Assembly: GCF_003752365.1 (NCBI RefSeq)
Contig: NZ_RJUO01000001.1
Coordinates: 62,001-126,000 of the forward strand
DNA from: Frondihabitans sp. PhB188
GTDB taxonomy: Bacteria > Actinomycetota > Actinomycetes > Actinomycetales > Microbacteriaceae
Direction of reading: 5' to 3'
Length of the DNA: 64,000 nt
Position 1 is the first letter of the stretch. Every line of letters starts with the position of its first letter. This document shows positions 1-64,000 of the stretch, piece after piece. Position numbers and translations under genes: made by a program. The notes beneath the pieces were generated by a model that worked only from the letters and a program-made list of their open reading frames with translations, was not told the origin of the DNA and did not search any database.

Positions 1-49
1 TGTCTCGAACAAGCGAATGAACTTGAACGAACGAACGAGGGGGACCGAC

Positions 50-1483
50 ATGGTGAACATGGATCGCGCCGCAGGGGCACTGGTGGGGATGGCAAGCGGA
101 GACGCGCTCGGCGCCGGCTACGAGTTCGGCGGCCCGCTGCCCGACGGGGCCGTCGTCGACATGATCGGCGGCGGCGCCTTCAACTGGGACCGCGGCGAAT
201 GGACCGACGACACCTCGATGGCCGTGCCGATCCTCCGTGAGCTGGCTGCTGGCGAGGGGCTCGACGACGAGGCCACGCTGGGGCGCATCGCCGGAGAGTG
301 GCAGACCTGGGCCGCCACCGCTAAAGACGTCGGATCGCAGACCCGCCAGGTGATGTCGCTGATGAGCGAGCACACCGAGGTGGCCGCGCGCCAGGCGGCG
401 CTGGCTGTCCACACCCGGTCAGGACGCTCGGGCGGTAACGGCTCCCTCATGCGGACCGCGCCAGTCGCCCTCGGCTACCTCGACGACCCTGAGGGCCTCG
501 CACTGGCCGCCCGACGCATCAGCGACCTCACCCACTTCGACGAGGATGCCGGCGACGCGTGCGTTCTGTGGTCGCTCGCGATCCGGGCCGCGATCGTCGA
601 GGGGCGGCTTGTGATTCGTGAGGGTCTCGAGTTCCTGCGCCCGGAGCGCCGTGCACGGTGGGCGGCCCTGCTCGACGAAGCAGAGCGCGAGCATCCCCGC
701 GACTTCGAGAACAACGGCTGGGTCGTCGAGGCGCTGCAGGGGGCGTGGTCGGCGATCACGAACGGCGACTCGCTCGTCGACGTGCTCGAGCGGGCGGTGC
801 GGGGTGGGCGCGACACCGATACGGTCGCTGCGATCGCCGGCGGGTTGGCGGGGGCGTTCTACGGGGTGTCGGCGGTTCCGACGCGGTGGCAGCGCGAGCT
901 GCACGGCTGGCCGGGGTTGCGCTATGCCGACCTCGTGGAGCTTCCGACGCTCGCTGTACGCGGCGGGGTGCCAACGGCGGCCATTGACTACACGAGCTAC
1001 GGCGACATCACCTCGCTCGCACGCCACCCGTTCGACGAGGGAGTGTGGCTCGGGGGAGTCGGCATCCTGTCGTCGCTGCCCTCCGACGTCGACGCGGTCG
1101 TGTCTCTGTGTCGGGTCGCAGGAACTCCCTCCGGCATCAGCCCCGCCGACCACGTGCAGGTCTGGCTCATCGACCAGGTGCAGCCGTCGGCCAACCCCCA
1201 CCTCGACTTCGTGCTCGCCGAGGCCGCCGATGCCGTGGCTGCGCTGCGGGCCGAGGGGAAGACGGTGCTGCTGCACTGCGCGCAGGGGATGTCCCGGACG
1301 CCGGCGGTGGGGGCTGTGTATGCGGTGCGGCATCTGGGGGTGTCGCCGGTCGACGCGTTGGCGGCCGTGGAGGGTGCGTTGCCGCTGGGGAATGTGAATG
1401 CGGCTTTTCGTGCGGCTGTGCTCGGGCTTTCGATAGCGGACACCGTCGATGACCGAGTGCGCGGCGACCGTGAAGAACCCTGA
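50..1483 (+). CDS. ADP-ribosylglycohydrolase fused to dual-specificity phosphatase
   Basis: Two catalytic modules in one chain. The N-terminal part (about residues 5-290) is an ADP-ribosylglycohydrolase (DraG/ARH fold). It has the ALVGMASGDALG entry motif, the metal motif WTDDTS near residue 51 and a second metal motif GRDTDT near residue 254. The C-terminal part has a cysteine phosphatase loop HCAQGMSR (Cys410, Arg416). The first module should remove ADP-ribose from a macromolecule or small molecule; the second should dephosphorylate a protein or nucleotide. The ATG at 50 is chosen over an upstream in-frame ATG at 17 because a GAGGGGGA ribosome binding site precedes it and family similarity begins here. 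It is cytosolic, with no signal peptide. The substrate cannot be told from sequence. Confidence 0.85.
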   Translation: MVNMDRAAGALVGMASGDALGAGYEFGGPLPDGAVVDMIGGGAFNWDRGEWTDDTSMAVPILRELAAGEGLDDEATLGRIAGEWQTWAATAKDVGSQTRQVMSLMSEHTEVAARQAALAVHTRSGRSGGNGSLMRTAPVALGYLDDPEGLALAARRISDLTHFDEDAGDACVLWSLAIRAAIVEGRLVIREGLEFLRPERRARWAALLDEAEREHPRDFENNGWVVEALQGAWSAITNGDSLVDVLERAVRGGRDTDTVAAIAGGLAGAFYGVSAVPTRWQRELHGWPGLRYADLVELPTLAVRGGVPTAAIDYTSYGDITSLARHPFDEGVWLGGVGILSSLPSDVDAVVSLCRVAGTPSGISPADHVQVWLIDQVQPSANPHLDFVLAEAADAVAALRAEGKTVLLHCAQGMSRTPAVGAVYAVRHLGVSPVDALAAVEGALPLGNVNAAFRAAVLGLSIADTVDDRVRGDREEP

Positions 1484-1607
1484 CGTCAACGGTACGGACG
1501 TGGCCACCGCTACGACGTACCAGCCCTGATTGCTTTATGCGCTATTCGGTCAAAGGACGTTCGACCAAGTCGAGACGCGAGCCAAGAGCGATCGCAGGTT
1601 TTTCGGG

Positions 1608-2252
1608 CTACATACGCGCAAGCAGTTCAGTCTTTTTGGCTGTGAACTCTTCTTCGGTCAATATGCCGGCGTCCCGAAGCGAGGCAAGTTTTGAAAGCTG
1701 ATCAGCGACGTCGATCTGGCTGGGATCGATGGCTTGATTCGTGCCGTCCTGCTTTCGATCTTTGATCAATCCAGAGACAAGGGAGAATGCCTGTTCCGTC
1801 AACGTCGGAGGCTCTCCGGTATCGGAGGTCACAACCTCGGTGGCGGTGACATTGGGGACGATCGCTGTGTCTGGCGACCGGAGTTCACCCAGGATGAGTT
1901 CGAAGTGTGTGAAGAGTTTGTCGGGAAGCTTGAGAAGCGACTGTTGACCGTCAGCCCAGTCAATACGGACAGTGTGGGGCGGCCGCGTCGTCGTATCGAA
2001 CGTGGCTGCCACGGCGGCGGATGCCGACTTACTGATAAAGCGAGGCAACACAGCGCCGACAACGGCCTGGCTCACCGCGCTAGCGGCGTTCACCTGTTGG
2101 CCCATAACGACCTCTTGCCATTGCGACACGTGCTCAAAGTCGAGCTTCCGGCGTTTGAACCCCGACTGAACCACGATGCCGCTACCAATCGTGGCAACCG
2201 AGACGGTCCCATCAACATACGCGCCGCCGACGACCCGCCCACTTGTAACCAT
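1608..2252 (-). CDS. SHOCT-domain protein of unknown function
   Basis: A 214-residue protein whose last ~32 residues form a SHOCT domain (ADQLSKLASLRDAGILTEEE), a short helical C-terminal module common in bacterial oligomeric or membrane-associated proteins. The N-terminal part is glycine/valine-rich beta-like sequence (residues 1-60) followed by a small-residue-rich helix (about 57-85). No catalytic motif is seen. The ATG follows a -10-like TACAGT by 6 nt, so the mRNA is probably leaderless. It is divergent from the HEPN-like gene, and both lie in DNA of visibly lower GC than the surroundings, suggesting a small acquired patch. The function is unknown. Confidence 0.7.
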   Translation of the reverse strand: MVTSGRVVGGAYVDGTVSVATIGSGIVVQSGFKRRKLDFEHVSQWQEVVMGQQVNAASAVSQAVVGAVLPRFISKSASAAVAATFDTTTRPPHTVRIDWADGQQSLLKLPDKLFTHFELILGELRSPDTAIVPNVTATEVVTSDTGEPPTLTEQAFSLVSGLIKDRKQDGTNQAIDPSQIDVADQLSKLASLRDAGILTEEEFTAKKTELLARM

Positions 2253-2362
2253 GAGGCCACTGTATTCGGGCCTGGCGGCTTAGCAAGGATCGCTAGGTCC
2301 CCAATTCGGGATGTGTGATGGCGTTGCACCACGATTCGAAGCCTTGGACTTAGCGTGGACGT
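2253..2362. promoter_or_regulatory. divergent leaderless promoters
   Basis: This 110-bp gap between the SHOCT gene and the HEPN-like gene holds a -10-like hexamer for each: TACAGT at 2264-2259 on the minus strand and TAGCGT at 2351-2356 on the plus strand. Each ends 6 nt before its ATG, which leaves no room for a ribosome binding site. No clear -35 boxes are seen. Inferred from spacing alone. Confidence 0.45.
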
Positions 2363-3058
2363 ATGACCCATTTGGCGGAAGCGAACTTCGATCAGGTCAT
2401 TCGCTTCGACGACGAGGCCCAGCATTTTGTTGCCAGAGTCGTAGCCGAGTCGGGTTCGCGACTCGTGGAAGTGAACACCCCGAACTCAGCAGCCCTTCGT
2501 CACGCTGTCGAACTGCTCTCTGACTTTAAATCGAGTCTCCAATACACCCGCCTCTACCTGGCACTTCTCGCGGCTGAAGATTCGGACGGTGTTATGGGAA
2601 GTGCCGTTTGGCAATCGGCCATCGTCTCGTACTGGCGTGGGGTTACATCGGGAGACAGGAAAAGATGGCTTGCACGCTTTGGTGAAGAACCTGGTGATGC
2701 CCTGGCCGCCCACGTCCACTTCGGAAATCTTCGCAATAAATTCGTGGCTCATTCGGACAACGCACTCCAGCAGAGCGCTGTCTTCGCCAAACTAGCTCTC
2801 TCTGTTCAGGGAAATGCTCGCCTCGATTCTGTTGGCACGACTCACCTCACCGTGAACGCGCCGAATGAGGAAGGAGCGCTCGTTCTGGAACGGCTTTGCG
2901 AAATCGTCATTAGCGAGCTCGAAGTGGACATTGCTCACCTGAGCGAGATCGTTACGAGCGAAGTCACCATGATCCGGATAAGTGAGCTTGAGGCGAGGCC
3001 GGACCTCGAATTCATAATTCCGAACGCGAATGAGCAGCGAGAATCCCGTCCGCGATGA
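2363..3058 (+). CDS. HEPN-like helical protein
   Basis: A 231-residue, mostly helical protein. The segment RNKFVAHSDN contains R124 and H130 in the R-x(4-6)-H arrangement of HEPN domains, many of which are RNases in toxin-antitoxin, abortive-infection or CRISPR-associated systems. The layout (long helices, RNxxxAH before an acidic helix) resembles AbiU2-like and other HEPN proteins, but I cannot assign a named family. No nucleotidyltransferase (MNT) antitoxin is encoded next to it, and the divergent partner is a SHOCT protein. GC is clearly lower than in flanking genes, consistent with horizontal transfer. The start is an ATG six bases after TAGCGT, hence probably leaderless. A defence role is an inference. 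Confidence 0.6.
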   Translation: MTHLAEANFDQVIRFDDEAQHFVARVVAESGSRLVEVNTPNSAALRHAVELLSDFKSSLQYTRLYLALLAAEDSDGVMGSAVWQSAIVSYWRGVTSGDRKRWLARFGEEPGDALAAHVHFGNLRNKFVAHSDNALQQSAVFAKLALSVQGNARLDSVGTTHLTVNAPNEEGALVLERLCEIVISELEVDIAHLSEIVTSEVTMIRISELEARPDLEFIIPNANEQRESRPR

Positions 3059-3140
3059 GGCGCGGCCGTAACCCCGATGTCAGCGGCCCCCACTAGCGTG
3101 AGCGACGAGAAAGCCAGCCAGATCCACCCCGGGGAGCCAC

Positions 3141-6100
3141 TTGTACGTCGATACCGCAGGCGACCGCGTCGTCACCAGTCCGTCCGACCTGAGCACGTGG
3201 GCGGCCTGCGAGTGGGCCTTCCTCCGCCGGCTCGACGCGAAGCTCGGGCGGATCGACAAGGCGGTCGACGTGCCCGACGCCATGCTCGAACGCACGGCCG
3301 CGCTCGGGATCGAGCACGAGGAGCGGTGGCTGGAGACGCTGCGGGGGCAGCTCGGCGCTGACAACATCGCGGAGTTCGCTGACCGGCCGAAGCCGAGCGA
3401 GTACGGCGAGGCGGCCGCGGCGGCTCGGGCGGCGATGGAGGCCCGAGTTCCTGCGCTGTATCAGGCCACGTTCTTCGACGGGTGGTTTCTGGGGTTCTCT
3501 GACTTCCTGGTGCTGAACGAGGCCGGCGAGTACGAGGTCTACGACACGAAGCTCGCGCGCCACGCCAAGATCTCGGCGCTGCTGCAGCTGGCGGGGTACT
3601 CCGAGCAGATCGCTGCCCTGGGCATTCCCGTGGGCGACCGCGTGCACCTCGTGCTCGGCAACGGCACGGTGAGCACGCATGCGCTGGCCGACATCCTGCC
3701 GGTGTACCGGGTGCAGCTCGTGCGTCTTCGCGAGGTGCTCGCCGACCGGCTCGCCGCCGACGCGGCGCTCGAGTGGGGCGACCCCCGGTTCGCGGCCTGC
3801 GGGCGGTGCGCGCAGTGCTCCGTCGAGGTCGAGGCGTCGCGCGACGTCGTGCTCGTGGCGGGCATGCGGCTCGAGCAGCGCGGTCGCCTGAACGCCGCCG
3901 GCATCACCACCATCGACCAGCTCGCACGGTCAACCGGGCCGATCGCGGGCATCTCGACGACGGTGCTCGACCGCATGCGGCGCCAGGCCGCCGCCCAGCT
4001 CGCGACCACCGGCCCGGTGCCCGCGGTCGAGGTCATCGCACCGCGCGCCCTCGACGCCATCCCCCTGCCCGACGCCGGCGACATCTTCTTCGACTTCGAG
4101 GGCGACCCGCTCTACACCGAAGACAACCGGACCTGGGGGCTCGACTACCTCTTCGGCCTGATCGAGAACGACGAGACCTTCGTCACCTTCTGGGCGCACA
4201 CGATCGCCGAGGAGCGCACTGCGCTAGAAGACTTTCTCGACTACCTGCGGGAACGCCGCGCGGCGCACCCCGGCATGCACATCTACCACTACGCCTCGTA
4301 CGAGAAGACGCACCTGCTCTCGCTCGCGGCGCGCCACGGCGTCGGCGAAGACGAGATCGACGAGCTGCTGCGCCAGAACGTGCTCGTCGACCTGTACCCG
4401 ATCGTGAAGCAGGCGCTCGTCGTCGGGTCGCACAGCTACTCCATCAAGAAGCTCGAACCCCTCTACATGGACACCACGCGCGCCGGCTACGACGTGGCGA
4501 ATGCCGTCGACAGCATCGCCGCGTACGCCCACGCCATCGACGTCGTGCGATCGGGCGACGCCGTCGAAGGCCAGAGACTGCTCGACCAGGTCGGCGACTA
4601 CAACCGCTACGACTGCATCTCGACGCTCAAGCTACGCGACTGGCTGCTGACGCTGCGCCCGCCGGTCGAGACAGACGCCGCCCCGGAGCTCGACCTGGCC
4701 GAAGCCCCGGTGCCCGCCGAGCCGAACCCCACCTTCGTCTCGCTCATGGCGACGATCGAGGGCATTGACCCGGCCGACCGCACCGCCGACCAGACGGCGA
4801 TCGCCCTCGCCGCCAGCGCCATCGACTACCACCGCCGCGAAGCCAAGAAGTCGTGGCAGGAGCACTTCAACCGCCTCGAAGCCGACATCGACGACTTCGC
4901 CGACGAGAAAGACGTCTTCGTCGTCGAGCGCGCCACGGTCGACGCCGACTGGGCGCCGCCGGTCAAACCCGCGCGCAGCTGGTCGCGCACCCTGCGACTC
5001 ACGCTCCGCCCCGCACCCGGCAGCCGCCTGTCGGTCGGAGCCAAGCCTCGCGCCCTCTACGACTTCCCGCCGCCACCCGGCCTCAAGACGTCGGGCCCGG
5101 CATCGCGCGGCTTCACCGGATCGATCGAGATCATCGACATCGTCGGCACGACCGAGACCACCGTCGAGGCGGTCGTGCTCGAGCGCCTGCCCAAAGACGT
5201 CGAGCCCTACGACGACCACCCGGTCGCCCTGACGCCCGGCCCGCCGATCGCGACGAAGATCCTGAGCGACGCCATCGGCGAGTGGGGCGCCACGCTGCTC
5301 GAGCACCTCCGAGCGGGCGCAGAGCTGCCGGCCGACCCCGTGCTCGACCTGCTGCGCCGCATCCCGCCGCGCGCGACGATCGCCGGCATCCACGACGATG
5401 ACACGGTCGAGGCGGTCGTGTCGACGTTGCTGTCGTCCGACCACACCTACCTCGCAATCCAAGGCCCACCAGGAACGGGCAAGACCTACGTCGGCTCCCA
5501 CGTCATCGCGCGCCTCGTCGCCGCCCACGGCTGGCGCATCGGTGTCGTCGCCCAGTCGCACGCCGCCGTCGAGAACGTGCTCGACGCCGTCGTGAAGGCC
5601 GGCCGTGCTGTCGGGCTGAGCCCGGACCGCATCGGCAAGACCCCGAAGGACGCCGAGAAGCACGACTCGGAGTGGATAGCGCTCGTCAAGAAGAGCGGGG
5701 AGGGCGAGTTCCTGGGCCGAGAAGGCGGTCTCGTCTTCGGCGGGACGGCGTGGACCTTCGCCGGATCGCTGACGGAGCGGCGCTCGTTCGACCTGCTCGT
5801 CGTCGAGGAGGCCGGGCAGTTCTCGCTCGCGCCGACCATCGCCGCCGCGGTCTCGGCCGAGCGCCTGCTGCTGCTCGGCGACCCGCAGCAGCTGCCGCAG
5901 GTCAGCCAGGGCACGCACCCCGAGCCGGTCGACGAGTCGGCGCTCGGCTGGCTCGCCGACGGGCGCGACGTGCTGCCGGCGGAGTTCGGGTACTTCCTCG
6001 CGCAGACCCGCCGCATGGACCCGGCGCTGTGCGCGCCGGTCTCGGCCCTCTCGTACGCCGGCGAGCTGCGATCGCGCGCCCCGCAGCGACTGCTCGAGGG

Positions 6101-6599
6101 CATCGAGCCCGGGTTGCACGTCGCCGCGGTCGACCACCTCGGCAACACGACGTCGTCGCCCGAAGAGGCTGCACGCGTCGTGGCCATCGCCCTCGACGCC
6201 GTCGGGCGCCGCTGGTTCGACGGCCCCGACGACACCGTCGGCCGTCCGTTGGAGGCGCGCGACGTCATCGTGGTCGCGCCCTACAACGCGCAGGTGCACC
6301 TGCTGCGCGACGCTCTCGACGAAGCCGGCCTGCACGAGACGCAGGCCGGAACCGTCGACATGTTCCAGGGCCGTGAAGGCGTCATCGCGATCGTGTCGCT
6401 GGCCGCCTCGTCGAGCGCTGACATCGCACGGGGTCTGGAGTTCCTGCTGCAGCCGAACCGCTTGAACGTCGCGATCTCGCGGGCGCAGTGGGCGGCGTTT
6501 TTGGTGTGCTCGCCAAGGCTCGCGACCGGGCTGCCGCACTCGCTGGGGGAGCTGGGCTTGCTGAGTCGATTCATTCGGCTGACGTCCGGGGACAGCTAG
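3141..6599 (+). CDS. TM0106-family RecB-like nuclease / SF1 helicase fusion
   Basis: A 1152-residue DNA-processing protein. Residues ~1-300 resemble the TM0106 RecB-like nuclease: the acidic residue of GFSDF (D121) and the DTK triad (D135, K137) match PD-(D/E)XK chemistry. Residues ~310-500 form an RNase-H/DnaQ-like exonuclease domain starting FFDFEGDP (D318, E320). From ~760 on there is an Upf1/Dna2-type SF1 helicase: Walker A GPPGTGKT (K781), motif II EEAGQ near 889 in place of the usual DEAxQ, motif V around FQGREG, and motif VI NVAISRAQ. The TTG start follows GGGGAG by 4-5 nt. Alone on its strand, downstream of the lower-GC patch. Likely used in DNA repair or defence against foreign DNA. 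Confidence 0.85.
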   Translation: MYVDTAGDRVVTSPSDLSTWAACEWAFLRRLDAKLGRIDKAVDVPDAMLERTAALGIEHEERWLETLRGQLGADNIAEFADRPKPSEYGEAAAAARAAMEARVPALYQATFFDGWFLGFSDFLVLNEAGEYEVYDTKLARHAKISALLQLAGYSEQIAALGIPVGDRVHLVLGNGTVSTHALADILPVYRVQLVRLREVLADRLAADAALEWGDPRFAACGRCAQCSVEVEASRDVVLVAGMRLEQRGRLNAAGITTIDQLARSTGPIAGISTTVLDRMRRQAAAQLATTGPVPAVEVIAPRALDAIPLPDAGDIFFDFEGDPLYTEDNRTWGLDYLFGLIENDETFVTFWAHTIAEERTALEDFLDYLRERRAAHPGMHIYHYASYEKTHLLSLAARHGVGEDEIDELLRQNVLVDLYPIVKQALVVGSHSYSIKKLEPLYMDTTRAGYDVANAVDSIAAYAHAIDVVRSGDAVEGQRLLDQVGDYNRYDCISTLKLRDWLLTLRPPVETDAAPELDLAEAPVPAEPNPTFVSLMATIEGIDPADRTADQTAIALAASAIDYHRREAKKSWQEHFNRLEADIDDFADEKDVFVVERATVDADWAPPVKPARSWSRTLRLTLRPAPGSRLSVGAKPRALYDFPPPPGLKTSGPASRGFTGSIEIIDIVGTTETTVEAVVLERLPKDVEPYDDHPVALTPGPPIATKILSDAIGEWGATLLEHLRAGAELPADPVLDLLRRIPPRATIAGIHDDDTVEAVVSTLLSSDHTYLAIQGPPGTGKTYVGSHVIARLVAAHGWRIGVVAQSHAAVENVLDAVVKAGRAVGLSPDRIGKTPKDAEKHDSEWIALVKKSGEGEFLGREGGLVFGGTAWTFAGSLTERRSFDLLVVEEAGQFSLAPTIAAAVSAERLLLLGDPQQLPQVSQGTHPEPVDESALGWLADGRDVLPAEFGYFLAQTRRMDPALCAPVSALSYAGELRSRAPQRLLEGIEPGLHVAAVDHLGNTTSSPEEAARVVAIALDAVGRRWFDGPDDTVGRPLEARDVIVVAPYNAQVHLLRDALDEAGLHETQAGTVDMFQGREGVIAIVSLAASSSADIARGLEFLLQPNRLNVAISRAQWAAFLVCSPRLATGLPHSLGELGLLSRFIRLTSGDS

Positions 6600-8565
6600 C
6601 GACCACCGCCAGAAAGGTCTGCGATCCGCGCCTCGGCCCGCGTCTGGCTCGCCTCGTCGCCCGACTGCTGATACGCGAAGGCCAGCGTCTTCCAGATGTC
6701 GACATCGTCGGGTGCGAGCTCGGACGCCCGCACGAGCTCGGTGGTCGCGTCGTCTACCTTGCCCTGCACGAGAAGCACGCCTCCGAGCCGCTGAGCCACC
6801 TCGGAATCGTACGGGTGGTCGTTCGCGAGCCCGCGCAGCGTCGACGCTGCGCCATCGAGATCGCCCGTGTACTGCTCGCCGACGGCGAGTGCCTTACTCG
6901 CCAGGAGGTCGCCGGGCGTCGACCGCAGCGCGCGACGGGCCCAGTTCACGGTGAGAGGAGCGGCCGCGGTGTTCCCTGCGTCGGCGGACGCCGCCAACGA
7001 CTGGGCGGCGATCGACGCGACATCGGCATCCCACGGCCGGAGGCGCGCGGTGGTCTCGAACGAGGAGTCCGCCCGGGCGATATCACCGGCTGCGGCGGCA
7101 GTGACGCCGTTTCCAAGCGGGATGTCGGCGACAGCCGCGACCCCCAGGAACGCGCACCACGCGACGACGCCAACGGATCGCAACGCGCCGAGTGGGCGCC
7201 GTAGCGCCCGCTTCGGCGCGGGCGCCCGCGCCACCAGGGCTCCGAACAGCAACGCCGGCAGGATGACCGTTCCCGGTGCGGTGAACGTCACCGACCAGCC
7301 GACGGCAAGGCCGGACAGAGCCGCGACGGCAGCGGCGAGGACGTCGGCCCGGTCGGGATCGGAGGAGACGGGCGGGCCGTCGGCGGGTGGTCGGGTGGCG
7401 GCTGTCCAGTTCCTGCGCGCCGAGACCACACCGAGAACGATCGCGACGAGACCCACGCACACGAGGAGGATGCCGCCGGCGGAGAGGAGTTGCAGGATCC
7501 AGTTGTGCGGCGAGTCCAAGGTCGTGGCCGAACCCACGTCGCGCTGCCACTGCGCGCCGTGGACTCGGCTGACGGCGTCGAGGAAGCCGCTCGGCCCCCA
7601 GCCGAGGACGGGGCGTTGAGCGATGACAGCCAGGGCCTCGCGCCAGATGAGAAGCCTGTCGGCGGCGGACTCGAAGGCCAGTCCGTCGGTCGAGACGAAA
7701 CGCGCCCGGGTTGCGGGTAGGGCCAGGGTCGTGGCGACGACGACCGCGAGCATGGCGGCTGACACGACGATGATGGTGCGGCGCTGACGCGGGCTGCCCG
7801 CCCGACGAAGCTCGATCACGAGGTGGACGACGACGGTCACCGCTGCCGCCGCCGCCGCACCGCGCGATGCGGACGCGACGATGGTGAACACCGCCGCAGC
7901 CAGGGCTGCGACGAGCACGACCCGGCGGCTCGACGAAGTCGGCGCCGGGAGGACGGCACGTGGCGGCGACACCTTGCCGCGCTTCGCGACTGCACGCCCG
8001 GGGCAGCCACTGGAGCCCAGGCACGGAGGGTGGGGAGCAGGAGGACGGCCGCGAACACGACGCCCACGAGTCCCTGGTCGCTCGCGTTGCCGAGGAGCGC
8101 GCCGGGCCGGTCGGCGGAGCTGCCGAGGGGGCGGAAGCCGATCGTCTCGAGCAGCGACACGAACCCCAGGAGGAGGGACGCGGTCGCGACCCCGGAGACC
8201 AGCGTCGCCGACCGGGAGGAGGGCGCTCTCGGGCCCATGATCCGAGTGCCCAGCCAGACCGCGGCGACGTACACCGGCAGCATGACGGCTCCTTCATACC
8301 GCGGCCACCGGCCCCAGATCTCGGCCCAGGGTGCTGGTGACAGCACGGCTGCCGTCACGAGCACGACGGCGGCCGCCGCGACCAGCGGAGCGAACCACCG
8401 CGGCAGGCGGCCGTCACCGGTTCGCGCGAAGCTCGCCACCGCGCAGGCGGTGGCGAGCACGACCGCCTTGGGGAGGAACCAGCGGTCGAGGGCCCCCGGC
8501 AAGAACACGATCGGCGCGAGGCAGGCCACCCACAGCGAGAGGCGCGGGAGCGTGCCCGACGTCAC
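6596..8565 (-). pseudogene. O-antigen ligase/Wzy-like membrane protein with C-terminal TPR, frameshifted
   Basis: Two adjoining minus-strand frames together make one protein of about 655 residues. The first (GTG at 8565 to about 8000) gives hydrophobic helices with LPTLRAWAPVAAPG. The second (about 8000 to 6596) continues with a positively charged loop, further membrane helices and two or three tetratricopeptide-like repeats (for example YDSEVAQRLGGVLL). This is the architecture of O-antigen ligase/polymerase proteins that act on lipid-linked glycans in the membrane. The frames are joined by adding one base in the C4G3 run near 7997-8003, so one nucleotide is missing or misread. GTGA overlap with the upstream secreted-protein gene suggests coupled translation. 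The 3' end overlaps the opposite-strand nuclease gene by 4 bp. Confidence 0.65.
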
Positions 8566-10706
8566 TTCACGGTGACCGATGCGCTGCTCTTGGCGACCTT
8601 GCTGTAGCCGGACTTGGCGCCCGAGACGACGACCGTCAGCTTCTTGCCCCGGTCGGTCGCCGTGGGCGTGTAGGTCGACTTGGTGGCCTTGGCGATGGAC
8701 GTCGATCCGCGTTTCCACTGGTAGGTGAGCGTCACCGGTGCGGGCGACCACGTGCCCGCCTTCGCCGTCAGCTTCTTGCCGACGGCCGCTGTTCCGGTGA
8801 TCTTCGGCACGGGCGTCGCTGTGAGTGCGCGCGGAGGGGTGAACGAGGCCGAGCTCTGCGATGTGGTCGTGTAGCCCGTGATCTTCGCCGTGACCCTGAC
8901 CGAGACGGCCTTGCCGCCGTCGGCCGCGACGAGCTTGTGGGTCGCCTTCGTGGCACCGCTGATTGTGGCGCCGTCCCGGAGCCACTGGTAGGTCAGCGTC
9001 GCGCTCGAGGGTGAGACGATCGTCACGGCCTTCTGGGTGGCCCCGACCGCGTGGGTTCCGCCCGTCGTCACCGAGGAGATCGTGATCGTGCCCGGCGTGA
9101 CGGCGTCGGTGGCGGCGCTCGTCTGGCTGATGCTCGTGTAGCCGGACCGTACGCCCTTCACCGTGACGGTGATGGCCTTCCCTGCGTCGGCGCCGAGGAG
9201 CGTGTACGTGCTCTTCGTGGCCCCGGAGATCGCGGTGCCGTTCCGCTTCCACTGGTACGTGTACGACGTGGCGGTGGGCGACCAGGTGCCGGGGACGGCG
9301 GTGAGCTTGCTGCGCACGGCGGTCGTGCCGGTGATGACGGGAAGCGGGTGGGTCGCGAACTTGGCCAGGGGGCCCGCGACGGTCAGGACGGCGTTGATCC
9401 CCTTCGTGGCCGAGGTGCCCACCACCTGTACTGTCTGCGAATCGGCGATCGTACGCGAGTCGTCGTAGTACTCGTCAGTGAACAGCGCCGCCGTCGAGTA
9501 GCTGGTGAAGCCGACCTTGTAGGTGCCGGCCGAGAGACCCGGGATGACGTACTTGCCGTCGCCCTCGTACGACGAGCCGCGCGCCAGCGCCTCCCACTTG
9601 CCGTCGGAGTCCTGCGCGTAGGCGGTCGAGGTGAAGGTCGCGCGCTTGCCATCGGCGGTCACCGTCCCGGTGATGCTGCCGCCGAGGGGAAGGGCGATGT
9701 CGCGCGTTATCTGGCCGGTCCCGGACACGGCGATCTGCTCTGCGTCGGAGCGGTGGACGACGCCGGCGTTGTTCCCGGCAGAGAACTGCGTCACATGCTT
9801 GACATCGTTGTACGAGGCACCGAAGCGGAGCGTATAGGTGCCCGCGGGGACGTTCTCGAGCGAGTAGTACCCGTTCTCGTCGGTGTAGGTGAATGCGCCG
9901 AAGGGCGGGTGCGACGGGGAGAATGACGCTTTTTCAGAAGAGGGCGCGTCGACGTCGAGCAGCGAGACTTCTGCCATATCGGCGGCGCCTCCCGGGCTGC
10001 CCGTGACGTGGCCGGAGATCGTGGCTCCGGGTGACACCGCGGTCACACCCGTGTCGATTGTCTGGCCGGTGGCCACTTCGAAGGCTGTGGCTGCGGCCAG
10101 CGAGGAGGTGCCGCCTACGTAGACCGGCGCGATGTCGTCGCCCGAGATCCGGACCCGGTAGGTGCCGGCCGCGAGTCCAGTGATCGTGAACGCGCCGTTC
10201 GACTCGACGGAACCGGGGTAGCCGCTGTAGTCGCCGTCGGCGGTGTACGCCTGGGCGTAGCGGGCAGTGGTGCTGGTCGGAGTCGCATGCCCGGTGAGTC
10301 TGGCCCCGGCCGCGATCTTCACGTTGCGCGTGAAGCTCGGGGTCGTGGTCGTCAGGTCGAACGAGGGAGAGTGCGTCTCGAGGACGTGCTTGCCGTCGTC
10401 CGTGAAGACTGCCACGTAGAAGCCCGTGCCCGCGACCTTGGGGAGCGCGAACGAGTACTTCCCGGTCTTCGAGACCGAGCCGTAGGCGAAGACGGTTCCC
10501 GATTCGCCGTACTCCAGGGTGATGGAGGTGTTCGCCGGAACGGCACCGGTGGTCGCATCGCCGATCACACCGCTCACTGTCCGCGTTGCGGTGGCGGCAT
10601 CAGCTCGCAACCCCGGAGCGATGGACGCCGAGGCCGCGAGGGCAAGCGCAAGAAGGGCGATGGCGAGGCGAGATCGGCGGCGGCCGAGATGCGCGGGAAT
10701 GATCAT
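8562..10706 (-). CDS. secreted beta-sandwich repeat protein
   Basis: A 714-residue exported protein. The N-terminus has an arginine-rich start, a long hydrophobic core and an Ala-x-Ala-like cleavage region (about residues 1-38), a standard Sec signal peptide. The mature part begins with several carboxypeptidase-regulatory-like or prealbumin-like modules (GTYRVRISG, ENVPAGTYTLRFG, ISGHVTG; about 40-410). These are followed by three tandem ~90-residue modules with the signature TYQWKR/LRDG..ISGATKSTY, a repeat common in actinobacterial surface proteins. There is no LPxTG or C-terminal membrane anchor, so it is released or loosely cell-associated. An AAGGACA ribosome site precedes the ATG. Its stop overlaps the start of the O-antigen-ligase-like gene (GTGA), suggesting a shared cell-surface role. 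Confidence 0.75.
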   Translation of the reverse strand: MIIPAHLGRRRSRLAIALLALALAASASIAPGLRADAATATRTVSGVIGDATTGAVPANTSITLEYGESGTVFAYGSVSKTGKYSFALPKVAGTGFYVAVFTDDGKHVLETHSPSFDLTTTTPSFTRNVKIAAGARLTGHATPTSTTARYAQAYTADGDYSGYPGSVESNGAFTITGLAAGTYRVRISGDDIAPVYVGGTSSLAAATAFEVATGQTIDTGVTAVSPGATISGHVTGSPGGAADMAEVSLLDVDAPSSEKASFSPSHPPFGAFTYTDENGYYSLENVPAGTYTLRFGASYNDVKHVTQFSAGNNAGVVHRSDAEQIAVSGTGQITRDIALPLGGSITGTVTADGKRATFTSTAYAQDSDGKWEALARGSSYEGDGKYVIPGLSAGTYKVGFTSYSTAALFTDEYYDDSRTIADSQTVQVVGTSATKGINAVLTVAGPLAKFATHPLPVITGTTAVRSKLTAVPGTWSPTATSYTYQWKRNGTAISGATKSTYTLLGADAGKAITVTVKGVRSGYTSISQTSAATDAVTPGTITISSVTTGGTHAVGATQKAVTIVSPSSATLTYQWLRDGATISGATKATHKLVAADGGKAVSVRVTAKITGYTTTSQSSASFTPPRALTATPVPKITGTAAVGKKLTAKAGTWSPAPVTLTYQWKRGSTSIAKATKSTYTPTATDRGKKLTVVVSGAKSGYSKVAKSSASVTVK

Positions 10707-10848
10707 GGGTGTCCTTGTCCGGGCGGGGCGTTCCCCACGACGAGCGTCCGAAGTGACGTTCGCTCATGCTAGAGCAGAAGCGATTGATTCTCAGTAAATG
10801 CGCCGAACTCGGTCACGGGCGAGCGAACGAATGACCCCGCCCCGTCCT
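10707..10848. other. intergenic region between two minus-strand genes
   Basis: 142 bp separating the end of the TetR gene from the upstream edge of the secreted-protein gene. It carries the latter's promoter region (AT-richer segment around 10770-10800), but no hexamer pair convinces me. No terminator with a T-run is visible. Confidence 0.3.
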
Positions 10849-11430
10849 CTACTCGGCCGGCGGCGCGGTGGTCGCCGTCAGACCACGGTCGATGAAGTCG
10901 ACCATCCAGGCGAAGCTCTCGTCGACGTCGGTCGCCATCTGGAAGCCGCCCGCCATCTCGAGCATCGCGAACCCGTGGAGGCTGCTGCGCAGCATCCGCA
11001 GCGCGTGGGTCTCGTCGGCCGGGTCGAGACGGTAGCCCCGCAGGACGGCCGCGAACGAGTCGAGGCCGCGCAGCAGCGCGATCGACAGGGGGTCGTCGGG
11101 GCCGGTGGCGCGGGCTCCCACGGTGGCTTCGTACCGGCCCGGGTGGTCTCGGACGAACGCGCGCATCGCGTGGGCCGCCGCGGCGAGGGCGTCGCTGCCC
11201 GCACGGCCCTGGGTCGCGTCGCGAACAGCGTCGCTCAGCTCGGTGGCCGCCAGAACGGCGACGCTGTGCACCAGGGCCGCCAGGCCGTCGACGTGCTTGT
11301 ACAGCGAGGGCGCCTTGACGCCGAGATGCGCGGCGACGACGTTCATGTTCAGCTGCGACAGCCCGATCTCGTCGGCCACGGTGGCCGCGGCTCTGGTCAC
11401 GACGTCGGCATCCAGGCCCGCTCTAGGCAT
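10849..11430 (-). CDS. TetR-family regulator with WHG-type C-terminal domain
   Basis: A 193-residue TetR-like repressor. The N-terminal helix-turn-helix (residues ~8-55) contains VVAAHLGVKAPSLYKHVDG. The C-terminal ligand domain has the LHGFAMLEMAGGF segment typical of the TetR/WHG group. Its ATG lies 8 bp inside the end of the upstream alpha/beta hydrolase gene, so the two are co-transcribed and translationally coupled. The perfect palindrome 12 bp upstream of the hydrolase start is the obvious operator, which makes this an autoregulated operon: the regulator senses a substrate or product of the hydrolase. The ligand is unknown. Confidence 0.85.
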   Translation of the reverse strand: MPRAGLDADVVTRAAATVADEIGLSQLNMNVVAAHLGVKAPSLYKHVDGLAALVHSVAVLAATELSDAVRDATQGRAGSDALAAAAHAMRAFVRDHPGRYEATVGARATGPDDPLSIALLRGLDSFAAVLRGYRLDPADETHALRMLRSSLHGFAMLEMAGGFQMATDVDESFAWMVDFIDRGLTATTAPPAE

Positions 11431-12277
11431 TGTCGGCCTCCGTACCGACAGGGAGCGTCGACGTCAGGAACGGCAGGAGCAGGTCGAGCAGCTTCTCAGG
11501 CGTCTCCGCGTGCGGGTAGTGGCCGGCACCGTCGATGACCGCGATCTGGCCGAGGCCGGTGGCGAGGTCGGCCATGATGCGCTCGCCCTCGGCGCGTGGG
11601 TCGGCCCAGTCCGGGTCAGCGCCGCCCTCGACGATGAGCACCGGGCAGCGGACGTCGGCGAGACGAGCGCCGGCGTCGGCGGGGCTCGTCTTCGTCATGG
11701 CCCGCAGGACGCCCATCCGCTCGGGGTCGGTGAGCGTCGTCTCGATGCGAGCCCGCTCGATGCTCCAGTCGGCCGGCTTCGTCGGGATGGCGATGTCGAG
11801 GTAGCTCATCCAGCCCGTCAGGCTGCCGCTCATCATGACTCTCGCGAGCTGGATCGTTCCTCGGCGGTGGTTCTTGACCCGAAGAAGACCGCCCAGGTCG
11901 ACCGACTGCGTGCGGGTGAAGGGCGCGAGCTCGACGATCCCCGCGATGAGGTCGGGTGCCGTGGCGGCGGCGATAGTCGCCGCGCCCCCGCTGATCGACT
12001 GGCCGACGACGACCGCCGGGCCGCCGAGGTGCCGGACCAGCGCGACGAGGTCACCGGCGATGTCGGTGCGCCCGTACCCGGTCCACCCGGTGCTCGACTC
12101 TCCGCACCCGCGGATGTCGACGTTGGCGACCCGGTAGCCGGCCGCGACGAGGGCCGGGACGATGAAGCGGTACGAGTGACGGCTGTCGCCCATGCCGTGG
12201 GCGAGCACGACCAGGGGGCCGTGGCCCTGCAGGTCGTAGGCGATGGTCTGGCCATCGATGTCGAGTGTCTCGGTCAT
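11423..12277 (-). CDS. alpha/beta-fold hydrolase
   Basis: A 284-residue cytosolic alpha/beta hydrolase. It shows the oxyanion HGMGDS segment, a nucleophile elbow GQSISGG (Ser in G-x-S-x-G), an acid in the region VEGGADPDW and a late histidine in GAGHYPHAE. Such enzymes cleave esters, lactones or epoxides; the substrate cannot be read from sequence. The start at 12277 (MTETLDIDG) is preferred over a start 33 bp upstream because GGGAGA sits at the right distance and the longer version would begin inside the palindromic operator. It is first in an operon with the TetR gene. Confidence 0.85.
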   Translation of the reverse strand: MTETLDIDGQTIAYDLQGHGPLVVLAHGMGDSRHSYRFIVPALVAAGYRVANVDIRGCGESSTGWTGYGRTDIAGDLVALVRHLGGPAVVVGQSISGGAATIAAATAPDLIAGIVELAPFTRTQSVDLGGLLRVKNHRRGTIQLARVMMSGSLTGWMSYLDIAIPTKPADWSIERARIETTLTDPERMGVLRAMTKTSPADAGARLADVRCPVLIVEGGADPDWADPRAEGERIMADLATGLGQIAVIDGAGHYPHAETPEKLLDLLLPFLTSTLPVGTEADNA

Positions 12278-12289
12278 GATCTCTCCCAA

Positions 12290-12329
12290 TTGGCTAATTG
12301 CGTTAGCCAAAAGCTAGCACGGTTAGCTT
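12290..12329. promoter_or_regulatory. palindromic operator of the hydrolase-tetR operon
   Basis: Perfect 8-bp arms TTGGCTAA (12290-12297) and TTAGCCAA (12303-12310) flank a 5-bp spacer just upstream of the hydrolase ribosome site. A second, weaker inverted repeat AAGCTA/TAGCTT (12311-12316 and 12324-12329) follows, re-using the GCTA core. Position and symmetry fit a TetR dimer site controlling the operon that encodes the TetR gene at 10849-11430. The pairing is inferred. Confidence 0.6.
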
Positions 12330-12418
12330 CGGCTGTCGAGAGGGTGCTCTGCCTATCGATCGACGATCACCCCTCCGGCGGACGCGAGACGAAATCGCAC
12401 GCGCCTAGAGTCGCCACT

Positions 12419-12940
12419 ATGATCGTCTGGCTCAACGGAACACACGGTGCAGGAAAGACGACGACCGCCCGCCTGCTGCAGCCGCTGGTGGCCGACTCGC
12501 GGATCCTCGACGCCGAGAAGGTCGGCGAGGTGCTGATGGACGTCACGCCCGGGCTCCCGGCGACCGACAACTTCCAGCACTGGGCACCGTGGCGACCGGT
12601 GGTCGTCGAGACGGCCCGGCAGGTGCTCGAGTACACGGGTGGCACGCTGATCATGCCGATGACCGTGCTGGTCGAGGAGTACTGGCGCGAGATCAGCTCC
12701 GGGCTGGCGTCGCACGGCATCTCGGTCCGGCACTTCGTGCTGCATGCCGATCAGGCGACTCTCAGTGCGCGGATCGAGAACGACCACGAGCTCGGCCCCT
12801 CCGTCTTCCGTCGTGCCTACCTCGAGCCCTACGCCGAGGCGGCGCGGACGTGGCTGCACGCCGAGGCCGAGGTCGTCGACACGACCGGCCTCGCGGCCGA
12901 CATCGTCGCGGCGCGAATCGCTCAGGCGGTTCGCCAGTAG
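12419..12940 (+). CDS. TmrB-like P-loop NTPase
   Basis: A 173-residue single-domain P-loop protein starting MIVWLNGTHGAGKTTTA, with Walker A GTHGAGKT at residues 7-14. The pattern MI-W-NG-G-GKT, the later LIMPMTVL..EYW segment and the FVLHAD..TL..RI lid region match TmrB, the Bacillus tunicamycin-resistance ATP-binding protein, and its relatives. It is probably a small-molecule kinase or nucleotide-binding protein; tunicamycin resistance here is only an analogy. The ATG follows TAGAGT by 7 nt, suggesting a leaderless transcript. It is convergent with the TetR gene downstream. Confidence 0.7.
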   Translation: MIVWLNGTHGAGKTTTARLLQPLVADSRILDAEKVGEVLMDVTPGLPATDNFQHWAPWRPVVVETARQVLEYTGGTLIMPMTVLVEEYWREISSGLASHGISVRHFVLHADQATLSARIENDHELGPSVFRRAYLEPYAEAARTWLHAEAEVVDTTGLAADIVAARIAQAVRQ

Positions 12941-12944
12941 CGGC

Positions 12945-13520
12945 TCAGGCCGACGCCCTCAGCGCATCGATGGCGAGGTCGGCGAAGCGGCGGGCAGCCG
13001 CATCGCGCCGTGACGGCGGCAGTGCGGCGAGCCCGCGCCCGGCGAGCAGCACGAGCATCAGGTCGTTCATCACGAAGTCGGCGCGCAGCTCGCCCGACTC
13101 CTGAGCGCGCCGCACCAGCGACGTCAGCAGGTGCAGCAGCTCGCGGCGGTGGGTTGTGAAGTCGGCGGCGTCCGGATACTGGCTCGTGAACGCCTCGACG
13201 AACCCGTGGTTGCGCGCGTTCAGCTCGGTGAGCTCCACGATGACCGACTGCAGGCCGCGCCAGGGGGCAGGATCAGCGGCGCCGTCCTCGACGATCGCCC
13301 GGCAGGCGCTCAGCTCGTCGGCGAACGCGGCGGCCACCAGGTCGGGCTTGGTCGGAAATCGGCGGTACAGCGTCGCCGGGCCCACCCCGGCGCGCCTCGA
13401 GATCTCGCGCATCGGCACCCCCAGGCCCTCCGTCGCGAAGAGCTCGCGCGCCGCGGCGAGCACCCGGTCGCGGTTGCTCTGGGCGTCGCTGCGCAGGAGG
13501 TGAGGCAATCCGTCGGTCAC
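12945..13520 (-). CDS. TetR/AcrR-family regulator
   Basis: A TetR repressor of about 191 residues. The helix-turn-helix is clear (NRDRVLAAARELFATEG, then ISRRAGVGPATLYRRFPTK). The C-terminal domain is helical, without a recognisable ligand signature. Two GTG starts are possible, at 13529 and 13520. I prefer 13520 because TAAAGT (13533-13528) ends 7 nt before it, giving the leaderless spacing seen repeatedly in this window. It is divergent from an MDR oxidoreductase across a short region with an inverted repeat, the usual layout of a repressor controlling its neighbour. Confidence 0.8.
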   Translation of the reverse strand: MTDGLPHLLRSDAQSNRDRVLAAARELFATEGLGVPMREISRRAGVGPATLYRRFPTKPDLVAAAFADELSACRAIVEDGAADPAPWRGLQSVIVELTELNARNHGFVEAFTSQYPDAADFTTHRRELLHLLTSLVRRAQESGELRADFVMNDLMLVLLAGRGLAALPPSRRDAAARRFADLAIDALRASA

Positions 13521-13531
13521 GGGTCTCACTT

Positions 13532-13558
13532 TAGCGAAGTGGACGGGGGCGTCCGCTA
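13532..13558. promoter_or_regulatory. inverted repeats between tetR and oxidoreductase
   Basis: The divergent intergenic region contains GGACG (13541-13545) and CGTCC (13550-13554) around a G4 spacer, and an outer pair TAGCG (13532-13536) and CGCTA (13554-13558) with a slightly different centre. They lie just upstream of the minus-strand -10 TAAAGT and next to a plus-strand TACGGT (13557-13562). A candidate TetR operator. Confidence 0.35.
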
Positions 13559-13606
13559 CGGTCGCACTCGGCGCGGGTGACGCGCAATCAGCAGAAGGAG
13601 CACGCA

Positions 13607-14572
13607 GTGCGGGCAGTGACGATCGAGGAGTACGGGCCGGCGTCGGGGTTGGTCGTGACGGAGCGGCCGGATCCTGCGCCCGAATCAGGTGTCATGCTGA
13701 TCGCGGTGGAGGCGATCGGCGTCGGGGGAGTCGACGCGGTCATCCGGCGCGGGACGCTCGGTACGGGATTTCCGGTGGGGATGATCCCGGGCAGCGAGGT
13801 CGCCGGGACGGTCGTGCAGGTCGGCGACGGCGTGGACGAGCACTGGCTGGGCACGAAGGTGTGGGCGTTTACAGGAATACAGGGCGGCTACGCCGAGCTC
13901 GCGGTGGCTGCCGAGCGGGATGTGACCGAGATTCCTGACGGACTCGCCGCGACCGACGCCGTCGCCCTCGGCAGCGCGGGCCCTGTGGCGCACTTCGCCC
14001 TCGCGCACGGCCGGTTCGCGCCGGGGGAGTCGGTACTCGTGCGCGGTGCGTCGGGGAGCCTGGGGATCGTGGCCGTGCAACTCGCTGCGCGGGGCGGGGC
14101 CGGACGTATCGCCGTGACGACGTCGTCTCAGGAGCGTGGAGAGCGACTGCTCGCCCTGGGCGCGACTGACGTGCTGGATCGGGATGGCCGCGAGTTCGGG
14201 ACCGGTGACGGCGACACGACCTTCGACGTCCTGATCGACGTGATCGGCGGCGAGGGCCTGCCCGCGTTCTTCGACCGGCTCGCCCCCAACGGCCGCATCG
14301 TGTCGATCGGCATCGTCGGCGGCTACCCGCCGGCCGACTTCGGCATGGGGCTGATGCGGCTGTTCCAGCGGTCGCTATCGTTCTCGACGTTCAGCCTCGA
14401 CACGGTGCCGGTGCCCGAGCGGACTGCGGCGCGGGCGAGTCTTCTCGGGGCGGCGGCACGAGGCGAGATCTCAGCGGTGGTCGACGGGGTGCTGCCGCTC
14501 GCCGACGCCGCCGACGCTCACAGCAGGATGGACGCGGGCGGGGTCTTCGGGCGCTACGTGCTCGTGCCCTGA
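13607..14572 (+). CDS. MDR-family NAD(P)H:quinone oxidoreductase-like protein
   Basis: A 321-residue medium-chain dehydrogenase/reductase of the zinc-free quinone oxidoreductase type. The N-terminal GroES-like domain includes GSEVAGTVVQVGDGV. The Rossmann domain has VRGASGSLGIVAVQLA for NAD(P) binding, followed by ALGATDVLDRDG and DVLIDVIGG. The cysteines and histidines of zinc alcohol dehydrogenases are absent. The GTG at 13607 is chosen because AGAAGGAG lies 7 nt upstream; an in-frame GTG at 13577 has no ribosome site. It likely reduces quinones or enones and is probably controlled by the divergent TetR protein. Confidence 0.85.
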   Translation: MRAVTIEEYGPASGLVVTERPDPAPESGVMLIAVEAIGVGGVDAVIRRGTLGTGFPVGMIPGSEVAGTVVQVGDGVDEHWLGTKVWAFTGIQGGYAELAVAAERDVTEIPDGLAATDAVALGSAGPVAHFALAHGRFAPGESVLVRGASGSLGIVAVQLAARGGAGRIAVTTSSQERGERLLALGATDVLDRDGREFGTGDGDTTFDVLIDVIGGEGLPAFFDRLAPNGRIVSIGIVGGYPPADFGMGLMRLFQRSLSFSTFSLDTVPVPERTAARASLLGAAARGEISAVVDGVLPLADAADAHSRMDAGGVFGRYVLVP

Positions 14573-14622
14573 GGCGGGTCGCACACCGGGAGGCGGGTCG
14601 CACACCGGAAGGCGGGTGTCAC
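14571..14622. repeat. 19-bp tandem repeat
   Basis: Two exact 19-bp copies of GAGGCGGGTCGCACACCGG (14571-14589 and 14590-14608), then a partial third ending in GGTGTCAC. The first copy begins inside the stop codon of the oxidoreductase gene. Non-coding; it lies between two convergent genes. Confidence 0.8.
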
Positions 14623-14647
14623 GACAACCGCGAGACGGTTGGCAGCG

Positions 14648-15271
14648 TCACCCCGCCGTCGACGTCGGCCGCGCCAGCAGCGCCGAAGCGAACACACCCG
14701 CGAACAGTCCACCGAGACCGTCGGCCGCGAGGTCGCCGATCGTGTCGACGTAGCCGACGAAGATGCCGGGTGAGATGAACGAGTGCCCGGCCCACTCGAG
14801 CATCTCCCATACGGCACCGAGGCCCAACCCGGCGATCGTCGCCACGACGGCGAAGCCGATCCGGTGGTCGCCGACCCCGGGGAGCAGACGCGAACGCTGG
14901 GCGATGACGAGGGCCAGAGCCGTGAGGCACCCGGTGAGGGCGAAGTGAATCAGCTTGTCCCACCCGATCACGGTCGTGTACAGCTCGAAGACGTTGCTCC
15001 AGGCGGCTGTGAGGCACGCGATGCCGGTCGCCAGATCAAGAGCGCTGCGAACACCGAGGGCTCGCGGAACGATCACTCCGAGCATCGCGAGCGCGAAGAC
15101 CCCGAGCTGCACCGGACCCCAGCCGATCGTGGCGACGACGATGCTGACGACGGCGAGCCCGCGCACGACGTCGGCGGCGAGAAGACCCGCTGTGGTCGGT
15201 CGGCGCAAGAAGGTCTGGCCCGTGGATCGAAGTACGGCGCCACGGCCGCGTGCGTCGGCGTGGCCGCTCAC
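14648..15271 (-). CDS. DUF2238/YjdF-like membrane protein
   Basis: A 207-residue polytopic inner-membrane protein with about six hydrophobic helices. Conserved-looking features are the WDKLIHFALTG segment and, later, GLGAVWEMLEWAGHSF and YVDTIGDLAADGLGG, which match the DUF2238 (YjdF) family. The function is not established. GTG at 15271 overlaps the stop of the endonuclease-like gene (GTGA), so it is the third gene of a recQ-nuclease-membrane protein operon. Confidence 0.75.
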   Translation of the reverse strand: MSGHADARGRGAVLRSTGQTFLRRPTTAGLLAADVVRGLAVVSIVVATIGWGPVQLGVFALAMLGVIVPRALGVRSALDLATGIACLTAAWSNVFELYTTVIGWDKLIHFALTGCLTALALVIAQRSRLLPGVGDHRIGFAVVATIAGLGLGAVWEMLEWAGHSFISPGIFVGYVDTIGDLAADGLGGLFAGVFASALLARPTSTAG

Positions 15272-16089
15272 ATCGCCCGCCACGTGACGACGGCGTGGAC
15301 AGGATCGTGATCCGATAAGGCCCATCCGGCGTTGACCCCGGCGGCCGAGACGACCGCCGAAGGGTCGGTCAGAATCCAGTCGAGCCGGCGCCCGTGCGGC
15401 TGCGGCGCCCCGTAACGCGAAAACGTGCCTCGGGTCTCGCTGAGGCGGCGCTCGGCGACGTCGAACGCGTCGACGAGGACGCCTCCCGCGGTCAGGGCTC
15501 GATGGGGAGCGGAGTCGGCGTCGGCATTGAAGTCGCCCAGGACCACGACGGGGCCCTCGACCGCCTCGACGGACCTCGAGAGCATTCGCGCCGACCTCAG
15601 CCGCGACCGCGCCGACAGATGATCGAAGTGGGTGACGAAGACCGTGAGAGGGGAGCCGGAGACTCGGTCGGCCAGGGTCGCCTGGGTGACGATCCGCGGA
15701 ATCCGGTTGCCGAACGATCTGCTTGCGGCGCGGGTCGGCGTGGCGGAGAGCCACCAGGTGCTGCTGTCCTGCACGACGAATCGCGCGGTGTCGACGAAGA
15801 GCACGCAGCGCTCGCCGCGACCGTCGCGCCCGCGCCCGCCCCCGACCGAGGCATAGCTCGAACCGAGCATCTCGCCGATCGCGTCCGCCTGGTCGGGGAG
15901 CGCCTCCTGAACTCCCAGGATCCCGGGTCGCTCCCGTCGGAGGAGCGTCTGCATCAGCTGCCGCCGATGCGACCACCGATCGGCCGCGGGAGACGGCCAG
16001 AGGCGGGGCATCCGGCGCCGGACGTTGAGGGTCATCAGGTGGACGGCGGGCGGCTTCACTGCCCCGACCAGGGGCTCGTCGTGCGTCAC
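15268..16089 (-). CDS. endonuclease/exonuclease/phosphatase-family protein
   Basis: A 273-residue member of the EEP (DNase I-like) superfamily. All catalytic landmarks are present in order: TLNVR (Asn), GVQEA (Glu), VTHFDH (His), LGDFNAD (Asp/Asn), LDWIL (Asp) and the terminal SDHDPV (Asp-His). Such enzymes cleave phosphodiester bonds of DNA, RNA or lipids. No signal peptide is evident, so it is probably cytosolic. The start is GTG at 16089, overlapping the recQ stop (GTGA). The operon with recQ hints at a nucleic-acid role, but lipid or nucleotide substrates are not excluded. Confidence 0.85.
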   Translation of the reverse strand: MTHDEPLVGAVKPPAVHLMTLNVRRRMPRLWPSPAADRWSHRRQLMQTLLRRERPGILGVQEALPDQADAIGEMLGSSYASVGGGRGRDGRGERCVLFVDTARFVVQDSSTWWLSATPTRAASRSFGNRIPRIVTQATLADRVSGSPLTVFVTHFDHLSARSRLRSARMLSRSVEAVEGPVVVLGDFNADADSAPHRALTAGGVLVDAFDVAERRLSETRGTFSRYGAPQPHGRRLDWILTDPSAVVSAAGVNAGWALSDHDPVHAVVTWRAM

Positions 16090-17792
16090 CGAGCGGCCGC
16101 GGTCTGGTGCCCCGGGCTGATGTGAAGGAGTTCTCGCTTCAGCACCTCCTCGGTGTCGAGCACCTTGTACCCCTCGCTCTCGAAGAACACGGTGACTCGC
16201 CCCTCGTCGTTCGACATGACGGTTCCTGTGCCCCAGGCGTCATGCACGACGGTCGTGTCGGCCGGAAAAGCGTCGCCAGAGGTCTCGACCGCGTCGTTCG
16301 AGCTCGCTACCGCGTCGTCCGAGCTCTCGACCTGCTCGACCGATTCGGTCGATCGGTCGCAGTTGTCGCAGTTGCCGCAGCGCTCCGGCGCGTCCTGGCC
16401 GAAGTAGCCGAGAAGGTACCGGCGCCGGCACCTCGTGGTCTCGGCGTACCCGCGCATCATCGCGATGCGCGACTTCTCGACTCGTTCCCGGGTCGCTGCG
16501 ATACCGCGCGCGGCCTCCGCCGCGCCCTTCGGGTCGAAGCCGGCGGCGGCGGCGACCCCCTTCGCCGACTCCGTCACGGCACCGGCTTCGTGGAGGAGGT
16601 CGAGCAACCGCGACACGGTCCGGCGCTTCAGCGCGACCTGATCGGCCACGGCGGACCGCCTGACCGGGCCGCCGGCCACGGACACGACCGTGAAGACGTC
16701 CCTCAGCTGATCGCGTGGCGGCAGGCCGGAGACGAAGAACGTTCGGAGTGAGAGGTCTTCGGGGCGGTAGTGAAGCGTGGCGGTGGAGGGCTCGCCGTCT
16801 CGCCCCGCTCGGCCGATCTCCTGGTAGTACTCGTCGAGCGAGTCCGGGACATCCGCATGGATGACGCTCCGGATGTCGGGCTTGTCGATCCCCAGCCCGA
16901 AGGCGCTGGTCGCCACGACGACATCGACTGCGCCCGCCGAGAACCGCTCGTGCGCCTCGCCCCGCTCGGCAGAGCGATGGCCGCCGTGGTAGCCGATGAC
17001 GGCGAGCTCTGGCCGCGCCTCAGAGATCGATGTCGGGTACGTGCCGGTCTCACGCCGTGTCGCGACATAGACGATCGCGGGCATCTCGGCGGAGGCCAGC
17101 TGGTCCTCAACGGCGCGTACCTTCTCGTCGTCGTCCTCGTGGCGCACCACCTCAAGGTGCAGGTTGGGGCGGTCGAATCCGTGACTGAAGAGAGCAGGAT
17201 CCCGCAATCCCAATCGCTGCCCGATGTCGTCGCGGATCGGCCCCGATCCGGTCGCCGTCAGCGCGAGGACGGGAGGTCGGCCGAGGCGTTCGGCGATCTC
17301 ACCCAGGTGCAGGTAGTCGGGACGGAAATCGTGGCCCCAGGTCGAGACGCAGTGCGCCTCGTCCACGACGACGAGGGCGACGCCGGCGGTCGACAGGCGC
17401 TCGACGGCCTCGTCGTCGGCCAGCTGCTCGGGCGCCACGAACACGTATGTCGCATCGCCCCTCGCGAGGCGCTGCCAGCTCTCCTCGTTCTCGGCCGCTG
17501 TGTGCCCCGAATTGATCGAGACGGCGACGGGGGCGTCAGGCTTCTCCGAGAGCCCTGCGACCTGGTCGGCCTGAAGCGCGATCAGCGGCGAGACGACGAT
17601 CGTCGGTCCGTCCAGCAGCGCTCCCGCCACCTGGTAGATCGCCGACTTGCCGTAGCCGGTCGGCATCACGGCCAGGACGTCGCGACCCTCCAGGATCGCC
17701 GTGATCGCCTTCTCCTGGGGCGGCCGCAGGTCGTCCCAGCCGAAGCGGTCGGCGGCTGTCCGTGCGATGTCGTGCGTCAGGGTGGTGCTCAT
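16086..17792 (-). CDS. recQ: RecQ-family ATP-dependent DNA helicase
   Basis: A 568-residue SF2 helicase. Walker A is MPTGYGKS (residues 43-50) and motif II is DEAHCVSTWGHDF (near 144). Motif VI appears as QEIGRAGRDG. The zinc-binding subdomain is present as the RCRRRYLLGYFGQ and CGNCDNC cluster. A winged-helix region precedes it, but there is no HRDC domain. Instead the chain ends in a small beta-rich module (VVHDAWGTGTVMSNDEG) like the tail of UvrD-type helicases. Start at 17792 is supported by GAAGGA 5-7 nt upstream; an in-frame extension of 98 codons is low-complexity. It is first in the recQ-nuclease-membrane protein operon. Confidence 0.9.
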   Translation of the reverse strand: MSTTLTHDIARTAADRFGWDDLRPPQEKAITAILEGRDVLAVMPTGYGKSAIYQVAGALLDGPTIVVSPLIALQADQVAGLSEKPDAPVAVSINSGHTAAENEESWQRLARGDATYVFVAPEQLADDEAVERLSTAGVALVVVDEAHCVSTWGHDFRPDYLHLGEIAERLGRPPVLALTATGSGPIRDDIGQRLGLRDPALFSHGFDRPNLHLEVVRHEDDDEKVRAVEDQLASAEMPAIVYVATRRETGTYPTSISEARPELAVIGYHGGHRSAERGEAHERFSAGAVDVVVATSAFGLGIDKPDIRSVIHADVPDSLDEYYQEIGRAGRDGEPSTATLHYRPEDLSLRTFFVSGLPPRDQLRDVFTVVSVAGGPVRRSAVADQVALKRRTVSRLLDLLHEAGAVTESAKGVAAAAGFDPKGAAEAARGIAATRERVEKSRIAMMRGYAETTRCRRRYLLGYFGQDAPERCGNCDNCDRSTESVEQVESSDDAVASSNDAVETSGDAFPADTTVVHDAWGTGTVMSNDEGRVTVFFESEGYKVLDTEEVLKRELLHISPGHQTAAAR

Positions 17793-17907
17793 TCGATCCT
17801 TCATCCGTGGTTCAGGAATCCATGAGACGACGCGGGTCGACGACACGCTCACGCTTGTCAGTCGATGCGCGGTCGGTTGTACCCCGGTTGCGGCGTAGCG
17901 TCGACGC

Positions 17908-18597
17908 ATGAGCACAGAGCCCGCCACCGCAGTCCTCTTCGACATCGACGGAACCCTCGTCAGTTCGAACTTCTTGCATGTCGACGCCTGGAACGCGGCA
18001 TTCAGCGATCTCGATCTCGCTGTGCCGTCCTGGCGGATCCAGAGCGCCATCGGCGCCGACGGCTCCGAGCTGCTCGAGCAGCTCATTCCCGGCGAATCGG
18101 ACGAGGTCCGCTCCCGCGCCTCCGAGCTCCACGCGGAGCACTACCAGGGACTCGCACCGCGACTGCAGCTCCTTCCCGGCGCTCGAGACCTGCTTCGTGC
18201 GTTGTCCGACCGTGGATGCCGAGTCGTCCTCGCCACCTCGGCACCCCAGCAGGAGCTCGAGATCCTGCTCGAGCTGCTCGACGCCGACGAGTTCGTGTAC
18301 GCGGTGACGTCGTCTGAGGACGTCGAGACGGCGAAGCCGGCACCCGACATCGTCAGTGTCGCACTCGAGCGGTCCGGCGCCGACACGGATCGGGCGATCA
18401 TGGTCGGCGACGCCGTCTGGGACTGCAAGGCCGCTGCGGCCGCGGGTCTTGCAGCCATCGCCGTCCGATCGGGCGGGACCGGACGAGCGGAGCTGGTCGA
18501 AGCCGGAGCGGTGGCCGTCTACGACGACACGGCGGCCTTGCTGGCCGACATCGACGAGAGCCCCCTCCGGGGTCTGACGGATGCCTCTCGGGGGTGA
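17908..18597 (+). CDS. HAD-superfamily phosphatase
   Basis: A 229-residue HAD hydrolase of the phosphoglycolate phosphatase/beta-phosphoglucomutase type. Motif I is FDIDGTLVSS (nucleophile Asp13-x-Asp15), motif II lies in LATSAP, the lysine in AKPAPDIV, and motif IV is MVGDAVWD. A helical cap sits between motifs I and II. It hydrolyses a small phosphorylated metabolite; the substrate is unknown. ATG follows TAGCGT by exactly 6 nt, so the transcript is probably leaderless. It is divergent from recQ with a 115-bp gap. Confidence 0.85.
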   Translation: MSTEPATAVLFDIDGTLVSSNFLHVDAWNAAFSDLDLAVPSWRIQSAIGADGSELLEQLIPGESDEVRSRASELHAEHYQGLAPRLQLLPGARDLLRALSDRGCRVVLATSAPQQELEILLELLDADEFVYAVTSSEDVETAKPAPDIVSVALERSGADTDRAIMVGDAVWDCKAAAAAGLAAIAVRSGGTGRAELVEAGAVAVYDDTAALLADIDESPLRGLTDASRG

Positions 18598-18659
18598 GGC
18601 CCGGCCGTCGACGCTCGGGCTTGCACGGCGACGGCGCTGATCCTGGTGTCCCCGAGTAC

Positions 18660-19628
18660 TCAGCGTCGCGCGGTGTCGCCGGGGCGCTCGCCGAAGCGAT
18701 CGGCGTAGGCCGCAGAGAATCGACCGAGGTTGCCGAAGCCCCATCTCCGTGCGACGTTCGCGACCTCGCCCGATCGGCCCGCGTCGAGTTCGGCCCGCGC
18801 GCGGTCGAGGCGCACACCTCGCAGGTAGGCGTTCGGCGTCGTCTCGAGGACACGGCGGAAGCCCTCCTGAAGAGTGCGAAGACCCAGGCCGGAGGCCGAG
18901 GCGATGTCCGTCGTGCTGATGGGCAGGTGCGCGTTGGCGTGGATGAAGTCCACCGCGACCTTCAGGGACGTGTTCTTCGCGACGTGCAGGGACGCGGGGA
19001 TGTCGCTCCGCCGAGGGGGGAAGAGGCCGAGAAACGCGATCGCGGTGATCCGAGTCATCTCGGCCTGGAGGACGGGGCTCGTCGTGACGTCCGCACCGAT
19101 GCGGGCCACGAGTCCGATGGTGTTCTTCCAGGCCCGGATCGAGGCGCCCGTCGGAGGGACGGTGTGATCCAGTGTGAGGGGCCCGGGCCCGCGGCCGTAC
19201 TGCTCGGCGGCGATCGTCTCGAGGTAGGGGCGGTGGAAGTGCACGAGCTGCTGGTGGACGTCGGTGAAGTCGAAGGAGAAGGGCCAGTCGGTGGGGAAGA
19301 CCATCAGCTGCTCGACGTCGAGAAGGCTCTCGGATCGACCGATGTCGAAACGGCCCGTTCCTGAGACGAGCCAGGAGACGACGTAGTCGTCGCCGGGGGC
19401 GATGACGCCGCTGACATGCCCGTCGAACCGGGTCGACCTCAAGGTCATGTCTCTGTCGCCACGAGCGGTGTGCCTGTAGAAGAAGGGGCGCTCGGTGGCT
19501 TCGGCCTGAAACGTGTTGCCGTTGTAGCCCGACTGGAAGAGGTCGACGGCCGCGTCGATGTCTCTTCCCTGGGCTTCGATCCGCACCCGCGGATCCGATT
19601 CGGACGACACGACTGGATCATGCCACAC
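18660..19628 (-). CDS. AraC-family transcriptional regulator
   Basis: A 322-residue regulator. The last ~100 residues form a complete double helix-turn-helix AraC domain (SASGLGLRTLQEGFRRVLETT; VARRWGFGNLGRFSAAYADRFGE). The N-terminal ~200 residues resemble the AraC-binding-like sensor domain found in many actinobacterial regulators. The start is a GTG without a strong ribosome site, so the first few residues are uncertain. No obvious target gene is adjacent. It is useful as an intact comparison for the decayed paralogue at 33.1-33.9 kb. Confidence 0.85.
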   Translation of the reverse strand: MWHDPVVSSESDPRVRIEAQGRDIDAAVDLFQSGYNGNTFQAEATERPFFYRHTARGDRDMTLRSTRFDGHVSGVIAPGDDYVVSWLVSGTGRFDIGRSESLLDVEQLMVFPTDWPFSFDFTDVHQQLVHFHRPYLETIAAEQYGRGPGPLTLDHTVPPTGASIRAWKNTIGLVARIGADVTTSPVLQAEMTRITAIAFLGLFPPRRSDIPASLHVAKNTSLKVAVDFIHANAHLPISTTDIASASGLGLRTLQEGFRRVLETTPNAYLRGVRLDRARAELDAGRSGEVANVARRWGFGNLGRFSAAYADRFGERPGDTARR

Positions 19629-19672
19629 GCCGCGATCCGAGCCGACGACCCGTCGCTCGGAGCACCTGTCGG

Positions 19673-20287
19673 TCAGGTGTCGAAGTTCGGCAGCTCGGGA
19701 AGGTCGTGGTCGAGCTGGTAGACGGCCATCAGCAGCGCTGCCGCGGACCGCGCCTCGCGCGCCGGTGCGATCGAGCGGGTCAGTGCGGCCGTGACCTGTG
19801 CGCCCTCAGCCAGCAGAGCAATGGATGCGCCGACACTCGCGGGCATGCCTGCGCTGATCGTGAGCCGAGTCACCAGCGCGCTGAACACGAGCTTGTGGTG
19901 GGCGGCCGAATCGGCCACCCACTGGATGTCGGGGCCGAGCTCCGCGTACACGTTGACGAACGCGCAGCCTTGGAACGTCGGCTCGGCGAACCACGATTCC
20001 AGGTACGTGAAGATCGTCAGGATCTTGTCGCGCGGGTCGTCCGGCGCCGCGATGGCGTCGAGCAGATGCCCGGTCCACGTCGTGTGGCGGTGGTCGAGAA
20101 CCGCCTGGATCAGAGCGTCCTTGCCGTCGAACACCGCATCGAAGTCGGCTCGTGACAGCTCTGCCAGGTCGTCGACGTCATCGATGGTCGTCGAGGTGAT
20201 CTTTCCGGCGGTGAAGAGCTGATCGGCGCTTCGGATGAGGGCGTCCCGGTGGGAGGCGTCCTCCACGACGGCGGAGGGGTGGGACAT
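19673..20287 (-). CDS. TetR-like regulator with degenerate DNA-binding domain
   Basis: A 204-residue all-helical protein with TetR layout and a TetR_C-type C-terminal domain (QGCAFVNVYAELG, a signature of the YcdC/AcrR-like group). The N-terminal helix-turn-helix is unusual: TTIDDVDDLAELSRADFDAVFDGKDA is very acidic and lacks the usual basic residues and the LYxHF motif. DNA binding may therefore be weak or of altered specificity. ATG at 20287 with AGGA 9 nt upstream is preferred to a TTG 9 bp further out. Confidence 0.7.
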   Translation of the reverse strand: MSHPSAVVEDASHRDALIRSADQLFTAGKITSTTIDDVDDLAELSRADFDAVFDGKDALIQAVLDHRHTTWTGHLLDAIAAPDDPRDKILTIFTYLESWFAEPTFQGCAFVNVYAELGPDIQWVADSAAHHKLVFSALVTRLTISAGMPASVGASIALLAEGAQVTAALTRSIAPAREARSAAALLMAVYQLDHDLPELPNFDT

Positions 20288-20505
20288 GGGGCTCAATCCT
20301 GATCGGGGTCAATCCGAACCCTAGACGGTCCGATGCTCGTCCGGTCGTGGACGAGGAGCGCTGGCCGGTCCGCGAAGACGCACCGGCCGTTTTACGCGGA
20401 TCCGGTCAGGCGACACCAGTCGAGCCCGCGGCCTCTCCTAGGGTCGCAAGTGTCCGGCCTCTGCCGGGCGGCACGGGGCGTAAGCCCTACCAAGGAGACG
20501 AGCCC

Positions 20506-20727
20506 ATGAGCAGCATCACCCCCGACGGCGGCCGCCACCTGGCCCTCGGCGAGATCGTCCGCCTCGTCCCGATTCGTAGCGGCTACACCCCGCAGGCACG
20601 CACCGGCTTCGTCGCCCCCTCCGCCCTCGCTCGACACGCGGCGGCACTCAGTCTCATCGGCGCCGTCGCCGCTCTCGCCGGAACATCCGCGACAGCCGTC
20701 GCGCTCATGCTCGGACTGGGCCGCTGA
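20506..20727 (+). CDS. small membrane protein, hypothetical
   Basis: A 73-residue protein with a hydrophilic N-terminal half and one C-terminal transmembrane helix (LSLIGAVAALAGTSATAVALML). The AAGGAGA ribosome site 7 nt upstream of the ATG at 20506 is strong and decides the start. A TAGGGT -10 candidate lies at about 20439. The next small gene follows after 26 bp, so they may be co-transcribed. No family recognised. Confidence 0.6.
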   Translation: MSSITPDGGRHLALGEIVRLVPIRSGYTPQARTGFVAPSALARHAAALSLIGAVAALAGTSATAVALMLGLGR

Positions 20728-20753
20728 GCCGAGACAGAACGACAGGCCCGACG

Positions 20754-21014
20754 ATGAACTCCCTCAGCAGCCTCACCCACGAGCAGCTCGTCTCGACCGT
20801 CAACCGGGCTCTCGACTCGGACGCCGCGGCCGCCAGCATCTACGAGCGGAATCTGCGGGTGCCCGTCGCGCGGATCGGGGTCTACCCCAAACGACGTCGG
20901 CACGATTCCCTCGCGGGACTCCCGGCGAAGACCGAGGCGACGGCCGACGCCGCTCCTGCGTACGATCCCAGTTACGCGGACTTCTTCCGCCACAGCGATC
21001 AGATCGCCATCTGA
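20754..21014 (+). CDS. small hypothetical protein
   Basis: An 86-residue soluble protein with an N-terminal helix (LTHEQLVSTVNRALDSDAAAASIYE), a basic middle (YPKRRRH) and an acidic/aromatic tail. No family recognised. It lies between the small membrane protein and the AI-2E permease, 29 bp before the latter, and codon usage looks normal for the genome. Confidence 0.5.
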   Translation: MNSLSSLTHEQLVSTVNRALDSDAAAASIYERNLRVPVARIGVYPKRRRHDSLAGLPAKTEATADAAPAYDPSYADFFRHSDQIAI

Positions 21015-21043
21015 CAGCACCCTCGACCGAAAAGCGCCGCACG

Positions 21044-22210
21044 ATGAGTTCTCCCCACACCACCCCGACTTCCGATGCGACCAGCCCGCGTAAAGACCCC
21101 ATCCCCGAGGGGTTGAAGGTCGGCGCCGGATTCACCGGCCGCGTGATCGTCATCACGGCGGGCCTGGCCCTGGTGGGGCTGCTCGTCTACGAATTCTCCG
21201 AGATCGTCATCCCCCTGCTCATCGGGGTGATCCTCTCTGCTCTCCTCCTTCCGCTGGAGGCGTGGCTCCGTCGACGGGGGATCCCCAAGTGGATCTCCAT
21301 CGTCGTGGCCCTCCTGGTCGTGTTCGGAGTCATCGGCGGGCTGGGACTTCTCGTGACGCAGCAGGTGATCTCCGAGCTGCCCGCCCTCGAGAAGCAGGTC
21401 ACCACGTCGCTGAAGTCCGCGGAGTCGCTCCTGGCCACGCACCCCTTCGGTCTCACGGAGTCAAAGATCGACGGGTACGTCGCCGACGCCACGACCTGGC
21501 TCCAGAGCCACGCCTCCGACATCGGCGCGGGGGCGGCCGCGGCTGGCAGTTCGGCGATCCACCTCTTCGAGGGCGTGTTCATCGTCTTCTTCGTCACCCT
21601 GTTCGCCCTCATCGACGGCCGTCACATCTGGGAATGGGTCGTCCGCATCTTCCCGAAGCGCGCCTCGGGCCGCATCCACGCCGCGGGCGACGCCGGCTGG
21701 CGCACCCTCACCTCGTTCATCCGCGTGCAGCTGGTCGTGGCCGCCACCGACGCCATCGGCATCGGCGTCGGCGCGTTGATCCTCGGCGTCCCGCTCGCTG
21801 TCCCGATCGCGGTCGTCGTGTTCTTCGGCGCCTTCGTCCCGGTGGTCGGAGCCATCGTCGGAGGCATCGCCGCGGTCGGGATCGCCCTCGTCTTCAACGG
21901 CTGGGTGCACGCCCTGATCATGCTCGGGATCGTCCTCCTCGTGCAGCAGCTCGAGAGCCACGTGCTGCACCCGCTCCTCACCGGCTCCGCGGTCAAGGTG
22001 CACCCCCTCGGCATCGTCCTCGGCGTCATCGCCGGCTCGACCATCGCCGGTGTCGCGGGCGCGTTCTTCGCCGTCCCGTTCATCGCGACCGTCAATGCGA
22101 TGATCGTCGCCGCCTACCATCACGACTCCGAAGAGCTCACCGGCGCCGGTCACGACCCCGACCCGAAGGCCCGGGAGGTCGACGAACCCGGCGGCGCGCA
22201 GGTTCCCTGA
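21044..22210 (+). CDS. AI-2E family transporter (first copy)
   Basis: A 388-residue membrane protein of the AI-2E/UPF0118 family. An N-terminal pair of helices (VIVITAGLALVGLLVYEF; IVIPLLIGVILSALLLPLE) is followed by an extracytoplasmic loop (about 125-180) and a C-terminal bundle that includes the re-entrant glycine-rich region GAFVPVVGAIVGGIAAVGIALVF. It also has the family tail VQQLESHVLHPLLTGSAVKVHPL. Members export autoinducer-2 or exchange Na+/Li+ for protons; the substrate is not inferable. A second paralogue lies at 36261-37319. Confidence 0.85.
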   Translation: MSSPHTTPTSDATSPRKDPIPEGLKVGAGFTGRVIVITAGLALVGLLVYEFSEIVIPLLIGVILSALLLPLEAWLRRRGIPKWISIVVALLVVFGVIGGLGLLVTQQVISELPALEKQVTTSLKSAESLLATHPFGLTESKIDGYVADATTWLQSHASDIGAGAAAAGSSAIHLFEGVFIVFFVTLFALIDGRHIWEWVVRIFPKRASGRIHAAGDAGWRTLTSFIRVQLVVAATDAIGIGVGALILGVPLAVPIAVVVFFGAFVPVVGAIVGGIAAVGIALVFNGWVHALIMLGIVLLVQQLESHVLHPLLTGSAVKVHPLGIVLGVIAGSTIAGVAGAFFAVPFIATVNAMIVAAYHHDSEELTGAGHDPDPKAREVDEPGGAQVP

Positions 22211-22353
22211 CAGGTGCCGATGGCGGTCGGGCGGGTGGGCCTGCGTGGCCTCCGCGGTCGAGGGAGGTACCGCCAGCACCTCGCACCCCCGCACGATCGG
22301 GTGTTGCGTGTTCGGTAGGGCCAACCGGCCCGGCACCACGCGAAAGGAATCAA

Positions 22354-23181
22354 ATGACCACCTGGCTCATCACCGGATCGTCGACCGGCCTCGGCCGCGC
22401 CTTCGCCGAAGAGGCCCTCGCCAAGGGACACAACGTCGTCGTCACCGCTCGCGACAAGGGCACGGTCGCCGACCTCGAATCGACGTATCCCGACACCGCG
22501 CTCGCCGTCGCACTCGACGTGACCGACGAGGGCAGCGTCGCCGCCGCGGTCGCCGCCGGAATCGAGCGCTTCGGGCAGATCGACGTGCTGCTGAACAACG
22601 CCGGCTACGGCTACCGCGCCGCCGTCGAAGAGGGAGACGACGCCGACGTCGCGAAGCTCTTCGACACGCACATCCACGGCACAGTGCGCACGATCAAGGC
22701 CGTCCTGCCGGGCATGCGCGCGCGACGCTCGGGCACCATCGTCAACTTCTCGTCGATCGGGGCGCGGACCACGGGCGCAGGATCCGGCTACTACGGCGCC
22801 GCCAAGGCCGCCGTCGAGCAGCTGACCATGGCCCTCCGCACCGAGGTCGCACCGCTCGGCATCACCGCCACGGTGGTCGAGCCGGGCGGCTTCCGCACCG
22901 ACTTCTCCGGCCGCTCGCTGACGGAGTCGGCCACCCGCATCGCCGACTACGACGAGACCAGCGGCAAGCGCCGCATCGGTGCTGACACGACCCACGGCAC
23001 CCAGGCGGGCGACCCCGCCAAGGCCGCATCCGTGCTGGTGGAGGCGGTCGACGGCGGCGGGCTGCCGTTCCTGCTCGTGCTGGGGTCCGACGCGGTGCCG
23101 ATCGTGCGCAAAGCCCTCGCGGCCCTCGAGTCGGACATCGCCGCGTGGGAGGCGAAGAGCGTCACGACCGACGTCGACTAG
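22354..23181 (+). CDS. short-chain dehydrogenase/reductase
   Basis: A 275-residue classical SDR. It has the cofactor loop TGSSTGLGRAFAEE (residues 7-20), the NNAGYG motif, and catalytic Ser and YxxxK (YYGAAKAA). The sequence RTEVAPLGITATVVEPGGFRTDF is typical of SDRs annotated as oxidoreductases acting on small alcohols or ketones. NADP preference is likely but not proven. ATG at 22354 follows AAAGGAA. It is cytosolic, 143 bp after the AI-2E gene and followed by an MFS transporter. Confidence 0.85.
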   Translation: MTTWLITGSSTGLGRAFAEEALAKGHNVVVTARDKGTVADLESTYPDTALAVALDVTDEGSVAAAVAAGIERFGQIDVLLNNAGYGYRAAVEEGDDADVAKLFDTHIHGTVRTIKAVLPGMRARRSGTIVNFSSIGARTTGAGSGYYGAAKAAVEQLTMALRTEVAPLGITATVVEPGGFRTDFSGRSLTESATRIADYDETSGKRRIGADTTHGTQAGDPAKAASVLVEAVDGGGLPFLLVLGSDAVPIVRKALAALESDIAAWEAKSVTTDVD

Positions 23182-23251
23182 CCATCTCGCGTCATGACTG
23201 AGATGCTCGCCTCCTGGGCCGCCACCGAGCGGATCGCCGAGAAAAGGACCG

Positions 23252-24451
23252 ATGAACACCACCACGTCTGAGACGCCCACGCAGGCGGGCCCGAGATCCG
23301 ATCGGCTGCCCTGGTTTCCGCTCTCGCTCCTCGCGGCCATCGGGTTCGTCCTCGTCGCCATGGAGACCATGCCGGCCGGGCTGCTGCCGGAGATATCCCG
23401 GGGTCTCGGCACGACTCAGGCCGGCGTCGGGCTGTTCGTGAGCGCGTACGCCATCGGAACGGTGATCGTCACCGTCCCGGCCATCACGCTCACGCGCGGA
23501 TTCCGGCGGAAGCCGCTGCTGCTGACAGCCGTGGCGCTGCTCGTGCTCGCCAACGCGGTGACCGCGCTCTCGCCGTCTCTCGCCCTGTCGCTGGGGTCGC
23601 GCTTCGTCGCCGGCTCCATGTCGGGAGTGATCTGGGGCATGTTCGCCACCTACGCGCGACGGATCAGCCCGCCCCGGTTCGCGGGGCTGTCGCTCGCCAT
23701 CGTCTCGACGGGTGCCCCGCTGGGGTTCGCCCTCGGGACGCCGCTCGGCTCGGCCATCGGCTCCGTGGCCAGCTGGCGCTGGTCGTTCGGCGGGCTCAGC
23801 CTCGTCGGCGCGGTCGTGCTCGTGCTGATCCTGGCGTTCGTGCCCGACGCCCCCGGCCAGTCGGCGGCGGTCCGGCTCCCGCTGGCCCAGGTGATCCGCA
23901 TCCCGGGTATCGTGATCATCCTGGCCGTCATCGTGGCGTGGATGCTCGCGCACAACACCATCTACACGTACATCTCGCCGTACCTCTCGGCGACCTCCAC
24001 CGGCCTCGCCGCGGGCCTGGTGCTGCTCGTGTACGGGGTGGCCGCGATCGGCGGCGTGGTGATCACCGGGGCTCTGATCGACCGTCGCCCGCGACCGCTG
24101 CTCCACATCAGCGTGGGCGCATTCATCGTCGCCGCCCTGCTGCTGCTCCTCGCCCACGACTCGGTCGTCGCTGTGCTCGTCGCGGCGGTCCTCTGGGGTC
24201 TCTCCTTCGGCGGCGCAGCCACGCAGGTGCAGGCCGCTCTCACGACGGCGGGCGGGGAGAACGCCGATGTGGCCAGCTCGTTCCTGCCGGTGGCGTTCAA
24301 CATCGCGATCTTCCTCGCCGGCATCGTGGGAGGCGCCCTCCTCACCGTCGGCGACGGCCTCATCCTGGCCGTCGTCATGCTCGTCTTCGGGGTGGCGGCG
24401 CTGGTGCTGACCCTCATCGGGCGGCGAACGGCCTTCCCCGCCTCGCTCTGA
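23252..24451 (+). CDS. MFS transporter (DHA1-type efflux)
   Basis: A 399-residue transporter with twelve predicted transmembrane helices. ETMPAGLLPEIS in helix 1, the GLFVSAYAIGT stretch in helix 2 and the RGFRRKPLLL loop (motif A region) match the arabinose/chloramphenicol-efflux-like DHA1 group. Proton-driven export of drugs or sugars is likely; the specificity is unknown. AAAAGGA sits 5 nt before the ATG. The SDR gene ends 70 bp upstream, so the two may form a unit that modifies and then exports a compound. Confidence 0.85.
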   Translation: MNTTTSETPTQAGPRSDRLPWFPLSLLAAIGFVLVAMETMPAGLLPEISRGLGTTQAGVGLFVSAYAIGTVIVTVPAITLTRGFRRKPLLLTAVALLVLANAVTALSPSLALSLGSRFVAGSMSGVIWGMFATYARRISPPRFAGLSLAIVSTGAPLGFALGTPLGSAIGSVASWRWSFGGLSLVGAVVLVLILAFVPDAPGQSAAVRLPLAQVIRIPGIVIILAVIVAWMLAHNTIYTYISPYLSATSTGLAAGLVLLVYGVAAIGGVVITGALIDRRPRPLLHISVGAFIVAALLLLLAHDSVVAVLVAAVLWGLSFGGAATQVQAALTTAGGENADVASSFLPVAFNIAIFLAGIVGGALLTVGDGLILAVVMLVFGVAALVLTLIGRRTAFPASL

Positions 24452-24512
24452 CGGCACTGCGCCCGCGCCCGCTAGCGTGGTCGGGCGGGCGGACGCCTGC
24501 AGAGGGAGCCCC

Positions 24513-25004
24513 ATGACGCAGGAACTCGCAGACCACCTCGACCGCCTCCTCGCCGCCCGCGACCGCGACGACATGTCCCCGACCATCGCCGCCCTCCGTG
24601 CGGTGTACGAGGTGCACCCTCGCGACCCACGCGTCCTCTACGAGCTCGCCGGCGCCTACGACACGGCGGGGGAGGAGTCGGCAGCGGTCGGGTTCTACGA
24701 GCAGGCCCTCGCGGCCGGACTCTCGGGCGATCTGCTGCGCCGGTGCTACCTCCAGTACGGGAGCACGCTCAGGAATCTCGGCCAGGTCGACGAGTCGCTC
24801 GCCGTGTTCGCGCGGGCCCGAGACGAGTTTCCTGACTCGGTGTCTCTCGGCGCCTTCGAGGCGCTGAGCCTGCACGCGGCCGGCCGGAAGGATGCGGCGC
24901 TCGCCGGCGTGCTCCGCCTGCTGGCCGACCACGTCGATGCCGGGGATCTCGAGCGGTACAAGTCGGCCCTGCGTGCGAACGCGGAGTACCTGGAGTCGCT
25001 GTAG
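24513..25004 (+). CDS. tetratricopeptide-repeat protein
   Basis: A 163-residue all-helical protein. About three TPR units are visible (DPRVLYELAGAYDTAGEESAAVGFYEQAL; LQYGSTLRNLGQVDESLAVFARA). It matches the short 'tetratrico peptide repeat' proteins seen in many Gram-positives. The role is presumably protein-protein interaction. The ATG at 24513 is supported by AGGGAG upstream, and TAGCGT near 24473 is a likely -10. Confidence 0.75.
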   Translation: MTQELADHLDRLLAARDRDDMSPTIAALRAVYEVHPRDPRVLYELAGAYDTAGEESAAVGFYEQALAAGLSGDLLRRCYLQYGSTLRNLGQVDESLAVFARARDEFPDSVSLGAFEALSLHAAGRKDAALAGVLRLLADHVDAGDLERYKSALRANAEYLESL

Positions 25005-25019
25005 GGCGTCGCCGCCGCG

Positions 25020-26027
25020 TCAGCGAAAGAGCGCGCTGTAGGCGTTGATCGCGGGCTGCCCGCCGAGGTGCGCGTAGAGCACGGTGCTGTCGCGCGGGAT
25101 GTCACCCGAGGTCACGAGGTCGATCAGCCCGGCCATCGACTTGCCCTCGTAGACCGGGTCGATGATGACGCCCTCGAGCGAGCCGGTGAGGCGGATCGCC
25201 TCGAGGGTGGAGTCGACGGGGATCCCGTAGTAGTCGCCGGCCCAGCCCTCGAGCACGGTGATCTCGTCGTCGCGCAGCTCGCGGCCGAGGTCGATCAGCG
25301 ACGCCGTGCTGCGGGCGATGCGGGCGACCTGGGCCCGCGTCTCGTCGATCTTCGCCGACGCGTCGATGCCGATCACGCGGCGCGCGCGTTCCTGCCCCGC
25401 GAAGCCGGCGATCATGCCGGCGTGCGTCGAGCCTGTGACGCTGCAGACCACGATGGTGTCGAAGAAGACGCCGAGCTCGCGCTCCTGCTGCTCGACCTCG
25501 GACGCCCAGTTGGCGAAGCCGAGGCCGCCGAGACGGTGGTCCGAGGCGCCGGCGGGGATCGCGTAGGGCCTGCCGCCCCGCTCGCGTACGTCGTCGAGGG
25601 CTCGTTCCCAGCTGCTCTTGAAGCCGATCCCGAATCCGGCCGGATCAAGCCTGACCTCGGCCCCCATGATCCTCGAGAGCATGATGTTGCCGACGCGGTC
25701 GTTCACCGAGTCGGGCCAGTCGACCCAGTTCTCCTGAACGAGCACCGCCTTCATGCCGAGCTTCGCCGCCACCGCCGCGACCTGGCGGGTGTGGTTCGAC
25801 TGCACGCCGCCGATCGAGACGAGGGTGTCGGCGCCGGAGGCGATGGCGTCGGGCACGAGGTACTCGAGCTTGCGTGTCTTGTTGCCGCCGTAGGCGAGGC
25901 CCGAGTTGACGTCTTCGCGCTTCGCCCAGATGCTCGCGCCGCCGAGGTGCTCGGTGAGGCGCGTCAGCGGGTGCACGGGCGAGGGGCCGAAGGTGAGCGG
26001 GTACCGTTCGAAGTCTGCGAGAGCCAT
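25020..26027 (-). CDS. acdS: 1-aminocyclopropane-1-carboxylate deaminase
   Basis: A 335-residue PLP enzyme that converts ACC, the plant ethylene precursor, to 2-oxobutyrate and ammonia. It aligns along its length with the Pseudomonas ACP enzyme: [13 protein letters not shown] at the start, the PLP lysine in [11 protein letters not shown] (Lys50), and [18 protein letters not shown]. The two residues that separate true ACC deaminases from D-cysteine desulfhydrases are both present: Glu294 in DPVYEGKSM and Leu321 in YAHLGG. The ATG is 6 nt after TAGTGT, so it is probably leaderless. It is divergent from a LysR regulator. A strong sign of plant association. Confidence 0.92.
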
Positions 26028-26033
26028 ACGGCG

Positions 26034-26084
26034 ACACTAGGAGTGAGCCGTTGTGCGGGACCAGCACTCTCTTCCGCATACGCT
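26034..26084. promoter_or_regulatory. divergent acdS/lysR leaderless promoters with LysR-type site
   Basis: Within the 63-bp divergent gap, TAGTGT (26039-26034, minus) and TACGCT (26079-26084, plus) each end 6 nt before an ATG. Between them, GTGC (26053-26056) and GCAC (26064-26067) form a dyad with a 7-bp spacer that also satisfies the LysR T-N11-A rule. One regulator site could therefore serve both promoters. Confidence 0.45.
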
Positions 26085-26090
26085 GTTCGG

Positions 26091-27011
26091 ATGAACCGCA
26101 CAAGGCCGACGCTCGATCCGCAACGACTCCGCCTCATCGAGTCGTTCGCCCGCCTCGGCACGGTGCGCGCCGTCGCCGACGAGCACCGCCTCAGCCCGTC
26201 CAGCGTGTCGCAGCAGTTCGCCGTCCTCGAGCGCGAGGCGGGTGCGGTCCTGTTCGAGAGATCAGGGCGCAGGATCCGCCTCACCCCGCTCGGCGAGCTC
26301 CTCGTCGTCCGGGCTCGCGAGCTGCTCGACCGGCTGGAGTCGATCGCCGTCGAGGTCGGCGAGGCCCGCGGCGTCGTCTCAGGACACGTGCGGCTCGCCG
26401 GGTTCGCCAGCTCGGTCGTTCCGCTGCTCGCCACCGCCCGCTCGGCCGTCGTCGCGGCGCATCCGGCCCTGCGGGTCGAGCTCGTCGAGCTCGAGCCGCA
26501 CGAGAGCGTCGCCGCCCTGCAGCGGGGCGAGTGCGATGTCGCGGTCACGTTCGATCAGGAGGACGGCTCGTTCCGGCCCGACCCGGGCGTCGTGCTGCTG
26601 CCGCTCGGCAGCGACCCGCTCATGATCGTGCTGCCAGGCGGTGCACCGAGGAGCGTGAGCGGACTCGTCGAGCTACGCGACGAGGCGTGGGTGCTCGACC
26701 GGGAGGGCAGCTTCCTGGGCGAGCTGGTCCCGCGCCTCTGCCGCCGGGCCGGCTTCGAGCCGACCGTCGCCGCGCGCTTCTCGACGTTCGACCTGGTCGC
26801 CGGTCACGTCGCCGCCGGTCATGGTGTGGCCGTGCTTCCCGAGCTCGCCGTACGGCACCGCTCCGACGTCGTCACGGTGCCCCTCGACGGGCACGGCCAC
26901 CGCCGCGTCTCGATCGCGGTCCGCCGCGGGAGCGCCGGCAGCGGCATGGCGAAGGCGCTCGTCGCGGCCCTGCGCGGGGCGGCTGCCGGTGTCCTGACTC
27001 CGCCCGCTTAG
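26091..27011 (+). CDS. LysR-family transcriptional regulator
   Basis: A 306-residue LysR regulator. The N-terminal winged HTH (about 8-66) reads LRLIESFARLGTVRAVADEH, then SPSSVSQQFAVLEREAGAVLFERSGRRIRLTPLG. A linker helix and a two-lobed periplasmic-binding-like effector domain follow (VRLAGFASSVVPLL to the C-terminus). It is divergent from acdS, so it probably controls ACC deaminase expression. This differs from the Lrp-type AcdR regulators known for proteobacterial acdS. The ATG is 6 nt after TACGCT. Confidence 0.85.
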   Translation: MNRTRPTLDPQRLRLIESFARLGTVRAVADEHRLSPSSVSQQFAVLEREAGAVLFERSGRRIRLTPLGELLVVRARELLDRLESIAVEVGEARGVVSGHVRLAGFASSVVPLLATARSAVVAAHPALRVELVELEPHESVAALQRGECDVAVTFDQEDGSFRPDPGVVLLPLGSDPLMIVLPGGAPRSVSGLVELRDEAWVLDREGSFLGELVPRLCRRAGFEPTVAARFSTFDLVAGHVAAGHGVAVLPELAVRHRSDVVTVPLDGHGHRRVSIAVRRGSAGSGMAKALVAALRGAAAGVLTPPA

Positions 27012-27046
27012 GCTGCGCGCAAGGAAGCGTCGGGCAAGGTGGTCGC

Positions 27047-27724
27047 ATGCGAATCCTTGTAGTCGACGACGAGAAGCGCCTGGCCGACGGAGTGCGGCGC
27101 GCGCTGATGGCCGAGGGCTTCGCGGTCGACGTCGCCCACGACGGGGTCGACGGCCTCTGGTTCGCGCGCGAGAACACCTACGACGCGATCCTGCTCGACC
27201 TCATGATGCCGAAGATGAGCGGCTGGGCCGTGTGCCGGGCGCTGCGCGACGAGCAGAACTGGACGCCCGTGCTCATGCTGACCGCCAAGGACGGCGAGTG
27301 GGATCAGGTCGAGGCTCTCGATGCCGGCGCCGACGACTACGTCACGAAGCCGTTCTCGTTCCCCGTCCTCGTGGCTCGGATCCGCGCGCTCGCCCGGCGG
27401 GGTGCGCCGGCGCGTCCGGTCGTCCACGAGATCGGCGACCTCCGGGTCGATCCGGGCCGCCGCCGTGCCCACCGGGGTGACGACGAGATCGACCTGACGA
27501 GCCGCGAGTTCGCCGTGCTCGAGTTCCTCGCCCGCAATGCCGGCCACGTCGTGTCGAAGCGCCAGATCGTGGCCGGCGTGTGGGACGACGACTTCGACGG
27601 CGATCCGTCGATCGTCGAGGTGTACGTCGCGCACCTGCGACGCAAGCTCGACCGTCCGTACGGCACCGTGACCATCGAGACGGTCCGCGGCGCCGGCTAC
27701 CGACTCGGCACGGGCGATGAGTGA
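27047..27724 (+). CDS. OmpR-family response regulator
   Basis: A 225-residue two-domain regulator. The receiver domain (1-~117) has acidic pocket D7-D8, phosphoacceptor Asp51 in LLDLMMP, Thr79 and Lys101 in TKPF. The C-terminal OmpR/PhoB winged helix (~130-222) ends YVAHLRRKLDRPYGTVTIETVRGAGYRL. Its stop overlaps the start of the kinase gene by 8 bp, so both are made together. ATG at 27047 is preceded by AAGGAAG. Confidence 0.92.
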   Translation: MRILVVDDEKRLADGVRRALMAEGFAVDVAHDGVDGLWFARENTYDAILLDLMMPKMSGWAVCRALRDEQNWTPVLMLTAKDGEWDQVEALDAGADDYVTKPFSFPVLVARIRALARRGAPARPVVHEIGDLRVDPGRRRAHRGDDEIDLTSREFAVLEFLARNAGHVVSKRQIVAGVWDDDFDGDPSIVEVYVAHLRRKLDRPYGTVTIETVRGAGYRLGTGDE

Positions 27725-29039
27725 CGTCGCGCGCCGACGGCGCTCCATCCGAACGCGCGCCACGGCCTGGGTCGCTCTCATCGCGCTCGTCGTCGGCGCC
27801 CTCGGTGCGGCCGCGTTCGTGGTCGTCCTCCGCCACTCGCTGCACGACGGCGTCAGGTCGGCGGCCGAGCAGACCCTCAGCACCATCTCCAGCCGCGTCG
27901 AGACCGAAGGGGCGGGCGTCGTGACCGGTCAGGACGACGACCTGCTCGTGCAGCTCCAGACCGACAGCGGCTCCGTGGTGGCTCATGGCGACGACGCGGG
28001 CGGCTCGACGCTGTCGACCGACGACGGCGCCATCGTCGTCCGCGACGACGAGCGCTGGCTGCTCGTCTCCGACGACGTCGACGCGGCAGGCATCGACGAC
28101 GCGATCCTCGTCGTCGGCGCATCCCTCGACGATGCCGACGACGCCGTCTCCACCGTGATCCAGCTCCTTGTGATCGTGGTCCCGATCGTGGTCGTGGCCA
28201 TGGCGATCCTGACCTGGATCGTCGTCGGCCGGGCGCTGCGCCCCGTGGAGCGGATACGGCTCGACGCCGAGGCCATCCGCGGTGCGGGGCTCCACGACCG
28301 CGTCGTCGAACCCGGAACCGGCGACGAGGTCGACCGCCTCGCCCGCACCCTCAACGGCATGCTCGGCCGCCTCGACGCAGCCCAGTCGGCGCAGCAGCGC
28401 TTCGTCTCCGACGCCTCGCACGAACTCCGCTCGCCCCTCGCGACCGTGCGCCAGCACGCCGAGCTCGCACGGCTCTACCCCGACGAGACGAGCCTCAGCG
28501 AGCTGGCCGACGTCGTGCTCTCGGAAGGCACCCGGCAGCAGGAACTCGTCGACTCTCTCCTCCTCCTGAGCAGGCTCGACGAGATCGCGCCCAGCACCCG
28601 TTCGGCGGTGGACCTCGACGACGTCGTCCTCGCCGAGGCGTCGCGGGTCCGGGCCCTGGGGCGAGTGGCCGTCGACAGCTCCCAGGTCGCAGCCGTCCGG
28701 GTGACGGGCGACGAGCGCCTGCTCACGATGGCCGTCCGCAACCTCGTCGACAACGCGGCGCGCCACGCCGGGAGCCGGGTGCGTGTCAGCACGGCGCTCG
28801 CCGGCGACACCGTGATGCTCATCGTCGACGACGACGGCGCCGGTATCCCCGAGGCCGACCGCGAGCGGGTGTTCGACCGGTTCGTCCGCCTCGACGAGGG
28901 CCGCGACCGCGACTCGGGCGGGTCGGGGCTGGGCCTGGCGATCGTCGAGTCGGTCGTGCGATCGCACGGGGGGACGGTCGCGGTCGAGACCGCCGACGGG
29001 GGCGGGGCGCGGTTCGTCGTGCGAGTTCCTGCCGCTTAG
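27717..29039 (+). CDS. sensor histidine kinase
   Basis: A 440-residue inner-membrane kinase. TM1 is near residues 15-38 and an extracytoplasmic sensor of about 105 residues follows, strikingly rich in Asp. TM2 is near 140-165, then a HAMP region. The phosphoacceptor His235 lies in SDASHELRSPL, and the ATPase domain has NLVDNAARHAG, DDDGAGIP and GSGLGLAIV. It pairs with the response regulator upstream and is followed by a secreted lipoprotein with PepSY-like repeats. This resembles systems that sense metals, cations or envelope conditions. The ligand is unknown. Confidence 0.9.
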   Translation: MSDVARRRRSIRTRATAWVALIALVVGALGAAAFVVVLRHSLHDGVRSAAEQTLSTISSRVETEGAGVVTGQDDDLLVQLQTDSGSVVAHGDDAGGSTLSTDDGAIVVRDDERWLLVSDDVDAAGIDDAILVVGASLDDADDAVSTVIQLLVIVVPIVVVAMAILTWIVVGRALRPVERIRLDAEAIRGAGLHDRVVEPGTGDEVDRLARTLNGMLGRLDAAQSAQQRFVSDASHELRSPLATVRQHAELARLYPDETSLSELADVVLSEGTRQQELVDSLLLLSRLDEIAPSTRSAVDLDDVVLAEASRVRALGRVAVDSSQVAAVRVTGDERLLTMAVRNLVDNAARHAGSRVRVSTALAGDTVMLIVDDDGAGIPEADRERVFDRFVRLDEGRDRDSGGSGLGLAIVESVVRSHGGTVAVETADGGGARFVVRVPAA

Positions 29040-29074
29040 GCTCCGCTTAAGCATCGCCCCGGCACTCTGGACGC

Positions 29075-29704
29075 ATGTTCACCACGAAGAAGCCCCAGAC
29101 CATCGCCCTCGCCGTCGCCCTTCCCCTGGTCGGCGCTCTCGCCCTCGCCGGCTGCTCGACCTCCACCGCCGATCAGGGCGCAGGCTCGGGGAGCTCGCCG
29201 ACCACCGCGGCCTCGGCTCCTGCCACGACCTCGTCGCCCGCACCCGGGGCTACGTCGAGCGCCTCGGACGCCGGGGCCCTGACGACGGCTGCGAAGACCG
29301 CCCTGGCCGCGGTCTCCGGGGGGTCGATCCTGTCGATCGAGCAGGAGGCCGGCGCGACGTCGTGGGAGATCCTGGTCGCGACGTCAGACGGAGCCGAGCA
29401 GGAGGTCCACACGGGCGCGGATGGCACCTCGATTACCGCCGGTCCCGCGAAGAAGCCGACGGACGCCGAGGACCTCGCCGAGAACAAGGCGTTCGTCGCC
29501 GCCTCGGGCATCGGCTACGCGAAGGCCGCGTCGACGATGACGGCCACCGTGGCAGGCACGGTCGTCGAGCTCGGTCTGGACGACCACCTCGGGAAGACCG
29601 TCTGGGAGGGCGACGTCGTCGACGCGGCCGGCGCCAAGCACAGCATCCGTCTCGACAGCAGCACCGGCGCCGTCGTCACGAACACCGTCGACAGCGACGA
29701 CTGA
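29075..29704 (+). CDS. PepSY-like lipoprotein
   Basis: A 209-residue lipoprotein. The signal peptide ends in a clear lipobox LALAGC, followed by a Ser/Thr/Ala-rich linker (about 28-70). Two ~55-residue repeats follow, each with the pattern of PepSY domains (GSILSIEQEAGATSWEILV; VVELGLDDHLGKTVWEGDVVDAAG). It sits on the outer face of the membrane. It lies 35 bp downstream of the kinase gene and is probably co-expressed; it could modulate the kinase sensor or be a target of the system. Confidence 0.8.
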   Translation: MFTTKKPQTIALAVALPLVGALALAGCSTSTADQGAGSGSSPTTAASAPATTSSPAPGATSSASDAGALTTAAKTALAAVSGGSILSIEQEAGATSWEILVATSDGAEQEVHTGADGTSITAGPAKKPTDAEDLAENKAFVAASGIGYAKAASTMTATVAGTVVELGLDDHLGKTVWEGDVVDAAGAKHSIRLDSSTGAVVTNTVDSDD

Positions 29705-29796
29705 GTTCGGGTAGAACAGTGTCCCGCGCCGATTTCTCGAGCGCGATTTCTCGATCATGGCACGACGAGATGCCACACCAGAACAGGAAACCCGAC

Positions 29797-29916
29797 GTGA
29801 GCAAGGACGACCACCAGAACATGCTCACGGTCGTGGGCTATATCGCCCGACACTCGAAGCAGCGGCCCTCCGGTGACGTGACGGACACCAGGTGGCGCTA
29901 CTTGCTGATGAGCTGA
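29797..29916 (+). CDS. possible small protein
   Basis: A possible 39-residue polypeptide starting at GTG (AGGAAA 6 nt upstream) and ending at 29916. It contains LTVVGYIARHSKQRPSGD. An ATG at 29770 in the same frame would extend it to 48 residues. No family recognised. The rest of the 29705-30029 gap shows TAGTCT near 29968, a likely -10 for the downstream TetR gene. Confidence 0.25.
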   Translation: MSKDDHQNMLTVVGYIARHSKQRPSGDVTDTRWRYLLMS

Positions 29917-30029
29917 GGCAACGACCCCGACAAGGGCGAATGAGCTCGATTGTGCTCGTGCTCGCCTAGTCTTTCGTCTGCGGGTCCACAACGCTGGAGA
30001 CCCCGCCGGACGAGCCAGGGGAGTGATCA

Positions 30030-30605
30030 ATGACGAGCGGCCCCGTCGCCCGCGACAAGCTGTTGCGCAACGCCGAGCGGTACATCCTGCGTCACGGCCT
30101 CCTCGACCTGACCCTGACGGCACTCGCCGAGGGCATCGGGTCGAACAGGCGCATGCTCCTCTATCACTTCTCGTCGCTCGACGAGCTCGTCCGGGAAGCG
30201 GTGGGCGACATCATCGCGCGTCGGGAGCTCACCACCCGCCTCATCGATATCCTCGATGGCGACGGCGCTCTCGTCGATCGCCTCGACGCCGCCTGGGCGC
30301 ACATCGCCGACCCCGCGCAGGAGTCGTGGCATCGCCTGTACTTCGCCCAGCTGGGGCGCGCGATCGAAGACCCGTCGACCTACGAGGCGTTTCTCGACCA
30401 GAGCAAAATGAGGATGACTTCCCTGCTCGTGGACGCCGTGGCCGGCGCGGGCATCCCCGAGCCCGAGCCCGTCGCGCGGTCGCTCTCGGCCCTCTGGAGC
30501 GGCCTGCAGATCGCTTTGCTCAGCGGTGCGGGTCGAGGCGACCTTGCCGAAGCCCATCATGCGGCGGCTGTGGCGCTGCTCGGCGGAGTCCCGGCGAGGC
30601 GATAG
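30030..30605 (+). CDS. TetR-family regulator
   Basis: A 191-residue TetR protein. The HTH is visible (AERYILRHGLLDLTLTALAEGIGSNRRMLLYHFSS) and a helical ligand domain follows. GGGGAG before the ATG decides the start. It ends 33 bp before the flavin monooxygenase gene; the monooxygenase promoter overlaps its stop codon and contains a perfect palindrome. It is therefore the likely repressor of that gene. Confidence 0.85.
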   Translation: MTSGPVARDKLLRNAERYILRHGLLDLTLTALAEGIGSNRRMLLYHFSSLDELVREAVGDIIARRELTTRLIDILDGDGALVDRLDAAWAHIADPAQESWHRLYFAQLGRAIEDPSTYEAFLDQSKMRMTSLLVDAVAGAGIPEPEPVARSLSALWSGLQIALLSGAGRGDLAEAHHAAAVALLGGVPARR

Positions 30606-30636
30606 ACACGCGCCATTAATGAACTCTATAGTTCAT
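30603..30636 (+). promoter_or_regulatory. leaderless promoter with palindromic operator
   Basis: -35-like TAGACA (30603-30608, overlapping the TetR stop), 18-bp spacer, -10 TATAGT (30627-30632). The predicted +1 is at or within a base of the ATG at 30639, so there is no leader. A perfect palindrome ATGAACT (30619-30625), CTAT, AGTTCAT (30630-30636) covers the -10. A repressor bound here would block polymerase directly. Confidence 0.6.
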
Positions 30637-30638
30637 AA

Positions 30639-32018
30639 ATGACCGACTCCGCATCCAGCACACCCGCGCCCTTCGTCATCGGGTTCTTCGAGCACATGAA
30701 TCCGAACGGCATGACGGGTGCCACTTGGCGCCACCCTGACAACCGCGGCTCGGACTACCTCGACCTCGAGTACTGGATGTCGCTTGCCCGGCGTCTCGAC
30801 GAGGCGCACGCCGACTTCCTCTTCTTCGCCGACAGCTACGGCAGCCCGGCCGTCGATGGCGTCGTGCCCGACACGGCGATCCGAATGGGCGACCACATCC
30901 CGGCCGCCGACCCGTTCGCCGTTGTACCGGCCATCTTCGCGGTCACGAAGCACCTGCCGGTCGTGGTGACGGCATCGACGATCTTCGAGGAGCCGTACGC
31001 GAATGCCCGCCGCTTCGCCACGCTCGACCACATCTCGAAGGGCCGGATCGGCTGGAACGTCGTGACCTCGGCCGGGGCGCAGGCCGCCGCGGACTCGTTC
31101 GGTCGCGACCTCGTCCCGCACGACGAGCGCTATGATCGCGCCGACGACTACCTCGCCCTCAGCTACCGGCTTTTCGAGGGGAGCTGGGAGGCGGATGCGG
31201 TGCCGAAAGACCGGGTGTCGGGCACGTATGCGGATCCTGCGAAGGTGCACTCCGTCCGCTACGACGGACCGTTCTTCCGCTCCAAAGGAGTGTTCTCGGT
31301 CGAGCCGTCGCCCCAGCGCGTGCCGTTCGTCTTCCAAGCGGGGAGCTCGGGGCGAGGTCGCGAGTTCGCCGCCACCCACGCGGAGTGCGTCTTCTTGCAG
31401 GGGACGACCGTCGAGGGTGACGCGGCCTCGGTCGCGGACATCCGAGAGCGGGCCGACGCAGCTGGCCGCGACGGAAGCGCGATCCAAATTCTCGTCGGCC
31501 TCACCGTGATTATCGGCGACACCCCCGACGAGGCCCGCGCGAAGTACGAGGAGTTCGCTTCGTTCCACTCGGAGGAGATCGCCGCGTCGCAGTTCTCGCA
31601 CTACTCGGGAGTCGACCTCCTCGCGCTCGATCCCGACCAGCCGATCCCGGCAGGCAACGACGAGCTGAGCCAGTCAAACGTGCGCCGTTTCGACGGATGG
31701 ACGGTGCGCGAGATCCTGAACGAGCTGAAGACCCGAGGCGTTCGCGGCATGATCCTCGTCGGCACCGCCGCGGAGGTCGCCGACCGTATGGAGCAGTACG
31801 CGAACGACACCGGAGTCGACGGATTCCTGATGGAGACGTACACGAACCCTGGAACCTACGACGAGATCCTCGACCAGCTGCTGCCCGAGCTGCGCACTCG
31901 CGGACGGGCGCCTCTGCCGTTCACCACGTCGACGCTCCGCGAGCGATTCCAAGGTCACGGAAAGCGTCTCGTCTCCGACTCGCATCCGGCATCGGCTCAC
32001 CGGGTCGGGAGAATCTAG
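30639..32018 (+). CDS. NtaA/SnaA/DszA-family FMN-dependent monooxygenase
   Basis: A 459-residue luciferase-like flavin monooxygenase. It shows the family patterns WRHPDNRGSDYLDLEYW near residue 30, then ADSYG, GRIGWNVVTSAG, RYDRADDYL, PQRVPFVFQAGSSGRGREFAA and FLMETYTNPGTYDEILDQLLPELRTRG. Such enzymes use FMNH2 supplied by a partner reductase to oxidise sulfonates, chelators or heterocycles. No flavin reductase is encoded nearby. Expression is probably controlled by the upstream TetR protein through the palindrome. The ATG has no ribosome site; the transcript is likely leaderless. Confidence 0.85.
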   Translation: MTDSASSTPAPFVIGFFEHMNPNGMTGATWRHPDNRGSDYLDLEYWMSLARRLDEAHADFLFFADSYGSPAVDGVVPDTAIRMGDHIPAADPFAVVPAIFAVTKHLPVVVTASTIFEEPYANARRFATLDHISKGRIGWNVVTSAGAQAAADSFGRDLVPHDERYDRADDYLALSYRLFEGSWEADAVPKDRVSGTYADPAKVHSVRYDGPFFRSKGVFSVEPSPQRVPFVFQAGSSGRGREFAATHAECVFLQGTTVEGDAASVADIRERADAAGRDGSAIQILVGLTVIIGDTPDEARAKYEEFASFHSEEIAASQFSHYSGVDLLALDPDQPIPAGNDELSQSNVRRFDGWTVREILNELKTRGVRGMILVGTAAEVADRMEQYANDTGVDGFLMETYTNPGTYDEILDQLLPELRTRGRAPLPFTTSTLRERFQGHGKRLVSDSHPASAHRVGRI

Positions 32019-32031
32019 CCTCTGGAGTCGA

Positions 32032-32463
32032 TCAGGGGGAGGCCGGCCTGCGCCCGACCGACGACTGGAACCTGACGAGGTAGCCGTCGGGATCCTGCAC
32101 CAGGAACTGCCGGACACCGGCGTCCTCGTCGCCGACGCGGTACCACCTCGTCTCGGGCTCCAGGAACAGCTCGACGTCGGCGCGGTTCAGGGCTTCGGCC
32201 AGGGCGCCGGCGTCGGGGACGGTGATCTGGAAGTTGATGCCCCTGCCGAGTGGGGCCTCGAGGGCGCCGGTGACCCAGTTTCGGCCGACGCCTATCTGCT
32301 CCAGCATGAGGTGCGCGGAGCCGAGTGCGATGTACGCGAACCGCTCGGCCGGCCGCGAGTACCTGATGTCGAAGCCGAAAAGGTCGCACCAGAACCGGAG
32401 GCTCCGATCAAGGTCGGTGACGAGCAGCTCGGGGACGAGCGCGGGGTCGAGGGTGTCCGTCAC
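32032..32463 (-). CDS. VOC/glyoxalase-family protein
   Basis: A 143-residue single-chain VOC protein with two beta-alpha-beta-beta-beta motifs: LVPELLVTDLDRSLRFWCDLFGF, then FLVQDPDGYLVRFQSS. This is the bleomycin-resistance/glyoxalase fold. Metal ligands are partly recognisable (Glu in LMLEQ). It may bind or modify a small molecule; the specific role is unknown. GTG start. Convergent with the monooxygenase gene. Confidence 0.8.
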   Translation of the reverse strand: MTDTLDPALVPELLVTDLDRSLRFWCDLFGFDIRYSRPAERFAYIALGSAHLMLEQIGVGRNWVTGALEAPLGRGINFQITVPDAGALAEALNRADVELFLEPETRWYRVGDEDAGVRQFLVQDPDGYLVRFQSSVGRRPASP

Positions 32464-32500
32464 GCTGTCATCGTCTCACCGACCGCGTGGCGGGCGGGCC

Positions 32501-32836
32501 CTAGGCGGACACCGCGACGAGCGGAGCGAGCGTGATGGCGAGGCTGATGAGCAGCGGCGGCACGAAGAGGACAGCGCCGCGGCGCCTGCGGCCGGCGAAG
32601 GCCAGGAGCGCTGAGATGACGACGAGCACAGCCCAGACGCTGCCAGTGACGATGCCGAGGGCGACCGCCGCCGACTCCTCGCCTCGATCTGCGGGGACGA
32701 GGATCGCGAGAAGCACGAGCCAGCCGACTGGTCCCGCGCAGAGGAGGGCGAGGACGCTGGCGACGGCACTCGGCCAGCCCGGCGGCCTTCGTGCGGGCAC
32801 CGATACGGGGCTGCCGGCGACGTCTGCTGTGTGCAT
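32501..32836 (-). CDS. small polytopic membrane protein, hypothetical
   Basis: A 111-residue protein with three hydrophobic helices (SVLALLCAGPVGWLVLLAIL; LGIVTGSVWAVLVVISALLAF; VLFVPPLLISLAITLAPLV) and a basic loop GRRRRG. The ATG at 32836 is preceded by GAGAGT-N6, the leaderless spacing seen elsewhere. No family recognised. Confidence 0.55.
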   Translation of the reverse strand: MHTADVAGSPVSVPARRPPGWPSAVASVLALLCAGPVGWLVLLAILVPADRGEESAAVALGIVTGSVWAVLVVISALLAFAGRRRRGAVLFVPPLLISLAITLAPLVAVSA

Positions 32837-33100
32837 GCGTCCACTCTCGCCGTGGGGCCGCCGAGGGGAGTCCTTCGTCAGGGGTGAGTGCTCTCCCTCG
32901 CGCGGATAATTCGACAACGCGTCGCTTCGGGCGAACGCAGATCGGAGTAGCTCGCCGACAGATACCGCACCGACCGGACGAACACCGCACGAGACGGCGC
33001 AGTGTTCGCCCAGAGCGAACAAAATCGGACCGATCTGGCGTCGTGCGATGCGGTGATTTTCGGCGGTTTTGAGACGATTGAGCACGCCTCAACGGATGGA
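32837..33100. other. non-coding gap with an inverted repeat
   Basis: About 260 bp without a convincing gene. TGTTCG (33003-33008) and CGAACA (33016-33021) form a 6-bp dyad with a 7-bp spacer. The stretch 33020-33085 is less GC-rich than its surroundings. It could be the promoter region of the small membrane gene or debris linked to the decayed AraC gene. Confidence 0.4.
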
Positions 33101-33925
33101 TCAGGTCTCTGAGTCGAGGGCGGGAGCCTCACCAGCTCCCGCCCTGTCTGTCTTCCACGGTCGGCCTCCTTGCCCCGTCACCGGTGCAGTGTCTCCCGCG
33201 GAGACTCGTCGTACGGTGTCGCCTCGCGTGGGGTCGCCCGCGACGAGGGCGGCGTGCGCGCCCGCGATCCGCGCGGCCCGGACGTATTGCATCGGCGATT
33301 GACCCCGCTCGCGATGGAACGCCTGCAGCAGACCGTGCTCCGAGAGGCGGGCTGCCGACGCGATGTCCTGCACGGTGAGAGGGGACTGCACGTGGTCGTC
33401 GACGTAGGCGACCGCGCGGCGGCGCTGCCGCGGGCCTTGCGGACGGGGGCAGCAACGAGGCCGAACCCGTTGATCGCGCTGACGATGAGATAGCGGGCCG
33501 ACTCCCGGCGCACCAGGTCGTTCTCGTACATGTCGCGTCTGCCGAGCACGCCCCGCCGGTAGCTGGTGATCGTCTGGTGCCACAGCCAGGCGTTCGCCGC
33601 ATCGACAGGGGCGACGGCCCCCTCGATCAGGTTGACCTCATCGACATCAAAGACCTGTCTCGCCGTCTCGTGCATGAGGTCGGACGAGAACGAGCACGTC
33701 GACACGTCGGCATGATCGATGGTGAATCTCATCGCCTGCCCCGGAGGCATCACGAGCGAGCCGCCTGCCTCGACGAAGCGCCCGGACCCCCAGGGGTCGT
33801 AGCGGTAGGTCCCGGCGTGGAGCTCGACAAACATGAACTCGTCCATCGGATCGAGATCGATCGTGAACTCGGCGCCGAGATGCCATACCCGCCGCGACTC
33901 CCGGGAGTCGAGGCGCCATGCGCGC
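33101..33925 (-). pseudogene. decayed AraC-family regulator
   Basis: Remnant of an AraC regulator similar in layout to the intact one at 18660-19628. The sensor-domain part (FMFVELHAGTYRYDPWGSG through RYLIVSAINGFGLVAAPV) is in one frame. The first HTH (LTVQDIASAARLSEHGLLQAF..RGQSPMQYV) is in another, so a frameshift lies near 33430-33460. The second HTH is missing: the sequence stops resembling the family after AGDPTRGDTV. The N-terminal ~60 residues are also lost, where the dispersed repeat at 33941-34001 abuts. Unlikely to be functional. Confidence 0.7.
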
Positions 33926-33940
33926 GTGGCGGCGGTGGGC

Positions 33941-34001
33941 GACACCGGAGACGCACGCCGACACCGGATATCGCCGGTGTCGGGCGGCGAAAGCGGTGTC
34001 G
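33941..34001. repeat. dispersed repeat, copy A
   Basis: Contains the perfect inverted repeat GACACCGG (33960-33967), ATATCG, CCGGTGTC (33974-33981). This is followed by a 19-bp unit CGGTGTCGGGCGGCGAAAG (33975-33993) and the start of a second unit (33994-34001). An extra GACACCGG lies at 33941. Nearly the same arrangement occurs at 38323-38427. Confidence 0.75.
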
Positions 34002-34083
34002 CCGAGGCGGGGCGCGGCCCAGAGGAGAGGCCGGACGCCATGGCGCCACGCCGGCGGCCCGGCACGGGGGTAGGAATGACGAT

Positions 34084-34539
34084 ATGAAGCCCGAAGACGA
34101 CGCAGCCGCACCGTTCGTGCTGCCAGAGGGCATGACAGGGCGGGCCAGCCCCGCCAAGGCCGCCGACGGCGACGCCCCGGTGCTCGCCTACATCGAGAGC
34201 CTTCCGCAACCGCAGCACGGCGTCGCCGAGGCGGTGGACGCGCTGGCGGCCTCGACCCTGCCCGGCCTCCACCGGTCGGTGAAGTGGGGCATGGCGTACT
34301 ACGGCGTCGGCGACGGCTGGTGCTTCAGCAGCGGCGGGTTCGCGGGCCACGTCAAGCTCATGTTCATGAACGCGGCGATGGTGCTCGATCCTGTTCCGCC
34401 AGTGACCCCGACCGGGATGGGCAAGGCGACGCGCGGAGTGGAGCTGCGGACCCTCGCCGATCTCGACGAGGTGCAGGTCGCCGAGTGGATGCGGCAGGTG
34501 TCGGCGGTGCCGGGGGTCGGGGGCACGCGCAGACGGTGA
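34084..34539 (+). CDS. DUF1801-domain protein
   Basis: A 151-residue cytosolic protein with a DUF1801/YdhG-type fold: VLAYIESLPQPQ, then LHRSVKWGMAYYGVGDGWCFSSGGFAGHVKLMF and the C-terminal LRTLADLDEVQVAEWMRQ. Members are small iron-chaperone-like or uncharacterised proteins; the function here is unknown. The start at 34084 is the first plausible Met after the repeat region; the ribosome site is weak (GTAGGAA). Confidence 0.7.
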   Translation: MKPEDDAAAPFVLPEGMTGRASPAKAADGDAPVLAYIESLPQPQHGVAEAVDALAASTLPGLHRSVKWGMAYYGVGDGWCFSSGGFAGHVKLMFMNAAMVLDPVPPVTPTGMGKATRGVELRTLADLDEVQVAEWMRQVSAVPGVGGTRRR

Positions 34540-34591
34540 GCCGCCCGCCGGCGCCGTGACGCAGTAGCCTCAGCGAGTCGAAGGGTTCTAC

Positions 34592-35032
34592 TTGCTGTCA
34601 ATCGTCTATTCCAGCGTCGCCACCACCGAGTTCACGGACGCTGATCTCGCCGTCCTCCTGATGAACAGCCGATCGAACAACAAGCGGCTCGGCCTCACAG
34701 GGCTTCTGCTCTACCGCGACGGGTACTTCCTCCAGCTGATCGAAGGGCCCCTCGACGTCGTCCGCGAACGCATGGCGATCATCCAGGCCGACCCCCGCCA
34801 CGGTCAGGTCGAGACGCAGCTCGAGGAGATCCTGCCCGAGAGACGGTTCCCCGAGTGGACGATGGCGTACCGCCCCGTCACCGACACGATGGCCGACGAG
34901 ATCCCCGGCTACCGCACCGCCTTCGACGACATCTCGGGCAACGGCTCCGCGCGCGGCGGCACGTCGCTCGCCCTGAGTCAGCTCATCGGCTGGTTCGCCG
35001 AGAACCCGCCCGCGTCGGGCGGCGCCTCCTGA
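34592..35032 (+). CDS. BLUF blue-light photoreceptor
   Basis: A 146-residue protein that is essentially one BLUF domain, which binds FAD and senses blue light. The key residues are present: Tyr6 (IVYSS), Asn29/30 in SRSNNKRLGLTG, Gln48 in YFLQLIEG, and Trp89/Met91 in FPEWTMAY. A short C-terminal extension of about 50 residues has no output domain, so signalling must pass through a partner protein. TTG start with AAGGG upstream. No EAL, GGDEF or regulator gene lies next to it. Confidence 0.88.
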   Translation: MLSIVYSSVATTEFTDADLAVLLMNSRSNNKRLGLTGLLLYRDGYFLQLIEGPLDVVRERMAIIQADPRHGQVETQLEEILPERRFPEWTMAYRPVTDTMADEIPGYRTAFDDISGNGSARGGTSLALSQLIGWFAENPPASGGAS

Positions 35033-35128
35033 GAACGAAGCGATTCGCAGGAACTGTCAAGACCCTCATCCCCGGCCGCGTTTACCCGTAGCGTCGACGT
35101 GGCCGACGACGACCGTTCGTCTGGTGAT

Positions 35129-35163
35129 CCTGGCCGGCTTCGCCTGATTCGAAGCCGGCCAGG
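35129..35163 (+). promoter_or_regulatory. strong leader hairpin
   Basis: A perfect 14-bp stem: CCTGGCCGGCTTCG (35129-35142), 7-nt loop, CGAAGCCGGCCAGG (35150-35163). It sits in the likely 5' leader of the 35180 gene, between a TAGCGT -10 (35089-35094) and the GAGAGGA ribosome site (35169-35175). No T-run follows, so it is not a standard terminator. It may control translation, stabilise the mRNA or be a protein target. Confidence 0.65.
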
Positions 35164-35179
35164 TAGACGAGAGGACGCT

Positions 35180-35512
35180 GTGCAGCGAATCACCTATGCG
35201 TCCGGCTCCATCGTGACGGGGGACCGCATCGCCGACGCGATCGGCCGCTACGCGCAGGCGCTCGCGCTGAACGAGAAGTCCGACCTGGTCTCGTTCCCGA
35301 TCGTTCTCGCGTCGGGCCTGACGGCGACCGCGAAGATCCTGATCGGCCCTGCGAGTCAGCTCCTGATGGTCCCCGAGCCCAGCGACTACGACGACGTCGA
35401 GGATGCCGGCGTAGTGGCCGACATCGAGCGCCTGACCGCCGCACTGGGCATGCCACGACCCCTGACGGAAGACGACCCCGAGATCGACGATGCGTACCCG
35501 ACCGACTACTAG
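35180..35512 (+). CDS. hypothetical protein
   Basis: A 110-residue soluble protein with an alpha/beta pattern (GDRIADAIGRYAQALALNE; SFPIVLASGLTATAKILIGP; an acidic tail SDYDDVEDAG, EDDPEIDDAYPTDY). The beta-rich segment resembles an actinobacterial small-protein family with unknown role. GTG at 35180 with GAGAGGA upstream is preferred. A GTG at 35099, 4 nt behind TAGCGT, would give a 137-residue version that reads through the hairpin. No family assigned. Confidence 0.55.
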   Translation: MQRITYASGSIVTGDRIADAIGRYAQALALNEKSDLVSFPIVLASGLTATAKILIGPASQLLMVPEPSDYDDVEDAGVVADIERLTAALGMPRPLTEDDPEIDDAYPTDY

Positions 35513-35613
35513 GCGATGCCCCGAACAGCGACAGCCTGTGCAACCATGAGGGCCTGCAGCGTGCGAGCGGGTCGCACTCCGTGCGACCCTCGCCAGCGGG
35601 ATGAAGGTGCCTC

Positions 35614-35940
35614 ATGGGCAATCTGACGTACGGCCAGGCGCTGAGCGTCGAATTCGACGACAGGACCCTGGGGCATCTCCAGGTCGTGATCGGCTCGAAG
35701 CTCAGGCGGAACGAGTCGTTCTACTTCTCGTGGAAAGACGACCAGCGCGTCGGCGATGGCCGGACGACCATCTGGGTGCATCCGACGATCTCTCTCGTCT
35801 TCAAGTTCTACGGCTCGCGGATGCCCGGGCTGAACCGCGAGTGGCTGGGCCTCCTCGAGCAGTCCGCCAACGCTCCGCACGGCCTGCAGGTGCTTCCCGA
35901 GCCGCATGGCCCCGCCGGCGATGCTCCGGCCGCTCGATGA
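35614..35940 (+). CDS. DUF7882-like small protein
   Basis: A 108-residue protein with the pattern MGNLTYG...FDDRTLGHLQVVIGSKLRRNESFYFSW. I associate this with a Microbacteriaceae-specific family (DUF7882, sometimes mislabelled as DNA ligase). It has a compact beta/alpha fold and no catalytic motif is seen. Its TGA overlaps the ATG of the next gene. The family name is from memory and less certain than the gene itself. Confidence 0.65.
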   Translation: MGNLTYGQALSVEFDDRTLGHLQVVIGSKLRRNESFYFSWKDDQRVGDGRTTIWVHPTISLVFKFYGSRMPGLNREWLGLLEQSANAPHGLQVLPEPHGPAGDAPAAR

Positions 35941-36146
35941 AGCGCGTATCGATCACCTACGGCGGGGTCGACTACACCGTGGCAGACGTCGATCTCGATG
36001 ACGTGAAGGCCCAGATCGCCAGAGCCGTCAGCGCGAGGGAGCCGTTCTGGCTCCGGGTCAACCACGGCGAGGGATCGTATCGTGCCACTGACCTCCTCAT
36101 CGCGCCGGGGGTAGCCATCGCGGTGACGGGCGTCGACGCCGACTGA
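35937..36146 (+). CDS. small hypothetical protein coupled to 35614 gene
   Basis: A 69-residue protein (VSITYGGVDYTVADVDLDDVKAQI at the start; EPFWLRVNHGEGSYRATDLLIAPGVAIAVTGVD at the end) with a mixed beta/alpha pattern. It starts within the stop of the preceding gene (ATGA), so the two are translated together and may interact. No family recognised. Confidence 0.6.
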   Translation: MKRVSITYGGVDYTVADVDLDDVKAQIARAVSAREPFWLRVNHGEGSYRATDLLIAPGVAIAVTGVDAD

Positions 36147-36260
36147 GGAGGCGGTCGCGACGGCCGCGACGTCGATAGGGTCGGAGGTCGGCGGTCTCGC
36201 CACAGGGCGCGCTCCGACCGGCCGGAGCACAAGCCCGCTTTCTCGCCGGAGGAGAACCCC

Positions 36261-37319
36261 GTGCGAATTCACTCCGCCTTCCGTCTCGGCCTCGTGGGCG
36301 GCCTCGGCGTCCTGACCGCCATCGTCATCGGCACGGCCCTGGGCCACCTGACCACGGTCATCACGTACATCGGCATCGCGCTCTTCCTCGCCCTCGGGCT
36401 CGACCCGCTCGTCGTCTGGCTCGAACGCCGGAAGCTGTCGCGACCCCTCGCCGTGACCATCGTCACGGTAGGGGTCCTCATCGCGCTCGCCGGAATCGTC
36501 TTCGCCATCGTCCCGACCGTGATCTCGCAGACGAGCACGCTCATCGGCAACCTCGCGAGCTACGTGCAGAACACGACCTCCCAGGGCATCATCGACAGCA
36601 TCCAGGAGCTCGTGCCGAAATCGACCCTCGACATCCAGTCGCTCGTCGACAGCGGGGTGTCGTTCGTCACGGATCCGAAGAACCTGGCGACCATCGGCGG
36701 CGGCCTGCTGGCCGTCGGCGCCGCGATCGGCAACGGAGTCGCCGGAACCATCGCCGTCATCATCCTGACCCTGTACTTCATGGCGTCGCTGCGGAGCATG
36801 AAGCGGGGCCTGTACGCGCTGGTGCCCGCCTCCGGGCGACCGGAGTTCAGTCGCCTCGCCGAGGAGATCAGCGAGTCGGTCGGGCGCTACGTGCTCGGCC
36901 AGGTCGCCCTGGCGCTCCTGAACGGCGTGTGCAGCTTCATCATCCTCAGCATCACAGGTGCCCAGCTGCCCGCCTTCTTCGCATTCGTCGCCTTCGTCGG
37001 CGCCCTCATCCCGCTGGTCGGCACCGTCTCCGCGGCCGCCGTCATCGTGCTCGCCCAGCTCGCCCTGCTGCCCACGCACCCGTCGACCTGGATCGTGCTC
37101 GGCATCTGGTACCTCGTCTACATGCAGGTCGAGGCGTACCTCCTGGCGCCGCGGGTCATGCGTCGGGCCGTGCACGTGCCGGGCGCCATGGTGGTCATCG
37201 CCGCGCTCGTCGGCGGAACGCTCCTCGGAGTGCTCGGAGCGCTCATCGCGGTGCCGGTAGCGGCGGCGGCGATGCTGATCCTGCGCGAGGTCGTCGTACC
37301 CCGGCAGAACCTGAAGTAG
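36261..37319 (+). CDS. AI-2E family transporter (second copy)
   Basis: A 352-residue AI-2E/UPF0118 permease. N-terminal helices (GLVGGLGVLTAIVIGTALG; VITYIGIALFLALGLDPLVVWLE), an extracytoplasmic segment (~90-150), and a C-terminal bundle with GALIPLVGTVSAAAVIVLAQ and the tail YLLAPRVMRRAVHVPGAMVVIAAL. GTG start with GGAGGAGAA 4 nt upstream. It differs clearly from the copy at 21044, so it is an old paralogue. Confidence 0.85.
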   Translation: MRIHSAFRLGLVGGLGVLTAIVIGTALGHLTTVITYIGIALFLALGLDPLVVWLERRKLSRPLAVTIVTVGVLIALAGIVFAIVPTVISQTSTLIGNLASYVQNTTSQGIIDSIQELVPKSTLDIQSLVDSGVSFVTDPKNLATIGGGLLAVGAAIGNGVAGTIAVIILTLYFMASLRSMKRGLYALVPASGRPEFSRLAEEISESVGRYVLGQVALALLNGVCSFIILSITGAQLPAFFAFVAFVGALIPLVGTVSAAAVIVLAQLALLPTHPSTWIVLGIWYLVYMQVEAYLLAPRVMRRAVHVPGAMVVIAALVGGTLLGVLGALIAVPVAAAAMLILREVVVPRQNLK

Positions 37320-37352
37320 GCCGCGCACACGGGCTGCGCGTAGGTTTCAGAA

Positions 37353-37655
37353 ATGCCTCACGATGACGAGCGATGGCTCGTCATCGGCGGGCGACGGTGG
37401 CGTCGCACCGACCCCCAACTGCCCGACGAGGTCGTCCACGACCTCAAGCGTCACCTCGGCCGGGCCCGGTCGGCCGTCGGCGTGGCCAAGAGGGCGGGCG
37501 AGTCCGAAGCGGAGCGGGAGGCGCGGGATCGCGTCGGCCTGGCCAAGCACGGCCTCGGAGAGCGCGGACCGTACTGGTGGGACGAACCGGTCGGCGACCG
37601 TGTCGAGCGTGCCCGGCAGGCGCTCGCCGAGCTGAACGAGCGCGATCCGCTGTGA
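37353..37655 (+). CDS. small basic protein, hypothetical
   Basis: A 100-residue protein reading DERWLVIGGRRWRRTDPQLPDEVVHDLKRHLGRARSAV, with a long charged helix and a WWDEPVGDRVERARQALAEL tail. Orthologues in actinobacteria are often labelled 'biopolymer transporter Tol', without evidence. ATG follows TAGGTT by 6 nt: leaderless. Cytosolic, no catalytic motif. Confidence 0.65.
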   Translation: MPHDDERWLVIGGRRWRRTDPQLPDEVVHDLKRHLGRARSAVGVAKRAGESEAEREARDRVGLAKHGLGERGPYWWDEPVGDRVERARQALAELNERDPL

Positions 37656-37700
37656 GCGGGAGAGCTCTGTCCTGATCGCAGACGTGACGTTGCGGCTGGG

Positions 37701-37928
37701 CTAGGAGTCGGCCGGCTCGTCGTCGGGCGGCTCGTACCGGTGCCGCAGGATCGCCCACGAGACGGCTGTCGCTGCTCCCACGAGTGCGCCGACGTCGAAG
37801 ACCTTCTGCGCGTCGTGCTCGTGAAGCGCGAACATCACGATCGCCGCGACGGCGAGGGCCAGGGCCACGACGCCGCCGAGCACGCGCCACCACGGGTGGA
37901 GGTTCGGAATGCGTCTCTTCGCAGCCAT
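37701..37928 (-). CDS. small two-helix membrane protein
   Basis: A 75-residue protein with a basic N-terminus (AAKRRIPNLHPWWR), a transmembrane helix (VLGGVVALALAVAAIVMFAL), a second weaker helix (FDVGALVGAATAVSWAIL) and an acidic tail. ATG at 37928 is 7 nt after TAGCTT. No family recognised. Confidence 0.55.
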   Translation of the reverse strand: MAAKRRIPNLHPWWRVLGGVVALALAVAAIVMFALHEHDAQKVFDVGALVGAATAVSWAILRHRYEPPDDEPADS

Positions 37929-38021
37929 GACGGGCAAGCTACACCTGCTCGGGGTCAGGCGGAACGAGTTCGGCAGAAGGCCCGCCGGGCGTTCGTCTGG
38001 CCCGTGCGGTTGAGTCGAGGG

Positions 38022-38255
38022 ATGGACGCTCACGTTTTCGCCCTGGTGTGGGGGCCTCTCGCCATCGTGTTCGAGGTGTGCTTCATCCTCTTCCGCGGGC
38101 ACATCTCTCGCGCGGCTCGAGCTCAGCGCGAGCGGCGCGGCATCCGGGTCGGCCCGAACACGCAGTCGCCGGCGCTCATGGCGGTCGGCGGTGCGGTGTT
38201 CATCGCCGTCGGGATCTTCGTGCTGGTCGGGGTGTCGACGGGGCTGCTGGGCTAG
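38022..38255 (+). CDS. small two-helix membrane protein
   Basis: A 77-residue protein: helix 1 VFALVWGPLAIVFEVCFILF, basic loop RAARAQRERRGIRVG, helix 2 LMAVGGAVFIAVGIFVLVGV. The positive loop predicts both ends outside. The start codon lacks a ribosome site. No family recognised; divergent from the preceding small membrane gene. Confidence 0.5.
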   Translation: MDAHVFALVWGPLAIVFEVCFILFRGHISRAARAQRERRGIRVGPNTQSPALMAVGGAVFIAVGIFVLVGVSTGLLG

Positions 38256-38322
38256 CGGGCGGTCCGTCGGTCGGTCGGTCGGCTCGCCGAGCGGCGCCGC
38301 GCCGCGCCGCGGGCGACGGCCT

Positions 38323-38427
38323 GACACCGGAATCGCCGGAGGACACCAGATATCGCCGGTGTCGTGGGGCGAAAGCGGTGTCGTGGGGTGAAAGCGGTGT
38401 CGTGGGGTGACAAAAATGTCGTCGGGC
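38323..38427. repeat. dispersed repeat, copy B with 19-bp tandem units
   Basis: Inverted repeat GACACCAG (38342-38349), ATATCG, CCGGTGTC (38356-38363), one mismatch from copy A. Then two near-identical 19-bp units CGGTGTCGTGGGGYGAAAG (38357-38375, 38376-38394) and a degenerate third that ends in ACAAAAATGTCGTCGGG. Non-coding, between two convergent genes. Confidence 0.75.
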
Positions 38428-38440
38428 GCGAGCGCGGGGG

Positions 38441-39106
38441 TCAGGCGGCGGGCGCGCGCCGGAAGAGGCGCGCGGGCTTGCCGACCGAGCCCTCGGAGAC
38501 GTCGTCTGTGGGGGCCAGCTGCGGCTGCATCAGGCGGCGGAACGAGTCCGGCAGGAGACGGCGGCTGGCCACCGCCTCGTGGAGGCGGCGCAGCGAGCTG
38601 AGGGTGAACGGCTCCGGCAGCAGGCCCCCCGGGTCGGGGCGCTCGGCGTACTCGGCGCGGAGCTCGGCGACGGCCGCGGCGATGATCTGCGCGTGGCCGT
38701 AGGGGAGGGGAGCGGGGAGCCAGGCCTCGAGCGCGGCGGTGGGGACGATCGTGGCGCGGTCGGGATCCTGCGCCAGAGAATCGAAGGGCACGACGTCGAG
38801 GTGCGCCACCGACAGCACCCAGCCGCGATCGTCTCGGTCGGGCTCGTCGAAGACGTGGAGCTGGCGAGGGGCGAGCCCGCGGACTCCGGCCTTGACGTCG
38901 AGGGCGCGGATGACCGCGTCGACGAGACGTTCTCCCGGGTGCAGGAACGTGCCCGGCAGCCGCCACCCGCCAGCCTCCGAGCGGACAAGGAGCACGCCGA
39001 GCTCGGCCTCCGGGGTCACCGTCAGCACGGCCGTATCGACGGCGACGCTCGGTCGCGGGTAGTCGGTGAGGAGCCTGTCGGAGGAGTCGCGGTAGGGGAT
39101 GGGCAC
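38441..39106 (-). CDS. NrtR-like Nudix-related regulator
   Basis: A 221-residue protein. Residues ~15-140 form a Nudix fold (VAVDTAVLTVTPEAELGVLLVRSEAGGWRLPGTFLHPGE), but the Nudix box is degenerate: the REUxEE part reads RALDVK, so hydrolysis is unlikely. Residues ~150-205 look like the winged-helix C-terminal domain of NrtR regulators (FTLSSLRRLHEAVASRRLLPDSFRRLM). NrtR proteins bind ADP-ribose and control NAD metabolism genes; no such gene is adjacent. GTG start 6 nt after TAAATT: leaderless. Confidence 0.75.
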   Translation of the reverse strand: MPIPYRDSSDRLLTDYPRPSVAVDTAVLTVTPEAELGVLLVRSEAGGWRLPGTFLHPGERLVDAVIRALDVKAGVRGLAPRQLHVFDEPDRDDRGWVLSVAHLDVVPFDSLAQDPDRATIVPTAALEAWLPAPLPYGHAQIIAAAVAELRAEYAERPDPGGLLPEPFTLSSLRRLHEAVASRRLLPDSFRRLMQPQLAPTDDVSEGSVGKPARLFRRAPAA

Positions 39107-39170
39107 GGGGCCAATTTACGCGATCGTGCGCATTCGGCGGGTAGTGCGGCCGGGCTTGAGGGAGGGGGTG

Positions 39171-39497
39171 CTAGAGGTAGCGGGCTCTCTCCGGGTGGCC
39201 GGGGAACGGCCCGGCCTCCGTGGCGTCGACGGGCACAGGGCCGGGCGCCGCGAGCGAGTAGTAGCGCTCCTTGATCGCGGCCATCGCTGCGTCGGCGTCG
39301 GTGACGGGCTCCCAGGCACGCAAGGGAGTCCAGTCGCTGAACCGCCACGTCGTCTCGCCCCGGTGGCTGCTCGAGCCGCCCGACCGGATGAAGAGCGACC
39401 CGTCGGTCTGGAGTGCGAACTCGCCGCTCATCGGGCCCCGGTCGTCGGTGTCGTAGACCCAGCCCCAGTGGGCCAGGACGTCGGAGGGGTCGATCAT
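39171..39497 (-). CDS. hypothetical protein
   Basis: A 108-residue soluble protein rich in aromatic residues (HWGWVYDTDDRG; TTWRFSDWTPLRAWEPV), with a C-terminal helix AAMAAIKERYYSL. No family recognised. ATG is 6 nt after TAGGCT: leaderless. It runs in the same direction as the NrtR-like gene, 65 bp upstream of it. Confidence 0.6.
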   Translation of the reverse strand: MIDPSDVLAHWGWVYDTDDRGPMSGEFALQTDGSLFIRSGGSSSHRGETTWRFSDWTPLRAWEPVTDADAAMAAIKERYYSLAAPGPVPVDATEAGPFPGHPERARYL

Positions 39498-39540
39498 GCG
39501 TCGAGCCTACGGGGCGGCGGTGCGGCGGTGATCGGCCGGT

Positions 39541-40332
39541 TTAGGCCGGAAGGGAGGGCCCAGCCTCGCGCCCGGCACCCGCCACGGGAGCGCCGACGGC
39601 CAGCCGCACGCACGCGACGACGACCGCGAACGGCACGAGCGTCAGGCCCCAGTAGGCCATCGTCAGCACGGCTACCGGCGTCGACGGGAGCGTCAGGGTC
39701 GCAGGGACGAGAAGCTCGACCGCGAACGTCGCCACGGCGGGCGCGACGATCAGCAACCACGACGAGCGCAGCCGGCCACGAAGGGCGAGCCAGGTGCCGA
39801 GTGCCAGGGCCGCGGCGAGGGCGGTGCAGATCCAGGTCGAGCGCAGCGCGCCTGTGAGCGGGGCCGTGAAGAGGAACGTCGCAACGGCAAAGGCGACGCA
39901 GGCGATGGCTCGGGCGCGACGCGAGGCGCCCTCGACGAGAGGGGCTGCGCCCATGAGAGCCAGCGCAGGAACTGCGGACAGCAGTCCGAGCGCCATCCAC
40001 TTGGCCGTGACCAGCGACGGCGACCCGCTGTACCGGCCGAGGAGCGCGATCAGCGCGCCGCCGGCAAGCACCGAGAGGAAGGCCACGGCCACGAGCACCG
40101 GGATGGTCCGGATCGTGTGCGGCTGCGCGGCGATGGGCAGGCGGGCTTCGCGGCGGGGCGACGGATGGAGGACCACGGTGGACAGGGCTCCTAGGGCGAT
40201 TCGAGTGGGAGAGAGGTCGAGCGACGTGGCATCCCGGATGTCGGCCTGCCATGTCTCGCGGCGCTCGCCGCGCTGCTCGGCGGGGGAGAGCGCGGCGGCG
40301 ACGGCGACGATGCGCCCGGCGAGGCGGCTCAT
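39541..40332 (-). CDS. polytopic membrane protein linked to PadR regulator
   Basis: A 263-residue protein. A cytosolic N-terminus (PAEQRGERRETWQADIRDA) resembles the 'permease prefix' segment found next to PadR regulators. Seven or so transmembrane helices follow. There is no ATPase partner, so transport is unproven. Its ATG overlaps the PadR stop (ATGA), making a two-gene operon; in such pairs the PadR protein normally represses its own operon. Confidence 0.7.
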   Translation of the reverse strand: MSRLAGRIVAVAAALSPAEQRGERRETWQADIRDATSLDLSPTRIALGALSTVVLHPSPRREARLPIAAQPHTIRTIPVLVAVAFLSVLAGGALIALLGRYSGSPSLVTAKWMALGLLSAVPALALMGAAPLVEGASRRARAIACVAFAVATFLFTAPLTGALRSTWICTALAAALALGTWLALRGRLRSSWLLIVAPAVATFAVELLVPATLTLPSTPVAVLTMAYWGLTLVPFAVVVACVRLAVGAPVAGAGREAGPSLPA

Positions 40333-40673
40333 GCGGTGGCCGCCGTTCCGGACGCCGTGCTGCCGGCTGCACCCGCCGCTCGGGACGGCCTCGGGGCCGG
40401 AGCCTGAGCCGCGAGCACCTCGGCGGCGGCCACGCGGCCGTCGGCGGTGAACTCGTAGAAACGGCGACGCGGGCCGAGGCGGTCGGTGTCGGCCTCCCAC
40501 GACGCGAGCACCCACCCGTGGCGTTCGAGCCGCTCCAGGATCGGGTAGATCGTTCCTGACGGTCGGCCCGTGCTCTTCATGATGAGCAGGCCCCAGACGG
40601 GCTCGTCGCCGCCCTGCAGCAGGGCGGCGAGCACGTCGCGGGTGGGCTGGGTGATGCGCTGGAGTGGTTCCAT
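40329..40673 (-). CDS. PadR-family transcriptional regulator
   Basis: A 114-residue winged-helix repressor: TQPTRDVLAALLQGGDEPVWGLLIMKSTGRPSGTIYPILERLERHGWV is the PadR HTH, followed by the beta wing (RRRFYEFTADG). The C-terminal dimerisation helix is short and Ala/Pro-rich. It starts at 40673, not upstream, because the promoter TTGACT-N17-TAGGTT ends 7 nt before this ATG, giving a leaderless mRNA. Confidence 0.85.
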   Translation of the reverse strand: MEPLQRITQPTRDVLAALLQGGDEPVWGLLIMKSTGRPSGTIYPILERLERHGWVLASWEADTDRLGPRRRFYEFTADGRVAAAEVLAAQAPAPRPSRAAGAAGSTASGTAATA

Positions 40674-40680
40674 GCGGTTT

Positions 40681-40709
40681 AACCTAGCTATGTTGTTTAG
40701 GCAAGTCAA
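40681..40709 (-). promoter_or_regulatory. padR leaderless promoter
   Basis: On the minus strand -35 TTGACT (40709-40704), 17-bp spacer, -10 TAGGTT (40686-40681), then 7 nt to the ATG. CCTA (40683-40686) and TAGG (40698-40701) form a short dyad over the -10 and may be part of an autoregulatory PadR site. One of the best sigma-70-like promoters in the window. Confidence 0.6.
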
Positions 40710-40819
40710 GCGCCCAACGGCGAAGCCTGCTCGGTCGGCCAATCCGCCCGTCCGCGGACTTGTGCCTGGGCCGGATCGGTTAGTTCACGCCGGATCGGTG
40801 GGTTGAGCCGCAGGATCAG

Positions 40820-42061
40820 CTACGCGAGAACGCGCTTCAGGTCCTCTTCGGCTGCGACGGGGATGCCGTAGTCGCGGGCCCTCCGCGCCTTGCCCGACAG
40901 CGACGTCGGGTCGGCGGCGATGAGCAGCGCCGTCTTCTTGGTGATCGCCGGCCACACGACGATGCCGTGGGCGGCCAGGCGCTTCTCGATCTCGCCGCGC
41001 GGCAGCCACATGTCGCCGGTCAGTACGACGACGTCGCCGGGGTTGAGCTCGACGTTGTCGGTTCGGTTCAGCGTCGCGCCGAAGCCGCCTGGCGCGGGCG
41101 GGACGAGCGCGGCCTGCTGCATCTCGTTCGAGATATCCAGCATCCGTGCCACGGAGTCGAGCTCCGCCCGCTCGTCGGAGGTCAGGATGCCGTCCATCCA
41201 CACGGCGTCGACGAGCGCCCGGAAGTAGTCCTCGTGCAGCACCCGGCGACGGACGGCGTCGATGCCGAGCTTCAGCGCCAGGTCGCGCAGCGCGTCGGCC
41301 TCGTCGAGCGACAGGTAGCCGTCGGACAGCGCCTGGTCGAGCATCGCGGCGTACTGCGACTCGCCGTGCGTCGTGTCGAGTGCCGGGAGTCGTGTCGCCG
41401 CCTGCTCGAGCGACCGTACAGGTGTCAGAGCACCCGCGAGAGCCGCCGTGCGCGGCCGAGCCTTCGCCGGCGAACCCGGCCACGAGGTGATGGGCCAGCG
41501 CAGGAACTTCGCCCGCTCTCCCCACTCGTCCCAGTGTCCGGCGTCCCCGGCGCCGACCCGCAGGTACTCGGCCAGCAGTCGTGCCGTGGCCCGGGCGTCG
41601 GCGAGAGCCTCGTGGGCGTCCGTCAGCTCGATGTCGAACGCGGCGCAGCAGTCGGCGAGGCGGCGGCCCGAACCTGGCAGGTACCGCGTCGCCAGCTTCA
41701 TCGTGCACAGGGCGTCGCCGGTGTCGAGCGGCGACGCCAGCCCGACGAGTGCGAGCTCGGCACGCAGGAAGTCCACCTCGAAGCGAGCATTGTGCGCCAC
41801 GACCACCCGACCCACCAGGAGGTCCAGGAACTCGCCCACCACGTCGGCGAACACCGGAGCGTCGGCGACGTCCGCGCCCCGCAGCCGGTGGATGTGCGTC
41901 GGACCGAGATCGCGCCCCGGATTCACCACCGTCTCGAACTCGCCCTCGACCGCGCCGCTCGCCGACACGAGCACGACGCCGATCTCGACGACCCGATCGT
42001 GCTTCGCGGGCCACAAGCCCGTCGTCTCGAAGTCGATGACCGCGTAGCCGCCGTGTGTCAC
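40820..42061 (-). CDS. DEDDh exonuclease with TerB-like and BRCT domains
   Basis: A 413-residue three-part protein. Residues 1-~170 are a DnaQ-like DEDDh 3'-5' exonuclease (VIDFETTGLW with Asp9/Glu11; AHNARFEVDFL; AHEALADARATARLL with the catalytic His and Asp). Residues ~215-320 are acidic and helical with two DGxLsxDE-like turns (LSDGYLSLDEAD; WMDGILTSDERAEL), resembling TerB-like domains. The last ~75 residues look like a BRCT domain (DVVVLTGDM..RGEIEKRLAAHG...KTALLIAAD). GTG start after GGGGGAA. Probably in DNA repair or damage signalling; the combination is unusual. Confidence 0.8.
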   Translation of the reverse strand: MTHGGYAVIDFETTGLWPAKHDRVVEIGVVLVSASGAVEGEFETVVNPGRDLGPTHIHRLRGADVADAPVFADVVGEFLDLLVGRVVVAHNARFEVDFLRAELALVGLASPLDTGDALCTMKLATRYLPGSGRRLADCCAAFDIELTDAHEALADARATARLLAEYLRVGAGDAGHWDEWGERAKFLRWPITSWPGSPAKARPRTAALAGALTPVRSLEQAATRLPALDTTHGESQYAAMLDQALSDGYLSLDEADALRDLALKLGIDAVRRRVLHEDYFRALVDAVWMDGILTSDERAELDSVARMLDISNEMQQAALVPPAPGGFGATLNRTDNVELNPGDVVVLTGDMWLPRGEIEKRLAAHGIVVWPAITKKTALLIAADPTSLSGKARRARDYGIPVAAEEDLKRVLA

Positions 42062-42307
42062 GTGTTCCCCCTGAGGTCGTCCGAACCCACTCGTCCGGTC
42101 CGTCTATCGTCGCCGACGGCGGGCGCCGGGCACACCCCCGTGAGTGGGGGAGGCCGTTCGAGGCCTAAGCCCAGGCGATCCGCCTATCCGGCAGTCCGCG
42201 GCGTTCAGAAAAGGCCGAATCGAGGCGTACAGCGGTGTCGGGCAGCCGCGACGCGCCCCGCTCGGGGGCTGGCCGACACGGGCCCCTCGCTGGATAGGCT
42301 GGGCGAC

Positions 42308-43168
42308 GTGGCCCGTCGGAGAAGAAAGCGCTCGCCGCGGCCCCTAGTCGTCGTGCTTGTCCTCGTCGTAGCCGGCTATCTCGCGGTCCACAACGGCCTT
42401 CTCGGGCCGATCGCCGACGCTTTCTCGTCGGCGGCCACGGGCGGTTCGTCGGGTGGCACGGAGTCGAACGGAGGCTCGTCAGGCGACGGTTCGGGCACGG
42501 GCACGGGCACGGGCTCCGGCTCGGGTTCGGGCGCGGTCGGCGACGAATCGCCAGTCGTGACCGACCCCGCCGTCTTCGACACGACGGCGCTGGCGCTCCT
42601 GGCCACGCTGCCGGTGAAGGGCCGGGCTCCGAGCACCGGCTACGACCGCGTCGGAGACTTCGGCGAGGCGTGGACCGACGTCGACCGCAACGGCTGCGAC
42701 ACCCGCGAGGACATCCTCACGCGCGACCTCACCGCGACCGACATCGCCGCCGACTGCGACGTCGAGTCGGGCACGCTCGCATCGCCCTACACCGGCGAGA
42801 CGATCGCGTTCACCCGCGGCTACGACACCTCGGCCGAGGTGCAGATCGACCACATGGTCGCGCTCTCGGACGCGTGGCAGACCGGCGCGCAGCAGCTCAC
42901 GCAGGCCCAGCGGGTCTCGCTCGCGAACGACCCCGTCAACCTCCTCGCCGTCGACGGGCCGTCGAACCAGCAGAAGAGCGACTCCGACGCGGCGTCCTGG
43001 CTCCCGGCGAACAAGTCGTACCGATGCACGTACGTGGCCCACCAGGTCAGCGTCAAGGTCGAGTACGCGCTGTGGGTCACTCCCGCGGAGCACGAGGCGA
43101 TGGCCAGGATCCTGGCCGCCTGCCCGACGATGGCGGCGCCGGTGTCGCCGTTCGTCGGCGGCCGCTAG
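42308..43168 (+). CDS. exported HNH/DUF1524-type nuclease
   Basis: A 286-residue protein with a basic N-terminus, a transmembrane/signal segment (PLVVVLVLVVAGYLAVH), a Gly/Ser/Thr-rich linker (~45-85) and a C-terminal HNH-like domain of the DUF1524/GmrSD-C type. The nuclease core reads EVQIDHMVALSDAWQTGA (Asp-His), then NDPVNLLAVDGPSNQQKSD and DAASWLP. Cys pairs may form a disulfide outside the cell. It probably degrades extracellular DNA for nutrients or competition. GTG is 7 nt after TAGGCT: leaderless. Confidence 0.85.
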   Translation: MARRRRKRSPRPLVVVLVLVVAGYLAVHNGLLGPIADAFSSAATGGSSGGTESNGGSSGDGSGTGTGTGSGSGSGAVGDESPVVTDPAVFDTTALALLATLPVKGRAPSTGYDRVGDFGEAWTDVDRNGCDTREDILTRDLTATDIAADCDVESGTLASPYTGETIAFTRGYDTSAEVQIDHMVALSDAWQTGAQQLTQAQRVSLANDPVNLLAVDGPSNQQKSDSDAASWLPANKSYRCTYVAHQVSVKVEYALWVTPAEHEAMARILAACPTMAAPVSPFVGGR

Positions 43169-43204
43169 ACCCGCGCGTTCGGCGGGTGCGGGAATTAGCT
43201 AGGG

Positions 43205-43237
43205 GCTTATAAATTGCAGAAATAAGCGATATGCTTA
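43205..43237 (+). promoter_or_regulatory. satD promoter with repeated GCTTAT/ATAAGC elements
   Basis: An AT-rich leader with GCTTAT (43205-43210), ATAAGC (43222-43227) and GCTTA (43233-43237). The last two make the dyad TAAGC-N5-GCTTA directly over a -10-like TATGCT (43230-43235), which ends 6 nt before the ATG. SatD carries an HTH at its C-terminus, so autoregulation through this site is likely. Confidence 0.5.
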
Positions 43238-43241
43238 CGGG

Positions 43242-43901
43242 ATGGACGCTTCATCTGTGATCGCCGTCATCGGCGACATCGTCAACTCCCGCGACATGGC
43301 CGACCGGGCCGGGGCTCAGCGCCTCATCGAGGCCGCCTTCGCCGAGTCGGGTGTCGAGGCCGCCGATCCGCTGCAGGCCACGGTCGGCGACGAGTTCCAG
43401 GTGGTCTACACGGCCCTCGGCGACGCGGTCGTCGCGACGACGGCGGCGATGCTCGGGCTCCCGGCGGGGCTCGAGCTGCGTTTCGGCCTCGGGGCCGGCC
43501 TCGTGCGTCCGATCGGAGAAGGCGGCAGGGGTCCGCTGCAGGACGGCCCGGGCTGGTGGTCGGCGCGCGACGCGATCAACGAGTCGCACCGGCGGGAGGA
43601 CGCGAAGAACCCGAGCCTGCGATCCTGGTTCGTGTCGTCCACCGATCCGGGCGGCCCGGAGGAGCGGCTCGTGAACTCGTACTTCCTCGCGCGCGACCAG
43701 ATCGTGTCGCGGATGAACGCCCGCGCCCGACGGGTCGCCCTCGGAGTGCTCCACGGCAGCACCCAGGCCGAGATCGCCCGCGTCGAAGGGGTCACGCAGT
43801 CGGCTGTGTCGCAGTCGCTGCAGTCGTCGGGAGCGATGGCGCTCGTCGACGGCCTGCGGCTGCTCGGCGGCGCGCGGGTCGCTCAGGAAGGGTCTGCCTG
43901 A
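43242..43901 (+). CDS. satD: SatD-family protein
   Basis: A 219-residue protein. The N-terminal ~160 residues match the SatD family (AVIGDIVNSRDMADRAGAQ; LQATVGDEFQVVYTALGDA). The core is reminiscent of a nucleotide-cyclase-like fold, and the GDEFQ motif may bind metal or nucleotide. The last ~55 residues are a helix-turn-helix (GVLHGSTQAEIARVEGVTQSAVSQSLQ). SatD is named after a streptococcal acid-tolerance locus; its biochemistry is unknown. Its stop overlaps the ATG of the membrane-protein gene (TGATG). Leaderless start behind TATGCT. Confidence 0.8.
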   Translation: MDASSVIAVIGDIVNSRDMADRAGAQRLIEAAFAESGVEAADPLQATVGDEFQVVYTALGDAVVATTAAMLGLPAGLELRFGLGAGLVRPIGEGGRGPLQDGPGWWSARDAINESHRREDAKNPSLRSWFVSSTDPGGPEERLVNSYFLARDQIVSRMNARARRVALGVLHGSTQAEIARVEGVTQSAVSQSLQSSGAMALVDGLRLLGGARVAQEGSA

Positions 43902-44686
43902 TGCTCGCTGCCATCCTGCTCGCCCTGATCGGCGTCGCCGACATCGTCCGTGCCGCGACCCGCGACCAGTCTCCGAGTCGGCGCGGCCGCGCCATCGTCG
44001 CCGTCGCCGTCGCCTGGGCGCTCATCGCGTGGGTCGCGTGGCTCGGGCTCGGCCTGCCTCTCTGGGGCGTCCTGATCGAGGTCGTCGGAGCCGCCGTGTG
44101 GATCGCGACGACGCGGTCGGGCCGGGCGTCGCGCGCGGTCGGACGGTGGTTTCCGGTGGCGGGTCTGGCCGCTGGGCTGGCGGCCCTGGTGCTCGGCGGG
44201 GGCGTCGGCGCTGAAGCGGGCGGAATCGTGGGGGACTGGTACCGGGGTGACCATCTCGAGTTCCTGTGCCCGGTGCCGCTGGCGGCCGTCGTCGCCGGGA
44301 TCGGCTCGGCGCTCTTCCTGATCGAGTCGGCGAACGTGATCGTGACGTCGGCGCTGCCGACCGGCGTTCAGAAGGCGAGCGCTCCGCCGGCCGTCGCCAA
44401 GCGTCGGTGGCGACAGGCGCCGGCTCCGGAGCAGCCGCGACCCGAACCTCTCAAGGGCGGCCGCATGATCGGCCCGATCGAGCGCCTGCTGCTCGCCGGC
44501 TTCACGCTGGCCGGGGCGTGGCCGGTCGTTGCGGCGCTGATCGCGGCCAAGGGCATCGTGCGGTTCCCCGAGATCAACAAGGCGTCGGGCGGTGATCAGG
44601 CCGAGTACTTCCTGATCGGGAGCCTCGTCAGCTGGGCGTGCGCCTTCGCCCTCGCCGGGCTGTGCTGGGTATTAGCCCTGGCCTGA
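43901..44686 (+). CDS. membrane protein encoded with satD
   Basis: A 261-residue polytopic protein: hydrophobic helices at 1-20, 30-65, 80-105, 120-145, then a cytosolic charged segment (KRRWRQAPAPEQPRPEPLKGG) and two or three C-terminal helices. The pairing of a SatD gene with a membrane-protein gene is common in actinobacteria, so the two probably work together. Start-stop overlap with satD means coupled translation. The function is unknown. Confidence 0.75.
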   Translation: MLAAILLALIGVADIVRAATRDQSPSRRGRAIVAVAVAWALIAWVAWLGLGLPLWGVLIEVVGAAVWIATTRSGRASRAVGRWFPVAGLAAGLAALVLGGGVGAEAGGIVGDWYRGDHLEFLCPVPLAAVVAGIGSALFLIESANVIVTSALPTGVQKASAPPAVAKRRWRQAPAPEQPRPEPLKGGRMIGPIERLLLAGFTLAGAWPVVAALIAAKGIVRFPEINKASGGDQAEYFLIGSLVSWACAFALAGLCWVLALA

Positions 44687-44704
44687 TATCTGGGCGATAT
44701 CAGG
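44682..44704 (+). terminator. hairpin across the satD-operon stop codon
   Basis: CCTGATATC (44682-44690), loop TGGGC, GATATCAGG (44696-44704): a perfect 9-bp stem that includes the TGA stop of the membrane-protein gene. There is no T-run, so it is not a standard intrinsic terminator. It may terminate weakly or protect the 3' end. Confidence 0.45.
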
Positions 44705-44737
44705 CGGGGGCTTATGAGTCTCGGCCTTGGGCGAGCC

Positions 44738-45315
44738 GGTCATCGGGCTCATGCCCGCCCAATCGGCACGTGCCCGCTGGGCGTTCGGCGGGGCCGAGCC
44801 GATCCGGCGGGGGTGAGCGGCGCGCGACGCCGGCCGGGCGGGCCTGGGCTGGGCTGCTCGTTGGGCTCGTGCCCGCTCAATCGGCACGTGCCCGCTGGGT
44901 GTTCGGCGGGGCTGGGCCGATCCGGCGGGGGCGAGCGACCCGCGACGCCGGCCGGGCGGGGCTGGGCTGGGCTGCTCGTCGGGCTCATGCCCGCCGAATT
45001 GGCACGTGCCCGCTGGGTGTTCGGCGGGGCCGGGCCGATCCGGCGGGGGTGAGCGGCGCGCGACGCCGGCCGGGCGGGGCCGGGCCGATCCGGCGGGGGT
45101 GAGCGGCGCGCGACGCTGGCCGGGCGGGGCCGAGCTGCTCGTCAGGCTCATGCCCGCCGAATCGGCACGTGCCCGCTGGGTGTTCGGCGGGGCCGGGCCG
45201 ATCCGGCGGGGGTGAGCGGCGCGCGACGCCGGCCGGGCGGGACTGGGCCGATCCGGCGGGGGTGAGCGGCGCGCGACGCCGGCCGGGCGGGGCCGGGCCG
45301 ATCCGGCGGGGCCGA
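44738..45315. repeat. composite GC-rich satellite (118/50-bp periods)
   Basis: Two modules alternate. Module A (~65 bp) contains GGCACGTGCC (a perfect palindrome) at 44765, 44883, 45001 and 45164. Module B (50 bp) contains GATCCGGCGGGG at 44801, 44919, 45037, 45087, 45200, 45250 and 45300. Spacings are 118, 118, 50, 113, 50 and 50, so the order is A-B-A-B-A-B-B-A-B-B-B. Frames on both strands stay open across it only because the units are stop-free. It is non-coding and lies directly upstream of the ligase-fusion gene. Confidence 0.9.
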
Positions 45316-45383
45316 CCCGCCACTTCCATGAGGAACCCCCAAGAGTCCTACCGCTGGTAGACGAACCCGACTAGGTTCGAGCA

Positions 45384-47930
45384 ATGAGCGCAGAGCTGAC
45401 CCTGGGGGCAGAAGAAGAGCTCCACCTGATAGACCTCGAGACGAAGAGGCTCTCCGCGCGTGCGCCACAGCTGTTGTCGAAGCTGCCGCCCGACAAGTAC
45501 GGGGCGGAGCTCCAGCGCACCACCGTCGAGACCAACGTGCCGGTCGTCACGAACCTCACCGATCTGCGCCGCGAGATCCTCGCCCTGCGCAGAGACCTCG
45601 TCGAGGTCGCGACCGCGAACGATCTCGCGATCGCCGCGGCCGGTACCGCCCCGCGCTCCGAGTTCGCCGACTTCGAGCTCACCACGACGGGCCGCTACGG
45701 GCGCATGCAGGAGCAGTACCGCATGCTCGTCGACGAGCAGCTGATCTGCGGGCTTCAGGTGCACGTGGGGGTCTCGGACCGCGATCTCGCCGTGCAGATC
45801 ATGGGCCGCGTGGCCCCGTACCTCCCGGGCCTCCTGGCGCTCAGCGCGAGCTCCCCGTTCTGGAACGGGCAGGACACCGGCTACGCGAGCATCCGCTCGA
45901 TCATCTGGCAGCGCTGGCCGAGCGCCGGCGCGACGGGCCCGATGTCGGGCGCCGCCGAGTACGACCGCATGGTGCAAGACCTCATCGGCTCGGGCGTAAT
46001 CGCCGACGCCAAGATGGCGTACTTCGACATCCGGCCGTCGTCGCACGCGCCGACGCTCGAGCTCCGCACCTGCGACGCGTGCCCGATCGTCGACGATGCC
46101 GTCCTGATCGCGGGGCTCTTCCGGGCGGCCGTCCGCAAGGCCGAGATCGACATCCTCGACGGCCGGCCCGACCGCCAGCGCGCGGCGCCCCTGCACCGCG
46201 CCGCCATGTGGCAGGCGGCCCGCGCCGGCCTGACGGGCGAGCTGCTCGGGCTGGGCATCCACCCCGAGCGGCTCCCGGCGGCGCAGGCCGTGCGGTCGCT
46301 CGCCACCTCCCTCCGTCCGCAGCTGGAGGAGCTCGGCGACTGGCACGACGTCGAGGGGCTGATCGAGCAGACCCTGGCGCGCGGCAACTCGGCCGACCGC
46401 CAGCGCGCCGCATTCGCCGAGCACGGCAGCCTCGACGACGTCGTCGACCAGGTCGTGAAAGAGACGCACGGGCCCGCCGCCGGCGACCTGCCGACGACAC
46501 CGACTATCCGGGGCTACCGGTTCCGTGCCGGAGACGAGGCGATAGGGCCGGGACTCCGGGCCCGCCCGGCCTACGCCGACGTGGGCGGCTACTTCCGCAC
46601 GCTCGACGCCGAGGCGATCCGCGCGAAGAACGAGCGTCGCGACGAGTGGGCGCAGAAGAGGGGCCTGAGCTTCGTCGTCGACGACAAGCTCCGCGGCTTC
46701 GGGGTCGACCTCGTGCCGCGCATCGTCACGCACCACGAGTGGAAGCAGCTGGCCGCCGGGCTCGCACAGCGCGCCCGGGCGATCGAGGCGTTCCTCGAAG
46801 ACGCCTACGGATCCCGGCGCATCGTCGCCGACGGCGTCCTGAGCGAGGCCCAGGTCGTCGACGCGAGCGGCTGGCGCGTCGAGGCCTCCCTCTTGCCGAC
46901 GGGCACCGTCCGTGCGCCGGTCCAGGGCTTCGACCTGATCCGCAACGAGTTCGGCGGCTGGCGCGTGCTCGAAGACAACGTCCGCAGCCCGAGCGGCGCC
47001 GCCTACGCCGTGGCGGTCCGCCACCTCCTCGACGAGGTCGTGCCCGAGGCGCCCCGCCCGGCCGGACTCCTGAACCCCGAGACGGTCTTCGCCCTGCTGC
47101 GCGAGACGCTCCTCGCTCACAGCACGAACCCCGAGCCGGTGGGCGCCGTCCTGAGCAGCGGGCCCGGCAGCGGCGCCTGGTTCGAGCACCAGGCCCTGGC
47201 CGAGGGCGCCGGACTGCTCCTGGTCACCGCCGACGACCTCGCAGTCGACGGCCACCGCGTGCGGCACGCGGCAACGGGCGAGGTCATCGACGCGCTCTAC
47301 CTCCGCATGGACGGCGAGGTGCTGGAACTGGCAACCCCCGCCGACCCCGACCTCGGCGCGCGCATCATCGACGTCGCCGCCACCGGCGACGTCTTCCTCG
47401 CCAATGCCCCGGGCAACGGCCTCGCCGACGACAAGGCCATGTACGTCGCCGTGCCCGACCTGATCGAGTACTACCTCGACGAGAAGCCGAAGCTCGAGTC
47501 GGTGCCGACGTATCGGCTGAGCGACGAGGCCGAGAAGCTGAGCGTGCTCGACCGCGTCGGCGAGCTCGTCACGAAGCCGGTCGACGGCGAGGGCGGCCAC
47601 GGCGTGCTGATCGGCCCGAGCGCGAACGCGGCCGAGGTCGCGGCGCGCCGCGCGGAGATCGCCGCCGACCCGGCCCGCTGGGTGGCGCAGGAGGTCGTGA
47701 CGCTCTCGTCGCACCCGACCCTGACGGCGACCGGCCTCGAGCCGCGCCACGTCGACCTCCGCGCCTTCGTCTACCTGACCGGGGTCGGGCCGACGCAGGC
47801 GCGCCTGGCCGACTTCGCCCTGACCCGGGTGGCGCCCGAGGGCAGCATGGTCGTCAACTCGTCGCGGGGCGGCGGCGCGAAAGACACCTGGATCATCGGG
47901 CCGGACGCCGGCTCCGACGGGGAGGCCTGA
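45384..47930 (+). CDS. carboxylate-amine ligase fused to circularly permuted ATP-grasp
   Basis: An 848-residue fusion. Residues 1-~365 are a GCS2/YbdK-type carboxylate-amine ligase (TLGAEEELHLID; LQRTTVETNVP; CGLQVHVGVSD; ELRTCDACPIVDDAVL). It is the glutamate-cysteine-ligase-like fold that activates a gamma-carboxylate and joins it to an amine. Residues ~370-840 are a circularly permuted ATP-grasp (FIRNEFGGWRVLEDNVRSPSG-type region; KPVDGEGGHGVLIG; ALTRVAPEGSMVVNSSRGGGAKDTW). Two ATP-dependent amide-bond formers in one chain suggest a small peptide. The gene is followed after one base by an AsnO-type amidotransferase and then an S9 peptidase. ATG is 6 nt after TAGGTT: leaderless. Confidence 0.85.
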   Translation: MSAELTLGAEEELHLIDLETKRLSARAPQLLSKLPPDKYGAELQRTTVETNVPVVTNLTDLRREILALRRDLVEVATANDLAIAAAGTAPRSEFADFELTTTGRYGRMQEQYRMLVDEQLICGLQVHVGVSDRDLAVQIMGRVAPYLPGLLALSASSPFWNGQDTGYASIRSIIWQRWPSAGATGPMSGAAEYDRMVQDLIGSGVIADAKMAYFDIRPSSHAPTLELRTCDACPIVDDAVLIAGLFRAAVRKAEIDILDGRPDRQRAAPLHRAAMWQAARAGLTGELLGLGIHPERLPAAQAVRSLATSLRPQLEELGDWHDVEGLIEQTLARGNSADRQRAAFAEHGSLDDVVDQVVKETHGPAAGDLPTTPTIRGYRFRAGDEAIGPGLRARPAYADVGGYFRTLDAEAIRAKNERRDEWAQKRGLSFVVDDKLRGFGVDLVPRIVTHHEWKQLAAGLAQRARAIEAFLEDAYGSRRIVADGVLSEAQVVDASGWRVEASLLPTGTVRAPVQGFDLIRNEFGGWRVLEDNVRSPSGAAYAVAVRHLLDEVVPEAPRPAGLLNPETVFALLRETLLAHSTNPEPVGAVLSSGPGSGAWFEHQALAEGAGLLLVTADDLAVDGHRVRHAATGEVIDALYLRMDGEVLELATPADPDLGARIIDVAATGDVFLANAPGNGLADDKAMYVAVPDLIEYYLDEKPKLESVPTYRLSDEAEKLSVLDRVGELVTKPVDGEGGHGVLIGPSANAAEVAARRAEIAADPARWVAQEVVTLSSHPTLTATGLEPRHVDLRAFVYLTGVGPTQARLADFALTRVAPEGSMVVNSSRGGGAKDTWIIGPDAGSDGEA

Positions 47931-47931
47931 C

Positions 47932-49719
47932 GTGTGCGGGCTCGCGGGCGAGCTGCGGTTCGACGGGCGGCAGGCGGATCCTGCGACCCTCAGCCGGATG
48001 TCGGGCTGCCAGGTGCATCGCGGCCCCGACGGCGACGGCCTGTGGACGCGCGGACCGATCGGCCTCGCGCACCGCCGGCTCTCGATCATCGACCTCAGCC
48101 CTGCCGGCGCGCAGCCCATGGTCGATGCCGAGCTCGGGCTGACGATCGCCTACAACGGCATGATCTACAACTACGTCGAGCTCCGCGACGAGCTGCGCCG
48201 CAAGGGGCATCACTTCTTCTCGACCTCCGACACCGAGGTGATCCTCAAGGCCTACGCCGAGTGGGGCACGCGGTTCGCGAGCCACCTGCTCGGCATGTTC
48301 GCCATCGCGATCTGGGAGCACCGGTCGGGCCGGTTGATCCTGGTGCGCGACCGCCTCGGCATCAAGCCGCTCTACTACGACGCGACGCCCGAGCGGATCC
48401 GGTTCGCCTCGACCCTGCCGGCGCTCCTGGCGGGCGGCGGCACCGACACCTCGATCGACGTCGACGCGCTGGCCGAGTACCTCACGTTCCACTCGGTCGT
48501 GCCGGCGCCGCGCACCATCCTGAACGGCGTCAAGAAGCTGCCGCCGGCGACGATCCGCGTGGTCGAGCCCACCGGCGAGCACTCCGACACCCTCTACTGG
48601 GAGGCCGCGTTCGCTCGCGACGAGGCCGAGGCCGGCTGGAGCGACCAGGACTGGCAGGACGCCCTGATCGACTCGCTCCGCACCGCCGTCAAGCGCCGCA
48701 TGGTGTCGGATGTGCCGGTCGGAGTGCTGCTCTCGGGCGGTATCGACTCGAGCCTCGTCGTGGCGCTCCTGGCCGAGGCCGGGCAGACCGACCTCGCGAC
48801 GTTCAGCATCGGCTTCGAGTCGGCGGGCGGCGAGTCGGGCGACGAGTTCGAGTACTCGTCGATCGTGGCGAAGGAGTTCGGCACCGACCACCACCGCATC
48901 CCGATCCCCGGCGACCAGCTGCTGCCCGGCATCGACGGCGCCATCGCCGCGATGAGCGAGCCGATGGTGAGCCACGACTGCGTCGCCTTCTACCTGCTGA
49001 GCCAGGAGGTGTCGAAGAGCATCAAGGTGGTGCAGTCGGGCCAGGGTGCCGACGAGGTGCTCGGCGGCTACGACTGGTACCCGCCGCTGAACGGCGTGCC
49101 GCGCGCCCGTGCCGCCGAGGCGTACGCGTCGGTGTTCTTCGATCGGCGCTGGCGCGACATGCCGCGGATCCTGCGCCCGGAGTGGCTGGCCGAGACCGAC
49201 GTGCCCTCCCTGTTCGTCGACGAGCACTTCGCCCGGCCCGGCGCCGAGACCAGCGTCGACGCGGCGCTGCGCATCGACACGTCGATCATGCTGACCGACG
49301 ACCCGGTCAAGCGCGTCGACAACATGACGATGGCGTGGGGGCTCGAGGCGCGTGTCCCCTTCCTCGACCACGAGCTCGTTGAGCTGGCCGGGCGGATCCC
49401 GCCGCAGCTCAAGCTGCAGGACGGCGGCAAGGGGGTCCTGAAGCGGGCCGCCCGCGGCATCGTCCCCGACGCCGTGATCGACCGCACCAAGGGGTACTTC
49501 CCGGTTCCGGCGATCCGCCAGCTCGAGGGGCCCTACCTGCAGAAGGTGCGCGACGCCCTGCTCGATCCTGCCGCCCGCGAGCGAGGATTCTTCCACCCGG
49601 CTACCGTCGAGTCGATGCTCGCGAATCCCAACGACGCCCGGACCACCCTCGGCTCCAACGCCCTCTGGCAGCTCGCCACCCTCGAGATGTGGCTGCAGGC
49701 CCAGGGGGTGACCTCGTGA
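47932..49719 (+). CDS. asnO: AsnB/AsnO-type amidotransferase (N-acetylglutaminylglutamine amidotransferase-like)
   Basis: A 595-residue glutamine-dependent amidotransferase. Cys2 is the N-terminal nucleophile of the class II glutaminase domain (MCGLAGELRFDGRQAD..HRGPDGDGLW). The synthetase domain has the PP-loop SGGIDSS (268-274) that adenylates a carboxylate. The segments RFASTLPALLAGGGTDTSIDVDAL, YLTFHSVVPAPRTIL and LPPATIRVVEP agree closely with N-acetylglutaminylglutamine amidotransferases of the NAGGN osmolyte pathway rather than with asparagine synthetase. It should convert a C-terminal carboxylate of a small peptide to an amide. GTG start one base after the ligase stop; its own stop overlaps the peptidase start (GTGA). 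Confidence 0.85.
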   Translation: MCGLAGELRFDGRQADPATLSRMSGCQVHRGPDGDGLWTRGPIGLAHRRLSIIDLSPAGAQPMVDAELGLTIAYNGMIYNYVELRDELRRKGHHFFSTSDTEVILKAYAEWGTRFASHLLGMFAIAIWEHRSGRLILVRDRLGIKPLYYDATPERIRFASTLPALLAGGGTDTSIDVDALAEYLTFHSVVPAPRTILNGVKKLPPATIRVVEPTGEHSDTLYWEAAFARDEAEAGWSDQDWQDALIDSLRTAVKRRMVSDVPVGVLLSGGIDSSLVVALLAEAGQTDLATFSIGFESAGGESGDEFEYSSIVAKEFGTDHHRIPIPGDQLLPGIDGAIAAMSEPMVSHDCVAFYLLSQEVSKSIKVVQSGQGADEVLGGYDWYPPLNGVPRARAAEAYASVFFDRRWRDMPRILRPEWLAETDVPSLFVDEHFARPGAETSVDAALRIDTSIMLTDDPVKRVDNMTMAWGLEARVPFLDHELVELAGRIPPQLKLQDGGKGVLKRAARGIVPDAVIDRTKGYFPVPAIRQLEGPYLQKVRDALLDPAARERGFFHPATVESMLANPNDARTTLGSNALWQLATLEMWLQAQGVTS

Positions 49720-51557
49720 CCACCTCGACCACCGTCGCCGATCCGTTCGTCGACCAGCTCGTGGGCGCGTGGGGCTCCTGGGGCCCGACCATGACCCGGA
49801 ACGCCCGTCGCGTCGCCTTCGTCAGCGACCGCTTCGGCTCTCCCGAGGTGTTCGTCCAGGACGTCATCAGCGCAGGAACTCTCCCGACCCCGCACCGCAT
49901 CACCCTGAGCGACGACCCCGTCATCGCCGTCTCATGGTCGGCCGACAGCGCCTGGCTCGCCGTCGCCGTGGCCACCGACGGCGGTGTGCGCCAGCAGGTC
50001 TGGGTCGTGCGGCCGGACGGCTCCGACGCGCAGCGCATCGCCGGATCGCGCGACCAGCACGCCGAGCTCGGACCGTGGTCGCGCAGCGGCCACCGGGTCG
50101 TCGTCACGCTGCCCTCGACCGAGCCGGAGCAGCCGGCTCGCGCCTACCTCGTCGACCCCGAGTCGGGCGCCCGTGACGACCTGGCCACCGGCGAGCTGAT
50201 CCACATCCTCGACGTGTCGGTCGAGGAGCGTCTCGTGATCCTGCGCGACGGCGGCCGCGGCCACGAGTTCGTCGTCGTGGTCGACCGCCTCACCGACGAC
50301 GACCACCCGCTGCTCGTCGAGCCGTGGGCGGGGTCGGCCGAGACGGCGCTGATCCGGCCCTCGCCCGAGTCGGAGTCGAGCCCGCTCATCGCCTACCTGG
50401 CCACCGAGGCCGGGCTGCCTCGGCGTCAGCTCGTCGCGATGCCGCTCGGCCCGCACGGCTGGCGCGGCGAGTCGCACGTTCTCGCCGGCCGCGACGACGC
50501 GGAGCTCGAAGAGCTCGACGCCGACGACGCCGGGCGGGTGCTGCTGCTGGTCTGGAACGCCGCCGGACGCAGCGAGATCGACCTGCTCGACACCGCCTCC
50601 GGCCAGCGCACCCGGGTCGACGGCCTCCCCGGCCAGGTCGTCACCAACCCGGTCATCTCGCGCGACGGCCGCAGCGTGCTCCTCACGGTCGAGGGGCCGC
50701 TCCGCCCGCGCGCGCTCTGGCGCCTGGACACCTCGACGCACGCCTGGTCGCCGGTCACCGACGGGCCCGAGCTGCCCGAGGGCCTCGTCGAGCCGACGCT
50801 CGAGACCCTCACGGCGCGCGACGGGCTGACGCTGACCGGGTGGCTGTACCGCGCGGCGTCAGGCGACGGCCCGCCCGCCGCGATGATCCACCTGCACGGC
50901 GGCCCCGAGTCGCAGGAGCGCCCCGCCTTCTCGCCCCAGCACCAGGCGCTCGTCGCCGCCGGCATCACCGTCTTCGCGCCGAACATCCGGGGATCCTCCG
51001 GCTTCGGCTCGGAGTTCGTCCACGCCGACGACCTCGCCCTCCGCTGGAACGCGCACGCCGACATCGTCGACTGCCGCGACTGGCTTCTGGCGCAGGAACT
51101 CGCCGTCGCCTCCACCGTCGCCGTCGAAGGGCGCTCCTACGGCGGCTACGCCACGCTCGCGTCGCTCGCCTTCACGCCCGACGTCTTCGCCGCCGGCGTG
51201 GCCGTCTGCGGCATGAGCGACCTGCACACGTTCTACCGCGACACCGAGCCGTGGATCGCGGCGGCCGCCACGACCAAGTACGGGCACCCGGTCGACGACG
51301 CGGAGCTGCTCGCCGAGCTGTCGCCGCTCGGCCGGGCCGACGACATCGTCGCACCGCTGCTGGTCGTGCACGGCGAGCTCGACACCAACGTGCCGGTGGG
51401 GGAGTCGCACCAGATCGTCGCGGCCCTGCGCGAGCGCGGCGCCGACGTGGAGTACCTCGAGCTGGCCGGGGAGGGGCACGAGTACCGCAGGGCCGACTCG
51501 AAGCGAGAGCTCGTTCGGACGATGGTCGAGTTCCTGCGCCAGAAGCTTCTGGGCTGA
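49716..51557 (+). CDS. S9-family (prolyl oligopeptidase-like) peptidase
   Basis: A 613-residue serine peptidase. Residues ~25-365 form a beta-propeller (SDDPVIAVSWSADSAWLAVAV; NPVISRDGRSVLLTVEG). Residues ~380-613 form the alpha/beta-hydrolase domain with the triad Ser474 (GRSYGGY), Asp556 (HGELDTNVP) and His588 (GEGHEY). No signal peptide, so it is cytosolic. It is translationally coupled to the amidotransferase gene (GTGA), so it probably hydrolyses the peptide amide made by the locus. NAGGN loci in proteobacteria carry an M42-type peptidase in this position. Confidence 0.88.
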   Translation: MTTSTTVADPFVDQLVGAWGSWGPTMTRNARRVAFVSDRFGSPEVFVQDVISAGTLPTPHRITLSDDPVIAVSWSADSAWLAVAVATDGGVRQQVWVVRPDGSDAQRIAGSRDQHAELGPWSRSGHRVVVTLPSTEPEQPARAYLVDPESGARDDLATGELIHILDVSVEERLVILRDGGRGHEFVVVVDRLTDDDHPLLVEPWAGSAETALIRPSPESESSPLIAYLATEAGLPRRQLVAMPLGPHGWRGESHVLAGRDDAELEELDADDAGRVLLLVWNAAGRSEIDLLDTASGQRTRVDGLPGQVVTNPVISRDGRSVLLTVEGPLRPRALWRLDTSTHAWSPVTDGPELPEGLVEPTLETLTARDGLTLTGWLYRAASGDGPPAAMIHLHGGPESQERPAFSPQHQALVAAGITVFAPNIRGSSGFGSEFVHADDLALRWNAHADIVDCRDWLLAQELAVASTVAVEGRSYGGYATLASLAFTPDVFAAGVAVCGMSDLHTFYRDTEPWIAAAATTKYGHPVDDAELLAELSPLGRADDIVAPLLVVHGELDTNVPVGESHQIVAALRERGADVEYLELAGEGHEYRRADSKRELVRTMVEFLRQKLLG

Positions 51558-51587
51558 CCGGCTTGGGCTGACTGATTCTGGGTGGGG

Positions 51588-52571
51588 CTAGACGAGGGTG
51601 AGCGGCCCCGTCGGAGTCGGGTCGATGGCCGGAGCCGCGGGCCCGGTCGGGATGCGCCTCGAGGCGTCGCCCCTGGCCGAGCGGACGAAGGCGATGCCGG
51701 CCAGGATCAGGACGCCGCCGAGCAGCTGCGGCACCGTCAGGTCTTCGCCGAGCAGCACCCAGGCGTACAGGGTCGCCGCGACGACCTCGAGCAGGCCGGC
51801 GAACGACGCGAGGCGCGCCCCGAGCATCTCGCTGGCCGTGATGTTGGCCGTGTAGGCGATAGCGGTGGCGACGAGCCCGACGATCAGGACGGGCACCCAC
51901 CAGTCGACGGTCGATCCCAGCACGGTGACGGGCGCGAAGCTCGCCGTGAACGGCAGCGCGCCGACGAGGCCGAGGGCGCCGAGCACGAGTCCGCCGATCA
52001 GGAGGCCTCCGGCGGCGAGGGCGACGGAGGGCAGCCCGTCGGCCGGAGCCGCCGCCACCACGTAGTAGATCGCGCAGCCGACCATGGCCAGCACGCCGAA
52101 GAACAGGCCGAGAGCGTCGAGGTGCACGCCCGAGGCCGGTGCGACGACGAGCACGAGGCCCGCCACGGCGACGACGCTGCCCACGATCACCACGGTCTCG
52201 GGGCGGCGCCGCGTGCGGACCCACACCAGCCCGACGAGCAGAAGCGGAGCCATGTACTCCAGCAGGATCGCGGTGCCGACCGGAACCCGCTCGATTGCCG
52301 CGAAGTACGCCAGCTGGCACCCCGCCACGCCGATGACCGCCATGGCAAGCACGCGCCAGCGGCCGCGCCACAGCGCGCTCCAGCGGCCGCGGAGGCTGAT
52401 CGCGGCGACGGGTGCGAGCACGATCCCGCCGACCAGGGCGCGCACGGTGACCGCCGCCGCCGGGCTCCAGCCGGCCTCGAGCATCGGCTTCACGAACGCG
52501 CCCGACATGCCGAAGGTGAACGCGGCGACGACGGCGATGACGAGGCCGGTGGTGGTGGACGAGCGGGGCAT
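51588..52571 (-). CDS. EamA-family (DMT) transporter
   Basis: A 327-residue membrane protein with ten predicted helices and two EamA repeats (AFTFGMSGAFVKPMLEAGWSP; AVGLAVIVAPASG-type repeat; LEVVAATLYAWVLLGEDLTVPQLLGG). It is of the RhtA/YdcZ-like type that exports amino acids or metabolites. Its C-terminal ~25 residues are Pro-rich and cytosolic. It is divergent from a CGNR regulator, the common arrangement for this transporter. Confidence 0.85.
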   Translation of the reverse strand: MPRSSTTTGLVIAVVAAFTFGMSGAFVKPMLEAGWSPAAAVTVRALVGGIVLAPVAAISLRGRWSALWRGRWRVLAMAVIGVAGCQLAYFAAIERVPVGTAILLEYMAPLLLVGLVWVRTRRRPETVVIVGSVVAVAGLVLVVAPASGVHLDALGLFFGVLAMVGCAIYYVVAAAPADGLPSVALAAGGLLIGGLVLGALGLVGALPFTASFAPVTVLGSTVDWWVPVLIVGLVATAIAYTANITASEMLGARLASFAGLLEVVAATLYAWVLLGEDLTVPQLLGGVLILAGIAFVRSARGDASRRIPTGPAAPAIDPTPTGPLTLV

Positions 52572-52667
52572 GGGCGGTCCTTGATCGAGGCGTGTGCGCG
52601 AGTCGGAGATGAGAGGTTGTCGTGCTTCTGATCGAGACGTTAGTGTGGCTCTGAGTAAGGAGTCAAC

Positions 52668-53231
52668 TTGCATTTTGCCCCTGACACCGACGAGGCCCTC
52701 GAGTTCGTCGTGGCCCTGTCGAACACGGTGCCCACGGCGTCGAGATCGGGCGTCGACGAGATCGCGACGCCGTCCGAGCTGACGGCGCTGCTCGATGCGT
52801 TCGGGTACTCCGGGCGGTTCGATCGCGACGAGGCCGAGCTCGTCGCCGTGCTCGACGCGCGCGACCGCCTGCGCGGGGTCTTTGTGATGGACCGCGATGC
52901 CGCCGTCGCCGAGGTCAACCTCATGCTGCGCGAGGTCGGCGCCCTGCCGCAGCTCGTCCGGCACGACGCTCTGGACTGGCACCTGCACGCGACCGACCTC
53001 ACGGCGCCGCTCGCCGACCGCATCCGCGTCGAGGCCGCGCTCGCGCTCGTCGACGTGCTCCGCAGCGACGAGATGGGGCGCCTGCGCACCTGCGAGGCCT
53101 TCGACTGCGACGGCGTGCTGGTCGACCTCTCGCGCAACGGGTCGAAGCGGTTCTGCAGCGTGCGGTGCGGCAACCGGATGAACATGGTGGCGTTCCGGGC
53201 GCGGGCCGCCGCCGGCGACCTCACCTCATGA
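52668..53231 (+). CDS. ABATE/CGNR zinc-finger regulator
   Basis: A 187-residue regulator. The N-terminal ABATE domain (residues ~1-140) presumably senses a metabolite. The C-terminal CGNR zinc finger has Cys143 and Cys148 (RTCEAFDCDGVLVD) and Cys160/Cys164 with FCSVRCGNRMN. TTG start, AAGGAG five bases upstream. It is divergent from the EamA exporter and likely controls it. Confidence 0.85.
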   Translation: MHFAPDTDEALEFVVALSNTVPTASRSGVDEIATPSELTALLDAFGYSGRFDRDEAELVAVLDARDRLRGVFVMDRDAAVAEVNLMLREVGALPQLVRHDALDWHLHATDLTAPLADRIRVEAALALVDVLRSDEMGRLRTCEAFDCDGVLVDLSRNGSKRFCSVRCGNRMNMVAFRARAAAGDLTS

Positions 53232-53303
53232 GGGCGACCGCCGAGCACTCGTAGCGGACGACAAGGGTTCGGGTCGACAATGGACCGAGACAGAAGGCAT
53301 GCA

Positions 53304-53681
53304 ATGGAAACCGTCAGCTACAGCATCTCGATGGTCCTCTTCGCTGTGATCCTCGCCGAGACCGCCCTCACGGGGCGGGTCCGCAGGACGGTGAAGGGCT
53401 CTCGCGAGCGCTACGTCGCTCTGACGCAGCGCCGGATCCTGAGCTGGGCAGTCGTCGTGGGCTTCGCGGCGCAGGGCGTCGTCGGACTGCTCGACGGACA
53501 GCAGCTCTCGGTGCTGAGCCTCGCCATGTCGGTGTATCTCGCGTACCAGGAGATCAAGAACCACAAGGACGACGACGACTGGTTCAAGGGCCGCCGCAAG
53601 AAGATCTGGGCAGGCGTCAAGAAGCGCCTCGCCGCGCGGCCGCCCGTGCGGATCCCGGCGCCGTCGCCGGTCTTCGGCTGA
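53304..53681 (+). CDS. membrane protein, hypothetical
   Basis: A 125-residue protein with an N-terminal helix (YSISMVLFAVILAETALTG), a basic loop, a second helix (ILSWAVVVGFAAQGVVGLL) and perhaps a third (VLSLAMSVYLAYQEIKN), then a highly basic tail (KGRRKKIWAGVKKRLAARPP). ATG at 53304 with AGAAGG upstream is chosen over an ATG at 53280 that lacks one. No family recognised. It ends 30 bp before the convergent type VII locus. Confidence 0.6.
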   Translation: METVSYSISMVLFAVILAETALTGRVRRTVKGSRERYVALTQRRILSWAVVVGFAAQGVVGLLDGQQLSVLSLAMSVYLAYQEIKNHKDDDDWFKGRRKKIWAGVKKRLAARPPVRIPAPSPVFG

Positions 53682-53711
53682 GGTCCTGCTCCGCGGCGCA
53701 GAGTGTGCGGG

Positions 53712-54326
53712 TCAGCGGGCCCGACGGTGCATCGCAAGCAGCTCGCCGGATCGCTGCGCCAGCGCGGCCTGGCCGCGGCGGGCAGGCATCCCCAGACGCG
53801 TGAGCGGGATCCGGCCGCCGATCGCGAGGGCCTCGTCGCGCGGGAACAGCACCACGGCACCCTGTCCGAACCGGTCGCGCAGAACCTCGGCGGTTCGGCC
53901 GATGCGCGAGCGCCCCGCGGCCCCGTTGGCGACGACGACGAGGCGCGAGGTCCCGGCGGCGCCGAACCGGTCGGCCGCGGTCGAGAGCAGCCGCTCGGCG
54001 AGCGACAGGCCGGCGGGCGACGCGGCTGTCACGGCGACCAGGAGGTCGTGGGGCGCCTCGAGGGCGTCGATTCCTCCGGTGAACGCGTGCGGCCCGATGT
54101 CGTGCAGCGCGAGCGAGTCGTCGAGCTGCGCGACGTCGTCGCCGTTGGTCAGCCGGGCGCCCAGGTCGCCGCCGGAGTGGTCGTAGAGCACCGGCGCACC
54201 CTCGAGCGAGTGCCGGAGGCTCTCGAAGACGAGCGCGGCCAGCGTGGTCGTGCCGGTGCCGCCGGCGGTCCCGGCGAGCACGACCCGGACCCCGCGGGTC
54301 TCGCGGCGCCGCTCGAAGTCAGACAT
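53712..54326 (-). CDS. type VII locus MinD-like protein with degenerate P-loop
   Basis: A 204-residue MinD/ParA-fold protein. The deviant Walker A region reads AGGTGTTT where active ParA/MinD proteins have KGGxGKT: both signature lysines are gone (Ala and Thr). Later strands (LLVAVTAASPAGLSLAERLL; SRLVVVANGAAG) keep the fold. Without the lysines it may bind nucleotide weakly or act only as a scaffold. The start overlaps the end of eccC by 8 bp, so it is the last gene of the minus-strand secretion operon. Confidence 0.75.
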   Translation of the reverse strand: MSDFERRRETRGVRVVLAGTAGGTGTTTLAALVFESLRHSLEGAPVLYDHSGGDLGARLTNGDDVAQLDDSLALHDIGPHAFTGGIDALEAPHDLLVAVTAASPAGLSLAERLLSTAADRFGAAGTSRLVVVANGAAGRSRIGRTAEVLRDRFGQGAVVLFPRDEALAIGGRIPLTRLGMPARRGQAALAQRSGELLAMHRRAR

Positions 54327-57300
54327 CGGCAGCCCCGTCGGCGGACACGACCCCGGCCCCGAAGTGCGCCACCTGCGCCACGAACGGCCGCTCGCCGCGC
54401 CGCACGAGGCGGCCGCGCCCGGCGACCATCTGCTCGGCATACAGCCGCGGCAGGATCTGCCCCTCGGCGCGCTCGCCCGACATGAGGAAGGTGGAGCCGC
54501 CGGTGTCGCGGATCGACTGGAGCGACGTGTCGAAGAGGGCGCGCTGGAGGCCGGCGACCGGCCTCGCGAGGAGGACGTTGAGGCGCAGGTCGCGCGCCGA
54601 CGGGAGGTACGGGAGGAGGGGCCGCAGCGGCTCGGTGCCGCCCGAGGCGAGGATGTCGAAGTCGTCGGCGACCACGACGATGCGGGGTCCTTTCGATCGG
54701 TCGGGTGACGCGCCACGGCTGTCGAGTTCCTGCGCGATCGCGGTCGTCAGCTGGCGGGCCTCGAGCGCGGACGACGCGTAGCCGCCGAGGTAGTCGTCGG
54801 GGGTGACGTCGGCGAGGGTGCCGCGGGCGTCCATCACGGCTATCACGAGCTCGTCGGCCGTGTAGCGCTCGACGAGCCCCTCGATCAGGCCGCGCAGCAG
54901 GGTCGTCTTGCCCGAGCCGCCGTCTCCGAAGACGGTGAGGTGCTGGTCGGTGTGCTGCAGGTCGAGGACGGCGGGCTGCATGGTGTCCTGGCGGAGGCCG
55001 AACGGGATCCGGTCGGGCTCGTCGAAGACGTCGGGCAGCTCGGAGGGCGTGTAGTCGGTCGGCAGCAGGCGGATCGGGGCCGCGGCGGGGCCGTTCCAGC
55101 TGGCGCTCGCGCGAGCGGCGAGCTGCGCCATCGCCTCGGGCACGCCGTCGTCGTCGACGTCGTCGAGCACCGGCAGGGCGATCTGCGCGAAGCGGCGCTC
55201 CTCCGTGATCATGCGGCCCTTCTGCGACGGCTGGATCGTCTGCGCGAGCTTGCGGTCGATGACCGAGTCGGCTGCGTCGTTGAGGCGGAGCTCGAGGCGG
55301 GTGCCGATCAGGGGCTGGAGGTTCATCCGCACCTCGTTCCAGCGGGTGAGCGACAGGACGACGTGGATGCCGAAGCTCGACCCGCGCTGGAGCAGCTCGG
55401 CGAGCGGCTGGTCGAAGCGCTCGAACTCGTCGCGCACGGCGCCGTAGCCGTCGACCAGCAGGATCACGTCGGCGGACGGCAGCTCGGGCAGTCCTCCTGC
55501 GGCGTGCCGGGCACGGAGCGCCGGCAGCGAGTCGATGCCGTTCTCGCGGAACACCCGCTCGCGCTGCGTGAGCATCAGGTGCAGCTCTTCGAGGAGGCGC
55601 AGCACGCGGTCGGGGTCGGAGCGCGTGGCGACGCCGCCGACGTGCGGGAACCCCTCGATGCGCGCCAGGCCGCCGCCCGAGAGGTCGAGGCCGTAGACCG
55701 CCACCTGGCGGGGCGTCGTCGTGAGCGCCGTGGCGGCGGCGACCGACCGCAGCAGCGTCGAGCGGCCGGTCTGCGGGGCGCCGATGACGGCCGCGTGGCC
55801 GCCGGAGCGGGTGAGGTCGAGCACCCACGAGCCCTGCGACTGGCTGGCCGGGTCGTCGACGAGGCCGAGCGGGATCCGGAGGGCCTCGTCGAGCTCGCGT
55901 CGCCCCTGGACCACGCGCGACAGGGCGAGCCGGTCCGGGAGCGGCGGGAGCCAGACCGGGCTGACCGTGCGTCCGGCGACACGGAGCCGGTCGACGGCCT
56001 CGTCGACGAGGGCGCGGCCGACGGATGGTCGCTCGAGCTCGGCCTCCGGCTCGTCGCCGGTCGCGTCGGCCGAGGCCAGCGTGTTGTAGGCGGGCAGGAC
56101 CAGCGGCTCGGGCCGGGCGGCGGGGTCCGAGGCCGGGCTGGTCGACTGCTCGATCGGCCCCGAGACGTAGCCGGCGCGGAACCGCCGGTAGATCGACGTG
56201 TCGACCTTGAGGTAGCCGTAGCCGGGGATCGCGGGCAGGTGGAAGGCGTCGGGCCGGTCGAGGATCGTCGTCGACTCCGCCTCCGAGAAGGTGCGGAGGC
56301 CGATCCGGTACGACAGGTAGGTGTCGAGGCCGCGCAGCTTGCCGGCCTCGATCCGCTGGCTCGACAGCAGCAGGTGCACGCCGATCGAGCGCCCGATGCG
56401 GCCGATGGTCATCAGCAGGTCAATGAACTCGGGCTCGGCCGTCAGCAGCTCGCCGAACTCGTCGATGACCAGCAGCAGGTGCGGCAGCGGCGGGAGCTCG
56501 GGGCGCTGCTCGCGCAGCTCGCGGTAGTGCGTGATCGAGGGCGAGCTGTCGGCGTCGCGCAGCACCTTCTGGCGGCGCACCACCTCGCCGGCGATCGACG
56601 CCCGGGCGCGCTCGGTGAGGCCCGCGTCGTCGGCGAGATTGTCGATGATCCCGGCGACGTGGGGCAGGCCGGCGAAGGCCGCGAATGCTGCGCCGCCCTT
56701 GTAGTCGACGAGCACCATGCTCAGGTCTTCGGGGGAGTGCGACAGGCCCAGGCCGAGCACCAGCGTGCGGAGCATCTCGCTCTTGCCTGATCCGGTCGCA
56801 CCGATGCAGATGCCGTGTGGTCCCATGCCGAGCTGTGCCGACTCCTTCAGGTCGAGCAGCACGGGCGCGCCGAAGTCGTCCAGGCCGATCGGCACGCGCA
56901 GGAAGTCGCGGGGCGACCGGGGCGTCCAGGCGTTCTCCGGGGCCACGCGGGTCACGTCGGCGATGCCGAGCAGGTCGGTGACGCTGATCCCCTCGACCGA
57001 CTCCGCTTCGTCCTGAGCGGTGAGGCTGAGCCGCAGCGGGGCCAGCTCGCGGGCGAGCGTCTGGAACGTCGAGGGGGCCACGCTGTCGAGCCGCACGGTC
57101 GAGGTCGTGACCTCGCCATTCGCCTCCACCCGGGCGTCGGTCACCACGGCCTCGTCGCCGTCGACGGTCACCCGGACCGTGACGTTCGACGGCTCGTGCA
57201 GGCGGTCGCTCAGCAGGTGCACCGCCGTCACCTGCAGGTCGGCGAGGTCGAGGTCGGCGTCGGGCACCGGCAGGCCGCTGGCGACGTGGCCGTAGTCGTC

Positions 57301-58278
57301 GACGAACACGACAAGGCGCGAGCCGAGCGCGGTTCCCGACGTGCCCGCGCTGCGCTTCGCCGTCGCGGCGAGCTGCGCCCGGTCGGCGAGCTCACCTCCG
57401 ATCACGCGGAGCAGAGCCGTCGTGTCGGTGGCGATCCTGCGCGCAGGAACGGGCCCATCCCTCAGCGCGTCATCGACGGCGTGCGGCAGGAGGTCGAAGC
57501 CGTCCCACTCGGCCGCCGCGTCGGCGGGGTAGGCGGCGGCCAGATGCAGGTCGTCGGGCGAGTGCAGCGCGGCCAGCTGGCTGATCAGGGCCCGGGCGGC
57601 GCGCACGACGCCGTCGCGGTCGCCGATGATCGCCACGTGGCCCGCGTGGTCGAGGTCGAGGGTCACCGGCATCCCGGCGACCATCGAGTAGTGCCGCGCG
57701 ACGGTCTCCGCCTCGGCCAGCATGATCGGGTCGAACGGCTGCACGGGGTTCTGGTCGCGGGGCAGGGTGAGGTCGAACCAGCGGACGTCGCCGGTGCCGA
57801 GGCGGACGTCGAGGAAGTCCGCGTCGCTGCGGCGCCGCTCCCACAGTCGCGCGGGGTCGCGCACCAGCTCGGTGAGCGCCGCGGGCTCCGGGTTGAGGGT
57901 CGCCGCCTTGGCGCGCACCTCGCGGCCCCGGCGGCGCATCGTGCCGCGGGTGCGCTCCAGGAAGTCGAGGTACCTCTCGCGCTGCGTCCGGCGGGTGCGG
58001 GCGGCGTTGCCGCGCTGCGACACGGCCATCCCGAGTCCGCCGACGAGTGCCACGACCAGCACCAGTGCTCCGACGACCATGAACACGGGGTTCGCGTTCC
58101 GGAGCACGACGATCATGATGATCGACGAGAACGAGCCGACCACGGGGAGCAGCGTCTGCAGGGGGATGCCGCCGACCGGGCCCTCGGTGAGGGCCGGCGG
58201 GGGAGCGAGCGGCTCCTCCTCGTCGGGGCGAAGCGGCCGGCTGACGCGGGTCGGACGGTGCACGAGGCGGCGGGTCAT
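54319..58278 (-). CDS. eccC: type VII secretion ATPase EccC (FtsK/SpoIIIE type)
   Basis: A 1319-residue coupling ATPase of the inner-membrane secretion complex. Two transmembrane helices (~40-60 and 65-88) and a charged stalk precede three FtsK/SpoIIIE ATPase domains. D1 has Walker A GATGSGKS near 492 and Walker B LLVIDEFGELL near 600. D2 has GAPQTGRS near 832 with Arg in place of Lys. D3 has a canonical GDGGSGKT near 1116 and VVVADDFDIL. The single-chain form (EccCa and EccCb joined) is usual outside mycobacterial ESX-1. It recognises substrate C-termini and drives export. The gene lies between the two MinD-like genes. Confidence 0.92.
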   Translation of the reverse strand: MTRRLVHRPTRVSRPLRPDEEEPLAPPPALTEGPVGGIPLQTLLPVVGSFSSIIMIVVLRNANPVFMVVGALVLVVALVGGLGMAVSQRGNAARTRRTQRERYLDFLERTRGTMRRRGREVRAKAATLNPEPAALTELVRDPARLWERRRSDADFLDVRLGTGDVRWFDLTLPRDQNPVQPFDPIMLAEAETVARHYSMVAGMPVTLDLDHAGHVAIIGDRDGVVRAARALISQLAALHSPDDLHLAAAYPADAAAEWDGFDLLPHAVDDALRDGPVPARRIATDTTALLRVIGGELADRAQLAATAKRSAGTSGTALGSRLVVFVDDYGHVASGLPVPDADLDLADLQVTAVHLLSDRLHEPSNVTVRVTVDGDEAVVTDARVEANGEVTTSTVRLDSVAPSTFQTLARELAPLRLSLTAQDEAESVEGISVTDLLGIADVTRVAPENAWTPRSPRDFLRVPIGLDDFGAPVLLDLKESAQLGMGPHGICIGATGSGKSEMLRTLVLGLGLSHSPEDLSMVLVDYKGGAAFAAFAGLPHVAGIIDNLADDAGLTERARASIAGEVVRRQKVLRDADSSPSITHYRELREQRPELPPLPHLLLVIDEFGELLTAEPEFIDLLMTIGRIGRSIGVHLLLSSQRIEAGKLRGLDTYLSYRIGLRTFSEAESTTILDRPDAFHLPAIPGYGYLKVDTSIYRRFRAGYVSGPIEQSTSPASDPAARPEPLVLPAYNTLASADATGDEPEAELERPSVGRALVDEAVDRLRVAGRTVSPVWLPPLPDRLALSRVVQGRRELDEALRIPLGLVDDPASQSQGSWVLDLTRSGGHAAVIGAPQTGRSTLLRSVAAATALTTTPRQVAVYGLDLSGGGLARIEGFPHVGGVATRSDPDRVLRLLEELHLMLTQRERVFRENGIDSLPALRARHAAGGLPELPSADVILLVDGYGAVRDEFERFDQPLAELLQRGSSFGIHVVLSLTRWNEVRMNLQPLIGTRLELRLNDAADSVIDRKLAQTIQPSQKGRMITEERRFAQIALPVLDDVDDDGVPEAMAQLAARASASWNGPAAAPIRLLPTDYTPSELPDVFDEPDRIPFGLRQDTMQPAVLDLQHTDQHLTVFGDGGSGKTTLLRGLIEGLVERYTADELVIAVMDARGTLADVTPDDYLGGYASSALEARQLTTAIAQELDSRGASPDRSKGPRIVVVADDFDILASGGTEPLRPLLPYLPSARDLRLNVLLARPVAGLQRALFDTSLQSIRDTGGSTFLMSGERAEGQILPRLYAEQMVAGRGRLVRRGERPFVAQVAHFGAGVVSADGAADV

Positions 58279-59135
58279 CGGAGCGCCTCCTCGGCGAGGG
58301 CCGGTGTCGCCAGTGGCGGCATGAGACGAGCGGCGAGCCGCGTCGTCGCGAGTCGCGACCGGGTCGACAGCTCGGCGCTCCCGGCCGGTGCGTCTGCGGA
58401 GCGCGCCGGATCGAAGGGGATCCGGATGATCGTGGTGCCGGGCTCCCAGCGCACGGCCTCGGGGGCACGCCCGCCGGTGTCGCCGAGGTCGACGGCGGCC
58501 AGGACGACGCGCGGCCGGCTCTCGAGGGCGCTGAGCGCGCGCCCGACGGCGACGGCCTGCTCGAGGCTGGACCGGTCAGCACGGGCGACCAGGCACACGG
58601 CGTGGCTTCCCGCGGCGACGCCGCCCAGGTCGAGCTCGGGGCGCCGGACGCCCCAGTCGGTGCAGACGACGTCGAAGAACCGCGTGATCGGCGCGACCGA
58701 GAGGGCCCAGTCGGCCTCGGTCGCGGCGATGGGCGCCGGCCCCGGCCGCACGTCGAGAAGGTGCAGCCCGCCCGGCGACACCGCGAGACCGGCCGACGCG
58801 TCGGCGAACCCGCGAGGTGATCGACGACGGGGATCGGGCTCGCCGCCCGGCTCGACGTCGGTCGCGCCGGAGTGCCAGAGCAGCGTGCGGTCGCCGCCGG
58901 ACGCCGCGACGCCGAGCACCGGGCCGCGCCGCCGGTGCGCCAGGAGGCTCGCCACGGCCGCCGACGCGGTCGAGGTGCCGGTTCCTCCGGCGAGCTGGAC
59001 GAAGGCGATCCGGTGGCTGAGCGCGAGGGGCGCCCGGATGACGCGGTCGGCGCCGTCGAGCTCGGTGAGGCCGGCCGTGGCGGAGCCGAAGACGGCCGCG
59101 GGCGCGCCGGCGAGAAGGCTGCGGAGGGCCGGCAT
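58275..59135 (-). CDS. type VII locus MinD-like protein, second copy
   Basis: A 286-residue P-loop-fold protein. The phosphate loop reads AGGTGTST, again with both lysines of KGGxGKT missing. Further fold markers are FDVVCTDWGVRRPE and VCLVARADRSSLEQAV. About 30 extra N-terminal residues precede the loop. ATG at 59135 shares its A with the eccD stop (TGATG). Together with the 53712 protein it flanks eccC, suggesting a structural pair acting with EccC at the membrane. Confidence 0.75.
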   Translation of the reverse strand: MPALRSLLAGAPAAVFGSATAGLTELDGADRVIRAPLALSHRIAFVQLAGGTGTSTASAAVASLLAHRRRGPVLGVAASGGDRTLLWHSGATDVEPGGEPDPRRRSPRGFADASAGLAVSPGGLHLLDVRPGPAPIAATEADWALSVAPITRFFDVVCTDWGVRRPELDLGGVAAGSHAVCLVARADRSSLEQAVAVGRALSALESRPRVVLAAVDLGDTGGRAPEAVRWEPGTTIIRIPFDPARSADAPAGSAELSTRSRLATTRLAARLMPPLATPALAEEALR

Positions 59136-60472
59136 CAGAACGCTCCCAGGAGCTGACCGAAGACGCCGAATGCACCGAGGGCGAGCGGGACCAGGGCGAT
59201 GACGGCGAGCGACTCGACGACGTTGCCGAGTCGGCGGAGCGACGCGCGCTGGTGGATCGCGGGCCGGGCGATGACGAGGAGGGCGACGACGAGTGCGACG
59301 GCGCCGAGCAGCCAGGTCGATCCCGGGTGCCAGACGACGTAGCCGACGATCGGGACGAGTGCGGCGACCCAGAGCGCCCAGGCCTGTGCCGCGAGGGGGA
59401 AGGCGCGCGTGCGCAGGGCGGAGACCAGGATCGCGACGGCGGCGAGCGCGTTCAGCCAGGGATCCTGCGACCACACCAGCCCGGTTAGGCCAGCGGCGAG
59501 TGCGGTGGCGACGGCGAAGGTGGTCCAGGTGAGGGTGCGGTAGGCGTCGCCGACGGTCTGGAGCACCGACGTGCGTTCGGCCAGGCGCCCGGCCATGACC
59601 TGGTCGTCGAGGCCGGTGAGGCCCGACGCGCTCATGGCGTACCAGGGAACGAGACCGCAGGCCACGGCGGCGAGCAGCGTGAGGATCGCGGCCGCCTCGC
59701 CGAGCGGGAGCCCGGCGGTCAGCATCGCCGACGCCACGATCCCCGAGACCGCACCGGCGGCGGATCCGAGGGCTGCCGGGCGCGATCGACGGCCGACTCC
59801 GACGCCGAGCAGCAGCGCGAGCCAGGCGAAGACGAGCAGGGCGGCCATCGGGAACGCCACCGCGTCGAGAACGAACTGCTCCTTGGTCTCGACGACTTCC
59901 ACGCCTGCCTCGAAGCCGAAACGGAGCCCCGTGGCCAGCCAGACGGCTGCGGGCAGGGAGAGCCCGAGCGCCGCTCCGAGCAGCACCCGCGAGGCGGAGA
60001 CCCGGCCGGCCAGGCCGAGCGATGCAGCGGCGACAGCGGCGACCGCCCAGCCGGCCACGGCGGCGACCGGCGCGGTGTCGGTTCCGGATCCGGCGACGAG
60101 CGCGAGGACTCCGATGGCGCCGGCGCCGAGCACCGTGCGGTGACCGGCCGACCAGAGTCCGGGTCGCGTGGCGAGGGTCTCGCTCACGGTGTCGGTGACG
60201 TCGCTGACCTCGGGCGGCGGCGGAGCCTCGTCGAGCCGCAGGAGGCGCAGGACCTCCCCGTCGCCGACACCCTGCTCCGCCGTCGACATCGTGGCGTCGA
60301 GCTGCTCGCCGGTCAGCCGAACCAGCGTCAGCGGGCGGGCGACGCTCGCGACGCGCTCCTCGAGGAGCTCCATCAGCCGGGGCACCAGCGCGCCGATCGA
60401 CTCGTCGCTCGGGACCACGATCGTCGCCCGTCTCGCCGAGCCGACGATCGTCAGACGCGTGTAGTCGGTCAC
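59135..60472 (-). CDS. eccD: type VII secretion integral membrane protein EccD
   Basis: A 445-residue protein. The first ~85 residues form a YukD/ubiquitin-like domain (RLTIVGSARRATIVVPSDESIGALVPRLMELL). Eleven or so transmembrane helices follow from ~115 to the end, the classical EccD architecture. EccD forms much of the membrane channel. GTG start overlaps the stop of the small membrane gene (GTGA). Confidence 0.9.
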   Translation of the reverse strand: MTDYTRLTIVGSARRATIVVPSDESIGALVPRLMELLEERVASVARPLTLVRLTGEQLDATMSTAEQGVGDGEVLRLLRLDEAPPPPEVSDVTDTVSETLATRPGLWSAGHRTVLGAGAIGVLALVAGSGTDTAPVAAVAGWAVAAVAAASLGLAGRVSASRVLLGAALGLSLPAAVWLATGLRFGFEAGVEVVETKEQFVLDAVAFPMAALLVFAWLALLLGVGVGRRSRPAALGSAAGAVSGIVASAMLTAGLPLGEAAAILTLLAAVACGLVPWYAMSASGLTGLDDQVMAGRLAERTSVLQTVGDAYRTLTWTTFAVATALAAGLTGLVWSQDPWLNALAAVAILVSALRTRAFPLAAQAWALWVAALVPIVGYVVWHPGSTWLLGAVALVVALLVIARPAIHQRASLRRLGNVVESLAVIALVPLALGAFGVFGQLLGAF

Positions 60473-60708
60473 TGCGGAGCCGCCGTCGACGTCGAGGACG
60501 CCGCCTTCTGGTCGGCCAGGGCGTTCAGCACGAACGACGTGCCGACGCAGCCCGCGCAGATGACCGCGCCGAGCACGACGCTGCCGATGAGCCTCTTCAC
60601 GTTGTCGTTGACGTCGCGCCGCTCGGCGAGCTCGCCGACCAGGAATGCGCCGCGAAGCCTCGCCCGGTGCGTCCTGACCGACTCGAGGAGGATGGCGTCG
60701 TTGTTCAT
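60469..60708 (-). CDS. small type VII locus membrane protein
   Basis: A 79-residue protein: a charged N-terminal half (LLESVRTHRARLRGAFLVGELAERRDVND) and one transmembrane helix (LIGSVVLGAVICAGCVGTSFVL). It lies between the FHA/RDD gene and eccD with overlaps on both sides. It may be a small accessory subunit of the secretion complex; no named family recognised. Confidence 0.65.
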   Translation of the reverse strand: MNNDAILLESVRTHRARLRGAFLVGELAERRDVNDNVKRLIGSVVLGAVICAGCVGTSFVLNALADQKAASSTSTAAPQ

Positions 60709-61742
60709 GCGGGTGCTCCTGGGAGGATCTGGATGGTGCGGCGGCCGATCTCGACGCGCCAGCCGGGCGAGGCCGCCGACTTCAGGCCCGGGACGAGCGG
60801 TCGGTAGCCGCCGTCGGCGTCGACGATCGCGCTGCCGTTCGTGGTGTTCAGGTCGGTGACCCACAGCAGGCCGTCGCGCCAGTCGAGGAGCACGTGCGTG
60901 CGAGAGAGGCTCCGCGACAGGTCGGGGAGGGCGTGGACGTCGGTGCCGCGGGCGTCGGTCTCGGGGTTGCGGCCGACGAGCAGCGACCCCGACAGCTCGA
61001 GCTCGGCGCCGGTGTCGAAGAGGAGGCGGACCGACGCCAGCGCGGTGCCGGTGGCGTCGGCGGTCGCGGCGCGGGCCCCGTGGCGGCTGCGGCGGGGCGA
61101 GTCGGCGGCGCTCGGCGGGACGTCCCCGAGGTCGTGGGGAGAGAGCCCGTGCGGTGAGTCGCCCTGTGCCCGCCTGTCGAGGGGACGCTCGGACGGACTC
61201 GGCTCGGCCCCGGAGGCCACGTGGAGCTCTGCGAGCGACGCCGCCGAGCTGACCGGGGCCAGCGGATCGCGACCCCGCGAGAGATCCGCCGTGAGGACGG
61301 AGCGCGGGCGCCAGGGCACGAGAGCGGCCTCAGCGGCCCCGAGGACAGTGGACGGAAGCGCCGTCAGGTTGTCGACGCGGCGGAGGTTCAGCACGCGCAG
61401 GCCGAGAGTGCGGCCGGTACGAGAGAGGAACGCGAGCTGGACGGCGGCGACGACGACGATGCCGACGATCAGGGCGGCGACGACCAGGCCCGAGCCGAGG
61501 GCCGCGGCTCCGCCCAGGACCCCGCCCAGGATCGCCGCGGCGACGTCGACCGCATCGGCCGCACGCCGGCGCGAGGGCACCGCCTGGACCACGCCGGCGG
61601 TGAGCCCGGCGCTCTGCACGAGGGCCCCTCCTGCTGCGGACCGCAGCTGTCGGGCACCGCAACGGGTGCAGAAGAGATCGTCGGAGGGGAGGATAGTCGC
61701 GCACCGCGCGCAGCTCAGAGAACCCAGCAGGGCGCCGCTCAT
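60705..61742 (-). CDS. RDD-FHA membrane protein of type VII locus
   Basis: A 345-residue protein. A zinc ribbon (CARC..CTRC, residues ~10-30) is followed by an RDD-like segment with two helices (~60-110) and a flexible Ser/Pro-rich linker. The C-terminal FHA domain (~245-335) shows GRNPETD, SRSLSRTHVLLDW and DLNTTNGS, the phosphothreonine-binding motifs. It could link Ser/Thr kinase signalling to secretion. First gene of the minus-strand operon, divergent from the substrate genes. Confidence 0.8.
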   Translation of the reverse strand: MSGALLGSLSCARCATILPSDDLFCTRCGARQLRSAAGGALVQSAGLTAGVVQAVPSRRRAADAVDVAAAILGGVLGGAAALGSGLVVAALIVGIVVVAAVQLAFLSRTGRTLGLRVLNLRRVDNLTALPSTVLGAAEAALVPWRPRSVLTADLSRGRDPLAPVSSAASLAELHVASGAEPSPSERPLDRRAQGDSPHGLSPHDLGDVPPSAADSPRRSRHGARAATADATGTALASVRLLFDTGAELELSGSLLVGRNPETDARGTDVHALPDLSRSLSRTHVLLDWRDGLLWVTDLNTTNGSAIVDADGGYRPLVPGLKSAASPGWRVEIGRRTIQILPGAPA

Positions 61743-61970
61743 GAGTGCTCCCCCCTGGTAGCCGTCAACGTGGAATACCCTACGATAACGGCCCCGACGG
61801 CCTGTTTTGTCAGGGGACGAAATGCTGTCGGCAACCCGGGGGACAATCCGCGAGTGAAGTTGCATGATGCGCAATCGGGGCGCAGGATGGTTTGGCGACC
61901 CTCGTTGAGGGGGTGCGGGCGGTCTTGCAACCAGGGCCGGCAACGACGATGAGATCGATGGGGGATCACC
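61743..61970. promoter_or_regulatory. divergent promoter region of the type VII locus
   Basis: 228 bp between the machinery operon (minus) and the substrate operon (plus). It is less GC-rich than the flanks near 61780-61870. CTGACA on the minus strand near 61810 with TTATCG about 19 bp downstream is a possible machinery promoter. No convincing plus-strand -35/-10 pair is seen. A GGGGGAT ribosome site precedes the GTG at 61971. Confidence 0.4.
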
Positions 61971-62306
61971 GTGAAGTTCGCAATGGGCGCAGACACTCTC
62001 GGAGTGCTGAGCAAGAAGACCGGCGGGGCGTCGCAAGACCTCGGAGCGCAGGTCAAGGCGCTGGTTCAGGCGGCCGAGCCGCTCCAAGGCAAGTTCAACG
62101 GCCAGGGGCGCGCCGCCTTCGACCGCTTCAAGGGTCAGTCCGACGAGGTCGCGAACGAGCTCAACGCCTCGCTGTCGGCCGTGCTCACCGGCATCGGCGG
62201 CATGAACACCGCATTCGGAACCGGCGACCAGCAGCTCGCCGACGACCAGGCCCAGGCCCAGGGCTCGGTCAACTTCGACGCCGCGCGCTTCAGCGGCTCG
62301 CACTGA
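61971..62306 (+). CDS. WXG100-like secreted protein without WxG
   Basis: A 111-residue helical-hairpin protein in the position and size of WXG100/EsxA substrates. The turn that normally carries WxG reads KFNGQGRAAFDRF, so Trp is replaced by Phe. Two helices flank it (ASQDLGAQVKALVQAAEPLQG; SDEVANELNASLSAVLTGI). Probably exported by EccC as a dimer with the next product. GTG start. Confidence 0.75.
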   Translation: MKFAMGADTLGVLSKKTGGASQDLGAQVKALVQAAEPLQGKFNGQGRAAFDRFKGQSDEVANELNASLSAVLTGIGGMNTAFGTGDQQLADDQAQAQGSVNFDAARFSGSH

Positions 62307-62319
62307 GGGGGAGAGACAG

Positions 62320-62634
62320 ATGGCAGGCAACCAGGCAGACCGCCGCGACTACGACGTCGCCGCGTCGCAGAGCGCTCAAGACAACTTCAACACCGTCGCC
62401 GCACGCCTCGAGGCGCTCATCGACCAGCGCGACGGCGACGTCCGTGCCGCGATGAGCGACTACCAGGCCGACGGCGTGTCGGACGAATACCAGTCGAAAG
62501 AGCTCCGCTGGAAGAACGCGGCCGCCGAGGTCAAGCAGATCATCCAGACCCTCCGCACGTCGCTCCAGAGCAACGACGACACCGCGCAGGCCACGCTCCA
62601 GAAGGCGAAGAGCGCGGTCGACAACATCGGCTGA
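62320..62634 (+). CDS. ESAT-6-like helical protein
   Basis: A 104-residue protein with two long helices (NFNTVAARLEALIDQRDGDVRAAMSDY; VKQIIQTLRTSLQSNDDTAQATLQKAKSAV) and a turn around ADGVSDEYQSKELRW. It lies 13 bp behind the WXG100-like gene with GGGGGAGAG upstream. Matches the 'pore-forming ESAT-6 family' type. Likely a secretion partner or a substrate itself. Confidence 0.75.
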   Translation: MAGNQADRRDYDVAASQSAQDNFNTVAARLEALIDQRDGDVRAAMSDYQADGVSDEYQSKELRWKNAAAEVKQIIQTLRTSLQSNDDTAQATLQKAKSAVDNIG

Positions 62635-62663
62635 CCGGGCCGTTCCATGCAAGGGGGAGCACC

Positions 62664-63068
62664 ATGACCTGGAAGGTCGATCCGGCCGGCGTGAAGTCGG
62701 TCCTCTCGAGCGTCACCACTGAGAGCGCGCCCATCTACGACGCGCTCGGCAAGGTCGACGCCACCGTGCAGTCGGCGGCGCTCAACGCGCAGTCGCAGGT
62801 CATCGCGTCGGCGCTCGGCGAGTTCTTCTCGTCGATCACGAAGTCGACCGAGACCGTGCAGCAGCGCATCCCGGCCGCCGTCGACGGTGCCGCCACCGCG
62901 ACGATCGCGATCAACCACGGCGACGAGGAGATGGCGGCGACCTCCGAGTCGATGGCCGTCCACGCCGCGACGACGAACGACTTCTCGTTCTTCGACGGGC
63001 AGGGCTCTGGCACGGACGCAGGATCCGCTCCGACGCCGTCGAGCCAGCGCCCCGGGGCCGCCCAGTGA
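62664..63068 (+). CDS. DUF6507-like type VII accessory protein
   Basis: A 134-residue protein: helices (WKVDPAGVKSVLSSVTTE; SAALNAQSQVIASALGEFF) and a disordered acidic/Pro tail. It resembles DUF6507 proteins found in actinobacterial type VII loci; a role as chaperone or secreted partner of the downstream effector is likely but unproven. Its stop overlaps the effector start (GTGA). Confidence 0.65.
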   Translation: MTWKVDPAGVKSVLSSVTTESAPIYDALGKVDATVQSAALNAQSQVIASALGEFFSSITKSTETVQQRIPAAVDGAATATIAINHGDEEMAATSESMAVHAATTNDFSFFDGQGSGTDAGSAPTPSSQRPGAAQ

Positions 63069-64000
63069 GCCTCATCGACCCCGCCGCCCTCCCCGGCGAA
63101 GGGCTGCGGCCCTGGCAGGTCGTTGCCGACGCGACCACCCTCAACGGCCTGGGCACCGACATCCGCGACGCCGGTGCCGCGACGCTCCGCGCCTGGCAGA
63201 CCCTGCCCGCGTCATATCAGTCGGACGGCGCCGAGCACCTCTACGACGTGATGACCCCGGTGGGGCAGGCCTCGACCGTCATCGGCGACGGCTTCGGCGC
63301 TGTGGCCGCAGCCCTCTCGGCCTACGCCGAGGCGGTGACGCCGATCCAGAAGCAGCTCGCCGCGCTCAAGGCCGAGGCGCAGACGTTCGTCTACCAGGCG
63401 AACCACTACACGGCGCACGACCAGGTCAGCACCGACCCGTGGGTGATCGCCAGCGGCGTCGTCACGGGCAGCATCCTGCCGACGGTCACCATCGACTCCT
63501 GGGATCAGGACCAGGCGATGGTCGACAAGAACAACGACCTCATCCGCCGCGGCAAAGACCTCGCCGACCAGTGGATCGCCGCTCAGGAGACGTGCGCCGC
63601 CGCGATCCTGACCGCAGCCGGCCAGTCGCCCGACTCGACGTCGGGTCGTCAGACACCCGCCGAGATCATGGACCAGGTCGAGGCGATGATGCCGAAGATG
63701 CCGTGGGAGGGCGAGAAAGACATCACGACCCCCTGGGGCTCGACCGGCAGCCGAAAGGAATCCTGCGGCGAGAAGACGCTCGGATTCCCGGCGCACCTTG
63801 TCGGGGGAGTGGTCACCGGTGCTTACAAGATGGTGCAGGGTGTCAATACCCTCCTCACCGGCTACGACGGAACTGGCGTGCCCTGGTACGCCGAGCTCAT
63901 CGCCGGCGCTGTGACCGGGCGGTCCGATCTGACCGGCGACGCCTGGAGCCGGGCCGGGCAGGCGTACGGCGGTGCCTGGATGGGTCTGTCGCATCTGGCC
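63065..64000 (+). CDS. large putative type VII effector, truncated by window end
   Basis: GTG at 63065 opens a frame of 312 codons that has no stop before the window ends. The N-terminal ~110 residues are a helical hairpin (ATTLNGLGTDIRDAGAATLRAWQ; then LPASYQSDGAEHLYD; AVTPIQKQLAALKAEAQ) like the WXG/LXG targeting domains of type VII toxins. Further helices follow, then a Gly/Ala-rich pretoxin-like stretch (AHLVGGVVTGAYKMVQGVNTLLTGY; ELIAGAVTGRSDLTGDAW). The toxin domain and immunity gene must lie beyond 64000. Translationally coupled to the DUF6507-like gene. Confidence 0.75.
   Translation, partial: MSLIDPAALPGEGLRPWQVVADATTLNGLGTDIRDAGAATLRAWQTLPASYQSDGAEHLYDVMTPVGQASTVIGDGFGAVAAALSAYAEAVTPIQKQLAALKAEAQTFVYQANHYTAHDQVSTDPWVIASGVVTGSILPTVTIDSWDQDQAMVDKNNDLIRRGKDLADQWIAAQETCAAAILTAAGQSPDSTSGRQTPAEIMDQVEAMMPKMPWEGEKDITTPWGSTGSRKESCGEKTLGFPAHLVGGVVTGAYKMVQGVNTLLTGYDGTGVPWYAELIAGAVTGRSDLTGDAWSRAGQAYGGAWMGLSHLA

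Follow-up and report, generated by a model that had tools for sequence, protein, structure and literature searches.

A GCS2/circularly permuted ATP-grasp fusion, a NAGGN-type amidotransferase and an S9 peptidase form a candidate operon for gamma-glutamyl peptide amides in Frondihabitans

In Frondihabitans sp. PhB188, a GCS2/circularly permuted ATP-grasp fusion, an AsnO-type amidotransferase and an S9 peptidase are encoded in this order on one strand in a tight operon (Table 1). With a probability of roughly 0.55, we propose that this operon derives from the NAGGN pathway, with the fusion taking the place of Ngg and the S9 peptidase that of the M42 peptidase, and that it would yield a gamma-glutamyl peptide amide. 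The operon lies in the window, i.e., the whole 64,000-nucleotide stretch of contig NZ_RJUO01000001.1 (positions 62,001 to 126,000) that was analyzed. As stated in the initial annotation, AsnO is locked between its neighbors: its start (GTG-TGC, encoding Met and Cys2) lies 1 base past the stop codon of the fusion, and its own stop codon is overlapped by the GTGA within which the GTG start of the peptidase is located. Scanning the region for sigma-70 promoters and terminators yielded 0 promoter-like sites and 1 terminator-like site, which was not above shuffled sequences. The six adjacent frames either matched SatD, EamA, CGNR/ABATE and FtsK/SpoIIIE families or had no match.

Table 1. Features of the operon, in positions of the window
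Feature	Position	Strand	Basis
GCS2/circularly permuted ATP-grasp fusion, proposed Ngg replacement	45384..47930	+	Pfam/NCBIfam matches, AlphaFold2, 80 loci with relatives
GCS2 (YbdK/glutamate-cysteine ligase) half	45402..46232	+	Fusion residues 7-283
Circularly permuted ATP-grasp half	46716..47834	+	Fusion residues 445-817
AsnO-type class II glutamine amidotransferase	47932..49719	+	TIGR03104, 927.6 bits (cut-off, 570.1)
Arg570 codon of AsnO	49639..49641	+	Residue differs by partner type
S9 serine peptidase (prolyl oligopeptidase/acylaminoacyl-peptidase type)	49716..51557	+	PF00326, 152.1 bits

AsnO matched the NAGGN equivalog model TIGR03104 over its full length, and this equivalog is common to the operon and to the NAGGN system (asnO-ngg-M42; PA3459-PA3461 in Pseudomonas aeruginosa, and Sinorhizobium meliloti). 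In both, the synthetase has its cap-making domain at the N terminus and its ligase domain at the C terminus, and a peptidase is part of the operon. However, where the NAGGN system has Ngg and M42, the operon has GCS2, circularly permuted ATP-grasp and S9, and its genes are ordered synthetase-AsnO-peptidase. The best match to the Ngg model TIGR03103 in the whole genome reached 32.1 bits (cut-off, 569; positive control, Ngg of locus L064, 873 bits), so no hidden Ngg over the cut-off was found elsewhere in the genome. The operon peptidase had no match to TIGR03106, the model for the M42 peptidase of the NAGGN system (cut-off, 397.75), while the positive controls L064 and L210 scored 499.9 and 568.9 bits. 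The earlier description thus holds in that a NAGGN-type amidotransferase is accompanied by another synthetase and another peptidase.

The fusion comprises 848 amino acids and matched GCS2 (PF04107, 170.9 bits) and CP_ATPgrasp_2 (PF14403, 342.7 bits); no acetyltransferase (GNAT) family was among its Pfam matches, again in line with the initial annotation. By its domain, YbdK subfamily model and fold, the GCS2 half is of the YbdK type, and it also exceeded the cut-off for NF010041, a model named glutamate-cysteine ligase. An AlphaFold2 model was obtained with a mean pLDDT of 89.1 and a pTM of 0.86, and comparison of the folds showed that the halves resemble glutamate-cysteine ligase and glutathione synthetase, respectively. 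Conserved motifs were kept in both halves across 47 fusion sequences (structure alignment of chosen sequences, window included). Enzymes of the families to which the fusion is similar form gamma-glutamyl bonds and bonds that extend a C terminus. The GCS2 half, with its conserved motifs, may act as a gamma-glutamyl ligase, whose substrate specificity cannot be read from the sequence. As in the fusion, a domain of glutamate-cysteine ligase fold is followed by an ATP-grasp domain in one chain in GshF (GshA-GshB fusion; 3ln6/3ln7). However, GshF is built from families other than YbdK-type GCS2 and circularly permuted ATP-grasp; the 11 NCBIfam matches obtained for the fusion included neither of the GshF models TIGR01435 and NF002688, and we know of no GshF with a circularly permuted ATP-grasp domain. 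The GCS2 half also differs from the YbdK carboxylate-amine ligase (1r8g) in being joined to a second ligase and in sitting in an amidotransferase operon.

The best solved relative of the S9 peptidase was 5l8s ("Amino acyl peptidase," 142.5 bits). Acylamino-acid-releasing enzymes (1ve6/2qzp) matched at about 71 bits, as did, at about this score and below, prolyl oligopeptidases and further S9 types. Ser, Asp and His motifs, whose roles we presume, were located in the sequence. Its Peptidase_S9 domain and kinship point to the acylaminoacyl-peptidase type, and cleavage of N-blocked peptides is its proposed role.

To assess conservation, relatives of the fusion were read at 80 loci. AsnO was located directly downstream in 61 of these and in a 62nd in which the contig end falls inside AsnO (L122), with an S9 match in 58. 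The gap between the aligned fusion and AsnO stretches had a median of 25 nt and did not exceed 60 nt in 50 of the 61 loci. The order fusion-AsnO-S9 is thus not due to chance. Carriers of the fusion-AsnO pair include Microbacteriaceae, Geodermatophilaceae, Kineosporiaceae and Actinoplanes. Within Frondihabitans, six of seven genomes had fusion and AsnO matches over the cut-off, and one (G005) had neither. Counts from the broader genome searches are lower bounds, with at most 3 or 2 candidates scored per genome. In one of the Frondihabitans genomes (G006) AsnO and S9 were broken across several frames, and in another (G004) S9 was split.

This conservation also bears on another explanation, by which the genes are unrelated neighbors, with AsnO serving the cell as its asparagine synthetase and the fusion being a conventional glutamate-cysteine ligase. 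AsnO was the sole Asn_synthase (PF00733) match reported for the genome and passed the asparagine synthetase model TIGR01536 (437.6 bits; cut-off, 267.1), with 281.7 bits for NF006949 (cut-off, 499). However, TIGR03104 fits far better, the pair recurs in most fusion loci, and the peptidase co-varies with the synthetase. Moreover, three Frondihabitans genomes, including the AsnO-less G005, had GatB over the cut-off and no AsnRS over the cut-off. Where GatB is present and AsnRS absent, asparagine for proteins should be made on tRNA. An ordinary asparagine synthetase was therefore rejected as the main reading, and we regard unrelated neighbors as highly improbable.

AsnO was not a fixed part of these loci. 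Frigoribacterium is among the bacteria in which the fusion occurred by itself, S9 but no adjacent AsnO was present at three fusion loci (L159, L166 and L177), and 15 of 17 genomes checked for their fusion without adjacent AsnO had no AsnO over the cut-off anywhere. The other two genomes (G416 and G417) carried a fusion-S9 pair without AsnO, and their AsnO was encoded elsewhere, adjoining Ngg. Conversely, two loci (L082 and L212) had an AsnO-S9 pair and no recognized ligase within the stretch read. That one operon makes, amidates and recycles a peptide, as the initial annotation had it, is probable for the window; because of the 15 genomes, the product of the fusion may be usable unamidated or for another purpose. 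These 15 genomes and the three loci with S9 but no adjacent AsnO would also suit a fusion with its own product, in which case AsnO would be a later acquisition of some lineages, amidating that product only in these and serving stress tolerance or storage instead of osmoprotection. We consider this scenario rather improbable, since AsnO is kept in most fusion loci, and similar groupings of AsnO and the fusion halves, judged by eye, fit an old association followed by loss.

The partners of AsnO were compared at 117 loci, including the window, that were obtained by tblastn-guided reading (18 further loci were without AsnO; a strict motif had recovered 69 of 134 loci). Of the 46 genomes with AsnO in the phylum survey, 43 were followed to the locus level (all but G135, G385 and G350), and two loci, L101 and L147, were omitted because their genomes were already represented by L098 and L095. 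None of the 117 loci carried both Ngg and GCS2/ATP-grasp. An apparent Ngg at L134 and L144 was an artifact of the L056 probe, which began in the overlapping AsnO frame, and the label disappeared once the probe was trimmed. M42 was found in 14 of 35 Ngg loci versus 0 of 82 other AsnO loci, and S9 in 0 of 35 versus 73 of 82. Peptidase type thus co-varies with synthetase type. In the AsnO tree, from which L098 (frameshifted AsnO) and L122 were omitted, rows with new partners formed one group beside the Ngg-type rows, and a second group contained AsnO whose GCS2 and ATP-grasp partners belong to other lineages. On visual inspection, the fusion halves grouped much as the AsnO rows did, with, e.g., Actinoplanes and family f39 apart from the rest. 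For the trees of the two fusion halves we selected the window, 24 loci from the set of 80, 5 more fusion loci, 20 other circularly permuted ATP-grasp genes and 20 other GCS2 genes. All were quick LG+G4 trees with SH-aLRT support only and midpoint rooting, and the GCS2 tree had long branches. Streptomyces possesses a shorter version, GCS2-AsnO-S9, whose AsnO and GCS2 fell into neighboring tree groups and which shares S9 but lacks the ATP-grasp half. It is exemplified by the record of plasmid p1 of S. fungicidicus (glutamate-cysteine ligase/NAGGN amidotransferase/alpha-beta fold hydrolase). One genome (G167) had a GCS2 of this group and no AsnO over the cut-off among the best candidates scored.

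Across all partner groups, 167 AsnO positions of the window were at least 97% conserved (weighted), and 13 positions distinguished rows with a fusion partner from those with Ngg (75% level). The AsnO structure alignment comprised 37 chosen sequences, again with the window. Position 570 was Arg in 75 of 76 rows of the GCS2-partner group and Leu or Ile in 35 of 35 Ngg-partnered rows. Within the 76 rows, this Arg may reflect a single evolutionary change. A basic residue is not universal, because type D rows had Lys, Lys and Ser, and L093 had Thr.

The high conservation of AsnO might indicate that the operon makes NAGGN after all, with the fusion and an acetyltransferase encoded elsewhere providing N-acetyl-Gln-Gln and AsnO working as in Sinorhizobium. 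In papers on Frankia, AsnO loci whose synthetase is unspecified or highly divergent are likewise assigned to NAGGN. We nevertheless think this unlikely: the bonds formed by fusion-like families, the lack of GNAT among the Pfam matches, the concerted change of the peptidase and the residue at position 570 all argue against it.

In the pathway that we favor instead, the replacement of Ngg, with its N-terminal GNAT cap-maker and C-terminal ATP-grasp ligase, would have kept the order of the domains. GCS2 would couple an amino acid, probably Gln, to Glu through the gamma-carboxyl of the latter. Since a gamma-glutamyl cap would be zwitterionic, the acetyl group would be unnecessary. The ATP-grasp half, built like eukaryotic glutathione synthetase, would add one residue at the C terminus, AsnO would convert the terminal carboxylate into an amide with Gln as the nitrogen donor, and S9 would cleave the N-blocked peptide once it is no longer needed. 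Of the product originally predicted, the gamma-glutamyl type is probable, but a tripeptide amide is likelier than a dipeptide, because both halves keep their motifs and resemble glutamate-cysteine ligase and glutathione synthetase, suggesting two ligations. Examples would be gamma-Glu-Gln-Gln-NH2 here and gamma-Glu-Gln-NH2 in the Streptomyces-type operons, where a dipeptide amide fits and where another ligase may be encoded elsewhere. It is the kinship of AsnO that suggests a role as an osmolyte.

Such a product would resemble the glutathione amide of purple sulfur bacteria in being a gamma-glutamyl tripeptide with an amidated C terminus, but that compound is a thiol. Marichromatium is described as containing glutathione amide, in which the glycine is amidated, and its presence is inferred in other purple bacteria (PMC8877833), while it was not detected in Allochromatium vinosum (PMC4213376). 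This precedent, the NF010041 match and the fold pair could also mean that the fusion makes gamma-Glu-Cys-X, which AsnO amidates. We judge a thiol improbable, since the mycothiol ligase MshC was over the cut-off in the genome, so that a main thiol is probably already present, none of the families matched by the six neighboring frames is thiol related, and AsnO belongs to the NAGGN equivalog, which acts on an acceptor with Gln as its last residue (PMC8070244). ABAGG, an osmolyte of Micromonospora (PMC10513789), is chemically unrelated to the predicted product.

Similar neighborhoods may reportedly have been noted by Iyer in 2009, in work on amidoligases, and we therefore do not claim priority. 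In the open-licence literature that was searched, we found no description of GCS2/circularly permuted ATP-grasp adjoining AsnO; PMC10979467 mentions both glutamate-cysteine ligase and NAGGN, but not in connection with each other.

If our reading is true, many actinobacteria would make an unrecognized family of small amidated peptides, and one amidotransferase would have been retained through a joint exchange of the enzymes for synthesis and cleavage of its substrate. More tentatively, and with doubt, gamma-glutamyl peptide amides may constitute a new class of bacterial solutes, in which a gamma-glutamyl cap replaces N-acetyl and whose synthetases were assembled more than once across actinobacteria. 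On our reading, NAGGN calls from AsnO alone can misname the product; TIGR03104 is named after NAGGN, and such a name appears in the S. fungicidicus record. To our knowledge, no substrate has been assigned to the circularly permuted ATP-grasp family with the solved structure 3n6x, and the proposed pathway would give this family a directly testable function.

The three genes that the initial annotation had placed in one operon, a GCS2/circularly permuted (CP) ATP-grasp fusion, an AsnO-type amidotransferase and an S9 peptidase, were all present as described, by coordinates and by Pfam/NCBIfam matches, in a host genome of 3.79 Mb. A single base separates the fusion from the amidotransferase gene, whose product matches the equivalog model of the N-acetylglutaminylglutamine amide (NAGGN) amidotransferase and begins with Met-Cys, the Cys being presumably the class II amidotransferase nucleophile. 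A scan of the operon region for sigma-70-type promoter-like sites found none. The FtsK/SpoIIIE-family protein was taken, by eye, to resemble the EccC ATPase of type VII secretion.

Features of the operon and its surroundings (positions in the window)
Feature	Position	Strand	Remarks
SatD-family gene	43242-43901		upstream of operon
Tandem repeats	44743-45311		directly 5' of operon; periods of 118, 163 and 50 bases; 91-98% matches
Gene 1, fusion	45384-47930	+	848 aa; GCS2 at residues 7-283, CP type 2 ATP-grasp at 445-817
Gene 2, AsnO	47932-49719	+	TIGR03104, 927.6 bits (cut-off 570.1), end to end
Gene 3, S9 peptidase	GTG start at 49716, inside GTGA	+	Pfam family match
EamA transporter gene	51588-52988	opposite to operon	downstream
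CGNR zinc finger/ABATE putative stress-induced regulator gene	52668-53231	+	downstream
FtsK/SpoIIIE-family protein	54319-58278	-	1319 aa; three matched stretches

As had been claimed, the synthetase differs from that of NAGGN loci: the best match to the classical synthetase Ngg (TIGR03103) in the whole genome scored 32.1 bits, far below the cut-off of 569. The positive control, an authentic actinobacterial Ngg (L064), reached 873, and its M42 peptidase neighbour 499.9 with TIGR03106. The genome contains one match to Asn_synthase (PF00733). AsnO does not seem to be required for protein asparagine, since GatB exceeds its cut-off and AsnRS does not in three genomes of the genus, of which G005 lacks both the fusion and an AsnO over cut-off.

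TIGR03104 exceeded its cut-off in at least 46 of 396 Actinomycetota genomes, and 43 of these AsnO loci, including that of the window, were read (G135, G385 and G350 were left out). The partner was Ngg in 30, the fusion in four (the window, L088, L090 and L100), GCS2 alone in four (L081, L084, L085 and L087), a GCS2 of another lineage in one (L093) and S9 only in one (L082). The remaining three (L074, L076 and L080; type D) combine AsnO with a CP-ATP-grasp and a DUF1028 protein; two of them also have a separate, divergent GCS2 gene, and several frames of L076 are broken. In all three the DUF1028 protein stands in the peptidase's place after AsnO, a hint that DUF1028 may act in a peptidase-like way. 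Together with loci located by way of the fusion and seven plasmid records, the survey gave 117 labelled AsnO rows, none of which combined Ngg with GCS2/ATP-grasp, although some loci have short flanks and such absences are not proofs. On one of the plasmids, from Polaromonas naphthalenivorans (L213), a divergent AsnO lies beside genes for transaldolase, phosphoglucomutase and phosphoketolase; the stretch read contains no recognized partner.

The peptidase likewise departs from the NAGGN pattern, as initially proposed: with some flanks short, S9 was found in 73 of 82 AsnO loci lacking Ngg versus none of 35 Ngg loci, whereas M42 occurred in 14 of the 35 and in none of the 82. One of the 73 (L168) has a 40-residue match only, located after AsnO and probably a remnant. 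The nearest solved structure to the S9 protein of the window is the amino acyl peptidase 5l8s (142.5 bits), followed at ∼71 bits by prolyl oligopeptidases and acylamino-acid-releasing enzymes, the latter of which cleave N-blocked peptides. This joint switch of peptidase type and cap-making enzyme is the strongest indication that the peptide would not be NAGGN.

Fusion loci were collected by a GTDB contig scan, from which the best 80 of 460 confirmed ones were taken. These 80 were mostly from Microbacteriaceae (Curtobacterium, Frigoribacterium, Subtercola, Herbiconiux, Rathayibacter, Naasia and Amnibacterium), but also from Blastococcus, Geodermatophilus, Kineococcus, Quadrisphaera, Microlunatus, Mumia, Cellulomonas, Nakamurella and Actinoplanes; the nearest named ones were from Frondihabitans sp. 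Leaf304 (86%, best segment) and F. sucicola (85%). AsnO lay immediately 3' of the fusion in 61 of the 80, 58 of them with an S9 match, and in a 62nd (L122) the contig ends within AsnO; the arrangement is conserved. Three further loci had S9 but no AsnO, and one locus (L163) leaves no space for AsnO. A whole-genome search of the remaining 17 genomes found no AsnO over cut-off in 15. The other two, G416 (Quadrisphaera) and G417 (which carries the label Streptomyces sp. NP160 although it groups with Quadrisphaera), each hold a fusion-S9 pair and, elsewhere, an AsnO-Ngg pair (L159, L166, L181 and L182), about 12 kb from the fusion in G416. Within the 396 genomes, at least five have a full-length fusion (G000, G314, G092, G392 and G323), and G323 has no AsnO over cut-off. 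From these absences, set beside the 62 of 80 loci, the amidotransferase is a common but dispensable part of fusion loci.

Several loci were reduced or interrupted. All six detected in Frigoribacterium (L102-L106 and L161) had neither AsnO nor S9 near the fusion in the stretch read, and none of the six genomes had AsnO over cut-off. In Geodermatophilaceae, L129, L139 and L168 are fusion-AsnO loci without intact S9, L168 having a DUF1028 match on the opposite strand; S9 is present in L144. Within the genus of the window, AsnO and S9 of F. sucicola G006 (L098/L101) are each broken into two or more frames beside an open fusion frame, reflecting recent decay or sequencing errors, and the S9 gene of G004 (L097, 11889-12560) is in two frames.

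Across all partner types, 167 positions of the window AsnO were at least 97% conserved, and 13 distinguished fusion- from Ngg-partnered rows at the 75% level. The sharpest separator was position 570: Arg in all fusion-partnered (67/67), GCS2+S9-partnered (6/6) and S9-only (2/2) rows versus Leu or Ile throughout the 35 Ngg-partnered rows, among them the tree-nearest L083, L089, L181 and L182. Type D had Lys, Lys and Ser, L093 Thr and L213 Phe. A basic residue in place of the aliphatic one of the Ngg type would be consistent with a charged cap being recognized, but Arg570 may be a single evolutionary change, since its 75 rows all fall within one tree group. The conservation of AsnO across partners otherwise suggests that the amidated residue is still glutamine.

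In a quick AsnO tree (115 rows, SH-aLRT support), rows with GCS2-type partners and two S9-alone rows formed one group of 76 (SH-aLRT 96), lying among Ngg-type rows under the midpoint root; type D was separate (100). GCS2 halves of fusions clustered (98) with stand-alone GCS2 of Streptomyces-type operons, apart from other sampled GCS2; a GCS2 of G167, whose genome lacks AsnO over cut-off, also fell in this cluster. The ATP-grasp halves of fusions formed one group (95) apart from type D; in type D, both enzymes derive from other branches. We read this as a single replacement of Ngg that gave both GCS2 and fusion operons, and as at least one additional combination of AsnO with these two enzyme families, seen in type D; that type D is independent is likely but unproven, because the trees were quick, without bootstrap, and the GCS2 set has long branches. 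The S. fungicidicus operon gave the name Streptomyces-type to the GCS2-AsnO-S9 genomes G199, G134, G029 and G252. A search of these at 1e-20 found nothing matching the ATP-grasp half, so that in them AsnO can apparently be supplied by GCS2 without ATP-grasp, barring help from another ligase.

NAGGN synthesis via PA3459-PA3461 and the osmotic role of NAGGN have been described (PMC8070244), and NAGGN clusters are counted as core in Micromonospora (PMC11537254, PMC12915310). A Frankia glutamine amidotransferase upregulated under PEG was attributed to NAGGN (PMC5768760). In another Frankia paper (PMC5563000), AsnO is reported to share >60% identity with others, and a dipeptidase gene separates it from a putative Ngg that shares <15%; this locus may have undergone a replacement of the same kind and been recorded as NAGGN. 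No description of a GCS2/ATP-grasp-AsnO operon was found in the portions of open-licence literature searched. On sequence evidence, the operon is a genuine and conserved variation on the NAGGN pathway, its synthetase and peptidase having been replaced, and its predicted logic of making, amidating and recycling a peptide would be the same. However, because two defining features of the NAGGN system fail in the window, the operon should not be filed as NAGGN.
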